A stretch of DNA of 47,364 bases. Source: Collinsella tanakaei YIT 12063 (GTDB lineage Bacteria > Actinomycetota > Coriobacteriia > Coriobacteriales > Coriobacteriaceae). Shown in pieces: positions 1 through 47,364 of the stretch. Numbering within the stretch: position 1 is the first letter of the stretch; each line of letters opens with the position of its first letter. The stretch is taken from NCBI RefSeq assembly GCF_000225705.1, contig NZ_JH126467.1, positions 637,202 to 684,565 of the forward strand. The letters are read 5' to 3'. A model generated the notes under the pieces. That model did not search any database. It was not told where the DNA came from and saw nothing but the letters and a program-made list of their open reading frames with translations. The position numbers were made by a program, and so were the translations under genes.

Positions 1-97
1 GCGCCCGCCCGCTTGCGCGCTCACCCGCTCGCGCTCGGCGTCGCACGCGGGTCGCACCCCGCTATCTCACCTGATGAGCCCCGCCTGGGTCGCGGAA

Positions 98-141
98 ACA
101 AAAGAAAGGAGCGGGCGGACCTTTATCGTCCACCCGCTCCT
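98..141 (-). terminator. Rho-independent terminator of the glf/GT2 operon
   Basis: A near-perfect inverted repeat (AGGAGCGGG.GGAC with GTCC.CCCGCTCCT, loop of seven bases) is followed on the minus strand by a T-rich run. It lies about 115 bases past the stop of the minus-strand glycosyltransferase, which it most likely terminates. Bases 1-97 upstream hold nothing I recognise. Confidence 0.75.
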
Positions 142-257
142 AAAGAAACGCGTTATGTCGATTCGCAACTCAGCATGCCGTCATCGCTGCGAAAACCGCG
201 CCAGGCGGGCAAAATCGCACCGACCGTGAAAGCCGCGCCAAGCACGCAAAGCCCGCG

Positions 258-1328
258 CTAGTTGAACTTGAAGATCTTGCCGGCCAGGTGATACAGGCCG
301 ATAGTGGTCTTCTCCCCCATCTTGGACGGCAAATTGGTACCCATACCGATCACGCCGTAGCGGGCGTGGCGGTACATGCGCTCGTCGTAAACCTTTAGGT
401 CGTGCCACAGATCTTTCAGGCTCTGCGGTGCGGCGGGGTCGTCAGAAAGCTTGGAGAACACGGAGCAGATCGCCATCATCATGGTGAAATAGCCCATCAT
501 GTAGTTGCGCAGACGGGGCTTCTCAACATCCTCGTAGAGATGGTAGGCCTCCATCATGATGCGGGTGATGCGGAACTGCTGGTCCAAGCGCTTGACCATG
601 GTGGCCTCGTTGACGCTCTGGCCCTCGCGACCAATAAAGTAGCGGTACAGGTCGATGTCCGCGTAATAGATGGTCTTGCAGCGCGGCAGGGGCACGTAGG
701 CGTAGATGTTATCCACGTAGAACGTGTGCGCGGGCAAGGGCAGGTCGCCGTCCAAAAGCACGTCGCGGCGGTAGCACAAGCTGTGCATCAGCAGGTTTTG
801 GCTAGGCAGGAAGCGACCGATCTCATCCCAAGAGAAAACGCGCTTGCGCGGCAAGGCGGTCTTGTAGCTGATGGTGGTACGGGTCCCCTCATACACCTTC
901 TCGTACACGTAGTTGGAGATGAAGAGGTCCACGCGAGTGTCGCGCTCCTCGAAGCCGCGCAAGATGGAGAGCATGGTAGAGAGCGCGGAGGCATCCAGCC
1001 AGTCGTCCGAGTCGACCACCTTGTAGTAGGTACCCGTAGCGTTGCGCAGGCCGGCAAGCACGGCCATGCCGTGGCCGCCGTTTTCCTGGTGCACGGCGCG
1101 GATGATACCAGGATAGCGCGCTTCCCACTCGTCGGCCTTCTGCGGGGTCTCGTCCTTAGAGCCATCGTCGACAATGATGATCTCGATGTCAGCGGCGTAA
1201 TCACTGCCCTCAAGGACGGACTCCACGCAGCGGTCGATATCCGCGGCGGCGTTGTAGCTGGGGATGCCGAAGCTCAAGACCTTGTGGGTCCCGGCTTCGA
1301 CGGAGTGCCGGTCTTGGTTGTTATGCAT
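258..1328 (-). CDS. Family 2 glycosyltransferase
   Basis: This 356-residue protein has a GT-A fold nucleotide-sugar transferase domain at its N-terminus. Visible are the opening strand LSFGIPSYNAAADIDRCVESV (residues about 18-38), the IIIVDDGSKDET motif near residue 50 and a DSDDW metal-binding DxD-type motif near 105, all hallmarks of the family. The C-terminal half has no clear membrane segment, so the enzyme is probably cytosolic or peripheral. The start codon lies inside the 3' end of glf (8-base overlap), which implies translational coupling. Since glf makes UDP-galactofuranose, a galactofuranosyl or other cell-surface glycan transfer is a reasonable inference, but donor and acceptor cannot be read from the sequence. 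Confidence 0.85.
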   Translation of the reverse strand: MHNNQDRHSVEAGTHKVLSFGIPSYNAAADIDRCVESVLEGSDYAADIEIIIVDDGSKDETPQKADEWEARYPGIIRAVHQENGGHGMAVLAGLRNATGTYYKVVDSDDWLDASALSTMLSILRGFEERDTRVDLFISNYVYEKVYEGTRTTISYKTALPRKRVFSWDEIGRFLPSQNLLMHSLCYRRDVLLDGDLPLPAHTFYVDNIYAYVPLPRCKTIYYADIDLYRYFIGREGQSVNEATMVKRLDQQFRITRIMMEAYHLYEDVEKPRLRNYMMGYFTMMMAICSVFSKLSDDPAAPQSLKDLWHDLKVYDERMYRHARYGVIGMGTNLPSKMGEKTTIGLYHLAGKIFKFN

Positions 1329-2523
1329 GGCAGGAAATGATTTCGTCCGAAAGCTCGAGGGCGGAATTGGTCACCGCATCCATGTCGTAGTAGCGGTACT
1401 CGGCAAGACGACCCACCGGATGGAAGTTGGTCACGCTGGAGACGCGCTCAAGATAGCGCTCGTACAGCTTGCGGTTGTCGGGGTCGATGATCGCGTAATA
1501 CGGGGTCTGGCCGCTACCGGGCTCGTAGGCGTGGCTGTACTCCTTCATGATGGTGGTCTTGCCGGGGACAACCTGGCCCGTCATGTTCTTGAACTCGGTG
1601 ATGCGGGTGTAGTCCTCGCTCACGGTGTAGTTGACGGTGCCCACGGGCTGGAACTGGTCCACGTCCAGGGTCTCGAACTTCATGTCGAGGGTGCGGTACG
1701 GCAGGGCACCCAGGTCCAGGTTGAACAGCTCGTCCAAAGGACCGGTGTAGACAACCTCGCCGCCGTAGACCTCGCCGTTGACCAGCACGCGGCCCTCGTC
1801 GATAGTGAGCAGGTCGCGCGCGTCGACCTCGCAGAAGACGTCAATCAGGTCGTGCTCCAGCATGTTGGCGAACAGCTCGGTGTAGCCCTCCTTGGGCATG
1901 CCCTGGTAGGGAGCCTGGGGGAAGTAGCGGTCATCATCGCCCACAAACACGGGCACGCGGCCGGTGACGGAAGGGTCGATCTGGTCGGGCGTCTGGCCCC
2001 ACTGCTTCATGGTGTAGTGCAAAAAGACGTTCTCGTAGACGTAGTCCGCGACCTCCTGCAGGTCGGGGTCGTTCTTCACGCGCAGCTCCATGATGGGGAC
2101 CTTCTTGTTCTCGCCAAAGGTCTCCACCAGCTTGCGGTAGAGCTGCTCGCCGCGCTCCTCGCCAAAGGCAAGCTTGAGGCTCTGGTGGTTGAAGGGAACG
2201 GGCATCAGGGTGCCGTGCACGTTGGCGAGCACCTTGTGCTGGTAGTCCGTCCACTCGGTGAAGCGGGACAGGAAGGAATGAACGCGCTCGCTGTACGTGT
2301 GGTAGATGTGCGGACCAAACATATGGACGAGGATGCCGCTCTCATCGTAATAATCGTACGCGTTGCCCGCGATATGGTCGCGGCGCTCAAGGACGGCGAC
2401 GCGGAACCCCACGGTCTCGGCAAGGCGGCGGGCGCACACGGCGCCGGCGTATCCTGCGCCAACAACGATCATGTCGTACTCATGCGGGTTGAAGCCAGTC
2501 GGAAGACCAGAGGTGATCTGCAT
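1321..2523 (-). CDS. glf: UDP-galactopyranose mutase
   Basis: This flavoprotein interconverts UDP-galactopyranose and UDP-galactofuranose, supplying Galf for surface glycans. The 400-residue protein has the FAD/Rossmann signature MIVVGAGYAGAVCARRLAE near residues 18-36, followed by the family's HIAGNAYD and HMFGPHIYHT segments. Length matches bacterial Glf enzymes (about 370-400). The N-terminal extension before the Rossmann strand is about 15 residues. It is the first gene of a two-gene operon with the glycosyltransferase that it overlaps, and it is transcribed away from pta. Assignment to the family is secure. That the product is used by the adjacent transferase is an inference. Confidence 0.95.
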   Translation of the reverse strand: MQITSGLPTGFNPHEYDMIVVGAGYAGAVCARRLAETVGFRVAVLERRDHIAGNAYDYYDESGILVHMFGPHIYHTYSERVHSFLSRFTEWTDYQHKVLANVHGTLMPVPFNHQSLKLAFGEERGEQLYRKLVETFGENKKVPIMELRVKNDPDLQEVADYVYENVFLHYTMKQWGQTPDQIDPSVTGRVPVFVGDDDRYFPQAPYQGMPKEGYTELFANMLEHDLIDVFCEVDARDLLTIDEGRVLVNGEVYGGEVVYTGPLDELFNLDLGALPYRTLDMKFETLDVDQFQPVGTVNYTVSEDYTRITEFKNMTGQVVPGKTTIMKEYSHAYEPGSGQTPYYAIIDPDNRKLYERYLERVSSVTNFHPVGRLAEYRYYDMDAVTNSALELSDEIISCHA

Positions 2524-2598
2524 CGAAACTCCTTGGACAGGCCCGCAGCAAGGCGGGCGCTCGAATTACGTGTTGCACAGTTGTGCGTATTGTCAGAG

Positions 2599-2626
2599 CG
2601 ATTATAGCGCTTGCCGCCGTATAATA
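2599..2626. promoter_or_regulatory. Overlapping divergent -10 elements between glf and pta
   Basis: In the 240-base divergent gap there is a TATAAT on the plus strand (2620-2625) and another on the minus strand (2606-2601). They face pta and glf respectively. Matching -35 boxes are poor on both sides, so the promoters are plausible but not certain. A three-codon open frame (ATG CCT AGC TGA, 2654-2665) preceded by AAGGAAAG sits between the plus -10 and pta. Confidence 0.4.
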
Positions 2627-2762
2627 ACCTACGTCACACAAGGAAAGCTCAACATGCCTAGCTGAATGCGACGCGCAGCGCAGACCACCGTTCCCGACGC
2701 GGGCGGGATGGCAAGCCGAACAACAACTGGACACAAGGGCGCTCTAGATTTTGAGGAGAATG

Positions 2763-3743
2763 ATGAGTGACTTTCTGACCCGTATGAAGAATGCGGCAAA
2801 GGCAGACAAGAAGACGATCGTCCTGCCCGAGGGCGAGGACCCGCGCACCATCGAGGCTGCTAAGAAGATCGTCGAGGAGGACCTCGCCAACCTGGTCATC
2901 CTGGGAAACCCGGACGAGATCGACGTCCCCGGCGCCACCGTCATCGACCCGCGCAACGCCGAGAAGCATGAGGAGTACGCGCAGAAGTTCGCCGAGCTGC
3001 GCGCCAAGAAGGGCGTCACCATCGAGCAGGCCCGCGCCCAGGTGATGGACGCCACCTACTTTGGCACCATGATGGTCAAGATGGGCGACGCCGACGGCCT
3101 GGTCTCCGGCGCCTGCCACTCCACCGCGGACACCCTGCGCCCCGCGCTTCAGATCCTGAAGACCGCCCCCGGCACCAAGCTGGTCTCCGCCTTCATGATC
3201 ATGTGCACCAAGACCCCCGAGTTCGGCGCAGACGGCACCCTGGTCTTCGCTGACTGCGGCCTCAACATCGCCCCCACCTCCGACGAGCTGTCCGAGATCG
3301 CCATCGCTTCCGCGAACTCCTTCAAGACCTTCATGGGCGACGTCGAGCCCAAGGTCGCCATGCTCTCTTACTCCACCATGGGCTCCGCCGGCGGCGACAC
3401 CGCCAAGAAGGTCCAGGAGGCAACCGCATTCGCCAAGGAGAAGGCTCCCGAGCTCGCCATCGATGGCGACCTGCAGCTGGATGCCGCCATCGTTCCTTCC
3501 GTCGCCCAGCTCAAGGCCCCCGAGTCCAAGGTCGCCGGCCATGCCAACGTCCTGGTCTTCCCCAACCTCGAGACCGGCAACATCGGCTACAAGCTGGTCC
3601 AGCGCTTCGGCGGCGCCGAGGCCTACGGCCCCATCCTGCAGGGCATCGCCAAGCCGGTGAACGACCTGTCCCGCGGCTGCTCCGCAGACGACATCGTGGG
3701 CGTTGTCGCCATCACCGCCGTCCAGGCTCAGATGGCCAACTAG
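2763..3743 (+). CDS. pta: Phosphate acetyltransferase
   Basis: The enzyme converts acetyl-CoA and phosphate to acetyl phosphate. With acetate kinase (ackA, about 5 kb away) it forms the substrate-level ATP pathway. The 326-residue protein is the short, catalytic-domain-only form, with VLPEGEDPRT near the N-terminus, the DGLVSGACHSTADT segment and the LVFPNLETGNIGYKL motif near residue 260, all typical of Pta. ATG at 2763 is preferred because AGGAG at 2754-2758 precedes it. An ATG at 2760 is also in frame but too close to that site. Heavily biased GC-rich codon use suggests high expression. It is monocistronic, with a strong terminator downstream. Confidence 0.96.
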   Translation: MSDFLTRMKNAAKADKKTIVLPEGEDPRTIEAAKKIVEEDLANLVILGNPDEIDVPGATVIDPRNAEKHEEYAQKFAELRAKKGVTIEQARAQVMDATYFGTMMVKMGDADGLVSGACHSTADTLRPALQILKTAPGTKLVSAFMIMCTKTPEFGADGTLVFADCGLNIAPTSDELSEIAIASANSFKTFMGDVEPKVAMLSYSTMGSAGGDTAKKVQEATAFAKEKAPELAIDGDLQLDAAIVPSVAQLKAPESKVAGHANVLVFPNLETGNIGYKLVQRFGGAEAYGPILQGIAKPVNDLSRGCSADDIVGVVAITAVQAQMAN

Positions 3744-3810
3744 CGCATCCGCCCGCGCGATCGCGTCTAGAGCGCGACTAGCTTCGCGGAAACCACGCTC
3801 GATAGCTACC

Positions 3811-3852
3811 AAAAACGGAGGTCCCCCTCATAGACGGGGCCTCCGTTTTTTT
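3811..3852. terminator. Bidirectional terminator between pta and the amino-acid operon
   Basis: A hairpin with arms ACGGAGGtCCCC and GGGGCCTCCGT is flanked by A5 on the left and T7 on the right. It can therefore terminate pta on the plus strand and the convergent importer operon on the minus strand. Confidence 0.85.
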
Positions 3853-3983
3853 CATGCATGCCCCCACGGGTTCGCGCATGCATCTACCTATGCGTCTCTG
3901 GACGAGGACGAGCCGCGCGATGCATCCCCATCGCAGCGCCGACGCTGCCGCAACCGCCAACGCGTCCCTACCGGCACGCACCC

Positions 3984-4799
3984 CTACCTGCACGCCTCCA
4001 CAAACGCCCGCCAAATGGCGAAGTCCGTGGCAATGCGCTGCCAGGTGTACTCGGGGTGCCACTGCACGCCCAGGCAGAAGCGGGCGGACGGCACCTCGAT
4101 CGCCTCGGGGATGCCATCGGTGGCGCGGGCGACCAGACGGACGCCCTCCCCCATCTTGTCCACGCAGCAGTGATGGCTCGAGTTGGCCTGGATCTGCCCG
4201 GCGCCACCGATGCAGCGGGCCAGAAGCGTGCCGTCCTCAACGTCCACGGGGTGCGCGGGATCGGTCAGCACCATGGCGTGGCGCCACAGACCCGTGCCCT
4301 CAAGCGGGGCGATGCCGGGCACGTCCATGCACAGGCTGCCGCCCAGGGCCACGTTGAGCAGCTGCATGCCGCGGCAAGTGGCAAAAAGCGGCTTGTCAAG
4401 TTCTAGCACGCGGCGCACCAGCTTGAGCTCGAACGCATCGCGAACGCCGCACAGCAGCGACTCATCATACGGGGATTCATCGCCCCAAAGTGCCGGGTTC
4501 ACGTCCTGGCCACCGGGAACGGCGACGCCGTCGCACATGGCGAGCATGGTCTCCAGCACGTCGTCGTCATCGGTAAGCGGCATCATCAGCGGCAGGCCGC
4601 CGGCGGCCAGGATAGCGTCGGCAAAGACGCACGCCATGGCCTCTTCCGGGGCAAGCTGCTCGGGAACCTCCAGTGTGCGCTCCATCTCCTGCCAGCGCGG
4701 GGCGACCAGGATCACGGGGCGCTTGGAGGGCGCGTCGGCCGCACCGGGCGCGCCGTTCGCGCTGGACGCGGTAGTCATAGTTGGCGCAAAAGTAGTCAT
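3984..4799 (-). CDS. Peptidase C26 / gamma-glutamyl-GABA hydrolase-like class I amidotransferase
   Basis: A 271-residue cytosolic protein of the class I glutamine amidotransferase fold. The nucleophile elbow FATCRGMQLLN contains the catalytic Cys, and the GVQWHPEY segment near the C-terminus carries the catalytic His-x-Glu. The PGGQDVNPALWGDE segment near residue 90 is characteristic of the PuuD/C26 branch that hydrolyses gamma-glutamyl amides. The start at 4799 is chosen because GGAGG lies nine bases upstream. A longer frame to 4880 has no such site. It is the last gene of the amino-acid importer operon, about 100 bases after the ATPase. This suggests the imported substrate is glutamine, glutamate or a gamma-glutamyl compound, but the exact substrate is unknown. 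Confidence 0.85.
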   Translation of the reverse strand: MTTFAPTMTTASSANGAPGAADAPSKRPVILVAPRWQEMERTLEVPEQLAPEEAMACVFADAILAAGGLPLMMPLTDDDDVLETMLAMCDGVAVPGGQDVNPALWGDESPYDESLLCGVRDAFELKLVRRVLELDKPLFATCRGMQLLNVALGGSLCMDVPGIAPLEGTGLWRHAMVLTDPAHPVDVEDGTLLARCIGGAGQIQANSSHHCCVDKMGEGVRLVARATDGIPEAIEVPSARFCLGVQWHPEYTWQRIATDFAIWRAFVEACR

Positions 4800-4900
4800 G
4801 CTGGGAGTACCTCCATGCAAGTAGAAAGCAAACAATGGATTTGTGCGGCCCGGACTGCGACAGGCGCTCGCGCGGGCCAAGCCTCAAGCGGGCGCAAAAG

Positions 4901-5656
4901 CTAGTGGCCCTTGATGGAATCCAGGAAGTCGCGGGCGCGCTGGGTCTTGGGATGGTCGAAGAACTCCGCCGGCGTCCCCTCCTCCACGATCTGGCCGTCC
5001 GCCATAAAGACCACGCGGTCCGCCACGCGGCGCGCGAAGTTCATCTCATGCGTGACAACCACCATGGTCATGCCGCCGCGGGCAAGCTCCACCATAACGT
5101 CCAGGACCTCGTTGATCATCTCCGGATCGAGCGCGCTGGTGGGCTCGTCGAACATCATGGCCTTGGGATGCATTGCGAGCGAGCGAGCGATGGCGGCGCG
5201 CTGCTGCTGGCCGCCGGAGAGCTGGGCGGGCGACTTGGCAGCCTGCTCGGCCACGCCCACACGGGCGAGCAGCTCCATGGCGCGGGCCTCGGCCTCGTCC
5301 TTCTTCATCCCTAAGACCTCGATGGGACCCAAGGTGACGTTTTGCAAGATGCTCATATGGGCGAACAGGTTGAAGCTTTGGAACACCATGCCAAGCTCGG
5401 CGCGCATACGGGTGAGCTCGCGGCCCTCTTGCGGAAGCGGCTCGCCCTCGATGAGGATCTCGCCGGAATCGATGGTCTCCAGGCGGTTGACGGTGCGGCA
5501 CATGGTGGATTTGCCCGAGCCCGAGGGACCCACCACAACCAGCACCTCGCCCTTATGGACGGTGAGGTTGATGTCTTTAAGGACGTGCAGGTCGCCGTAG
5601 TGCTTGTCCACATGGCGCAGCTCGATGATGGGTTCAGTTGAGATTTGCTGTGTCAT
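4901..5656 (-). CDS. Polar amino-acid ABC transporter ATP-binding protein
   Basis: This 251-residue ATPase of the GlnQ/GluA class energises the importer encoded upstream. Visible are Walker [10 protein letters not shown] (near residue 43), the Q-loop VFQSFNLF, the signature [16 protein letters not shown], Walker [13 protein letters not shown] and the switch His in VVVTHEM. The operon order is binding protein, two permeases, ATPase, amidohydrolase, and 21 bases separate it from the permease gene. All catalytic residues are intact. The family is certain and the substrate (glutamate or glutamine favoured) is inferred from family and neighbours. Confidence 0.93.
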
Positions 5657-5677
5657 AGCTCTTCCGTTCCAGAATGC

Positions 5678-6508
5678 CTAGCGGATGATCTTGACGCCGG
5701 TGCGGTTGGCCACCGCGACGGACGCCTTGTTGATGGCGTAGTTGATGAGGATATAGATGAGGGCGATGGTGAAGTAGACGGAGACCAGCGCGTCATAGCT
5801 GGTGATGAGCACGCGCGCGTTCTGCATGAGGTCCGGGTAGCTTACCACGTAGGCGACGGTGGTGTCCTTGACAACGACCACCAGCTGCGAGATCAGCGAA
5901 GGGATGACGTAGCGGACGGCCTGGGGCAGCACGATCTTGCGCATGGTCTTGGCCGGCGACAGGCCGATGGACATAGCCGCCTCGACCTGGCCCCTGGGCA
6001 CCGCGTTGACGCCCGCGCGAAAGACCTCGGCCAAAACGCCGGAGGCCGCGAGCGCCACGGGCAGCGTCAGCATCCAAAAAGAGGACATCTTGATGCCGTA
6101 CTGCGGAACCACCAAAAAGAAGAAGTAGATCAATAGCAGGCTGGGAACGCCGCGAAAGAAGTCGATGACCACGCGGCAAGCGGCGGAAAGGGGTTTGATC
6201 TTGCTGACGCGGCCCAGCATGAGCAACATGCCCAGCACCAGCGAGATGGCGCCCGCGGTAAGCGCCACGCGGACGGTGCCCGCGAATCCCTGCAGCAAAA
6301 AGCGCCAGGTAGACCACTCGAGAAAGAACGTCCAGTAGCGCGGGTCCAACTGGCCGGTGGCGTAGAAGCGCTCCAAAATCGCCAGCAAGATGCAGGCGAC
6401 CACCACGGCGGACACGGCGGTGCCCACCATGATCTTGCGCTTGGTCTTGGGACCCGGGGCCTCGTAGAGCGCATCGCGCATAGAGGTTGCGTTTCCGTGT
6501 GAGCTCAT
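5678..6508 (-). CDS. Amino-acid ABC transporter permease (second subunit)
   Basis: A 276-residue His/Glu/Gln/Arg/opine-family permease. It has an N-terminal cytoplasmic tail of about 26 residues, a hydrophobic segment near 27-48 and then the permease domain. The ATPase-coupling EAA-type loop is visible as QVEAAMSIGLSPAKTMRKIV in the C-terminal half. The start overlaps the preceding permease by four bases, so the two are translationally coupled and probably form a heterodimer, as in GluC/GluD. The longer N-terminal region compared with its partner fits the GluD-type subunit. Confidence 0.92.
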   Translation of the reverse strand: MSSHGNATSMRDALYEAPGPKTKRKIMVGTAVSAVVVACILLAILERFYATGQLDPRYWTFFLEWSTWRFLLQGFAGTVRVALTAGAISLVLGMLLMLGRVSKIKPLSAACRVVIDFFRGVPSLLLIYFFFLVVPQYGIKMSSFWMLTLPVALAASGVLAEVFRAGVNAVPRGQVEAAMSIGLSPAKTMRKIVLPQAVRYVIPSLISQLVVVVKDTTVAYVVSYPDLMQNARVLITSYDALVSVYFTIALIYILINYAINKASVAVANRTGVKIIR

Positions 6509-7164
6509 CGCAGGATCCTCACCTTCTTGTCGATGCGGTTACCCACCAGGCCGATCACAAAGGCGGACCCCACGTACGCCAGAGCGGAGATAAGGAAGGC
6601 CAGGATGCCGCCGGTGGCGCGCGTGTTGACAAAGGACACCACGCCGGTGAGCTCGCGCGGGTTAAGCGGTACCTGGGATCCCAGGGCGGTGGTGAGCATG
6701 ACGGCGATCAGCAGGTTGGTCATGGGGAGCACGGTGGTGCGCAGCGCCTGCGGAATCACGATTTTACGCAGGATCTGACCAAAGGAGAGGCCGATGGAGC
6801 GAGCGGCCTCGATTTGCCCCACGCCGATGGTGTTGATGCCGCTCATGAAGTTCTCCGACCCAAAGGCCGAACCCATGAGCACCGTGGTGGCCACCACGCA
6901 GGTGCGGTAATCGAGCACGACGCGCAGGTTGGGCAGGGCGTAGACGATGATGATGAGCAGCGCCACGCCCGGGATGTTGCGAAACACCTGCACGTACAGG
7001 TCTCCCACCATGCGCAAGGGCCTAAAGGGCGACACGCGCATAACGGTGATGAGCACGGCCAGCACCATCACCATGGCGAACGAGGCCGCGGTCATGCCCC
7101 ACGTCACCAAAAGGCCGTTGAGGTAGTCTTGCCCGTATGTGGACAAGAGCTCGGAAATCCCCAT
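6505..7164 (-). CDS. Amino-acid ABC transporter permease (first subunit)
   Basis: A 219-residue permease of the same family as its downstream neighbour. Several membrane segments are evident and the coupling loop reads QIEAARSIGLSFGQILRKIV. The start at 7164 (MGISELLS) is chosen because AAGGAGGGG lies just upstream. A longer frame to 7224 would add 20 residues with no ribosome-binding site. The final ATGA overlaps the next permease. A 106-base gap separates it from the binding-protein gene. Confidence 0.92.
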   Translation of the reverse strand: MGISELLSTYGQDYLNGLLVTWGMTAASFAMVMVLAVLITVMRVSPFRPLRMVGDLYVQVFRNIPGVALLIIIVYALPNLRVVLDYRTCVVATTVLMGSAFGSENFMSGINTIGVGQIEAARSIGLSFGQILRKIVIPQALRTTVLPMTNLLIAVMLTTALGSQVPLNPRELTGVVSFVNTRATGGILAFLISALAYVGSAFVIGLVGNRIDKKVRILR

Positions 7165-7270
7165 GTATCCCCTCCTTATACATACATGGGCCCACCGCAA
7201 GCGCGGAAGGCCCATACTCGTCAATACACCGCCCGCGATGATGCGGGCAAAGATGTGCTTTCAGCGAGCG

Positions 7271-8254
7271 CTATGCGCCGATCGCAGGGGGCTCGGGAAC
7301 GTCGTCGATGCCGGCGCGGTCACCGATGCAGACCTGCCAGAGGTCCGCCCACATGCCCTCGTCCTCGATCTTCTGGAGGAACTCGTTCACAAACGCAACG
7401 CCGTCGGAATCCAGCGGCAGGCCGATGCCGTAGGCGTCCACCGGGCCAAAGGGGTCGCCCGCCAGGCGGTACTTGCCGGGCTGGCGAACCATGCTGCCCA
7501 GCAGCATGTTGGTGTCGATAACATAGGCGTCGACGCGGCCCTGGGACAGCGCGGTGCGAGCCTCCTCATCCGTCTTGAACTCCTGGACGGTAGCCTTGGG
7601 AGCAAACTCCTCCAGGATGGCCGGGCCGGTGGAGCCGGATTGGGCGGCAACGTTCTTACCGGCGAGGTCGTCCACGGAGTTGATGTCCTTGTTGTCGGCC
7701 ATCACCAAAATGGACTGCTGGGTGGTGTAGTACGGACCGGCGAAAGAGATGACCTTCTTGCGGTCGTCGTTGATGGAGTAGGTGGCGAAGACCACGTCGA
7801 CCTGATCGTTCTGCAGAACGGACTCGCGCGTGTCGGAAGTGACCTGGGTGTCCTCGATCTTGGCGGCGTCGCCCATGATGTAGCGGGCAAGCATCTGCGA
7901 CAAGCCGGCGTCGAAGCCGCGCAGCACGCCGTCCTTCTCGTTGAGCAGGCTGAACAGCATGGAGGTCTGAACGCCGCCCACGCGCAGGACGCCGGCATCC
8001 TTCACCTTGGTAGCCCAGGTGCTGGCAGCGATCTTGGCGTCGTCAGCGGCGGGGATGGAGTCGATCAGCTGGTCGTAGGCGTCCGCGTCGATCTGAACGG
8101 TCTCGTCCACCTGCTCGTCCGTGGAAGAGGAGGAAGCGGGGGCAGAGCCCGCGGTCTCAGAGGAGCCGCAAGCAGCAAGGCCAAGAGAAGCGAAGATACC
8201 CAAGCCGGCAGCGACGGCGCTACGGCGGGAGATGCTGTGCTCGGAAAGAGTCAT
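7271..8254 (-). CDS. Amino-acid ABC transporter substrate-binding lipoprotein
   Basis: A 327-residue family 3 extracellular solute-binding protein. The N-terminus has a twin-arginine-like SRRS followed by a hydrophobic stretch ending in LAAC, a lipobox, so it is probably a membrane-anchored lipoprotein, possibly Tat-exported. A Ser/Thr-rich linker follows. The binding domain shows VLRVGGVQTSMLFS, ILVMADNKDINSVDDLAGKNVAAQSGSTG and the ARTALSQGRVDAYVID segment typical of the PBPb fold. GAAAGGA precedes the ATG. It is the first gene of the operon, so the promoter lies between 8255 and 8430, where I cannot fix a convincing -35/-10 pair. Confidence 0.93.
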   Translation of the reverse strand: MTLSEHSISRRSAVAAGLGIFASLGLAACGSSETAGSAPASSSSTDEQVDETVQIDADAYDQLIDSIPAADDAKIAASTWATKVKDAGVLRVGGVQTSMLFSLLNEKDGVLRGFDAGLSQMLARYIMGDAAKIEDTQVTSDTRESVLQNDQVDVVFATYSINDDRKKVISFAGPYYTTQQSILVMADNKDINSVDDLAGKNVAAQSGSTGPAILEEFAPKATVQEFKTDEEARTALSQGRVDAYVIDTNMLLGSMVRQPGKYRLAGDPFGPVDAYGIGLPLDSDGVAFVNEFLQKIEDEGMWADLWQVCIGDRAGIDDVPEPPAIGA

Positions 8255-8430
8255 TGAGAATCCTTTCGCTTGATTGAACGTTTATCTACAACATTCGGCA
8301 GATATTGGTAACAGTGTATCCGCTTTTTCCGCGGTTAATCCTACTAATTCTCTATGACATACATTCGAAACTCAACAGAAAAGGTCGCAGCACCCGCGAG
8401 AATCCACAGAATAGCTGCCTGAACGCACGC

Positions 8431-8469
8431 AAAAGGCCCGCCGCCGGCGTGTATACCGGAGACGGGCCG
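8431..8469 (-). terminator. Terminator of ackA
   Basis: The inverted repeat GGCCCG...CCGG / CCGG...CGGGCC, with a three-by-three internal loop and an eight-base apical loop, is followed by TTTT on the minus strand. It lies 26 bases beyond the ackA stop codon and upstream of the importer operon. Confidence 0.7.
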
Positions 8470-8494
8470 AATAGGTCGCTATAAAAGAAGGCGA

Positions 8495-9664
8495 TTAGCC
8501 GAGCAGGGCCTCGACGTCCAGGGCGATCATGAGCTCCTCGTTGGTGGGGACAACCAGGCAGGTGATCTTGGAGTTGGGCGTGGAGATGACGCGCGGGTCA
8601 TCGGAGCGGACGGCGTTGAGCTCGGGATCAATCTCGACGCCCAACCAGGCGAGCTTGTCGGCGACGCGCTGGCGCAGCTCAACGGAATTCTCGCCGATGC
8701 CCGCGGTGAAGGCCATGGTGTCGACGCCGCCCATGGAGGCAGCCATCTCGGCGAAGAGCTGGCCCACGCGATAGGAGAACATCTCGAGCGCCATCTCGCA
8801 GTTCTCGTCGCCCTTATCGGCGCCCTCGCAGACGTCGCGGGAGTCGGAGGAGACGCCGGAAACGGCGAGCAGGCCGGACTGCTTGTTCATCATGGTGTCG
8901 ATCTCGTCGATGCTGTAGCCACCGACGCGGCTCAGATAGAAGACGGTTGCGGGGTCCAGGGTGCCGCAACGGGTGCCCATGACCAGGCCGTCGAGCGGGG
9001 TGAGGCCCATGGTGGTATCCATGCAGTGGCCGTCCTCGATAGCGCACAGGGAAGCGCCGGAACCCAGGTGGCAGCTCACGAGCTTGTGGGCCTTGCCCTC
9101 CATGAACTCGTTGACGGTGCGCCAGATGAAGCGGTGGCTGGTGCCGTGGGCGCCGTACTTGCGGACGTGGTGCTTCTCGACCACGTCGCGGGGCAGGGCG
9201 TAGCGCCAGGCGCGCTCGGGCATGTTGTAGTGGAACGCGGTATCGGGGACGATGACGTTGCCCAGCTCGGGGAACATGTCGCGGCAGATCTCGATGACGT
9301 CGGCCTCGGCATAGTTGTGCAGCGGGGCCAGCGGAGCGACCTCGCGGACCTGGGCCAGGGTCTCATCGGTGACCACGGCGGACTCGGGGAAGTACCAGCC
9401 GCCCTGGACGACGCGGTGGCCAATGCCCTCGACGGGAGCGTCAACGGTCTCGAGGATCTCGAACACGTGCTTGATGGCAGTGCGGTGATCGGGCAGGGCG
9501 ACCTCCAGGGTCGACTTGCCGGCGCCCTTCTCCTCGTGGCCAATGAAGGAACCGTCGATGCCGATGCGCTCGCAGTTGCCCTTGGCAAAGACCTCACCGG
9601 ACTGGGTGTTGAGAAGCTGGTACTTCAGGCTGGAGCTACCAGCATTGACAACGAGAACGTTCAT
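8495..9664 (-). CDS. ackA: Acetate kinase
   Basis: The enzyme transfers phosphate from acetyl phosphate to ADP, giving acetate and ATP, and is the partner step of Pta. The 389-residue protein begins MNVLVVNAGSSSLKYQL, the ASKHA-family phosphate-1 motif. It also contains GHRVVQGG near residue 87, HLGSGASLCAI near 205 and the FTAGIGENS motif near 325. The start at 9664 is chosen because GGGAGA precedes it. The frame extends 14 codons further without a site. It stands alone between terminators rather than next to pta, from which it is separated by the amino-acid importer operon and faces the other way. Confidence 0.96.
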   Translation of the reverse strand: MNVLVVNAGSSSLKYQLLNTQSGEVFAKGNCERIGIDGSFIGHEEKGAGKSTLEVALPDHRTAIKHVFEILETVDAPVEGIGHRVVQGGWYFPESAVVTDETLAQVREVAPLAPLHNYAEADVIEICRDMFPELGNVIVPDTAFHYNMPERAWRYALPRDVVEKHHVRKYGAHGTSHRFIWRTVNEFMEGKAHKLVSCHLGSGASLCAIEDGHCMDTTMGLTPLDGLVMGTRCGTLDPATVFYLSRVGGYSIDEIDTMMNKQSGLLAVSGVSSDSRDVCEGADKGDENCEMALEMFSYRVGQLFAEMAASMGGVDTMAFTAGIGENSVELRQRVADKLAWLGVEIDPELNAVRSDDPRVISTPNSKITCLVVPTNEELMIALDVEALLG

Positions 9665-9846
9665 GTGTCTCCCATCTTGTAATCTCTTCGCCCCGCGGGG
9701 CGACATGCCTATTGCATACCGTTCCTAATCATACGCCATACGGCGATTGGAGCGCGGCACGTTTAGGCGGAATGCTTGACTGTGGCCCATGGACTAGCGA
9801 ACCATGTGCTTAAGACCATGCCGGGCCACACGCTTGAGCCGGGTCT

Positions 9847-10182
9847 TTAGACCAGGTTCTCGCCCAAGGGCTTGCCGCCGAGGACGTGCATATGAAAGTG
9901 GTGAACGGTCTGGCCGGCGACCTCGCCGGTGTTGGCGATCACGCGGAAGCCGTCGTCCAGGCCCTTGGCGCGGGCGACCTCAGAAACGGCGTTGACCATG
10001 GCTGCCAGCACGTCCGCCGGTACACCGTCGATGATGTTGGCGTAATGGTCCTTGGGGATGACCAGCGTGTGGACCGGCGCCTGAGGTGCCAGGTCATCGA
10101 AGGCGATAACCTTATCGTCCTCATACACAACGGTGGAAGGGATCTGGTGAGCTGCGATCTTGCAGAAGATGCAATCGTCCAT
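9847..10182 (-). CDS. HIT family protein (histidine triad nucleotide hydrolase)
   Basis: A 111-residue protein with CIFCKIA at the N-terminus and the histidine triad HHFHMHVLGG near residues 92-101. This is the active site for hydrolysis of nucleoside phosphoramidates in the HinT branch. The length is typical. It lies 66 bases after xseB on the same strand, so it is probably in the xseA-xseB transcription unit. The physiological substrate is unknown. An imperfect inverted repeat lies just past its stop (about 9781-9832) but lacks a clear T run. Confidence 0.93.
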   Translation of the reverse strand: MDDCIFCKIAAHQIPSTVVYEDDKVIAFDDLAPQAPVHTLVIPKDHYANIIDGVPADVLAAMVNAVSEVARAKGLDDGFRVIANTGEVAGQTVHHFHMHVLGGKPLGENLV

Positions 10183-10248
10183 AGCGGTTCCTCTCTAAGC
10201 GGGTTTGGTCGATGGTGCCGTATGCGGCGCGGGCGCCACGCCCCTATT

Positions 10249-10515
10249 CTAGAAGCTAAGGCCGTCCGTGGTGTCGGCAGACTCGCCGGCGACCAAGGTA
10301 TCTCCGCCGTCGATATCCTTCATGAGGACGGAGACCTTCTGCTCCGCGGCGGCCAGGCGAGCGCGCAGGCTCTTGAGCAGCTCCGCGCCGCGGGTGTAGC
10401 CCTCCAGGGACTCCTCGAGCTCAAGGTCGCCGGACTCAAGGTTGCGGATGATGCCCTCCAGCTCGATGGAGGCCTCTTTGTAGCTGAGCTCCTCAACGCT
10501 TTTGTTCTGTGCCAT
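10249..10515 (-). CDS. xseB: Exodeoxyribonuclease VII small subunit
   Basis: An 88-residue, strongly helical, acidic protein (SYKEASIELEGIIRNLESGDLELEESLEGYTRG), which is the family's diagnostic block. XseB binds several copies per XseA to form exonuclease VII, which degrades single-stranded DNA during repair. The start at 10515 is chosen because AGGAG lies eight bases upstream. A frame extending to 10551 lacks support. It follows xseA by about 190 bases on the same strand, a longer gap than usual for this pair. Confidence 0.93.
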   Translation of the reverse strand: MAQNKSVEELSYKEASIELEGIIRNLESGDLELEESLEGYTRGAELLKSLRARLAAAEQKVSVLMKDIDGGDTLVAGESADTTDGLSF

Positions 10516-10704
10516 GGTTTTTTCTCCTATCAACCATCTGCTAGCCAACAATCATCTGCTAGCTACCGATTATCTCTCAATACAAAGGCCCTTCAAGCGC
10601 CAACACGGGCCGCGGCCAGATGCGGGTCCCGGGCAACGCGCGGCTTCGGGGGCCTACGCGGGCCCCAAACCGCTTCGACCGGCGGGGCGCACCGGCAGGC
10701 AGCG

Positions 10705-12156
10705 CTAGTCCACGGTGCCGGACGGCTCCACGCGGTCGACCGTGCCGTACACGTCGCCGTCCGCCAAGCGAACGCGCAGCCGCGATCCGGGGGCGAAGGC
10801 GGAGGTGGACGTCGCCACGCGATCTTGCGAGTACGCGATGGAGTAACCGCGCGCAAGCACGCCCAACGGCGAGAGCGCGTCCAGCTTGGCGGCGCCCTGC
10901 GCCAGGCGCGCCGCCGGCTCGCTCAGCATGGCGGGACCCGCCGCGGAAAGCCTAGAGGCCGCCAGCTCCAGCGCGTGGCGCTTCGCGGCCAAACCGGACG
11001 TGGACGCGGCCAGGCGCGGCGACAACGCATCGAGCTCGCGGGCGTAGCGCTGTTGGGATTGGACGAGCGCGGACGAGAATCGCTCCGCGGAACGCGCAAG
11101 GTCCATCGAGCGCTGCTCGACCATAAACGCGGGCCGCATGAGGCACGGGCGCGACGCGGAGGCCGCAAGCGCGGCATCCATCTGCGCCAGGCACTGCGTC
11201 ATGGCGCGCCCGGCGCGCATCGAGGAGGCGTCCAGGTCCGCGCGCGCGGAGGCGGCCATGGACGTGAACGACTGGACCAAACGATGCTCGCGAGCCGCCA
11301 GAAGCTCCGCGAGCTCGGTGATGGCGGGGGCCACGGACTCCGCCGCCGCGGTAGGCGTGGAGCAGCGGCGGTCGCCCACCATGTCGCAAATGGAGGTATC
11401 CGGCTCGTGCCCAATACCGGTCACCACGGGCACGGGGCAGGCCGCCACCGCGCGGGCGAGCGACTCGTCGTTAAAGGTCATAAGGTCCTCGAACGACCCG
11501 CCGCCGCGCACCAGCAGGATGCAATCGGGCGCGGGCGTGATCGCCGCGGCGCGGCGGAGCCCCTCGATAAGCTCCTCGGGCGCGCCCTCGCCCTGCACCT
11601 TGGACCCCACGCAGATAAGCTCCACCAGCGGGTTGCGTCGGCGCAGCGTGCGCTTGACGTCGTCGATAACGGCGCCGGACAACGACGTGACCACGGCGAC
11701 GCGCGAGCAAAAAGCGGGGATACGGCGGCGGCGGGACTCGTCCATAAGACCCTCGCGGCGCAGCTTCTCGGCCAGCGCCGCCACCTGCTGGCGCAGCATG
11801 CCCTCGCCCGCAAGCGAGAACGAACGGGCGACAAAGCTCATCTTGCCCTGGGCCTTATAAAGGTTGAACGAGCCCGTGAGATGAACCTGCATGCCGTCGC
11901 GCAAATCGAACGCGCGCTTAAGATAGGTCCCTTTCCAGATGATGCAGTCCATGGCGGACGAATCGTCCTTTATCTGGAAATAGCAGTGGCCGCTGCGGGC
12001 GTTGGGGCCGCGAAAGCCCGTGACCTCGCCCAAAACGCACAGCTGCGGAATGCGGTCCAGCGCCCCGGCGGCGATGTCGATCGCCTGCGAGACGGAGACG
12101 GCGTCTTCCTCCTTAGCCGGCGCGCTCGAGGCTCCGGTAAGGTTCCAACCATCCAT
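10705..12156 (-). CDS. xseA: Exodeoxyribonuclease VII large subunit
   Basis: The 483-residue catalytic subunit of exonuclease VII. The N-terminal OB-fold (LCVLGEVTGFRGPNARSGH, CIIWKG) binds single-stranded DNA. The catalytic domain has VVTSLSGAVIDDV, the LLVRGGGSFEDL segment and the active-site block GHEPDTSICDMVGDRRCSTP followed by TAAAE. A long helical region follows, then the C-terminal LGVLARGYSIAY motif. The start at 12156 is supported by AAAGGAGGG six bases upstream. An upstream extension of 25 residues is Arg-rich and unlikely to be translated. A long open frame on the opposite strand is a codon-bias shadow. Confidence 0.95.
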   Translation of the reverse strand: MDGWNLTGASSAPAKEEDAVSVSQAIDIAAGALDRIPQLCVLGEVTGFRGPNARSGHCYFQIKDDSSAMDCIIWKGTYLKRAFDLRDGMQVHLTGSFNLYKAQGKMSFVARSFSLAGEGMLRQQVAALAEKLRREGLMDESRRRRIPAFCSRVAVVTSLSGAVIDDVKRTLRRRNPLVELICVGSKVQGEGAPEELIEGLRRAAAITPAPDCILLVRGGGSFEDLMTFNDESLARAVAACPVPVVTGIGHEPDTSICDMVGDRRCSTPTAAAESVAPAITELAELLAAREHRLVQSFTSMAASARADLDASSMRAGRAMTQCLAQMDAALAASASRPCLMRPAFMVEQRSMDLARSAERFSSALVQSQQRYARELDALSPRLAASTSGLAAKRHALELAASRLSAAGPAMLSEPAARLAQGAAKLDALSPLGVLARGYSIAYSQDRVATSTSAFAPGSRLRVRLADGDVYGTVDRVEPSGTVD

Positions 12157-12403
12157 GGGCAGCCCTCCTTTCACGTTGTTGCACATCAATGCGTCCCCGC
12201 GCCTCCGCGCGCGCCGATCCCTCGCGCGCATCGAGGCGCCCGCTGGGGGCGTCGCTTTATGGTTCCCAGTCTACCGCCTCGCCCGGACATATGTTGAAAA
12301 AGACATCTAACAAGGCAAGCCGCTGCGGATGCTGCAGACGATTCCGATGTGAACGATGCGCGCGCGGAACGGCGGTCTACGAAGCGCAAGGCGACGTCCG
12401 TCT

Positions 12404-12650
12404 GGGCACCCAGCTTTAAACCGGATGCCCTTTCGTGCGCATGAGGCCGCGTGTTTGTACGTTTGGGCGCCCGGCCCATATCTGGGTGCCCAAACGCACA
12501 ACCCAAGCAACGCTATTGCACGAATGGGCACCCAGAACGAAACCCGGTGCCCAAACGTACAACCCACGCACGGTCTTAGGTACAAAAGGGCACCCAACTC
12601 AAAGATGGGCGCCGCAACGTACATAACGGCGAACAGACCAGAAAGCAAAA
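12404..12650. repeat. Four degenerate palindromic units of about 61 bp
   Basis: The 536-base gap between xseA and the next terminator contains units starting at 12404, 12465, 12526 and 12588, a spacing of 61, 61 and 62 bases. Each unit starts with GGGCACCC (GGGCGCCC in the second) and has a matching GGTGCCC-type arm 9-14 bases later. Units 2-4 then continue (C)AACGYACA. Each unit can form a short hairpin. A period of 61 is not a multiple of three, so this is not a protein repeat. Flanking bases 12157-12403 show no gene that I can support. Function is unknown: an interspersed palindromic element, a multi-hairpin RNA or protein-binding sites are all possible. Confidence 0.8.
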
Positions 12651-12692
12651 CTGCAAGGCCAACTCCGCACCCGCCGCAAAGCGGGCGCGCAC

Positions 12693-12724
12693 AAAAAACG
12701 GGCGCCCGAAACTCGGACGCCCGC
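12693..12724 (-). terminator. Terminator of the YugP-like gene
   Basis: The hairpin CGGGCGTCCGA / TCGGGCGCCCG (one G.T pair) is followed by T6 on the minus strand, about 100 bases past the stop of the metallopeptidase gene. Confidence 0.8.
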
Positions 12725-12823
12725 AAGCAGCATCTATGTGCAAAGCGCGGAAAAGCCCGCAGCCACAGGACCGCGTCGCAAACCGCCCGCAAGCCCGCGG
12801 TGACGGCGCCGCCAGACGCTCCC

Positions 12824-13519
12824 CTACTCGTCGTCGCGCGTGCGGCCCATGATATAGAGAAGCTGCAGCACGCTCGTCAGCGCGGCGGCCACGTAGGTGA
12901 GCGCCGCGGCGGTCAGCACCTTCTTGGCGCCGCGCACGTTAACCTCGCCCATGCCGGACTGCTCGATGTAGGCAACCGCGCGGCGGCTCGCGTCGATCTC
13001 TACGGGCAGCGTCACGATCTGGAACAGCACGGAGAACGAGAACAGGGCGATCGCCAGCGTGGTGAGGCCTGCGATGTTCATAAAAACGCCCGCCAGCAGC
13101 ACCAACATCCAGATGCTCTGGGTAAAGTTGACCACCGGCACCAGGGCGGAGCGAAACTTCATCATGGCATAGCCGTGCTCGCGCTGGGCGGCGTGTCCCG
13201 CCTCATGGCACGCCACGGCGACGCTTGCGACCGAGCCGCCGGAAAGGTTCTCGCGCGACAGGTACAGATTGTTGTCGCGCGGGTCGTAGTGGTCGGTAAG
13301 GTGGCCGGAGACGCCGCGGATGCCAACGCGGCCGCAGCCCAGCGAGTCGAGCATGCGGCGCGCCACCTGCTCGCCCGTCTCGCCACCGGAGGGCACGCGC
13401 GACCACTTGCGATACGTCGAGTTGATGTAGCTTTGGGTAAGCCCGCCCAGCACCAGCGAGATAATGACCAGCGCCAGATACGCCGGGTCCATGCCAAAGC
13501 CGTAATACATGGGATACAT
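12824..13519 (-). CDS. YugP-like membrane zinc metallopeptidase (Zn_peptidase_2)
   Basis: A 231-residue protein with an N-terminal hydrophobic segment (about residues 12-28), the zinc-binding HExxH motif as CHEAGHAAQ near residue 104, and two or three further hydrophobic segments in the C-terminal half. DNNLYLS just before the motif and the arrangement match the neutral zinc metallopeptidase family PF04298. Its substrate is unknown and it is probably a membrane-embedded protease with its site near the bilayer. AAGGAG lies 11 bases upstream of the ATG. It appears to be a single-gene unit with its own terminator. Confidence 0.88.
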   Translation of the reverse strand: MYPMYYGFGMDPAYLALVIISLVLGGLTQSYINSTYRKWSRVPSGGETGEQVARRMLDSLGCGRVGIRGVSGHLTDHYDPRDNNLYLSRENLSGGSVASVAVACHEAGHAAQREHGYAMMKFRSALVPVVNFTQSIWMLVLLAGVFMNIAGLTTLAIALFSFSVLFQIVTLPVEIDASRRAVAYIEQSGMGEVNVRGAKKVLTAAALTYVAAALTSVLQLLYIMGRTRDDE

Positions 13520-13651
13520 TTGCGAAAAAGCTCCTTGCCATAAACCTGGGCCGCACGCCGGCGGCCGCGATCACATGGATATTCACATGGGTACGCTTAT
13601 ACCCAGCCATCCCAAGTTATGCATGCGGGCAAGGAGCCGTACCAGAAGCCC

Positions 13652-13680
13652 AAAACCCCGCGGGGCGGACGCGGCGGGGC
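13652..13680 (-). terminator. Possible terminator of rnd
   Basis: A 6-bp stem CCCCGC/GCGGGG with a 12-base loop is followed by TTTT on the minus strand. It lies about 45 bases past the ribonuclease D stop. The hairpin is weak, so this is tentative. Confidence 0.35.
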
Positions 13681-13723
13681 CGTGCCGCACCGGATAGCGC
13701 TCGTCGCGCCCCAAACGCGGGCG

Positions 13724-14857
13724 CTATAAGATCTCGAGCGCGCGGTCCTTCACGGTAAGGCCGATGTCGCCGTTCAGCAGGTCGTCGATCAGGGTGCCGA
13801 CCAGCTCGAAGCGCCAGCCCTCGCGAAGCGGGCTATCCTGCGGGTGGTCGACGTAATCGACCAAATCGTCGCGCGAGGCGATCATGGCGGTGGCCACGCC
13901 GGAGCGCTCCCCCACCAGGCGAATCAGCGCGTACATAAGGTCGATCACGCTCTCGAGCTCGGGCGATGCGGGCTTATGCGTGCGGGCGATAAAGGGGTAC
14001 TTGTCCGCCGGGCAGCTCTCGCCGCGGGCGATAACGGAAAGCGCGCCGGCCACGTCGGCGTCAGACAGCTGCTCGGTTCCGCGCACGCGGCGCAGCGAGG
14101 CGGCGTCATGCGGCGGGCGCTTCGACAGCGCGATCAAGACCTCGTCGGACATAAGCCACTTGCGTGGAATGTTGGAGTACTCAGCCCTGGCCTCGCGCCA
14201 GGCGGCGAGCTCGCGCGCCACGGCAAGCTGGCGGCGGGTAAGCGAGTTGACGCGCTTGACGCGCTTGAAGGCGACGCGGCGATCGACCACGTAATGCGAG
14301 CGGTCGGTCAGCGGCTTGATCTCGTCCAAAACCCAAGACGCGCGGCCGGATTTATCCAGACGCTCCATGATCACGTCGTAGGCCTTGATAAGGTAGCGCA
14401 CGTCGTCCAGGGCGTACTCGATCTGCTCGGGGGTGAGCGGACGGCGGGACCAGTCCGTCAGCGACTCGCTCTTGGGCAGGGTCACGCCGCAAAACGCGTG
14501 CACCATGCCGTTGTACGAGGCCTGCATGCGCTCGCCCAAAAACGCCGCTGCCACCTGCGTGTCAAAGATGGGGGCGGGCAGGGCGCCCAGGGTGTAGTTG
14601 AGCACCTCCATGTCCTGCGAGCAGGCGTGGAACACCTTGACGGTGCCCTCATCGCGCATAAGGATCGCTAAAGGCGCCAGGTTGTCGATGGCGATGACGT
14701 CTATGACCACGCACTCGTCCGGCGTGGCGACCTGCACCAGGCACAGACGCGGATGATAGGTGCGCTCGCGCAAAAACTCGGTATCGACCGCGATGGCGTC
14801 GAAGCGCGCCGCGCGTTCGCAAAAAGCCGACAGTTCTTCATACGTGGAGATATACAT
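13724..14857 (-). CDS. rnd: Ribonuclease D-like 3'-5' exoribonuclease with HRDC domain
   Basis: A 377-residue DEDD-family exonuclease. Exo I is AVDTEFLRE (residues 24-32), Exo II is VFHACSQDMEVL (near 75-86) and Exo III is YALDDVRYLIKAYD (near 148-161). An HRDC domain follows (about 205-290, LAAWREARAEYSNIPRKWLMSDE), then a C-terminal extension of about 85 residues. RNase D acts in tRNA and small RNA 3' processing. GTGAGG upstream of ATG 14857 is only a modest ribosome-binding site. It is divergent from the downstream lipid kinase gene. Confidence 0.92.
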   Translation of the reverse strand: MYISTYEELSAFCERAARFDAIAVDTEFLRERTYHPRLCLVQVATPDECVVIDVIAIDNLAPLAILMRDEGTVKVFHACSQDMEVLNYTLGALPAPIFDTQVAAAFLGERMQASYNGMVHAFCGVTLPKSESLTDWSRRPLTPEQIEYALDDVRYLIKAYDVIMERLDKSGRASWVLDEIKPLTDRSHYVVDRRVAFKRVKRVNSLTRRQLAVARELAAWREARAEYSNIPRKWLMSDEVLIALSKRPPHDAASLRRVRGTEQLSDADVAGALSVIARGESCPADKYPFIARTHKPASPELESVIDLMYALIRLVGERSGVATAMIASRDDLVDYVDHPQDSPLREGWRFELVGTLIDDLLNGDIGLTVKDRALEIL

Positions 14858-14953
14858 GCCTCACCCATAGATGTGGTTTGAGCCCCGCTCGCGGGGGTAG
14901 GATTACGACACTGTAACTATACTCGGCTTCGCTCAAGAATAGGAACATTCCGC

Positions 14954-15871
14954 ATGCGCTGTCTTATCATTCACAACCTCGCCTCAGGACCCAAGTCCGA
15001 CGAGATCTTCACCTTTGCCCAATTCCTCTCCCAGACAGGGGACGAGGTGGTCATGCGCTTTCTGGGCGATGGCATGGAGCCGGAAGACGCGACCGCGGAC
15101 GTAGGCCAATTCGACCGCGTGGTGGTATCCGGCGGCGACGGCAGCGTCTCCAACGTGCTCAACCACATGCGCAACACCGGCGTGCCCATCTTGGTGTTCC
15201 CCTCCGGCACCGCAAACCTGTTCTTCAACAACATCGGCAACGCGCCGGAAGCCGCGGCCCTTGCCGCCGCCTGCCATGCCGGCAAGACCGCCAAGGTGGA
15301 CATGGGCGAGATCTCTTGGACGGACGAGGAGGGCACGGAGCGCAGCCACGCGTTCATCATCATCGCCGGCACGGGCTTCGACGCCGCAATCATGGAGAAG
15401 GCGGAGTCCACCAAGGGCGACATGGGCGAGATCGCCTACATGCTCTCCGCGCTGGCGACGCCCTCCCCGCAGGTGGCGCACTTCACCATCGAGTGCGACG
15501 GCGAGGTCCATGAGCTGGACGGCATAGGCTGCATGGTGGGCAACACCGCCGTCATCCAAAATGAGATCAACCTGTTCCCGGACTGCCGCATGAACGACGG
15601 CATGATCGACATCGTGGTCATAGAGCCCGCCAAGACTGTGGAGCTTCTGCCCACGCTGATCGCCGGCGTGCTGGACAAGACCGGAAAGGCCATAGGGCGC
15701 CCGCAGTTCACCATGTTCCAGGCCCGCGAGGCCCACGTCGCCTGTAGCCCCTCCATGGGCATGCAGTTTGACGGCGAGCTCATCCACAGCAACGCCGGCA
15801 GCTTCAGCGCCCGCGTGATCCCGCAGTGCCTGGACCTCATCATCGACGGCTTCTCGAACCTCACCGAGTAG
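14954..15871 (+). CDS. Diacylglycerol kinase-family lipid kinase
   Basis: A 305-residue protein of the DAGK catalytic-domain family (YegS/DgkB/BmrU-like). Residues 54-63 VVVSGGDGSV carry the GGDG nucleotide-binding motif and VFPSGTANLF near residue 80 is the conserved second motif. A C-terminal beta domain follows (MQFDGELI near residue 275). Such enzymes phosphorylate diacylglycerol or related lipids at the membrane surface. The lipid substrate here is unknown. AGGAA precedes the ATG. It is followed by the tryptophan-transport operon, which has its own promoter. Confidence 0.88.
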   Translation: MRCLIIHNLASGPKSDEIFTFAQFLSQTGDEVVMRFLGDGMEPEDATADVGQFDRVVVSGGDGSVSNVLNHMRNTGVPILVFPSGTANLFFNNIGNAPEAAALAAACHAGKTAKVDMGEISWTDEEGTERSHAFIIIAGTGFDAAIMEKAESTKGDMGEIAYMLSALATPSPQVAHFTIECDGEVHELDGIGCMVGNTAVIQNEINLFPDCRMNDGMIDIVVIEPAKTVELLPTLIAGVLDKTGKAIGRPQFTMFQAREAHVACSPSMGMQFDGELIHSNAGSFSARVIPQCLDLIIDGFSNLTE

Positions 15872-15957
15872 CCGCGTCCGCCCGCCCGCCGCATGGCAGC
15901 CCGACCGCCGCATGGCCGCCCGACCGCGCCGTAACAAACTCGCAACGAGAAAACGAA

Positions 15958-15990
15958 TTGCGTTGCGCCCGCCCGCCGCTATGCTATAGT
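15958..15990 (+). promoter_or_regulatory. Probable promoter of the ECF tryptophan transporter operon
   Basis: TTGCGT (15958-15963) and TATGCT (15980-15985) are spaced by 16 bases. TTGCGC (15963-15968) with TATAGT (15985-15990) is an overlapping alternative. Either puts the transcript start about 50 bases before the leader peptide. Two near-identical 19-bp direct repeats (about 15887-15925) lie just upstream. Confidence 0.5.
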
Positions 15991-16047
15991 TCCTTCCAAC
16001 AAATGGGGACAGCCCCAAACCTCGATTCCGCGAAAGGAGATGCCGAC

Positions 16048-16119
16048 ATGATCAACGCAGCCAACAACTCCGTGATGAACTGGTGGTGGCGCGATGCGAT
16101 CTTTGTCGGTCGACGGTGA
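16048..16119 (+). CDS. Trp-rich leader peptide of the ECF transporter operon
   Basis: A 23-residue open frame with GAAAGGAG eight bases upstream of its ATG. It encodes three consecutive tryptophans (residues 12-14, in the context MNWWWRD) and ends in Arg-Arg-stop. The layout matches actinobacterial trp leader peptides, in which ribosome stalling at Trp codons senses charged tRNA-Trp. Stable hairpins and an intrinsic terminator follow directly, so this is a regulatory peptide and not an enzyme fragment. The unusual point is that the regulated genes are a transporter and not tryptophan biosynthesis. Confidence 0.88.
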   Translation: MINAANNSVMNWWWRDAIFVGRR

Positions 16120-16187
16120 GTCCTATCGCGCCAGAATCTTCTAGCAGCGAACTTTTTAGGCCTCCGGTTTGACCGGGGGCCTTTTTT
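16087..16187 (+). promoter_or_regulatory. Ribosome-mediated tryptophan attenuator
   Basis: TGGCGCGAT, which starts at the third Trp codon (16087-16095), is perfectly complementary to ATCGCGCCA (16125-16133), giving a 9-bp pause (1:2) hairpin that a ribosome stalled on the Trp codons would block. The terminator follows at 16159-16187. A candidate alternative pairing is CGGTC (16107-16111) with GACCG (16171-16175) in the terminator's 3' arm. I cannot define the antiterminator more firmly by eye. The predicted logic is that low charged tRNA-Trp stalls the ribosome, the terminator is not formed and the transporter is made. Confidence 0.8.
16159..16187 (+). terminator. Attenuator terminator
   Basis: The stem GGCCtCCGG / CCGGgGGCC with loop TTTGA is followed by T6. 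It lies between the leader peptide and the first S-component gene, so it is conditional and not an operon end. Confidence 0.85.
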
Positions 16188-16335
16188 CTTACCCCGGCAA
16201 CCACATCGACCGGCACCGCGCATCGCGCGCCTCCACCCCCACCAGCCCACCGGCACCGCGGCCCCGCGCAAGCGGCGCACCCGCAACCACCTTGCACCAC
16301 CGGCGCAAACGCGCACGCACCAAAAGGAGCACACC

Positions 16336-16899
16336 ATGTCCCAGAACACCGCCGCCCGCACCGTCACCGCCAACGACCACGGCAAGCTCGATATCCGCGC
16401 CCTGGTCCTGCTCGCCATCCTGCTGGCAGCCGGCCTCATCCTCAACTTCACCGTGGGCAAGGCCATCTCGTCCATGTCCGCCGGCATGATCAGCCCCGAG
16501 TTCATCATCTCCGCGTTCTGCCTCACCATCCTCATCATCCGTCCCAACATCGGCCAGGCGCTGGTGATAGGCCTCATCTCCGCGGCCGTCATCCAGATCA
16601 CCACCACCTCGCCCTTCATCGACTTCGCTGCCGAGGGCATCTCCGCCATGGTCATGGCCGTCATCGTCCGCGCCGGCATGCGCGGCGGCGCCGCCAAGGT
16701 CACCCCGCTGGTCGGCACCTTTGTCACCACCCTGCTCTCCGGCGTGATCTTCATGCTCATCAAGATGGCCATGGTGGGCGCCGCTGGAGAGCTCGCCGCC
16801 GCCATGCTGCCCGTGGTCGCCGCCACCGCCGTCTTCAACGCCATCCTGGTTCAGGCCCTCTACATCCCCATCAAGAAGGCTCTTAAGCTGGACGATTAG
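16336..16899 (+). CDS. TrpP-like ECF transporter S component 1 (predicted tryptophan)
   Basis: A 187-residue integral membrane protein with about five or six hydrophobic segments and a short polar N-terminus. The pattern (LLAAGLILNFTVG, LISAAVIQITTT, VGTFVTTLLSGVIFML, VFNAILVQALYIPIKKAL) matches the TrpP family of tryptophan substrate-binding S components. AAGGAG precedes the ATG. Substrate assignment rests on two independent points: resemblance to TrpP and the Trp leader attenuator just upstream. It works with the ATPase and EcfT encoded downstream. A tandem paralogue follows. Confidence 0.82.
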   Translation: MSQNTAARTVTANDHGKLDIRALVLLAILLAAGLILNFTVGKAISSMSAGMISPEFIISAFCLTILIIRPNIGQALVIGLISAAVIQITTTSPFIDFAAEGISAMVMAVIVRAGMRGGAAKVTPLVGTFVTTLLSGVIFMLIKMAMVGAAGELAAAMLPVVAATAVFNAILVQALYIPIKKALKLDD

Positions 16900-17157
16900 C
16901 CCTCAAAGGCCCTTCGCCCTCCCCTCGATTCATCCCACCCAACCGCCCTTCCATCCTCGCGGTCGGCGAGGCACCGCAGCATCGTCGCCCGCACTTTCTC
17001 CAAGCGCTGCCGCGCCAAAAACCACCCGCAAATCAAATACGCACCAAAAGCATCCGCCCGCAAGCGGTATAGGCCCCGCCGTGCCAAGACGCCATGCCGC
17101 CTCCCCACCCAAGGACCCCGGGCGAATGCGGACGAAAAACCCAAGAGAGGAAACACC

Positions 17158-17709
17158 ATGGACCAGAAACCCCGCACCCGCACCGTCGCCGCCTCCAGCC
17201 GCGGCGCGCTGGACATCTCCGCCATCGTCCTGCTATCCGTCCTGCTGGCAGCCGGCTTCATCCTCAACTTCACCCTGGGCAACGCGCTTGCCATAACCGG
17301 CATCAAGCCGCAGTTCATCATCGCCGCCTACTCGCTCGCCATCCTGCTCACCCGCGCCAACCTCACCCAGTCGGTGCTCTACGGCCTCATCTCCGCCGCG
17401 GTGATCCAGCTCAGCACGTCGGTCCCCGGCCTCAACTTTGTAACCGAGGTCGCGGGCGCCCTGGTCATGGCGCTGCTTTGCCGCCTTGAGGTCGCGCCCG
17501 CCGGCAGAAGCATCACCCCGCTCATCGCCGGCTTTGTGACTACGCTGGTTTCCGGCGCGCTCTTCGCGGGGCTGGGCACCGTCCTTATGGGGGCCGCCCT
17601 TGTTACCGTCACCGCAAAAATCCCCGTTGTGCTGGGCACGGCCGTATTCAATGCTATCGTGGTACAAGCGCTGTACACCCCGTTGAAGGCCGTCCTCAAG
17701 CGCGGTTAA
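17158..17709 (+). CDS. TrpP-like ECF transporter S component 2 (tandem paralogue)
   Basis: A 183-residue membrane protein clearly paralogous to its neighbour. Shared blocks include RTV at the N-terminus, LLAAGFILNFTLG, LISAAVIQLSTS, GFVTTLVSGALF and VFNAIVVQALYTPLKAVL. AGAGGAAA precedes the ATG. The 258-base gap between the two S genes holds no second leader peptide or obvious terminator, so both appear to be under the single upstream attenuator. It may bind tryptophan or a related aromatic compound. The divergent first half suggests it could differ in specificity. Confidence 0.8.
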   Translation: MDQKPRTRTVAASSRGALDISAIVLLSVLLAAGFILNFTLGNALAITGIKPQFIIAAYSLAILLTRANLTQSVLYGLISAAVIQLSTSVPGLNFVTEVAGALVMALLCRLEVAPAGRSITPLIAGFVTTLVSGALFAGLGTVLMGAALVTVTAKIPVVLGTAVFNAIVVQALYTPLKAVLKRG

Positions 17710-17737
17710 GCTCGTTCGTCATCACCAGGAAGACCTC

Positions 17738-19498
17738 ATGCAACCAATCATCCAATTAGAAAACGTCAGCTTCTCCTACAGCCAGGAGGCCTCCCGGGCG
17801 CTTACCGACGTCTCGCTTTGCATCGAGCAGGGCGAGTTCGTCGGCGTCATAGGCCCCTCGGGCGCCGGCAAGTCCACGCTGGCCGCCGTGCTCTCCGGCG
17901 CCATCCCCCACCATTACAGGGGCGCGTTCTACGGCGCCGCCCGCGTGGAGGGACGCGACACCTGCGAGATCAGCCTCACGGACATCGCCCGCGTGGTGGG
18001 CGCCGTGGCGCAGGACATCGACGCGCAGATGGTCGCCTCCGTGGTTGAGGACGAGATGCTCTTTGGCCTGGAGAACTTCGGCGTGCCCCATGACCAGATA
18101 GAGGGCCGCATCCAGCGCGCGCTCGCCACCGTAGGAATAGAGCAGCTGCGCGACCGCGAGATCGCCACGCTCTCCGGCGGGCAGAAGCAAAAGGTCGCCA
18201 TCGCGGCGATCTTGGCCCTGGAGCCCCGCGTGCTTGTTTTGGACGAGCCCACCGCGGCGCTGGACCCGGTGAGCTCGCGCATGGTGTTCGAGACGCTGCG
18301 CGAGGTCAACCGCGTGGCGGGCGTCACCGTGGTGGTCATCGAGCAGATGGTCGCCCTGCTCTCCGAGTTCTGCGAGCGCGTCATCGTGATGAACAAGGGC
18401 TCCGTGGCCCTGGACGGCACCCCGCGCGAGGTGTTCGCCCACGCGGAGGACCTGCGCGCCATAGGCGTCGACAGCCCGCGCGTCACCCGCGTCTACAACA
18501 GCATGCGCGCCCAAAACCTGCTCGCCGTAGACCAGGCCCCCTGCCTCAACGTTCCGGAAGCGGCCGATATGATCGCCCGCGCGCTGGACGGCCACGCCGC
18601 CCCCAACCAAAGCCGTGCCGGCGAGCTGCAGCCCTCTCCCCATGCGCCGGCACGCCCGCACGCCCGGGGCGCCCAGCCGGTGCTTCGCATCGAGAACGCG
18701 AGCTTCTCCTACCCCGCCGGCGGCGCCGCCGTGCGCGACCTCGCCATGGAGGTCTACCCCGGCGAGCTGGTGGGCGTGGTGGGCCAAAACGGCGCCGGTA
18801 AAACCACCCTTACCAAGCTCATCAACGGCCTGCTCACCCCGTCATCTGGCTCAGTCACGGTCGCGGAGATGGACACGCGCGAGACCCCCGTCTCCGCACT
18901 CGCGGCCAACGTGGCCACGATGTTCCAAAACCCGGACCGCCAGATCTGCAAGCAGACGGTTTTGGACGAGGTCGCCTTTGGCCTCGAGCTCCACGGCGTC
19001 GAGCGCGAAGACGCCCTCGAGCGCGCGCAGGCGGTCATCGACCGCTTTGGCCTGCCCGCGGACCAGGCCCCCTTCTCGCTCTCGCGCGGCCAGCGGCAGA
19101 TGGTGGCCCTGGCGTCCGTCGTGGTCATCGAGCCCAAGCTGGTGCTTTTGGACGAGCCCACCAGCGGCCTCGATTACCGCGAGTGCATGACGGTCATGCA
19201 GACGGTGCGCGACATGGCCGAGCGCGGCTGCGCCGTGGTGATGGTATGCCATGACATGGAGGTTGTCTCGGACTTCGCCGATCGCCTGGCGGTCATGGCG
19301 AACGGCCGCATCCTGGAGCGCGGGCGCACGGCGGAGGTCTTCGCCAACACCGGCCTTATGCGCGAGGCGAGCATCACCCCGCCTCAGGTGGTCGCCCTCT
19401 CCCAGGCGCTCGCGCACACCGTGTCGCCCGCCTTCGCCTCCATCACCGAGGTCTCCCAGATAGTCGACACCGCAAAGGAGCTGATCGAGCGTGGTTAA
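17738..19498 (+). CDS. ECF transporter energising ATPase, two fused ABC domains
   Basis: A 586-residue protein with two complete ABC ATPase domains, equivalent to fused EcfA1 and EcfA2. Domain 1 has Walker A GPSGAGKS (39-46), signature LSGGQKQKVA and Walker B VLVLDEPTAALDP. Domain 2 has Walker A GQNGAGKT (349-356), signature LSRGQRQMVA and Walker B LVLLDEPTSGLDY. A Pro/Ala/Arg-rich linker near residues 285-310 joins them. It is cytosolic, bound to EcfT, and powers substrate release from the S components. Its stop overlaps the EcfT start, which shows translational coupling. Confidence 0.92.
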   Translation: MQPIIQLENVSFSYSQEASRALTDVSLCIEQGEFVGVIGPSGAGKSTLAAVLSGAIPHHYRGAFYGAARVEGRDTCEISLTDIARVVGAVAQDIDAQMVASVVEDEMLFGLENFGVPHDQIEGRIQRALATVGIEQLRDREIATLSGGQKQKVAIAAILALEPRVLVLDEPTAALDPVSSRMVFETLREVNRVAGVTVVVIEQMVALLSEFCERVIVMNKGSVALDGTPREVFAHAEDLRAIGVDSPRVTRVYNSMRAQNLLAVDQAPCLNVPEAADMIARALDGHAAPNQSRAGELQPSPHAPARPHARGAQPVLRIENASFSYPAGGAAVRDLAMEVYPGELVGVVGQNGAGKTTLTKLINGLLTPSSGSVTVAEMDTRETPVSALAANVATMFQNPDRQICKQTVLDEVAFGLELHGVEREDALERAQAVIDRFGLPADQAPFSLSRGQRQMVALASVVVIEPKLVLLDEPTSGLDYRECMTVMQTVRDMAERGCAVVMVCHDMEVVSDFADRLAVMANGRILERGRTAEVFANTGLMREASITPPQVVALSQALAHTVSPAFASITEVSQIVDTAKELIERG

Positions 19499-20237
19499 CG
19501 TCATCGACTACGTACCGGGCGCCACCGTGCTGCACCGCCTCAACCCCGTCGCCAAGCTGGCGCTCGCATCGGGCATCATCATCGCCACGTTTCTAGCCGC
19601 CTCCTACCCCGCGCTGGTGGGGCTGCTTGTCATCACTCTGGCGCTGGGCGCCTATGCGGGCGTCTTCAGCCGCCTGGCGTCGCTTCTCAAGGTGCTTCTG
19701 CCGCTCGCCGCCATCATGCTGGTGCTGCAGATGATCTTTGTGCAGGGAGGCGAGCGCCTGGTGGGCTTTGTCACCAGCGAGGGACTCGTCACCGGCTCAA
19801 AGGCCTGCCTGCGCCTGCTGGGCGTGGCGCTGCCCTTAGTGCTGGTGCTCACCGTCACCAAGCTCACGGACCTGGCGAACGCCTGCGTGGAGATCTTGCA
19901 CGTGCCGTACCGCTACGCCTTCGCGTTCACCACGGCGCTTCGCTTTGTCCCGCTCTTTGGCCAGGAGATGAACGCCATCATGGAGGCGCAGACCGCCCGC
20001 GGCGTGGAGTACGACACCAAGAACCCCATCAAGAAGCTCCAGCTCATGCTGCCTTTGTGCATTCCGCTGCTTATCTCGTCCGTAGGCAAGACCGACGCCA
20101 CGGCCCTTGCGGCAGAGCAGCGCGGCTTCTACCTGCGCACGCGTGAGAGCTCCTATAAGCGCTACCCCCTGCAGGCGCTCGATTTCGCAGCCATCGCCGT
20201 CGCGGTCGCCCTCATAGTCGCCGGCGCGCTCATGTAG
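19491..20237 (+). CDS. ECF transporter transmembrane scaffold (EcfT)
   Basis: A 248-residue membrane protein with hydrophobic segments in the N-terminal two-thirds and the two short Arg-containing coupling motifs of the family, ARGVEYDTKNP and QRGFYLRTRE, which insert into the ATPase grooves. It starts with GTG at 19491, eight bases inside the ATPase gene, and AAAGGAG lies at a suitable distance. It completes the transporter: two S components, double ATPase and T. Because the module is encoded with its own S components, it is arranged as a dedicated (group I) ECF system. Confidence 0.9.
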   Translation: MVNVIDYVPGATVLHRLNPVAKLALASGIIIATFLAASYPALVGLLVITLALGAYAGVFSRLASLLKVLLPLAAIMLVLQMIFVQGGERLVGFVTSEGLVTGSKACLRLLGVALPLVLVLTVTKLTDLANACVEILHVPYRYAFAFTTALRFVPLFGQEMNAIMEAQTARGVEYDTKNPIKKLQLMLPLCIPLLISSVGKTDATALAAEQRGFYLRTRESSYKRYPLQALDFAAIAVAVALIVAGALM

Positions 20238-20307
20238 CCCGCGCCGCTCCAAGAGCACCGCGCCCCCCGGCCCCGCCGCACATTCAAACTGCTTTCTGGC
20301 ACAATAG

Positions 20308-20335
20308 AAGGCGCCCCAAACCGGGGCGCCTTTTT
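20308..20335 (+). terminator. Terminator of the ECF operon
   Basis: A perfect 10-bp stem AAGGCGCCCC / GGGGCGCCTT with a 5-base loop runs into T5. It ends 16 bases before the methyltransferase start, so it either ends the ECF operon or attenuates the next gene. Confidence 0.82.
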
Positions 20336-20351
20336 AGTTACGGAGATAACC

Positions 20352-21296
20352 ATGAGCACACCAGACGGCATCCCCGCCTTCCTTGTCCAGCAGGTCCAGG
20401 CCGCATACAGCGAGGACATCGCGAACCAGATATTCGACGGATACCAGCAAGCCGCCCAGCGGCCCACCACCCTGCGCGCCAACACCCTCAAGGCGAGCGC
20501 GGACGATGTCGCCGCCGCGCTCGATGAGGCGGGCATCCCCTACGAACACGTCCCCTGGTATAAGGACGCCTTTGTGGTGGACGCGCCCAGCGAGCGCGAC
20601 GTCTGGGGCATGGGCATCTACCGAAAGGGAGGCATCTACCTGCAAAGCCTCTCGTCCATGCTGCCCCCGCTGGCGCTCGCCCCGCGAGAGGGGGCGGACA
20701 TCCTCGACATGTGCGCCGCACCCGGAGGCAAGACCTCGCAGATCGCCGCCCTCACCCACGGCGCGGCGCACATCTGCGCCTGCGAGCTCAACGTGCCGCG
20801 CGCGGAGAAGCTGCAGTACAACATGGATAAGCAGGGCGTTACCAACCTGCAGATCATGCGCGTCGACGCTCGCAAGCTGGACGAGTTCTTCAGCTTTGAC
20901 CAGGTCTTGCTAGACGCCCCCTGCACCGGCACGGGCACCGTGCGCGCAGGCGATCCCAAAGCGGAGAAGCGCATCACCCAGCAACTGCTCTCGAAGGTGA
21001 CCCGTTCGCAGCGCGCGCTACTCGACCGCGGCCTCACCGTGCTCAAACGCGGCGGCACGCTCATCTATTCCACCTGCTCGATCCTGCCCGAGGAAAACGA
21101 GCTCATGCTCGCCTCGGTCCTCAAGCGCCATCGCGACTGCGAGCTGGTCCCGCTCGACCCTCAAGCGCTCGCAGCCGCTCCGGATAACCCGGAGCTCGCC
21201 CTTCCCTGCCTGCCGAACGGGTTGGAAGGCACCATCACCGTGCGCCCCACCCGCCTGTTCGAGGGCTTCTTTATCGCCGCGATCAAGAAAGCGTAG
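20352..21296 (+). CDS. RsmB/RsmF-family RNA (cytosine-5) methyltransferase
   Basis: A 314-residue NOL1/NOP2/Sun-type methyltransferase that would methylate cytosine in rRNA or tRNA with S-adenosylmethionine. Visible are the SAM-binding motif DMCAAPGGKTSQIAA (near residues 120-134), the LLDAPCTGTGTV motif with one catalytic Cys and the YSTCSILPEENE motif with the other. There is a short N-terminal region and no NusB-like domain, so it resembles RsmF more than RsmB. The exact target base cannot be assigned. CGGAGA precedes the ATG. Confidence 0.9.
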   Translation: MSTPDGIPAFLVQQVQAAYSEDIANQIFDGYQQAAQRPTTLRANTLKASADDVAAALDEAGIPYEHVPWYKDAFVVDAPSERDVWGMGIYRKGGIYLQSLSSMLPPLALAPREGADILDMCAAPGGKTSQIAALTHGAAHICACELNVPRAEKLQYNMDKQGVTNLQIMRVDARKLDEFFSFDQVLLDAPCTGTGTVRAGDPKAEKRITQQLLSKVTRSQRALLDRGLTVLKRGGTLIYSTCSILPEENELMLASVLKRHRDCELVPLDPQALAAAPDNPELALPCLPNGLEGTITVRPTRLFEGFFIAAIKKA

Positions 21297-21326
21297 GCGA
21301 AGCCGCCTTAAAGCTCGCAACCCACC

Positions 21327-21362
21327 GCTTGTGCCCGCCTTAGCGCGGGCACAAGCTATTTA
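21327..21362 (+). terminator. Terminator of the methyltransferase gene
   Basis: The perfect 12-bp inverted repeat GCTTGTGCCCGC / GCGGGCACAAGC has a 6-base loop and is followed by TATTT. It lies 30 bases after the stop codon. Confidence 0.65.
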
Positions 21363-21461
21363 CCGCAAGGACCTCACGCGCACGGGAGCGTGCATAACCG
21401 CATGCATCGCTGTGATACCCTTCCCATACCGGCAAAACCAGCCACATCCTTCTTGCTGTGC

Positions 21462-21773
21462 CAAATAACGCTTTAGTGCGGAAAGGACAGCGTGTCAAAA
21501 AAGGGCTTAGTGCGGAAGTTTGGTCAAATAGTGCGTTAGTGCGGACTGGAGGGGCTCCAACAAGCTTTCCCTATTCATCAGGCAGCATCGCCTGAGCCCT
21601 CTAGCTTGGGCGATGCGAGCGGCCTATTCATAAGGTACCCTTGCTACATCTCTTCGCTTCCGCACTAACGCATTATTTTTCACGCTGGGGTCCGCACTAA
21701 GCGACTATTTGTCCTAAGCCCCGCACTAACTCAATATTTGTCCCAACTGGATTCCGCACTAAGCGACTATTTG
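21462..21773. repeat. Two opposed clusters of a 21-bp motif
   Basis: The motif CAAATA-N5-TTAGTGCGGA occurs in forward orientation at 21462, 21496 and 21525, and as its reverse complement at 21659, 21691, 21720 and 21753. Spacing within clusters is 29-34 bp, near three helical turns. The right-hand copies at 21691 and 21753 are identical over all 21 bases. The 113-bp centre contains an 8-bp inverted repeat (GCATCGCC / GGCGATGC). No coding potential is evident across the element. It could be a binding array for a dimeric DNA-binding protein, a folded RNA or a non-autonomous mobile element. Function is unknown. Confidence 0.85.
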
Positions 21774-21878
21774 ACACTCGGGGAGGCAGGGCGACTCCGG
21801 CAACCCGCAGCAGCGCACCATCTGGTCAAGCGAGTTCGCGCCGGCAGGCAAAGGCGCCGTCAACTCCGCGACGACGGC

Positions 21879-22025
21879 CTACTGTTTGCGATGACGGGGA
21901 GCGTGCGTCTCGCGCTTCTCCCTGCGGCGGTCTTTAATAAAGGTGAAGAGTGCATAGAGCGCCGCGACAGCGGCGATAGCGCCGATGCAAAGGGCAACCG
22001 GACCCACAATGGTCATGACATCCAT
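21879..22025 (-). CDS. Possible 48-residue single-pass membrane protein
   Basis: A short open frame predicts about 48 residues: an N-terminal hydrophobic segment (residues 5-30, VGPVALCIGAIAAVAALYAL) followed by a strongly basic tail (KDRRREKRE). This is the pattern of a small inner-membrane protein with its C-terminus in the cytoplasm. No family is recognised and no strong ribosome-binding site precedes the ATG, so it may be chance in GC-rich DNA. The remaining bases to 22409 hold the upstream region of the next gene and nothing else I can support. Confidence 0.4.
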   Translation of the reverse strand: MDVMTIVGPVALCIGAIAAVAALYALFTFIKDRRREKRETHAPRHRKQ

Positions 22026-22409
22026 ATCGGCACCGCCAATCTAATCGCACAGTTCCATCAAAGCGCAACCATCGCGCCTGTCTGCAAAGCTTAACAGATA
22101 TACGCGCGCCGTGCGTTAAAACCATCAAAGCGGTATCCATCGCAAGGCGCGGGTTCCGCCCGCGAGAGCTCCGTCCTCCGTAATCCACCACAGCTGCCGG
22201 CCGGAACCCGTCCGCCCGCGCGCCCAGCGCCCCCAACCGCGCCCGCGCTGGAGGCGACCGCTCCCCGCCTGCCGCATCCACATCTAAGAAATAGCCGTGG
22301 ACTCGAAAGCCAAATCGGTATAAGCTACAGCGTCTCGGGTAATATCTCGAGCGTTATTTCGTGTTACCACAAGGCACATTTCGCCTTATCACCATGAAGG
22401 GGGACGATT

Positions 22410-23522
22410 ATGGATTCCATGGATGCGACTAAGCAGGCGACCAGCGCCCAACAGCCGCAGGCCTCCACGGCAGCCGCAGGCGCTCCCGTGCCAGACCCCC
22501 GTCCCGATGCTCCCGTGCAGGTGCCCGCAGAGGTACCGGAGTCCATCGAGGCCACCATCGATTTCTCAGAGGTCGAATTCGCCGAGGAGTTCGCCGAACC
22601 CGTCACCGCCATCACCCCCGGCGGCGTGCTGCCGCTCGAGCCCGCGCCCATCGAGGGCAGGCTCCGCAAGGCGGCGCTCAGCGTTCCGGATGAGATGGAC
22701 GAGTGCAGCGGCTTCACACTCTTTGGCCGTCGCATCAAGTCCATGCTCTACACCACGGACGTAGCCGTCATCCGCAACTCCAACGCGGACGCCATCTTCG
22801 CCGTCTACCCCTTCACCGCGCAGCCCGCCATCACGCAGGCGCTGCTCACCGTGGCGGAGTGCCCGGTCTTCGTGGGCGTGGGCGGCGGCACCACCGCGGG
22901 CAAGCGCGCCGTGCAGCTTGCCGCTGTCTCGGAGATGCAGGGTGCTGCGGGCGTCATAGTCAACTCCCCCGCATCGCCTGAGATGGTCGAGCAGATCGCC
23001 AGCATGGTCGACATCCCCGTCATCGCCACGGTGGTGCGCTGCGATGACGTGGCACACGCCAAGGTCAAGGCCGGCGCCAAGATCTTGAACGTCGCCGCCG
23101 GCAAGGACACCCCCGCCGTGCTGCGCCAGCTCCGCGAGCACTACCCCAACATGCCGCTCATCGCATCCGGCGGCCGCTCCTCGCTCTCCATCCGCGAGAC
23201 GCGCGAGGCGGGCGCCAACGCGGTCATCTGGACCCCGCCCTCGGCCCAGCAGCTGCAGGCGGACATGATGAAGCGCTACCGCGAGATGGGCGCCACGCCA
23301 GAAGGCCCCATCCTGGACCCCATCAAGGCGAGCGCGGAGAACCCCATGGAGAGCGCCCGCGCGGACGTTCCTATTCCGGACGAGCAGCTGGCCAAGGCCC
23401 ACTCCCCGCGCCAGCGCCTGCGCAAGAGCCGTCCCGGCGGCTTCTTCTTCCCCCGCGGCAAGGGCAAGGCCGGCCTGGCGCTGCTGCCGGTGATCGCGGC
23501 AATCGCAGACAAGTTCGTGTAA
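22410..23522 (+). CDS. TIM-barrel protein of unknown function (KDPG aldolase/ThiG-like core)
   Basis: A 370-residue protein. Residues 1-90 are Ala/Pro-rich and probably disordered. A core of about residues 110-290 shows alternating strand/helix segments (VFVGVGGGTTAGKRA, AAGVIVNSPAS, IPVIATVVRCDDV, AGAKILNVAAGKDT, PLIASGGRSS) resembling a phosphate-binding beta/alpha barrel. A basic, Pro/Gly-rich tail with a hydrophobic end (residues about 325-370) follows. GGGGG lies just before the ATG. I cannot assign a reaction, and the disordered N-terminus and basic tail are unusual for a simple aldolase. It is monocistronic with a strong terminator. Confidence 0.7.
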   Translation: MDSMDATKQATSAQQPQASTAAAGAPVPDPRPDAPVQVPAEVPESIEATIDFSEVEFAEEFAEPVTAITPGGVLPLEPAPIEGRLRKAALSVPDEMDECSGFTLFGRRIKSMLYTTDVAVIRNSNADAIFAVYPFTAQPAITQALLTVAECPVFVGVGGGTTAGKRAVQLAAVSEMQGAAGVIVNSPASPEMVEQIASMVDIPVIATVVRCDDVAHAKVKAGAKILNVAAGKDTPAVLRQLREHYPNMPLIASGGRSSLSIRETREAGANAVIWTPPSAQQLQADMMKRYREMGATPEGPILDPIKASAENPMESARADVPIPDEQLAKAHSPRQRLRKSRPGGFFFPRGKGKAGLALLPVIAAIADKFV

Positions 23523-23618
23523 GCGCGCGTCGCAACCGGTGCACAGCCACAACCAGTGCAGGCGCTGCGACCGCTACGGCAATGCACGGCGCTGCGTCTC
23601 ATAGGCTCCAAACGCAAA

Positions 23619-23662
23619 CGACCCCGCTCGTCTTTTTCCGGACGAGCGGGGTCGATTCTTTT
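23619..23662. terminator. Strong terminator between the TIM-barrel gene and degV
   Basis: A perfect 14-bp inverted repeat, CGACCCCGCTCGTC / GACGAGCGGGGTCG, with an 8-base loop is followed on the plus strand by ATTCTTTT. It lies between convergent genes and mainly serves the plus-strand one. Confidence 0.85.
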
Positions 23663-23753
23663 GCAACGCTTCTCGCGCCATAAGCTCGCGCTTCTTCTTG
23701 CGCAAACCTCTTTCTCAATCTTTGGTCGAGGAGGGTCTCAAGCGGCGAGCCGT

Positions 23754-24641
23754 CTACTCCCCGCGGACCTGCCCCATAAAGAACACGACGGCGGTGCCCG
23801 GGCCCGTGTGCGAGCCGATCACGGCGCCGATGTTGTGAATCGAGACGCCGCCGCTCACGTTGGGGAAATGCTCCTCGATAAGACCGGCCAACGCCTGCGC
23901 GTCTTCCAGGCAGTCGGAGTGGCAGATACAGCACTTGCCGTCATAATCCTGCCCGCCGTCGGCGCGCTCGGCCATAACGCGCACCAGCTCGGCGATAGCG
24001 CGGCGCTTGGTGCGGATCTTCTCGCGCGGAACCAACTTGCCCTGGTTGTTGATATCCATCACCGGGCAGATCTTCAGCGCGGTCGCGAGCACGGCGCTGG
24101 TAGCGCTCACGCGCCCACCGCGCTTAAGGCAGTCGAGGTCGCTCACAAAGAACCAGTGGTTGAGCTTGTACTTGTTGGTCTCCGCCCAGTCGACCAGCTC
24201 GTCAAGCGTGGCGCCCTGGTCGCGAAGGTCCGCCATGTACTCCACCAGCAAACCAAAGCCAGAGCTCGCAGCCAAGGAGTCGACAACCTTGATAGTGCGA
24301 TCCGGGTAGCGCTCCGCAAGCGCGGAGGCGGCCAGGCAGGCAGAGTTATAGGAACCGGAGATGCCGGAAGAAAGGGTCACGTGCACCACGTCCAGGCCCT
24401 GGGCAAGGTAGGGCTCCCAGAATTCCTGGTACTCGCCCACTCCCACCTGCGAGGTCTTGGATTGGCCACCCGCCTTCAAGCGACCATAGAACTCTGCGGG
24501 GGTGGTGGACTCGTAGAGATCATCCACGTACTCCTGGCCGTCCATCTCGTAATGAAAGCAAACATATGGTATAGTGCGCTGCGCAAAGAAATCGCGCTCG
24601 TAATCCGCGGTTGAGCAGGTTGTAAGTACGTATGTCGACAT
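23754..24641 (-). CDS. DegV family fatty acid-binding protein (FakB-like)
   Basis: A 295-residue DegV-fold protein. Family marks are the N-terminal TTCSTADYERDFF segment, TSQVGVGEYQEFW, the VTLSSGISGSYNSA motif (lipid carboxyl binding), VVDSLAASSGFGLLV and HTGPGTAVVFF near the C-terminus. DegV proteins bind fatty acids and in some bacteria present them to a fatty acid kinase (FakA). No FakA gene is visible here. The start at 24641 is chosen because GAGGGGG precedes it. The longer frame extends through the promoter. Confidence 0.88.
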   Translation of the reverse strand: MSTYVLTTCSTADYERDFFAQRTIPYVCFHYEMDGQEYVDDLYESTTPAEFYGRLKAGGQSKTSQVGVGEYQEFWEPYLAQGLDVVHVTLSSGISGSYNSACLAASALAERYPDRTIKVVDSLAASSGFGLLVEYMADLRDQGATLDELVDWAETNKYKLNHWFFVSDLDCLKRGGRVSATSAVLATALKICPVMDINNQGKLVPREKIRTKRRAIAELVRVMAERADGGQDYDGKCCICHSDCLEDAQALAGLIEEHFPNVSGGVSIHNIGAVIGSHTGPGTAVVFFMGQVRGE

Positions 24642-24680
24642 AATCCCCCTCATCTGGAAATCAGAATAATCCAATGTGAG

Positions 24681-24710
24681 ATTATGCCATGATGCACGTG
24701 TCATCCACAA
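24681..24710 (-). promoter_or_regulatory. Probable promoter of degV
   Basis: On the minus strand TTGTGG (24710-24705) and CATAAT (24686-24681) are separated by 18 bases and lie 40 bases upstream of the DegV start codon, in a locally AT-rich stretch. Confidence 0.45.
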
Positions 24711-24867
24711 CAATTCATATTGTGCACTGGCACTTGTAACAATAGTGTGAAATAAGCCCGCTCGCGCTCCCCATAGCGCATGCCAGCATCCACGCACCCC
24801 TCGGCGGCTTCGCGCGCCGCGCAAGGCCTTCGCCCACGCAAAGCCCATGCCAGCGCAAACCCCTCGC

Positions 24868-24901
24868 AAACAAAAGAGCCCCCGCGACATCGCCGCAGGA
24901 G
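24868..24901 (-). terminator. Possible terminator of glmM
   Basis: A 9-bp stem containing G.T pairs is followed by CTCTTTTGTTTG on the minus strand, about 45 bases past the glmM stop codon. Its stability is modest. Confidence 0.5.
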
Positions 24902-24944
24902 CCCCAAGCAAGTTAGAAGGTGGCCGTGCTATACGCCAAACTCG

Positions 24945-26288
24945 CTACTCGTCGAGCTTGTACTTCTCAAGCGCAGTCAAGACAATGGCGCCCGCCTTGG
25001 TGCAGAGCTTCTCGTCCGGAGCCTCGGTAAGCACGCGGACCAGCGGCTCGGTGCCGGATGCGCGCACAAACACGCGGCCGTTGCCCTCGAGGTACTCCTC
25101 CGCCTGGGCGATGGCCGCTTTGATGTCCTCGCCGTTCATGACGGCGTCCTTATCAGAGACGCGCACGTTCACCAGCTGCTGCGGGTAGAGTTTCACCGGA
25201 CGGGTGAGCTCGGAGAGCTTCTCGCGCTCGGCGCGCAGCACCTCCATGATGCGCAGCGAGGTGAGAATGCCGTCGCCGGTCTTGGCAAGGTCGCCAAAGA
25301 TGATGTGGCCGCTCTGCTCGCCGCCCAGGTTGTAGCCGTTCTCGCGCATGCAGGCGTAGACGTACTTGTCGCCCACGTCGGTCTTCTCGTAGTTAAGGCC
25401 GGCGGCCTCCAGCGCGCGGAAGAAGCCGAAGTTGCCCATAACGGTGGGAACCACGGTGGACTTGGCCAGGCGGCCGTACTTGTTAAGGTAGGTGCCGCAC
25501 ACGTACAGGATCAGGTCGCCGTCCACCAGGTGGCCGCGCTCGTCAACGGCCAGGCAGCGGTCCGCGTCGCCGTCGTAGGCAAAGCCAATGTCCAGGCCGT
25601 TCTCAACAACAAAGCGCTGCAGGCCCTCGATGTGGGTGGAGCCGCAGGCGACGTTGATGTTGTAGCCGTTGGGGGCGTTGTTGATCACGTGGGTCTCCGC
25701 ACCCAGGGCGTCGAAGACAGGGCGGGCGACGCTGGAGGCCGAACCGTTGGCGCAGTCCAAGCCGATCTTCATGCCCTGCAGCGAGAAGCCGCAGCTAGAG
25801 ATAAGGCTGGCGATGTAGCGGTTACGGCCCTGCATGTAGTCCACAGTGCAGCCGATGTTCTCGCCGGTAGCCAGCGGAACCTCGCTCTTGCCGTCGATGT
25901 AGTCCTCGATGAGCTCGAGAACGTCCTCGTCCATCTTGTAGCCCTCATGGTTCACCAGCTTGATGCCGTTGTCCGTGTAGGGGTTGTGGCTGGCGGTGAT
26001 CATGACGCCGCAATCGAAGCCGCCGTCGACAACCTCATAGGAGACGCCGGGCGTGGGGATGACGTGCAGCATATAGGCGTCGGCACCGCTGGCGACCAGG
26101 CCGGAGACCAGCGCGGACTCGAACATGTAGCTCGAAAGGCGCGTGTCCTTGCCAATGATGACGCGGGCCTTCTTGCCGCGGCGGGCGCCGTAGTACCAGC
26201 CTACAAAACGGCCGATCTTGAATGCATGGTCAACGTTGAGGCCCTCGTTCGCACGGCCGCGGAAGCCGTCGGTGCCAAAATACTTCAT
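24945..26288 (-). CDS. glmM: Phosphoglucosamine mutase
   Basis: GlmM converts glucosamine-6-phosphate to glucosamine-1-phosphate on the route to UDP-GlcNAc for peptidoglycan and surface glycans. The 447-residue protein starts KYFGTDGFRGRANEG, has the phosphoserine loop ITASHNPYTDNGIK near residue 100, the metal-binding AYDGDADRCLAVDE near 240, a GEQSGHII sugar-binding loop and the C-terminal RASGTEPLVRV phosphate-binding loop. AAGGA precedes the ATG at 26288. The longer open frame upstream is not coding. It is the last clearly intact backbone gene before the degraded region. Confidence 0.95.
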   Translation of the reverse strand: MKYFGTDGFRGRANEGLNVDHAFKIGRFVGWYYGARRGKKARVIIGKDTRLSSYMFESALVSGLVASGADAYMLHVIPTPGVSYEVVDGGFDCGVMITASHNPYTDNGIKLVNHEGYKMDEDVLELIEDYIDGKSEVPLATGENIGCTVDYMQGRNRYIASLISSCGFSLQGMKIGLDCANGSASSVARPVFDALGAETHVINNAPNGYNINVACGSTHIEGLQRFVVENGLDIGFAYDGDADRCLAVDERGHLVDGDLILYVCGTYLNKYGRLAKSTVVPTVMGNFGFFRALEAAGLNYEKTDVGDKYVYACMRENGYNLGGEQSGHIIFGDLAKTGDGILTSLRIMEVLRAEREKLSELTRPVKLYPQQLVNVRVSDKDAVMNGEDIKAAIAQAEEYLEGNGRVFVRASGTEPLVRVLTEAPDEKLCTKAGAIVLTALEKYKLDE

Positions 26289-26510
26289 AGATGAAATCCT
26301 TCCGTTTGATACGGCACGCGCACATGCCAGCAGCCTTGGCGATTCGCAACCATGGCGACCTCGCCGCCGTGGAATCTCGCCGCTACCCGCGCATGCGCGG
26401 TAACAGAAACATGATACCAGCGCGCACCCATACGGCGGCATATATGCAAACTCTTTACACTGGTGAGATGACACCGTGAGACGGTACCTACCCGCAAGAA
26501 GGGAGAACAC

Positions 26511-26624
26511 ATGACCGCAATTGACCTTACATCTTTTGTTGAAGATTATGAAACCGCAGAAACAAGAGCACATAAGCACGCGCTCGACATCAGCTTTGAT
26601 TTTTGCTTGAGAAAAGGCATCTGA
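26511..26624 (+). pseudogene. 37-residue fragment with good translation signals, unknown
   Basis: AGAAGGGAG is followed by an ATG and a 37-codon frame with low-GC codon use. It begins MTAIDLTSFVEDYETAETRA and ends with an early stop. It looks like the N-terminus of a longer protein that has lost its body, but no family is recognised and a genuine small protein is possible. It sits at the start of the degraded region downstream of the GlmM promoter side. Confidence 0.4.
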
Positions 26625-27137
26625 ATCAATTGTGTTCTTCACGTGGGACGGTTTTTCTTTGCTAAGACCAGCCAGCAGGCAGATCAAAGTGAAGCTATCG
26701 ATTGCTAGAGCCACTAGAGCCACTAGAGCCCCAAATCGGGCAACGCCTTTTTGAACGCCGCCATCTCCTTCGGCTGATGGTAGGCAGTATTGAGGCTTTT
26801 CTTCCTGTACGCCAAATACGTGTCTGCCGTTACCTTAATAAGCTCCTTTGTGAAGAACTGCTCCCAGCTAAAGAAATCGGCGCTCACGCAGCGAATACCG
26901 CTTTTCTCGCAAAGGGCACGGTGAAACTCATAGCCGGAGTTCGAGTCCTCCGCTATCACAACTTCTGGACGCCCGCCGCAACAAGAACAAACTCGTCCAT
27001 GGCGTGGATGATTTCCCCCGTATTGGCAATGCGCGCCGTGAACCTGCGGTTGCCAAAATCCATCATATGGTACAGATTGATGGTGATATCCTGCATCTGG
27101 CGCCAGGCGAGCCAGGGATGCGGCGCCGCGCGAGCAA

Positions 27138-28898
<1,761 letters not shown>

Positions 28899-31742
28899 AT
28901 GATGAGGTGCGTAAGCTTGCTAGATTTCTTTAGAGAAGAATTGCTCTCTTGGTTGATCGACTGGGCTAAAACCAAAATAAGCTACCTGACAAAAAGGCAA
29001 GCAATAATCCGCCATATAACTGAAACTACCATGCGCGCTCCCGCTATTCATTCGTGTGTTAATTTGAAAGAGAAAGTCAAAAACCCTCACCTCGTTAAAG
29101 AACTGCTCGCCCATCGATCTCTGCTCGATATAAGCAAGGATGAAGCAATACGCACATTTTTAGGCGAGGGCTATGACGAACCCGCATATGAGTTTGTCTC
29201 GCAATTCTGGGACTCAACGAACGCCATCTTGGCCGTCGGTGAAGAATCGTTAGCAGACAGGAAGGCGGTTGAGGGGTTCGAAGCCGCTAACAACAAACTT
29301 GACAATCTTGCCAAAGCCCTTCTATCCAACCCAACCAATTGCGAGATCTGGAAAAAGAAGTTGGCAGATTACTGCAACGAGCTCGCCCAATGCTACAGCG
29401 AAACAGCGATTCCAAGGAAAATGACAATGGAAGAATCAGGAGATCTCCTGTTGCAGTCGGCTCTCCTAAAATGTGAGCGATCTCTGCTTATCTACGCCGA
29501 CCCCGGCATGGGCAAAAGCAGACTGCTGAAACAAATAGCCTCTGAACTGGCAATGGACTTAATCACCGGAAAAAATAACAGTATACCAGTGCTTCTCGAA
29601 GCGCGAAAATGGTCGCGCCAATACTCTAACCTCGAAGAGGCCGTCGCGAAAGAATTATTGGGTTCCACGACCGAAGAATCAGTATCACTGATAAAGGAAA
29701 ATCCCGCCTCCTATTGCCTCATCGTTGACGGCCTCGATGAAGCTCGATGTGATAGAGACCTCCTCCTGGCCGAGCTAGCTCGTTTCGCTAACAGCGATAA
29801 AGGACGACTCATCTGCTCCTCCCGCTTCAGTAGCGACCGCAAGCGAATCGGCATTGAAGGCGCGTCCCTACAGAGTCTATCTGAAAATGAAGTGATCTCC
29901 CACCTTCGCGAAAGAGGCATACGCTCACCGCTGGATGTCATGCGCAGACTCAACGAAGCAGGTCGTGAGCTTATGGGAAACCCGCTGCATCTCAACTGTT
30001 TAATTGAGTATCTTCACACCAAAGGAGACGGTGCAACGCCTCGGAATCTTGCAGCGATCTACAGCACATGTATCACATCCTTAATTGAAGCGAAGCTAGA
30101 CCCCGACTGCGACCTAGACGCTGACTACCTCCAGCGAGAGCTGGGAAACTACGCATTGGAATGCCTGATAAATCAGGAGGCTCTTCCATGCAGAAGCTAC
30201 TTGCTCCAGCAATGCGCTCCCACCGAAGCAGAGTTGATAGAACAAATGGGCAAGTATTCCGGCCTTCTCGTCATAGCAGACGGAGCGGTTGGATTCTCTC
30301 ATACAGTTCTACAGGAATACTTAGCAGCGAGTTTCCTCAACAGCCTGCCTGATGAGGAAGTAAGGGTGTTCTGCAAAAACCATTCGAGGGATCCGCTGCT
30401 GAAAAACTTTTTTGTGATACTTTGCGGTTGCACAGCAAGCGCAACCAAGCAAAAACTAATCCTCGATCAACTTGAAAACAACAACTTAAGCCTCTATATG
30501 GACTGCTTACGTGGAAGAATGAACCTTTCCGATGAGCTGGAGGGAAAGCTCAGCAAAACCGACATAACGACAATCGCCCTCCAAGCCATTACAACCTACA
30601 CAAACATAACGAATCGCTACTTGAAAAAAGCGAAACCACACATTCCTTTCTGGCGAACACTTTCCACGCCCGAAGCCCCCATTCGAATGGTGATTAGCTA
30701 CAGTGCCACAACCACAGTTGCCCATATTGTGCTATCAGAAAAACGACCCGGAGACGACCGCATACTCGTTAAGCTGTCCGACGATAAACATGGGCCGGTA
30801 ATAAAAGGGCCTGACGGTTCCACCACTCCCATATTCTCGATAAGGCTGTCCAATCGACCCGAAGCTCATACTTATCGGATTGGGGCTCTTTACGAAGGCA
30901 TCGATTGTGCCAGGGAAATGGCTTTATCAATGATCGTCGATGACCTTGAAGGGTTTTTCGAATCGGCAGAGCCCGTTCTCAGCGAACCATTGGGAATGAA
31001 AGCCGCTTTCACAGAGGAGGCCCTCAGGTGCAGTCGCATTTTACGTGAAGGCAGCATTGGAAGTCGTGAGTATCTAAATCTTCGAAATTGCAGCGCCGAT
31101 GAACTAAGCATGCTGCTAGCTGAAAAAAGTAATTACAACATCAAAGTTTGCGAAACTAGCATTCCATTATCGCTGCTGCCCTATCTTGTTAAGATGCTTG
31201 AGATCGGCCCAGAAAACCATCTGCAGTACCTACCCCCCAATCCTGACAATCTTACCAAAGGCCGTTGCAGAGTCTGGGAGAGCTATACAGACGAAACCTT
31301 CGAATCATGGTGCAAGACCGTACTTCCCGAATGCGAAAAGTCATACAGGCTTTTCATCCGAACCTTCATGGAAGAAATTGGAGAATATCTTCCTGGTTAT
31401 GCAGATGGGCCATTTTCTTTGCAAGCAACAATTATACCTGCCAACGAAAACAGCATGCTTCCAGATAGGCGAATCTGCATATCCCCATTTCCTATCGAAG
31501 ACGAAGACCAGATAGAATTGATATTTGTTGAAAACTGCTTTTACAATGATTCAGGTTTTGTTGGAATTGAGGAGCGCATACAAAACTACATTCAAACAGC
31601 AAGGCTATTGGGAAGACCAGGAAATGGCTACGAAGAGTCAATCCTGCTTGGGTCCACGTTGCTAACTGACAAAGCCTATATACACAACGAAGTGCGTAAA
31701 CGCATTCAGAAAGAAGTCTACGCTCTATTCACGTTACATTAG
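28899..31742 (+). CDS. NACHT/STAND NTPase, candidate antiphage defence protein
   Basis: A 947-residue protein with a central NACHT-type ATPase. Walker A is ADPGMGKS (residues 200-207), Walker B with the NACHT acidic pair is LIVDGLDEAR (274-283) and the sensor-like CSSRF is at 306-310. The N-terminal 180 residues are mostly helical without a recognised nuclease, TIR or protease motif. The 550-residue C-terminal part is presumably the sensor and shows no obvious leucine-rich or TPR pattern. Bacterial NACHT proteins act as phage sensors, so defence is an inference from family. ATG 28899 has a weak site. TTG 28917 with GAGGTG seven bases upstream is an alternative start. Low-GC codon use and isolation on the opposite strand suggest transfer. 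Confidence 0.8.
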   Translation: MMRCVSLLDFFREELLSWLIDWAKTKISYLTKRQAIIRHITETTMRAPAIHSCVNLKEKVKNPHLVKELLAHRSLLDISKDEAIRTFLGEGYDEPAYEFVSQFWDSTNAILAVGEESLADRKAVEGFEAANNKLDNLAKALLSNPTNCEIWKKKLADYCNELAQCYSETAIPRKMTMEESGDLLLQSALLKCERSLLIYADPGMGKSRLLKQIASELAMDLITGKNNSIPVLLEARKWSRQYSNLEEAVAKELLGSTTEESVSLIKENPASYCLIVDGLDEARCDRDLLLAELARFANSDKGRLICSSRFSSDRKRIGIEGASLQSLSENEVISHLRERGIRSPLDVMRRLNEAGRELMGNPLHLNCLIEYLHTKGDGATPRNLAAIYSTCITSLIEAKLDPDCDLDADYLQRELGNYALECLINQEALPCRSYLLQQCAPTEAELIEQMGKYSGLLVIADGAVGFSHTVLQEYLAASFLNSLPDEEVRVFCKNHSRDPLLKNFFVILCGCTASATKQKLILDQLENNNLSLYMDCLRGRMNLSDELEGKLSKTDITTIALQAITTYTNITNRYLKKAKPHIPFWRTLSTPEAPIRMVISYSATTTVAHIVLSEKRPGDDRILVKLSDDKHGPVIKGPDGSTTPIFSIRLSNRPEAHTYRIGALYEGIDCAREMALSMIVDDLEGFFESAEPVLSEPLGMKAAFTEEALRCSRILREGSIGSREYLNLRNCSADELSMLLAEKSNYNIKVCETSIPLSLLPYLVKMLEIGPENHLQYLPPNPDNLTKGRCRVWESYTDETFESWCKTVLPECEKSYRLFIRTFMEEIGEYLPGYADGPFSLQATIIPANENSMLPDRRICISPFPIEDEDQIELIFVENCFYNDSGFVGIEERIQNYIQTARLLGRPGNGYEESILLGSTLLTDKAYIHNEVRKRIQKEVYALFTLH

Positions 31743-32155
31743 AACCCATGGAGAGCGTGTACCTATTTGGTTTCGCCGGTCCCAGCCCTTCAAATACTCA
31801 GCTTTCGCAGGAGTCGATTATTATTTCGCGCTGCGGGTACAGGTCATTTCGTGATTTCCGCATCAGCGCGAACGCAGCGGAGTCACCTTCAACCTACGGT
31901 TCAACCAGGCTGCGTGCGCCAAGCTATCGAAGAACAATGCCTCAGACGGAAACTGAACGAGGCCAGAGCGTCGTGGCGCAGGGTCTCACAAGCACCAGGA
32001 AAATCCACCTCGTCTATGCGTTGCGGAGACCGCAGCCAGAGGCGCCCTGCGCGCTCACTACGCAGGGCGCCCCGACTTGAAGAATCTGCGGCACTACCAA
32101 CCCGTGCAAGCCGAATACCCGCACTTCGTCAGCCATCAAACTCTTGGTATTAAGA
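31743..32155. other. Gap with a perfect hairpin and no recognised gene
   Basis: Between the NACHT stop and the VanZ-like stop, open frames on either strand have no family resemblance. A perfect 11-bp inverted repeat, GGCGCCCTGCG / CGCAGGGCGCC with a 9-base loop (32041-32071), lacks a T run on both strands. It may be a convergent-gene barrier or part of a decayed sequence. GC content is higher than in the NACHT gene. Confidence 0.5.
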
Positions 32156-32716
32156 TTATAGATAAAGCCAAAGTATCTTGGGAAATCGCCTATCGATTAA
32201 AGACCAGGCCAATCTCTCGCAAGAGAAGCATGCGAGAATCGCAATCGAATAGCCCAGGAGATCAAATAGGAGGTCCCCGGCGTCGAACTCCCTACCGGGA
32301 ACGAAAAGCTTATGCGTCTGATCGAATAGGGATGCGAAAACGCAGAGCAGAAATGAGAGCGGAACCCGTGATAGCAACCCGCGTGGCCTTCCCCACCAGA
32401 ATACGAAGGCCAAAGAAACGGGAATACCAAGAGCAAGAAGCTCAACGGTATGAGCCCATTTGCGAACACTGGCATAGGAAAGCAGTGCCGTCCCAAGATC
32501 AGAGATAACACCCAAGGACGCAGTGGGGCCGGCACTGGAAGAAGCCTCAGCGCCGTCGCCCATTCCATTGTCATGGTGGGCAACAACCGCTTCATTCACG
32601 GCAGACGAGAGCACTGATGTCTGAACAGGGGTCTGTTCGGTAAGAACGAATATGATGCTAAAGACTCCGATCGCCAAGGCAACAGAGATCCAAAACATAG
32701 TTTTGCGCATTAGCAT
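32156..32716 (-). CDS. VanZ-like membrane protein
   Basis: A 186-residue protein with an N-terminal hydrophobic segment (about residues 8-25), an extracytoplasmic Ser/Ala-rich stretch and three further hydrophobic segments. The VanZ family pattern is visible as VRKWAHTVELLALGIPV, SLFDQTHKLFVPGREFDAGDLL and FDLLGYSIAI. VanZ confers low-level teicoplanin resistance in enterococci. Relatives are common beside cell-envelope genes and their biochemical role is unclear. GGGGAGGGG lies upstream of the ATG. It is last in the polysaccharide cluster direction, separated from galU by a probable terminator. Confidence 0.82.
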   Translation of the reverse strand: MLMRKTMFWISVALAIGVFSIIFVLTEQTPVQTSVLSSAVNEAVVAHHDNGMGDGAEASSSAGPTASLGVISDLGTALLSYASVRKWAHTVELLALGIPVSLAFVFWWGRPRGLLSRVPLSFLLCVFASLFDQTHKLFVPGREFDAGDLLFDLLGYSIAILACFSCERLAWSLIDRRFPKILWLYL

Positions 32717-32732
32717 ACTTCAATCCCCTCCC

Positions 32733-32777
32733 CTAAAAGCGAAACGCGGTCGACTAGAGAGGTTCCAGTCAACCGCG
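32733..32777 (-). terminator. Probable terminator of galU and the polysaccharide operon
   Basis: The hairpin CGCGGT.GACT / AGTC.ACCGCG with an 11-base loop is followed on the minus strand by TTTCGCTTTT. It lies about 70 bases beyond the galU stop. Confidence 0.5.
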
Positions 32778-32847
32778 TGAAACGTGACAATGCACAGCAA
32801 GGTAAAGAGGCTCTGGCGCTCAAGAACGAGCGTTTGGACGAGGCCGC

Positions 32848-33756
32848 CTAGCGACGGACCAATCCCCCGCGCTCGTCGACAGCCTCCCAGAACTCCTCGG
32901 CGAAGCGGGGGTCGGCCGCGGCCATGAGGGCGTTGGTCGCGATCCAGCCCGACGGGGTGCCGGTGTCGTAGCCGGACAGCGGGTCGATGACCACGGCGTA
33001 CATGGCCTCGCGCTCGAGAGAGCGGGCCATGGCGTCGGTCAGCTGGATCTCCCCTCCCTTGCCGGGCTCCTGGTCGGCCAGCAGGTCCATGACCAGGGGC
33101 GAGAGCAGGTAGCGGCCCACGATGTAGAGGTTGGAGGGGGCCTCCTCGGCGGCGGGCTTCTCCACCAGGCCGGAGACGCGCCACACCGCGCCGGGCTCGT
33201 CGTCGGCGACCCCGCCGAGGCCCTCCAGGGTGTCGACGCGCTCGCCCGCGATGACGCCGTAGCGCGAGACGTCGGCCGGCGAGCAGGGCGCCACCGCGAT
33301 CACGGACGCGCCGGCGTGGGCGCGGGAGACCTCGAGCATGCGGGTGCAGATGTCGCGCGAGGGGACCACGTAGTCGCCGAGCAGCACCAGGAAGCTCTCG
33401 CCGGCCACGGCGTCGGCCACCGAGCGGATGGCGTGGCCCAGCCCCTTGGGCTCGTACTGGTAGCGGAAGTCCACGGGCATGTCGCCGGCCTGGGCCACGG
33501 CGTCGGCGTAGCCGTCCTTGCCGCGCTCGCGCAGCAGCGCCTCCAGCGAGCGGTCGGGCTGGAAGTAGCTGAGCAGCTCGGGCTTGCCGGGCGAGGTCAC
33601 GATGACGGCGCCGTCGACCTCCTCGGGCTCCAGCGCCTCCTCGACCACGTACTGGATGACCGGCTTGTCGAGCACCGGGAGCATCTCCTTGGGGGTGCAC
33701 TTGGTCGCCGGCAGGAAGCGGGTGCCGAGGCCGGCTGCGGGGATGATAGCCTTCAT
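32848..33756 (-). CDS. galU: UTP-glucose-1-phosphate uridylyltransferase
   Basis: The enzyme makes UDP-glucose, the donor precursor for glycan synthesis. The 302-residue protein has IPAAGLGTRFLPATKCTPKE (residues 5-24) with the nucleotide-binding motif and the pyrophosphorylase Lys, LGDYVV near residue 130, VSGLVEKPA near 185 and the TGTPSGWI C-terminal motif. GGAAAGGA precedes the ATG. Codon use is far more GC-rich than in the genes on both sides, so it was probably acquired or retained separately from the low-GC cluster. It supplies UDP-glucose for this locus and possibly for the wider cell. Confidence 0.95.
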   Translation of the reverse strand: MKAIIPAAGLGTRFLPATKCTPKEMLPVLDKPVIQYVVEEALEPEEVDGAVIVTSPGKPELLSYFQPDRSLEALLRERGKDGYADAVAQAGDMPVDFRYQYEPKGLGHAIRSVADAVAGESFLVLLGDYVVPSRDICTRMLEVSRAHAGASVIAVAPCSPADVSRYGVIAGERVDTLEGLGGVADDEPGAVWRVSGLVEKPAAEEAPSNLYIVGRYLLSPLVMDLLADQEPGKGGEIQLTDAMARSLEREAMYAVVIDPLSGYDTGTPSGWIATNALMAAADPRFAEEFWEAVDERGGLVRR

Positions 33757-33844
33757 ATAAGAAGTCCTTTCCTAATGGAATTAATGATTGATGAGTCATC
33801 ACGTATCCGCTGGCAATACAACGATGAGGGACTGTGAGCGAACG

Positions 33845-34882
33845 TCAATCAGCGCGCAGGACCCTATTAACTAAAAATTGCAATACGTCGACTACCAATG
33901 CGACAACCCGTTGAATGGGCACGTCTATCAATACGCACGCTGTAATAGTTAACAAGGAAATGAGAATGGACAAGGCGGGCCACATTTCAGAACCCTGATA
34001 CATCCCCACATCAATGATTAACGGAAGAACAGAGGCCCTAAACGCCCCCTCAAACAGGTAGGCAGCCAAAACGTGTCTAGAAACACCATTTACGCTGACG
34101 GATGCAAAGTTATAACGTTTGAACATGATGAATAAAGAAACAGCCTGCAATAGGACGAAAATGCTGCAATCCCTGGCAAAGGGAATATGAACAGATCCCG
34201 TAACTGCGCTCGCGGCACAGTTTAACAGCAGGATAGCAAAGGTTGAGGAAGCATATGTAGCTACAAGTGCCTTATTAGATACATCTTCGTCCGAAGCATA
34301 TTTCCTCAAATAACTACCCAACAGATACAAAGTAAGCATGTTGATTGCATTTTTCCCCGTCCCCAACACGTGATAGTAGATCACAGTTGGAAGGACATAG
34401 AAAACGGCAACCATTAAAAGGATCAACCGCTTTAGGTCATCTTTCCTTAAGCATTGTACGGCGTCGTTGATATATGGTGCAAAAAGCATGAGTAGCATAT
34501 AACACGACAAAAACCAGTACTGATTGGTGGAGATTGGTATAAAGGCTTGCAACACGACCTTCAGTGACGTACCCCCCCCCTGCATACTCGAAAGGAGAGC
34601 CGTCAGTGCAGAATAAACAATCGCGGTAATTTCGAGCACGGCTGCCTTATGCCATGTCCTACGGATACCGTAGTATCCAGAAATCAACACGAAAACAGAA
34701 ACGCCAGCGTTAAAGAGACTGTTCTCAAGTTGAATCCACGCCGCCGTAGACCCCTGCGCAGACGACATCAACTCTCCGTTGATGTGCATTGTGACAATTC
34801 CAAAAATAGCGAAGATGCGGAGCAGCTCAATGCTGCTATTCCTACTCGTTGCCACAAAACCCTCCCCAGTAGTCGGCAACAT
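33845..34882 (-). CDS. Acyltransferase 3 family membrane protein, contains G9 run
   Basis: A 345-residue acyltransferase 3 protein with roughly ten membrane segments. It starts with the family's RNSSIELLRIFAIFGIVTMHI, whose His is the likely catalytic base. Such enzymes O-acetylate or otherwise acylate surface sugars from the cytoplasmic side. ATG 34882 overlaps the flippase stop. A GTG at 34855 with GGGGAGGG upstream is a better-placed alternative start. The coding strand contains nine consecutive G (34572-34580) within MQGGGTS, so slippage would switch the gene on or off. In this sequence the frame is open. Confidence 0.87.
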   Translation of the reverse strand: MLPTTGEGFVATSRNSSIELLRIFAIFGIVTMHINGELMSSAQGSTAAWIQLENSLFNAGVSVFVLISGYYGIRRTWHKAAVLEITAIVYSALTALLSSMQGGGTSLKVVLQAFIPISTNQYWFLSCYMLLMLFAPYINDAVQCLRKDDLKRLILLMVAVFYVLPTVIYYHVLGTGKNAINMLTLYLLGSYLRKYASDEDVSNKALVATYASSTFAILLLNCAASAVTGSVHIPFARDCSIFVLLQAVSLFIMFKRYNFASVSVNGVSRHVLAAYLFEGAFRASVLPLIIDVGMYQGSEMWPALSILISLLTITACVLIDVPIQRVVALVVDVLQFLVNRVLRAD

Positions 34883-36288
34883 TACCTTCCAATCTTTCGT
34901 AAAAGCAAACTGGCAACGTTGTAGAGATCGTGTCTGTATATCAATAGTAGGCAGAGAAAAAAGAGCATCTGGATTGCAAGGACCACCAGGTTGCCAAGCG
35001 ATAAGAATAGAATTAGCGACTGGCCAAACAGAAGCGCATAAGATGCTATGTCGCGACCAAGATTAATTGAAAGACTGACAATGCCGCTCGCCTTCTTTAA
35101 CCGGACAAACCAAACGAGCCCATAAGACACCATGGTTGAAAAAGCTGCGCCGATTGGCCCTGTAACTCCAACCAATGCCAGATTCATCAGGATATTAACC
35201 GCTGCCCCCGCAACTGTAGACGTTGCGAGTATCTTTGTCTCCTTAGCTGCCGCAAAGATACCTTCGAAGACACCGCACAGGCAACTGAACACTACCGATA
35301 TTGTTAGCAAAGGAGCATATCGCCACGCCTGATAAAAATCGTTGGCGTATAAAACTCTAGCAATCAGCTTATCCCCCGCAATAAGAAGGGAACACAACAG
35401 CACGAGCGCGCAATTATATGCTGAATAGATGCGGGAGTAGAATTCGCCGGATGTTTCATCCAGCTCCTTTACCGCTGAAAGAGTCCATGCCTGATTAAAA
35501 ATCGATTGAAAGACATTCAGGATTGAGGGGATTTTGAAGGCAACCGAATAGATTCCGTTTGCCGCCGCGCCACAAATCCAAGCAACAACGTAACGATCAG
35601 AAACGTTGTTAATCCACCAAGCAATCTGATCAAATATAAGAGGTCGGCTGTAGCTGCGCATTTCGCAACGAAGCTCCCTGACATCACCGTCACGAAGGTA
35701 ATTCCACAGCTTCAATCGAATTGTCAGATACGCGATTACAATCGCAAAAGAAGAGATATTGGCGATAAAGTACCCTGAAATACCCAAAGGAAAAACGACC
35801 AACAGCGCGATATTAAAAATGATAATGGCAGCCGAGCTTAAAAGCCCAGCAATAGCAACGTCGGCTATCCTCTCAACGCCCCTTGCAAAAGACAGAAGGA
35901 TGTCAGACAAGAGGCACAGGACGTAATAGACAACAAAAAAGACAGGGTATTCATTAAACAGCGGAATAACATTAAGAGCGCCATTAATGGCAATCGCGAA
36001 AACCACCACCAAGCTTGCCTTTACAAAGGAACGCATTGACTCCGTAAAAACGAGGCAACGATCCTTGTCAGGTTCAAGAGAAAACCTCAGAGTTGCCTGG
36101 GAAACGGCGCCGGACAGGAGTGGTACAAGCAAGAATGCCGTAGTAGTGTAGATATCATATAAGCCGTACTCTGATGTCGAGAGCACGCTTGTGTAAAGGG
36201 GCACCAGCAGGAACGCAAGAATTTTGCTTGCAAAATTACTTAAGGTCATAAGGCCGATATTTTTGAGGAGATAACTATATCTGCTCAT
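34882..36288 (-). CDS. Wzx-like polysaccharide flippase
   Basis: A 468-residue MOP/PST-superfamily membrane protein with about 12 to 14 hydrophobic segments. The N-terminus (SYLLKNIGLMTLSNFASKIL, then LLVPLYTSVLSTSEYGLYDIY) is typical of lipid-linked oligosaccharide flippases. It would move undecaprenyl-linked repeat units to the outer face of the membrane for polymerisation. GGAGG lies upstream of the ATG. One base separates it from the polymerase gene and its last codon overlaps the next gene, so it is in the middle of a tightly packed operon. Confidence 0.9.
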   Translation of the reverse strand: MSRYSYLLKNIGLMTLSNFASKILAFLLVPLYTSVLSTSEYGLYDIYTTTAFLLVPLLSGAVSQATLRFSLEPDKDRCLVFTESMRSFVKASLVVVFAIAINGALNVIPLFNEYPVFFVVYYVLCLLSDILLSFARGVERIADVAIAGLLSSAAIIIFNIALLVVFPLGISGYFIANISSFAIVIAYLTIRLKLWNYLRDGDVRELRCEMRSYSRPLIFDQIAWWINNVSDRYVVAWICGAAANGIYSVAFKIPSILNVFQSIFNQAWTLSAVKELDETSGEFYSRIYSAYNCALVLLCSLLIAGDKLIARVLYANDFYQAWRYAPLLTISVVFSCLCGVFEGIFAAAKETKILATSTVAGAAVNILMNLALVGVTGPIGAAFSTMVSYGLVWFVRLKKASGIVSLSINLGRDIASYALLFGQSLILFLSLGNLVVLAIQMLFFLCLLLIYRHDLYNVASLLLRKIGR

Positions 36289-36289
36289 T

Positions 36290-37591
36290 TCAGATACCTC
36301 CGACCCTGCCGAGCCGCTTACCGCCGATCAATTGGTCATCGTAAGAAGAGCAGACCAATCCAAGGGCAATAAAACCAATTACCCCTGCAGACGAAGATAG
36401 GATAGCCGAACCAACCGCATGGATCATATACGAAAGAAAAGCGGCATAGAGGAACGCCTTTGATTCAAACTCATGCTTTACGGGCCCCTTGAACCCTAAT
36501 ACTATCCTCAAGTACAGGATGACGAGCAAGGCAAATGCAATCCACCCGAACTGGCCGATTGCCATCGGCCAAAATGTATCACTCAAGAAGGAACCATCTT
36601 CAGGATTCAAACCAAAAAGATACGAGAAACCAAATTCATAGTACAGAGGTGAATATAAGCGAGCCGCCTGGTCAGATCCAAAGGTTGAAAACCCAGCACC
36701 TAATGGGAAGAAGCGATTCGCAAGTTCAGCTCCATGAAGGAAAAACAAGTAACGCGGAGCATTTACGTTCATGAGATAAGTCTGAATCTGATAGGAACCG
36801 ACAAAAATAACACCTAAGAACAGCAATGCAACAACGAATGCATTAAGCTTTTTAAAGTGATTGAAATAATATAAAAGAACAAGAAAGAGCAAGCCGAATA
36901 AAAGTGGCGCACTTTTTGTAGCCAACATAAGACTTATCGATGCCAGTACATAATAAACTTTACGATTCTTCGCGTTCCCCTTTATCAGGATAGCAATTGC
37001 CAATAGCGACACAGCCATAAATTGAAAGCTGAAAGGAAATACGAATCGAAAACCTTGCAAACCGTATCGCTGCGATTCGGTCATTCCAATATTAACCACC
37101 TGGCTGACGATAGAGCAAACAAAGGCTGAAATAATGTAAGCCTTAGCCAAAAAGACTAAGGCTGTCGCAAACGTTTTTCCAGTTTGCCCTCGAAACATAT
37201 ATTTTGCTGCAAAAAAGGCCCAAAGAACCTTTGTCTCAGCGACGACATCGATGAGAACGGAAGTCAGCGGCCTGCTAATCCCAGAGAAAACATTCGAAGC
37301 CAGCCCAATAAAGATGACAACCATGAGTATGAAGAGTGAAACTGAGTCATAACGTGAAAGCTCATCCCTGATAGCAAGAAATAAGAGATAGAGAACGGAG
37401 ACGATCGAAAGAGCCTCATCGAAAAAGCTACGGCCACCAATTAGTTCCATATAAATCAAAACGGAAATAATGAAAAACGCAGCAATGGGCTTTAATGACC
37501 GCTTGGGCTTCAATGGTCCCGTTAATTGAGAGTTTTGATTGCCAGCCGACAATACACTAGTTGTTTCTGAAGCGCTATTTGAAATGCTCAT
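36290..37591 (-). CDS. Wzy-like polysaccharide polymerase
   Basis: A 433-residue membrane protein with about 10 to 12 hydrophobic segments and a large polar loop in the second half (about residues 270-350, RFFPLGAGFSTFGSDQAARL), the pattern of O-antigen/capsule polymerases. Sequence conservation in this family is low, so the call rests on topology, loop and position next to Wzx. TGGAGATAA precedes the ATG, which lies 17 bases inside the preceding gene. Confidence 0.8.
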   Translation of the reverse strand: MSISNSASETTSVLSAGNQNSQLTGPLKPKRSLKPIAAFFIISVLIYMELIGGRSFFDEALSIVSVLYLLFLAIRDELSRYDSVSLFILMVVIFIGLASNVFSGISRPLTSVLIDVVAETKVLWAFFAAKYMFRGQTGKTFATALVFLAKAYIISAFVCSIVSQVVNIGMTESQRYGLQGFRFVFPFSFQFMAVSLLAIAILIKGNAKNRKVYYVLASISLMLATKSAPLLFGLLFLVLLYYFNHFKKLNAFVVALLFLGVIFVGSYQIQTYLMNVNAPRYLFFLHGAELANRFFPLGAGFSTFGSDQAARLYSPLYYEFGFSYLFGLNPEDGSFLSDTFWPMAIGQFGWIAFALLVILYLRIVLGFKGPVKHEFESKAFLYAAFLSYMIHAVGSAILSSSAGVIGFIALGLVCSSYDDQLIGGKRLGRVGGI

Positions 37592-38510
37592 TTATCTCCA
37601 TTAAGTGATGTACCGTGCAGCTGGAACCGCATTCCGGTAACTTATAAGTAAGCTTGTGAACCGTTGTGATTCGCTTGATCTGCTCTATGCGGGCACGGTT
37701 GAATGGTTGTTGCAGCTCCCGCATCAGTAGGTGATTATCGATTTGATGGAAGTAGGGAATCCTCTCCCAATCCAACCTATTCTCATCTTCGACTATGCGA
37801 AAAATCATATGGAATAAGAAATAATTCTTGAGGAAGCTATAGCGTTTCCAGTATTCGAATAGCAAGTCTCGAACCTGCTTGAGAAAACGGTTTCCACCGA
37901 ACCTAGAATAAATGAACCAACTCTCCATGTTGATCATGTCGCTGTCCATCCATCCGTTGCGATAGACAAAGAGCTCGTTATCCAATACGTAATCTGGGAG
38001 TGGCCCAGTCATGAATGTGGTGGCGTCAACCCAAAGGCCGCCGTGTTCCACAAGCAACGCAACACGCAAGATATCAGAGAAATGAGTATGGGATATAATC
38101 CCACGCTTCCATTTATCTACAATGTAATCTGGAATGGAGACGTATTGGTCATAATTCTCCGAAGTGATCGTCACGATATCCCAATCGCTAAGCCATTCCT
38201 CAAGAGAAGCATAGCACTGACGAACAACAGCGGGAGCGTTTTCAATCCCTTGAAACCAACATACCCATACGGTCTTGCTTGCCCCGCCGCTAGAAGATGT
38301 TTGCCCAGACAATGACCTGGCAGAATTGAGATAATCTTTATAAAAGGGGCCGAGCTTCTTTGCTACCCACGAATATGCCTTATACATACTGTTTAAGCCG
38401 ATTAAATACTTGTCTCCGAACCCAAGAGGTATTAAACAGTAAGAAAGTGTATCGCCAATAAGCGTTCTAGACTGAATGCTTCTACGTATTCGCCCTTTAA
38501 ACCCGCTCAT
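37575..38510 (-). CDS. Caps_synth-type capsular glycosyltransferase
   Basis: A 311-residue protein of the capsular polysaccharide synthesis family (GT32-like DxD fold). KTVWVCWFQGIENAPAVVRQ (near 80-99) resembles the family's opening W-x-G segment, and HTHFSDILRVALLVEHGGLW followed by VDAT carries the sugar-nucleotide-binding region. GGGGGAG precedes the ATG. It overlaps its neighbours at both ends (14 and 17 bases). Sugar specificity cannot be read. Confidence 0.82.
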   Translation of the reverse strand: MSGFKGRIRRSIQSRTLIGDTLSYCLIPLGFGDKYLIGLNSMYKAYSWVAKKLGPFYKDYLNSARSLSGQTSSSGGASKTVWVCWFQGIENAPAVVRQCYASLEEWLSDWDIVTITSENYDQYVSIPDYIVDKWKRGIISHTHFSDILRVALLVEHGGLWVDATTFMTGPLPDYVLDNELFVYRNGWMDSDMINMESWFIYSRFGGNRFLKQVRDLLFEYWKRYSFLKNYFLFHMIFRIVEDENRLDWERIPYFHQIDNHLLMRELQQPFNRARIEQIKRITTVHKLTYKLPECGSSCTVHHLMEINEHFK

Positions 38511-39564
38511 TACACTCCCCCTTTTTCATTTTCAAGGCTCGTGTAGGCTCAAACAAGATGAACAGCCACCAGCGACGTTCAGCAATTTCATAGATTGCGA
38601 CAGGAATAAAGACGCTCGCTATAAACCCGACTGTCAAATGGATCGCTAGGGAATCCAATCCAAATTTAAAAAGAATAGCGCGCATGCATGCAGCGCAAAT
38701 CGTATGCAATACATAGATCGGCAAAAAATAAGCACTCATCTGCCTGAGCAGCCGCGATTCATTGGTTACATCGATTGACATAAACAAATCCACCAAGGAA
38801 TATACGAAAGCGAACCCGATTAAGAATTGAGTGATTTTATCCGTATTCTCCTTGCCGTACAGCACCAAAGAAGCGACAGCCGCTGCAATGAAAAGCACGA
38901 TTGCCATCGCTCGATGCATCATAAGTTTCCCAAAGCCGGCGACCGTCAAGCTCATCCCCAAGGAAAACCATACTAAATTTGAGGCAACCTTTCCGATGAG
39001 GTCTGGAAGCACTATGGTTTCTGGCAACAAGACATATACCACTTTGATGGCCAGCGAAACGGCCAGCAACTTCAAAATGGCACGCGGGCTGCCAAGTCTT
39101 GGAATGATGCAAAAGATCAACAGTAGCGTATAGAGATACCAGTAGGGAGCGATAGGTTCGAACAAAATAGTACGAAGAAATGGCGTTGCCTGATTGTTCA
39201 CCTCAGAAGCGAATGCATTTTTCAAAAGCAGCGTAGCCGAAGAAAAAACTATGTAGGGAACGCCGAGGTTGATAATCTTCCTTTTCAGTGACATCAAATG
39301 GCTCGAAAAGGAGGATCCTCCTTTGTTGTATTGATAAAGAAATCCGCTGCAAACGAAGAAAACCGGTACATGGAAAGTGTAGACGGTCTGTATGGGCAGC
39401 AAATAAACAGCGCTATCACCATCCATCAGTCCGGAAGAAGCCATTGACATATATAAGTGCCCGAAAACAACAAGCAGGCACGCAAATAGTTTCAGAGAGT
39501 CCACCCAGACAACCCTATCAATACGGGTTTTCTTTGGACTGGATTCCGTTATCAGGGTATTCAT
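38497..39564 (-). CDS. Acyltransferase 3 family membrane protein
   Basis: A 355-residue membrane acyltransferase with about ten hydrophobic segments. It opens with RVVWVDSLKLFACLLVVFGH, whose His is the expected catalytic base, and contains PVFFVCSGFLYQ, a family hallmark. The start is placed at ATG 39564. The frame extends upstream to 39663, but those 33 residues are an out-of-frame reading of the acetyltransferase gene. The ribosome-binding site is weak, which suggests coupled translation from the overlapping upstream gene. Probable function is O-acetylation of the repeat unit. Confidence 0.85.
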   Translation of the reverse strand: MNTLITESSPKKTRIDRVVWVDSLKLFACLLVVFGHLYMSMASSGLMDGDSAVYLLPIQTVYTFHVPVFFVCSGFLYQYNKGGSSFSSHLMSLKRKIINLGVPYIVFSSATLLLKNAFASEVNNQATPFLRTILFEPIAPYWYLYTLLLIFCIIPRLGSPRAILKLLAVSLAIKVVYVLLPETIVLPDLIGKVASNLVWFSLGMSLTVAGFGKLMMHRAMAIVLFIAAAVASLVLYGKENTDKITQFLIGFAFVYSLVDLFMSIDVTNESRLLRQMSAYFLPIYVLHTICAACMRAILFKFGLDSLAIHLTVGFIASVFIPVAIYEIAERRWWLFILFEPTRALKMKKGECNERV

Positions 39565-40117
39565 TTTCACAGCTAACCATTTCTTCGACCGTACAAGGCT
39601 CTCGCAATCCCTTTTCAAGATAGGGCTCCGAGAAGGCAAGTAGTTTTCTTCTTGACTCCTCATAGGTCCCGATTATTCTTGCAGGGACACCGCCCACTAC
39701 GGAACCGGAAGGGACGTCCTTGGTCACAACTGCCCCTGCTGCGATGATGCAGTTGTCGCCAACTGTGACCCCGTAATTGATGATTGCATCAGCACCGATG
39801 TAAACGTTACTCCCGATCTCGACCCTGCCGTACCGGCAGAGATATCGATCGCTGCCCTCAGCATGATTAAAGACCGTATTCAATGCGGAATGCGTAACTA
39901 TCCGAACCCCCGCCGAGACAGCCACGTTATCGTGAAACGAGACAAGGAACGGCTCCGCGGGCAGAAGGTTCGACTGGTAATAGCAGTTCTCTCCTACAGA
40001 TGCAAAGTAATGATGGCGCTTCATAAACGCCATCTTCTTCCAGCCATCTCTAATGGTAATCAACCTCATCTGCCGCCAATAGCGCCTGAGGGTATCAAAG
40101 GTTTTGTAGATCTGCAT
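39518..40117 (-). CDS. Left-handed beta-helix acetyltransferase
   Basis: A 199-residue hexapeptide-repeat acetyltransferase of the WbbJ/LacA type. Repeats are visible around residues 60-150: NVAVSAGVRIVTHSALN, VEIGSNVYIGADAIINYGV and VGDNCIIAAGAVVTKDVPSG, with VVGGVPARIIG closing the helix. It would transfer an acetyl group from acetyl-CoA to a sugar in the cytosol. ATG 40117 is preferred over a GTG three codons upstream that overlaps the previous stop. The two stand only a few bases from the DUF6625 gene. Confidence 0.85.
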   Translation of the reverse strand: MQIYKTFDTLRRYWRQMRLITIRDGWKKMAFMKRHHYFASVGENCYYQSNLLPAEPFLVSFHDNVAVSAGVRIVTHSALNTVFNHAEGSDRYLCRYGRVEIGSNVYIGADAIINYGVTVGDNCIIAAGAVVTKDVPSGSVVGGVPARIIGTYEESRRKLLAFSEPYLEKGLREPCTVEEMVSCENEYPDNGIQSKENPY

Positions 40118-40119
40118 AC

Positions 40120-41094
40120 TTAACACCCGTTTTTATAACCCAGCATTCCCTTCACGTTAAAAACGATTCGCTCTAACGTGATCTTGTGCCTGTTGAACCA
40201 TATCGACTTAGCGTAGTATTTCACCTTGCTTCGCTTGCTCTTTCGACGTATCAGCTCCTCATCCATGTGAAAGGGCTTGTCAGTCGTGACATCGGGGTAG
40301 ATCAGATATTGCCTGTTGGGATCATATTCATGAATCCTGAAAGACGTCGGACGGCACCAGTAGTGCAGATATAGATACTCCTTGGTCTCTATGCGTCCTT
40401 TATATAGGTAGTGCCTGGTCACGACTCCATGGGACCAAGTAAAGACCTGCGCCTCGTTCTTCTCCCTATCTTCCTCATCCTGCCAATCAAGATAAAATCC
40501 GTAATCGTACTTAAGGAGATTTGCGAAGTCGATTTCCTTGTAGACGGGGATGCCGAGTGCCTCATATATCGCGTCCATCCCGGTTTCGTCGAACGCGAAG
40601 CCCTGATCTACGCTGAAGACATCCCGATAGCTTAATGCGCCCTCGACGCAGGTGCGATAACGGGAGCAAACTTGCGGAGTGTTCCTGAATAACATCGAGT
40701 GGCCATTGAAGCCGACCTTTTCATAATTCTCTAGTACTTCATCCGTATAGAATTTTCTGATATCCCCCCAGACGAGGTCGATATCGCAATCGCCCCAGAA
40801 GTCGTACCCCCGAAGCTCCCGTTCGAAGATCTCCCCGTACGCCGGCTTATAGTCGCAGAGCTTATACGGGCGCTCGAGAGAAATGGGAAAATCAAAGATG
40901 CTCTGGACGCGGGTTCTCATTTGGTCAAAGGTCCAGTACGTAACCTTTACGTTATCGGGATAATCATAATCGGTTCGATCGTCGGTAAAGATGAGCCAGT
41001 CAATTGATGGGTTGCAGCCACAACTCATGAGCCAAAACTGAAATCCCTTAGGAAACTTCCCGAAATAGGGGACAACATATGCAATCGAATACAC
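40120..41094 (-). CDS. DUF6625-family protein, probable glycosyltransferase
   Basis: A 324-residue protein starting IAYVVPYFGKFPKGFQFWLM and containing YDFWGDCDIDLVWGDIRKFY near residues 100-120. Its DxD-like DCDID and the context of polysaccharide genes point to a nucleotide-sugar transferase. The family matches DUF6625 by recollection of these motifs. The start is GTG 41094 with AAAGGTG upstream. An ATG two bases earlier is out of frame. Specificity is unknown. Confidence 0.75.
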   Translation of the reverse strand: MYSIAYVVPYFGKFPKGFQFWLMSCGCNPSIDWLIFTDDRTDYDYPDNVKVTYWTFDQMRTRVQSIFDFPISLERPYKLCDYKPAYGEIFERELRGYDFWGDCDIDLVWGDIRKFYTDEVLENYEKVGFNGHSMLFRNTPQVCSRYRTCVEGALSYRDVFSVDQGFAFDETGMDAIYEALGIPVYKEIDFANLLKYDYGFYLDWQDEEDREKNEAQVFTWSHGVVTRHYLYKGRIETKEYLYLHYWCRPTSFRIHEYDPNRQYLIYPDVTTDKPFHMDEELIRRKSKRSKVKYYAKSIWFNRHKITLERIVFNVKGMLGYKNGC

Positions 41095-41108
41095 ATTGCA
41101 CCTTTCGA

Positions 41109-42200
41109 TTATCTATCACACAGATTCAGAAACTCTTGCGCCTTGCATGACGTTGAAAGACCGTTTCGATAGCGAAGGCAGTTGGCCCGAAAAGTCTCAT
41201 GGTTAACGACGATTTCTCTAAGATCGTCTTCACCCCATCGAGCCTTTACGATTCCTAGTGACTCCCTTTTTATATAGGAGGCATTTAAGGGAACGTCGGT
41301 CGTCACAACAGGTGTTCCCACAGCTATAGACTCAACGATCGATACCATATTGTTGTCTTTTGATGTATTTACTAAAAGAGCCCATGACGCATTCAAAATA
41401 CCTAAAAGCTCCGAGTGCGGCAGTTTTCCGGTAAAGACAACGTTCTCATCCAGCTTCAGCTCGTGCGACAGCATCTGAAGCGCTTCCCTTTCTTCGCCGT
41501 CCCCGACAATATACAAAAACGTGTTCGCATCGTAATGCTTGGTATATTCCGCGAAGCACTTTATGATTCCATCAATTTGCTTTCTCGGAATGAGTTGAGA
41601 ACAAACTATAAACTGATTCCGCACGGCATCCGATGTTGTAAATACATCCAGGTTAACGCCGTGCTCGATGATCTTACCCGAAACATTCTTACAATAGCGG
41701 GCAATAAATGATTGAGCCTCTTTTGAGCGAGCAACCACCGTTGCATCTCGCATGGCAAAGCGAGCCACAAGGTTATACCAAATAATAGAGGGAATCTTTT
41801 TGAAGATGGCATTATGCTTTGACAACTCATGCCATATTGCAACTTTCCCATCTAGCGAACGGCAAGCAATAAGGCTGTTTATCGAAAAGACCTCACTCGA
41901 GATCACCAAGTCAAAAGTGTCGCCTTCGGAGCGAAGAAATTTTCTCAATCCTGACAAAAAGGGCAAACAATTAGGCTTGAAGATACGCGGACAGAGACAA
42001 TCCATCCACACGACTTCAAAAGGGTATTCTTCTTCAGCGTAGGGTTTGAAAGGCTCCGCAGCAACAAGGGTGACCTCGCAACCCAGTTCTTTAAAAGCGA
42101 GGCATAAGTCATACGCCATGCAGTCTTTTATCGATACCGTACGTGGAACGCTAGAGGTCTCGCTGGTATACATGATCGGGTTTATTAAAAGAACTTTCAT
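41109..42200 (-). CDS. Family 4 glycosyltransferase
   Basis: A 363-residue GT-B enzyme. The N-terminal domain begins MKVLLINPIMYT and the C-terminal donor-binding domain has IIEHGVNLDVF, FIVCSQLIPRKQIDGI, LYIVGDGEE, the VVFTGKLPHSEL strand and the EX7E-type element NNMVSIVESIAVGTPVVTTD. The start at 42200 is preferred because AAAGGATG precedes it. A frame extends nine residues further. Retaining transfer to a lipid-linked oligosaccharide is likely; donor and linkage are unknown. Confidence 0.87.
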   Translation of the reverse strand: MKVLLINPIMYTSETSSVPRTVSIKDCMAYDLCLAFKELGCEVTLVAAEPFKPYAEEEYPFEVVWMDCLCPRIFKPNCLPFLSGLRKFLRSEGDTFDLVISSEVFSINSLIACRSLDGKVAIWHELSKHNAIFKKIPSIIWYNLVARFAMRDATVVARSKEAQSFIARYCKNVSGKIIEHGVNLDVFTTSDAVRNQFIVCSQLIPRKQIDGIIKCFAEYTKHYDANTFLYIVGDGEEREALQMLSHELKLDENVVFTGKLPHSELLGILNASWALLVNTSKDNNMVSIVESIAVGTPVVTTDVPLNASYIKRESLGIVKARWGEDDLREIVVNHETFRANCLRYRNGLSTSCKAQEFLNLCDR

Positions 42201-42204
42201 GTAT

Positions 42205-43242
42205 TCATCCTTTGATTGAAGCCACATTCTTGCAGCGATCCCCTAACACAGATATTAAAGACCGGCTTAACCGCTTAAATGCACACGAGCAAGCTACCGC
42301 ACCCACCAGCACCAAAAACAGCGCAAAGGCATAAGGCAGCTGATCCATTGGTAGCAATTTGTCCAAAAGCCTATATACAGCCATGTGACACAGGTATATT
42401 TCTAAACTGATACCGCTTACAAAGATGGTGAATTTATTAACAAGCCAGCTAGGCTCTTCAGAAATAACTGCGTAGACGAGAAGGGCAACAACAAATAAGA
42501 GGAGCAGAAGAATATTTGTACCAAAGACTGCAACAATGGCAAACGAGAGCGCCGCAACTGCTAATAGAAGGAACCTGATCGAGTTCGCCGCTCTCCCCGC
42601 TTCGGCTGGACGATATAGATAAACCAATCCCCCCACAATGAAGAAGACGCTGCAGAATAAGATATTGCTTCTAAAATCATATCCGACAACGACGTGATTC
42701 GCATCGAAGAAATATAGCCGGCAGACCACGTTATAAATGAGAGCGATAGCAAGCGCGAGCCATGCCCGCCTCTTGTCCCCCATCAAAAAACAGAAGAACG
42801 GAAAGGCAATGTAGAAAACAAACACCAGACCGATAAACCACCCAACGCCCACAACAGACATAGATGAGTTTGGTAGCAAGCCAAAGCAGAGCGTTACATT
42901 TGCGAACACTTCGTATAGCGAGTCAAAACTTGGATGGGAAATAAAATCGATGAGACAAAGCAGCGCAAAGAATGGCACCAGCCTTGCAAAGCGCCTTCCA
43001 TAAAAAGAGCTGATAGAAAAGCTGCCATTTATAAATTGTTCGTAATAGCCGCAGCACAGCGAAAAAGCGCTGACGGCCATAAACAGGTATACAAATTCGC
43101 CCATCGGACTTATCAAAAGGCTCAATGGAGTGGGAAGAGCGTATTGGCCATTCGTCATAACATGCATTGATATAATGCCAATCGAAGCATAGGATCGCAA
43201 GCCATCAATTGATGCGTATCTCTTGTCTTTCTGCACCGCCAT
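42205..43242 (-). CDS. Acyltransferase 3 family membrane protein
   Basis: A 345-residue membrane acyltransferase with about ten hydrophobic segments. It starts KRYASIDGLRSYASIGIISMH, with the characteristic early His, and has FARLVPFFALLCLIDF and the ISLEIYLCHMAVY motif towards the C-terminus. GGGGGAGGA upstream fixes ATG 43242. The longer frame to 43383 is Arg-rich shadow sequence. It is the first of three acyltransferases of this type in the operon. Confidence 0.86.
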   Translation of the reverse strand: MAVQKDKRYASIDGLRSYASIGIISMHVMTNGQYALPTPLSLLISPMGEFVYLFMAVSAFSLCCGYYEQFINGSFSISSFYGRRFARLVPFFALLCLIDFISHPSFDSLYEVFANVTLCFGLLPNSSMSVVGVGWFIGLVFVFYIAFPFFCFLMGDKRRAWLALAIALIYNVVCRLYFFDANHVVVGYDFRSNILFCSVFFIVGGLVYLYRPAEAGRAANSIRFLLLAVAALSFAIVAVFGTNILLLLLFVVALLVYAVISEEPSWLVNKFTIFVSGISLEIYLCHMAVYRLLDKLLPMDQLPYAFALFLVLVGAVACSCAFKRLSRSLISVLGDRCKNVASIKG

Positions 43243-43279
43243 CGTCCTCCCCCTTCTAATTACTGTGCTATTCGAAGAT

Positions 43280-44425
43280 TTACAAAGCCTCGTGCGCTTC
43301 GTAGACGTGCGCGTCCGCCTTCGACGCTTCCGAAAGACCATCGTTAACCTTGGCGCACAGGTCGCAGGTCGAGCAAGCGTCAAGCTGTTCCTTAGTCACA
43401 CGGCCCTCATCGTAGTCGCGAACAATCTTGAGCTCGTGCATGTCGTAAGGCTTCTTGCTAAAGAGAGCCTTGGCCTTGTGCTTAAGCACCCACCATGTGG
43501 GCTTCCAGATGTACTTGTGCATGGCAGGCGAGGCAGAGCCGATCATCCAACAGTTGCGGTCGCAATGGCGCACGTGGGAGCGGACCCTCTCCGCTGCATC
43601 GGAGTTCCAGAGCTCGTCCCAGGTCTGCACGTTGAGGTTGCCCATAACCTCCTTATCCTTGGTGCCGTTGCAGGGCATGACGTCACCATAAGGGTCGATG
43701 AAAAACGTGTCGAAAGCCATGTCGCACGGCAGAAGACGAGGCTGGCCGTAGATGTAGTTGATGAGACCATGATTGAAGTAAGCACGGAACCACTTTTTCG
43801 GCTCGTTGCTTCTGAGAAGCTCATTGATGAGCGCCTCGAAGTTCTTGGCAACCATGGGACGGTCGTGGATGATGTTCTTGGCCTCGACAAAGTAGAAGCT
43901 ATTGTGGAGCGATGCGGTTGCGAACTCCATACCCATCTCATTGGCAATCTTGTAGAGCGGCACAAGATCTGGGGCATTGAGGTCCTGCACCGTCACACCG
44001 AAGCCTACGTCAGGATGATTGAGCTCGACGAGCTTCTTAAGCGTCGCATAACCGCGCTTGTAGCCATCCGGGATCCCACGAATGGCATCGTTTGTCTCCT
44101 GGAGGCCCTCGATGGAAATGCGGATACCGACCTTAGGGAACTCTTCGCACAAATCAATGATTCGATCGGTGAAGAAGCCGTTGGTGGAGATCACGATGCG
44201 GTCGGACTTCTTGTAGAGCTCACGCACGATGTCCTTGAGATCCGTTCGGACGAACGGCTCGCCACCCGTGATATTGGTGAAATACATCTTGGGAAGCTTC
44301 TTAATGGTCTCAAGGGTAATTTCCTCATCGGGGCGACTAGGCGCCTTGTAGCGGTTACACATGGTGCAACGGGCGTTGCAGCGGTACGTGACGATGACGG
44401 TACCGTTGAGTTTCTTTTCTGCCAT
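43280..44425 (-). CDS. Radical SAM/SPASM-type protein
   Basis: A 381-residue radical SAM protein with the iron-sulfur motif CNARCTMC (Cys16, 20, 23) and SAM-binding NITGGEPFVR near residue 50. A C-terminal region bears additional Cys pairs (CDMAFDTF, MPCNGTKD, HCDRNC, CSTCDLC), typical of auxiliary SPASM-like clusters. Such enzymes modify peptides, sugars or other small molecules. No precursor peptide gene is visible, so a polymer-building-block modification is an inference. Codon use is GC-richer than in the flanking glycosyltransferases. The spacing to the GT4 gene is five bases. Confidence 0.85.
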   Translation of the reverse strand: MAEKKLNGTVIVTYRCNARCTMCNRYKAPSRPDEEITLETIKKLPKMYFTNITGGEPFVRTDLKDIVRELYKKSDRIVISTNGFFTDRIIDLCEEFPKVGIRISIEGLQETNDAIRGIPDGYKRGYATLKKLVELNHPDVGFGVTVQDLNAPDLVPLYKIANEMGMEFATASLHNSFYFVEAKNIIHDRPMVAKNFEALINELLRSNEPKKWFRAYFNHGLINYIYGQPRLLPCDMAFDTFFIDPYGDVMPCNGTKDKEVMGNLNVQTWDELWNSDAAERVRSHVRHCDRNCWMIGSASPAMHKYIWKPTWWVLKHKAKALFSKKPYDMHELKIVRDYDEGRVTKEQLDACSTCDLCAKVNDGLSEASKADAHVYEAHEAL

Positions 44426-44430
44426 GGGGC

Positions 44431-45727
44431 TTAGTTTCCCTTCTTGCTATCAATGAGCTCTTTGTAAAGAGCCGTAAGTTCTTTCATGTACTTGCCTTGT
44501 GAGCAACGTTCAAGGACATATGCTCGGCAGTTGGCCTGCAAGGAGGCGTATCGAGCCTCATCATTGAAAGCTGCAAGGCCACGTATGATTGCCTCTGTCA
44601 AAGATGGTGAACTGTCCGGATCACAAATAAATCCGGTCTCCCCCTCGATCACAAGCTCGGGAATACCGCCGATATTCGTGCCGATCACCGGAGTACCCGC
44701 CGCGAACGCCTCCACGATGGAGTACGGCATGTTCTCTCGCCATCGCGAGCTCGCGATGGCGAGAGAGGCTCCCTCGACATATGCTTGAAGGGCGCTGCCG
44801 GCCTGATAGCCGGCAAGCTCGATTCGACTTCTAATACAAGAGTCCGCAGAAGCAATCTTCTCCTCGATGCTCTCACGCTCCGGCCCATCACCAGCTATGA
44901 CAAGCCTGACATTAGAGGGGAGCGATGGGATGGCCGCGATGAACGCATCGACGAGGACATCGATACCTTTCTCCTTAGAAAGGCGCCCAAAAAAACAACA
45001 GGTAAGGGTTTTCCCGGCTGGTTTTGTCGGTAGCCTTCGAGGCGTTATCCAAAAACTCCTGTTTGGCGAAATTCTGCATACAAACAACCTGCTGGGTGGG
45101 AAAGCCACCCTCGATGAGCTTCCCTCTCATAAACTCAGACGGAGCGATGATTCGATCGATTTTACGATATGACTTGCGAAGCTTAAGGTACTCAGCCTCA
45201 AGCGCACCCATGGCGCTTTTTGCGGTAGAGCCCTTGACACACTTTCGCTTAAAGCAATTAGTAAACTTGCCGTCCAGGCAAGCATCGCAAACGTTGCTAG
45301 CGCCATCGAGCATCACATAGCTCGGACAGACGAGGATGTAGTCATGCGAGGTGAACAGCACGGGCACATGATGCGTTTTAAGATAGGGAGCGTCCAAAAT
45401 TGAAAGCGTAATCTGACGGTGCACAAGATTCATGTGCACGATATCTGGCTGAACGCGCTCGCAGAGTGCCTGGAACTTATGCTTCGCCTCTTTAGAATAT
45501 ATCAGCGAAGCAGCGGCGTTTATCTTCTGAGCAAAGGAAGTAGGGCCATTGTAGTCCTTTGAGGAAACAAAGAGATCTTCATCCTCGCAAGGAACATTGT
45601 CCGGTCCCTCCATCGCAAAAAAATGGACTTCATGACCAAGGGCTTTTAACCCCTCGGCAAGGCCGAAATAGTAGGTCTCGGATCCACCCTTGAGATAATG
45701 GAACTTGTTAACAAGGATTATCTTCAT
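44431..45727 (-). pseudogene. Family 4 glycosyltransferase, frameshifted at a T7 run
   Basis: An intact N-terminal domain begins KIILVNKFHYLKGGSETYYF and reads through to PYLLFF. The frame then ends in WAPF-stop just after seven T on the coding strand (plus-strand A7, 44989-44995). Removing one T gives FFGRLSKEKGIDVLVDAF, which continues in frame to 44431 with LVIAGDGPERESIEEK and the EX7E element ENMPYSIVEAFAAGTPV. The two halves are one glycosyltransferase of about 431 residues. It may be broken, phase-variable, rescued by transcript slippage or a homopolymer sequencing error. Its ATG overlaps the preceding stop by four bases (ATGA). Confidence 0.87.
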
Positions 45728-46860
45728 CGTCGAACTCCCTCATACAGGTCAAGTGTCCGCCCAACAACGGAATCCCAGGTGTACGTCTTCTCAACGTGCG
45801 CCCTCGCGGCGGCGCCAAGCTGGCCGGCGCGCCCGATGTCTACCAGCAGGGCGCGCAGAGCGGTTCGCAGCGACTCGGCGCTACCCTTCTCAAACGTCAC
45901 GCCGTTGCCGGCGAGCACGTCCGCGCACTCGGGAATGTCGCTCGTCACGCAGCATCGACCGTACGCCATCGCCTCCAGCAAGCTCATGGGCATGCCCTCA
46001 ACATCTGAAGGCAGCACATATGCGAAGCAATTTGAATAGAGCTCCTCAAGCGGCTCACCGTTCACGAAACCCGTGAACACGATGCGCGGGTCGTCCGAAG
46101 CAAGCTCATGAAGATGCGACTCAAAATCGGAAGTATCCGAGCCTCCTCCAGCGATCACCAGCTTTTTATCCGTATCGAGCCCCTTGAACGCCTCGATAAG
46201 CAACTCGGGACGCTTCTCTGGAACCAGGCGACCCAAGAACAGGAGGTAACCCCCTTCTGAAAGGCCCCACGCGGACGCAATGAGGTCCGCCGAACTCGGA
46301 AACTTTCGATCCATTCCGTTGGGGATCAGCATCGAATCGCGACCGTACGCATCCTTGAAATATCGCTCTGCAGCTCTTGAAAGGACGATAAGGCCGTCGG
46401 CTTTCTTAGCCGCGGCCTTCTCCCCCAGCTTGATGTACGCGCTGGCAAGCTTGCCCCACTTTGCGCGCTGCCAGTCAAGGCCATGGATGGTCGCCACCGT
46501 GCGGATGCCCGCCATGCGCGCAAGGGGCAGCGGCACACAGGGGCCCTCGGCGTGGTAGTGAATGACGTCGGGGCGTTGGCGGATTGCGGCGAGCGTCGCG
46601 AAGAACGAGGAGCTCAGCGCCGCCAGCCCCTTCTTGTCTATGGTCCTGACTGGCACGACCCTCACGCCGTCCACGACGCGCTCGCGCGTGTCCGCGGCGC
46701 CGCCGGTCATGACGTCCGAACCCGAGCGGTCGTAGCAGGTGACCTCGTGGCCCAGCGCCGCCATGCGCCGCGCGAGCTCGGTCACCACCACCTCGACACC
46801 GCCTTCGCGACTGCCGTAGTGTTTCTGGCCGATCATCGCGATCTTTAGAGGGCGCCCCAC
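45724..46860 (-). CDS. Family 4 glycosyltransferase
   Basis: A 378-residue GT-B enzyme starting at GTG 46860 (VGRPLKIAMIGQKHYGSREG), with the G-G-V-E glycine loop, a C-terminal domain LFLGRLVPEKRPELLIEAF, KLVIAGGG and the EX7E element DVEGMPMSLLEAMAYGRC. It is mostly GC-rich, unlike most downstream genes. The GTG overlaps the stop of the sugar transferase by one base and it overlaps the next gene by four, so it is translationally coupled on both sides. As the second gene after the priming enzyme it probably adds the second sugar. Specificity is unknown. Confidence 0.87.
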   Translation of the reverse strand: MGRPLKIAMIGQKHYGSREGGVEVVVTELARRMAALGHEVTCYDRSGSDVMTGGAADTRERVVDGVRVVPVRTIDKKGLAALSSSFFATLAAIRQRPDVIHYHAEGPCVPLPLARMAGIRTVATIHGLDWQRAKWGKLASAYIKLGEKAAAKKADGLIVLSRAAERYFKDAYGRDSMLIPNGMDRKFPSSADLIASAWGLSEGGYLLFLGRLVPEKRPELLIEAFKGLDTDKKLVIAGGGSDTSDFESHLHELASDDPRIVFTGFVNGEPLEELYSNCFAYVLPSDVEGMPMSLLEAMAYGRCCVTSDIPECADVLAGNGVTFEKGSAESLRTALRALLVDIGRAGQLGAAARAHVEKTYTWDSVVGRTLDLYEGVRR

Positions 46861-47027
46861 TAGTACGCCCCCTCGCCGGTAACGACCACCTTGACGGTCT
46901 GCAGGATGGTCCTGAGGTTCACCCAAAGGCTGCGCTCGCGGATGTACTTCAGGTCGAGCTCGACCATGTCGTCGAAGTCCAGGTCCGAGCGCCCGCCCAC
47001 CTGCCAGTAGCCGGTGAGGCCGGGCTG
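46860..47027 (-). pseudogene. Priming sugar transferase C-terminus, cut by IS21-family element
   Basis: The last 55 codons of a bacterial sugar transferase (WcaJ/exopolysaccharide priming type) remain. Visible are QPGLTGYWQVGGRSDLDFDD and the ending LRTILQTVKVVVTGEGAY. The family transfers a sugar phosphate to undecaprenyl phosphate to start the repeat unit. The frame is interrupted at about 47026 by foreign sequence. The N-terminal membrane part and catalytic residues lie beyond the window or have been separated from this end. Truncated here, the gene cannot make an active enzyme as read. Confidence 0.87.
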
Positions 47028-47364
47028 TATTTGGTAACGTCTGATTTACGAAAATGGTAAAGGCCGCTTTCCATTCCGGTAAACGAAAATTTTCCGAAAT
47101 GGTAAGGCCCGCGCCGACCGCCGCCTTGGACCGACAATTGTCGATGCGATCCGATTTCGACATTAGGAGGTCCGGAAAGGAAATGATCGGCGTGGACAAG
47201 GTAGAGGATATCAGGAGGAGGGCCAGGAGGGGCGAGTCGGTCAGCGGCATAGCCGCCGCGACCGGCGTCTCGGGCCCGACGGTGAGGAAGTACATCGCGG
47301 CGGGGGACCTGTCCCCCAGGCCGCCGGCGACGCGCGGCAGGACGTCGTCTCCTATGATGGAGCC
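47026..47364 (+). mobile_element. IS21-family insertion sequence, left part
   Basis: Foreign sequence starts with TGTATTTGG at the break in the sugar transferase gene. It holds sub-terminal repeats (CGAAAATGGTAAAGGCC at about 47049 and CGAAATGGTAAGGCC at about 47095), the multiple terminal repeats typical of this family, then an istA start. The element runs off the window, so its length, right end and target duplication are not visible. Confidence 0.8.
47183..47364 (+). CDS. istA: IstA-like IS21 transposase, N-terminal part
   Basis: An open frame of at least 60 codons runs off the window end. It starts after GGAAAGGA and begins MIGVDKVEDIRRRARRGES, followed by SGIAAATGVSGPTVRKYI, a helix-turn-helix DNA-binding segment. 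This matches the N-terminus of IstA, the DDE transposase of IS21 elements. The catalytic residues lie outside the window. An IstB helper gene would be expected further downstream. Confidence 0.82.
   Translation, partial: MIGVDKVEDIRRRARRGESVSGIAAATGVSGPTVRKYIAAGDLSPRPPATRGRTSSPMME

Follow-up and report, generated by a model that had tools for sequence, protein, structure and literature searches.

T-boxes sense uncharged tRNA directly and involve no leader peptide, and the trpP gene of Bacillus is under TRAP control. The closest described systems to the locus analysed here are the predicted classical attenuators ahead of the trp operons and of trpS in Corynebacterium and Streptomyces (PMC1262725), which, as far as the main text of that paper goes, likewise combine a leader with double or triple UGG codons, a competing antiterminator and a GC-rich terminator followed by poly-U. 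The target differs, since those attenuators precede trp biosynthesis operons and trpS while the one described here precedes an ECF uptake operon, and the terms "transporter" and "Coriobacter" have no occurrence in that main text. Histidine operons in Firmicutes carry either a T-box or a leader-peptide attenuator as alternatives on the same pathway (PMC9413887), a case that concerns a different amino acid and a different phylum; the split found here, with a T-box on biosynthesis and an attenuator on uptake in one genome, is not seen in the accessible text of that paper. The C. glutamicum protein named "TrpP", which its authors excluded as a Trp transporter (PMC11995493), is a different protein alike in name only, and "ECF" and "S component" do not occur in the accessible text of that report. 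This system is likewise not described in the accessible text of PMC4833913, PMC3766115 and PMC6593275, and among the matches listed in the open-access literature none describes a Trp attenuator upstream of an ECF/TrpP operon in the order of the host.

The locus lies in the window, by which we mean the whole 47,364-nt stretch of DNA that was analysed, and comparison of related sequences gives good support for regarding it as a real, lineage-wide tryptophan attenuator, i.e., a known mechanism with an unusual target, an ECF importer. The features are as follows.

15963..15990, plus strand: promoter-like pair, TTGCGC at 15963-15968 and TATAGT at 15985-15990 with 16 nt between them, found with loose criteria and without a chance control
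16033..16039, plus strand: Shine-Dalgarno sequence AAAGGAG of the leader peptide, read from the sequence
16048..16119, plus strand: leader peptide ORF of 23 codons, MINAANNSVMNWWWRDAIFVGRR and stop, conserved in relatives
16081..16089, plus strand: three consecutive Trp codons (regulatory codons), read from the sequence
16087..16095, plus strand: strand 1, TGGCGCGAT, of the 1:2 (pause or anti-antiterminator) hairpin, a 9-bp helix
16125..16133, plus strand: strand 2 arm of the 1:2 hairpin, ATCGCGCCA, pairing with 16087-16095 in the 9-bp helix
16108..16129, plus strand: proposed antiterminator strand, GGTCGACGGTGAGTCCTATCGC, overlapping the leader stop codon and conserved in the alignment of relatives
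16147..16174, plus strand: proposed antiterminator partner (GCGA...TAGGCCTC...GACC), overlapping the terminator, with mixed results in pairing tests
16158..16187, plus strand: intrinsic terminator, a stem of 11 pairs at 16158-16182 and then a T tract, from a terminator scan and comparison
16336..16899, plus strand: S1, TrpP-like ECF S component, 187 aa (PF17099, 1.2e-5, 25.6 bits)
17158..17709, plus strand: S2, second TrpP-like S component, 183 aa (PF17099, 3.8e-5, 24.0 bits)
17738..19498, plus strand: fused double ECF ATPase (EcfA-EcfA'), 586 aa (TIGR04520, 456 bits against a cut-off of 315, in two stretches)
19491..20237, plus strand: EcfT (CbiQ family) transmembrane coupling component, 248 aa (PF02361, 89.5 bits against a cut-off of 25)

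The preliminary description had named a 23-codon leader with Trp-Trp-Trp, a 9-bp hairpin that opens with the third of these codons, and an intrinsic terminator followed by T residues; all three were confirmed at the positions listed. An alternative in-frame ATG at 16003 would give a leader ORF of 38 codons; the start at 16048 is favoured because of its Shine-Dalgarno sequence. No second WWW ORF of 8-45 aa occurs in the window on either strand. Rfam returned only weak matches at the locus, all below gathering scores, and the tryptophan T-box (RF00230), which in other relatives would answer to the same amino acid on the orthologous operon, gave no match here with E up to 1 in 15850-17800.

We read the locus as a ribosome-mediated attenuator through which read-through into a Trp-uptake operon would depend on charged tRNA-Trp, and we give this reading a probability of roughly 0.87. 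Such attenuation of uptake had been proposed at the outset, and it is well supported by the comparison of the leader, its codons and their spacing, the 1:2 helix and the terminator. Where tryptophan is plentiful, the leading ribosome would pass the three UGG codons, reach the stop codon and cover the strand GGUCGACGGUGAGUCC, whereupon the terminator hairpin would form and transcription would stop. Where charged tRNA-Trp is scarce, the ribosome would stall on UGG and cover strand 1, which spans the third Trp codon and the two codons after it, so that no 1:2 hairpin would form and strand 2 would be free to pair with the 5' arm of the terminator. With the antiterminator paired, the polymerase would read into S1-S2-EcfAA'-EcfT, which we infer to encode an ECF importer of tryptophan or something closely related.

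The comparison drew on the DNA upstream of 123 TrpP-like loci from 122 genomes, with the window's own included and duplicate loci dropped; the TrpP family occurs in 115 of the 297 genomes sampled from the order, and relatives of S1 were found in 40 of 58 genomes searched. A WWW leader with a T run precedes 86 of the 123 loci (WW in L026), a T-box motif precedes 32, and five have neither, so that the arrangement, which had been thought uncommon, is in this order common. By family label, the leader is present at 46 of 47 loci in f1 and 36 of 39 in f5, while f2 has 30 T-boxes and three leaders among its 33 loci; f3 contributes one leader, f6 and f10 one T-box each, and f7 one locus with neither. 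As for the five with neither, L027 lies at a contig end and a covariance model of the leader finds one on another contig of the same genome, L084 had too little DNA in the classified piece and has a covariance-model leader just upstream, and in L037 the leader sits before the preceding TrpB2-like gene. The remaining two, L093 and L094 (genomes G143 and G157), have lost the leader peptide and kept the terminator with the conserved GGTTGACC.

Once near-identical leaders were dropped and L064, whose leader is built differently, was left out, 53 representative leaders remained. Three Trp codons are present in 52 of them, the first Trp codon stands exactly 12 codons 5' of the stop in 51, a GGAG-type site precedes the start codon in 52, and an intrinsic terminator follows in all 53 (-13.6 to -28.2 kcal/mol). 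A promoter-like pair, again by loose criteria and without a chance control, lies 5' of the leader in 40 of the 53, with TATAGT in 28; a stricter default sigma-70 scan of the locus found no promoter. The covariance model, built from the relatives' leaders and the window's leader, has a single match in the window's whole genome, at this operon, and matches 136 of the 297 genomes of the order; it also matches all 42 same-genus genomes listed. We gave up the idea of a phylum-wide leader, because in a draw from the phylum 14 of 346 genomes match, all from the same order, under stricter filters that lose weak matches.

The relatives were also used to assess the RNA pairings. The permutation tests, run over the 53 representatives, take no account of relatedness, and their significance is therefore overstated. 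The WWW leader and the pairings are kept in relatives with compensatory changes, as the preliminary description had proposed to check; covariation is clear for the terminator, fairly good for the 1:2 hairpin and weak for the antiterminator. In the terminator, both sides have changed at 8 of 10 pairs, a number reached in 0 of 500 shuffles, and 96.8% of cells are paired. In the 1:2 helix, a leader's own partners score -11.6 against -10.3 for partners swapped between species, with 0 of 5000 permutations as good, and within single leaders the signal is small (59% of swaps weaker than the native pair). Cells changed on both sides number 24, compared with 10.2 in shuffles, none of which (0 of 500) comes as high; column pair 12-48 reads CG in 24, UA in 15 and UG in 10. 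Counted by pairs, 5 of 9 are double-changed, which 78 of 500 shuffles and also a slide of -3 reach; 74.6% of cells pair, and by eye the helix is weak in L034, L092 and L101.

The antiterminator helix, which we regard as likely rather than established, is the weakest part of the model. Its strand GGUCGACGGUGAGUCC, which overlaps the leader stop codon, is strongly conserved and can pair with the 5' arm of the terminator as GAG/CUC and CC/GG and, further out, as GGUC/GACC; in the window the pairing extends as CCUA/UAGG and UCGC/GCGA. The native 2:3 pairing averages -24.5 kcal/mol against -23.4 when swapped, with 4 of 5000 permutations as good and 62% of swaps weaker within single leaders. The upstream half scores -12.07 against -9.96 for shuffled spacers, with 13 of 53 native spacers in the best 5%, and against -11.48 for swapped spacers, a difference that is not significant (sd 0.32, z about -1.8).

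Downstream of the terminator, the two TrpP-like S components, the double ATPase and EcfT that the preliminary description had named are all present on the same strand at 16336-20237. The complete transporter operon placed at 15958-17709 is there, with an end at 17709 that is too short, the operon running to 20237. A search with the TrpP profile, which had been suggested as a check, gave near end-to-end matches of PF17099 to both S1 and S2 that fall 1.6 and 3.2 bits below the cut-off of 27.2, and PF17099 matches above the cut-off occur in 55 of the 297 genomes of the order, at up to 52 bits. As such, S1 and S2 are TrpP-like and homologous, not strict members of PF17099, and differ from TrpP as otherwise known in being two paralogues with their own fused ATPase and EcfT. 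NCBIfam held no useful model for S1 or S2, and a sequence-profile search of the PDB found no solved structure for either. The AlphaFold model generated for S1 alone (pLDDT 90.5) predicts the six-helix fold of an ECF S component, and the best seven Foldseek matches to it, ThiT and RibU among them, all belong to ECF S components, at TM to query of 0.50-0.57 and E of 0.012-0.24, none under 0.001.

With S components, two ATPase domains and EcfT in one operon, the locus has the composition of a dedicated module (group I type); two further CbiQ genes lie elsewhere in the window's genome, so that modules may be shared. The gap between S1 and S2 (16900-17157) is 258 bases long, against about 100 bases between the matched parts in L070, and it contains no plus-strand terminator-like site and no second WWW ORF.

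The relatives with a T-box provide a second line of evidence on what the operon answers to. The 30 T-box loci scanned, with L053 and L059 left out, all match RF00230 upstream of TrpP with E of at most 1.6e-9, all of them under the gathering score of 93 bits. A pattern search placed UGG in the specifier region of 28 of the 32 T-box loci, and UGG is also visible in the T-box alignments of L055 and of L056, which is the same place as L036. A T-box with UGG on orthologous loci would thus be an independent sensor pointing to the same amino acid, tryptophan. Beside the TrpP T-box of L036 there is a divergent strong T-box (L036:5334-5581, 109 bits) with a different apparent specifier.

The tree of S proteins divides into a group of 32 rows, 28 of them with a T-box, and a group of 92 rows with no T-box. 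L073 (f2) and L039 (f3), both preceded by a WWW leader, are placed among T-box rows, the former with support of 97/53 inside a 99/96 group and the latter with 100/92 inside a 98/97 group; L064 and L037 in the T-box-rich group also have no T-box, and L064 has a WWW leader. As WWW leaders are nested among T-box rows, we read the tree as pointing to at least two sensor swaps on the same orthologous uptake operon, either direction being possible. The placement of L130 (f2) in the group without T-boxes suggests transfer. The newer point of this work would be this sensor swap, with orthologous uptake operons carrying either the attenuator or the T-box.

For biosynthesis, we examined 18 trpA regions, all taken from genomes that have either a TrpP operon or the leader. 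A T-box stands directly before trpE in 10 of the 18, where the best family of the trpE calls is anthranilate synthase component I at 473-500 bits, just under the cut-off of 517.7; in L201 a T-box precedes a lone trpA. These 11 T-box loci of biosynthesis (L196-L202, L208, L209, L211 and L212) match with E of at most 7.3e-9, all under the gathering score, and all 11, L196 and L197 included, have UGG in the specifier region. We dropped the idea that the same leader also serves trp biosynthesis, because the trpE operons carry a T-box (10 of 10 examined). Left out of the trp-operon count were L203-L207 and L210, whose surroundings are not a trp operon, and L213, a contig of 3006 bases; the six scanned with Rfam, L203-L207 and L210, gave no T-box match. 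In L203-L207 a trpA-like gene belongs to another conserved cluster, which shows neither a trp operon nor a T-box match.

Nine of the 11 genomes with a biosynthesis T-box keep an intact attenuator leader on the uptake operon, so that, going by these matches, biosynthesis and uptake of tryptophan within one genome appear to be under different tRNA-reading devices. The other two are G143 and G157. Since both have a trpE operon with a T-box, the attenuator may decay where tryptophan biosynthesis exists, although the nine other genomes keep both.

Two S components are present in 28 of the 123 loci (11 of 47 in f1, 17 of 39 in f5 and 0 of 37 elsewhere). In the S-protein tree, 23 of 26 S2 rows and one single copy form one clade (100/98), with the S2 rows L080, L082 and L092 placed outside it, and this clade suggests that the duplication predates the split between f1 and f5 and was followed by losses. 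A comparison by position, with 11 of the 59 alignment rows left out, found fixed differences between 23 of 23 S1 and 10 of 10 S2 rows at E55/Q, F61/Y, D96/N, A99/T and M157/K; the 15 T-box rows have N55, Y61, N96, S99 and Y157, S2 being closer to them at 61 and 96. These five positions are close to three loops on the same face of the predicted six-helix fold, and in known S components such loops form the substrate site. Fixed differences near the predicted pocket suggest that the substrates or affinities of S1 and S2 may differ.

It is on these differences that the strongest alternative draws, in which at least one S component would import something other than tryptophan (a precursor, a breakdown product or an analogue) while the leader still senses charged tRNA-Trp; the profile scores of S1 and S2 under the TrpP cut-off also speak for it. 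We consider this alternative unlikely, if worth keeping in mind, because the polar residues Q87, E100, T132 and S135 do not vary among the S1, S2 and T-box rows compared and N168 differs in just one S2 row, and because 118 of the 123 loci stand behind a WWW leader or a T-box. The window's genome, moreover, has no match to trpA (PF00290), and as it has none to TrpB2 either, it probably needs outside tryptophan. Matches to trpA occur in 3 of the 42 same-genus genomes listed and in 76 of the 297 genomes of the order.

Returning to the reading of the operon as an attenuated tryptophan importer, we tentatively propose a wider one, in which two unrelated sensors of tRNA-Trp would divide labour and trade places: a T-box on biosynthesis and an attenuator on uptake would act in the same cell at different thresholds, lineages would swap sensors on orthologous uptake operons, and an old S1/S2 duplication would have given two S components of different substrate or affinity that share one Trp-gated motor. 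The leader provides strong context for what a widespread ECF importer carries; in this order, 221 of the 297 genomes sampled lack a trpA match and may therefore depend on outside tryptophan. The relatives further provide natural pairs of orthologous operons differing in sensor and single genomes with both sensors for one amino acid, which makes testable what one tRNA-sensing mechanism offers over the other.

The same type of leader is found before other genes. Its targets there include TrpB2 in L174, L176, L177 and L179 and a sodium-dependent transporter in L165-L168, both of which fit a tryptophan regulon; the sodium symporter of L165-L168 possibly carries tryptophan. In L165, L166 and L168 the leader stops three residues past WWW and the downstream RNA motif GGTCGATCG.GAGC is kept, so that the RNA, not the peptide tail, seems to be selected. 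This bears on a TnaC-like mechanism, in which free tryptophan would arrest the ribosome through the nascent peptide and turn the operon on in excess tryptophan. A Trp-containing leader peptide 5' of a transporter is what such a mechanism would have, and the end of the peptide (often GR and one residue) is conserved. The residues ahead of WWW vary, however, and consecutive Trp codons combined with an intrinsic terminator and a competing 1:2 hairpin match the starvation type; together with the short leaders, these points make a TnaC-like mechanism very improbable. That the WWW ORF is a coincidence in front of an ordinary intergenic terminator is scarcely credible, for although GC-rich DNA often contains short ORFs and the gene upstream has its end at 15871, none of 20,000 randomised copies of the upstream DNA (first-order Markov) produced a WWW short ORF, and the leader's presence in 86 of 123 loci, its 12-codon spacing in 51 of 53 and the one genome-wide covariance-model match all argue against chance.

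Two minor observations concern the operon proteins. Those encoded at 16336-20237 have no Trp in 1204 residues, and among relatives the Trp-free proteins number 110 of 111 for S proteins behind a WWW leader, 58 of 67 for the ATPase and only 20 of 84 for EcfT. This avoidance of Trp, gauged against a background set that includes doubtful ORFs, is suggestive only, because another ECF locus in the window's genome (L185) has two Trp-free ORFs. Finally, at L177:1815-3329 and L178:141-1682 a single ORF of about 505-514 codons joins a TrpP-like S component to an ECF ATPase, and that of L177 stands behind a WWW leader and TrpB2.
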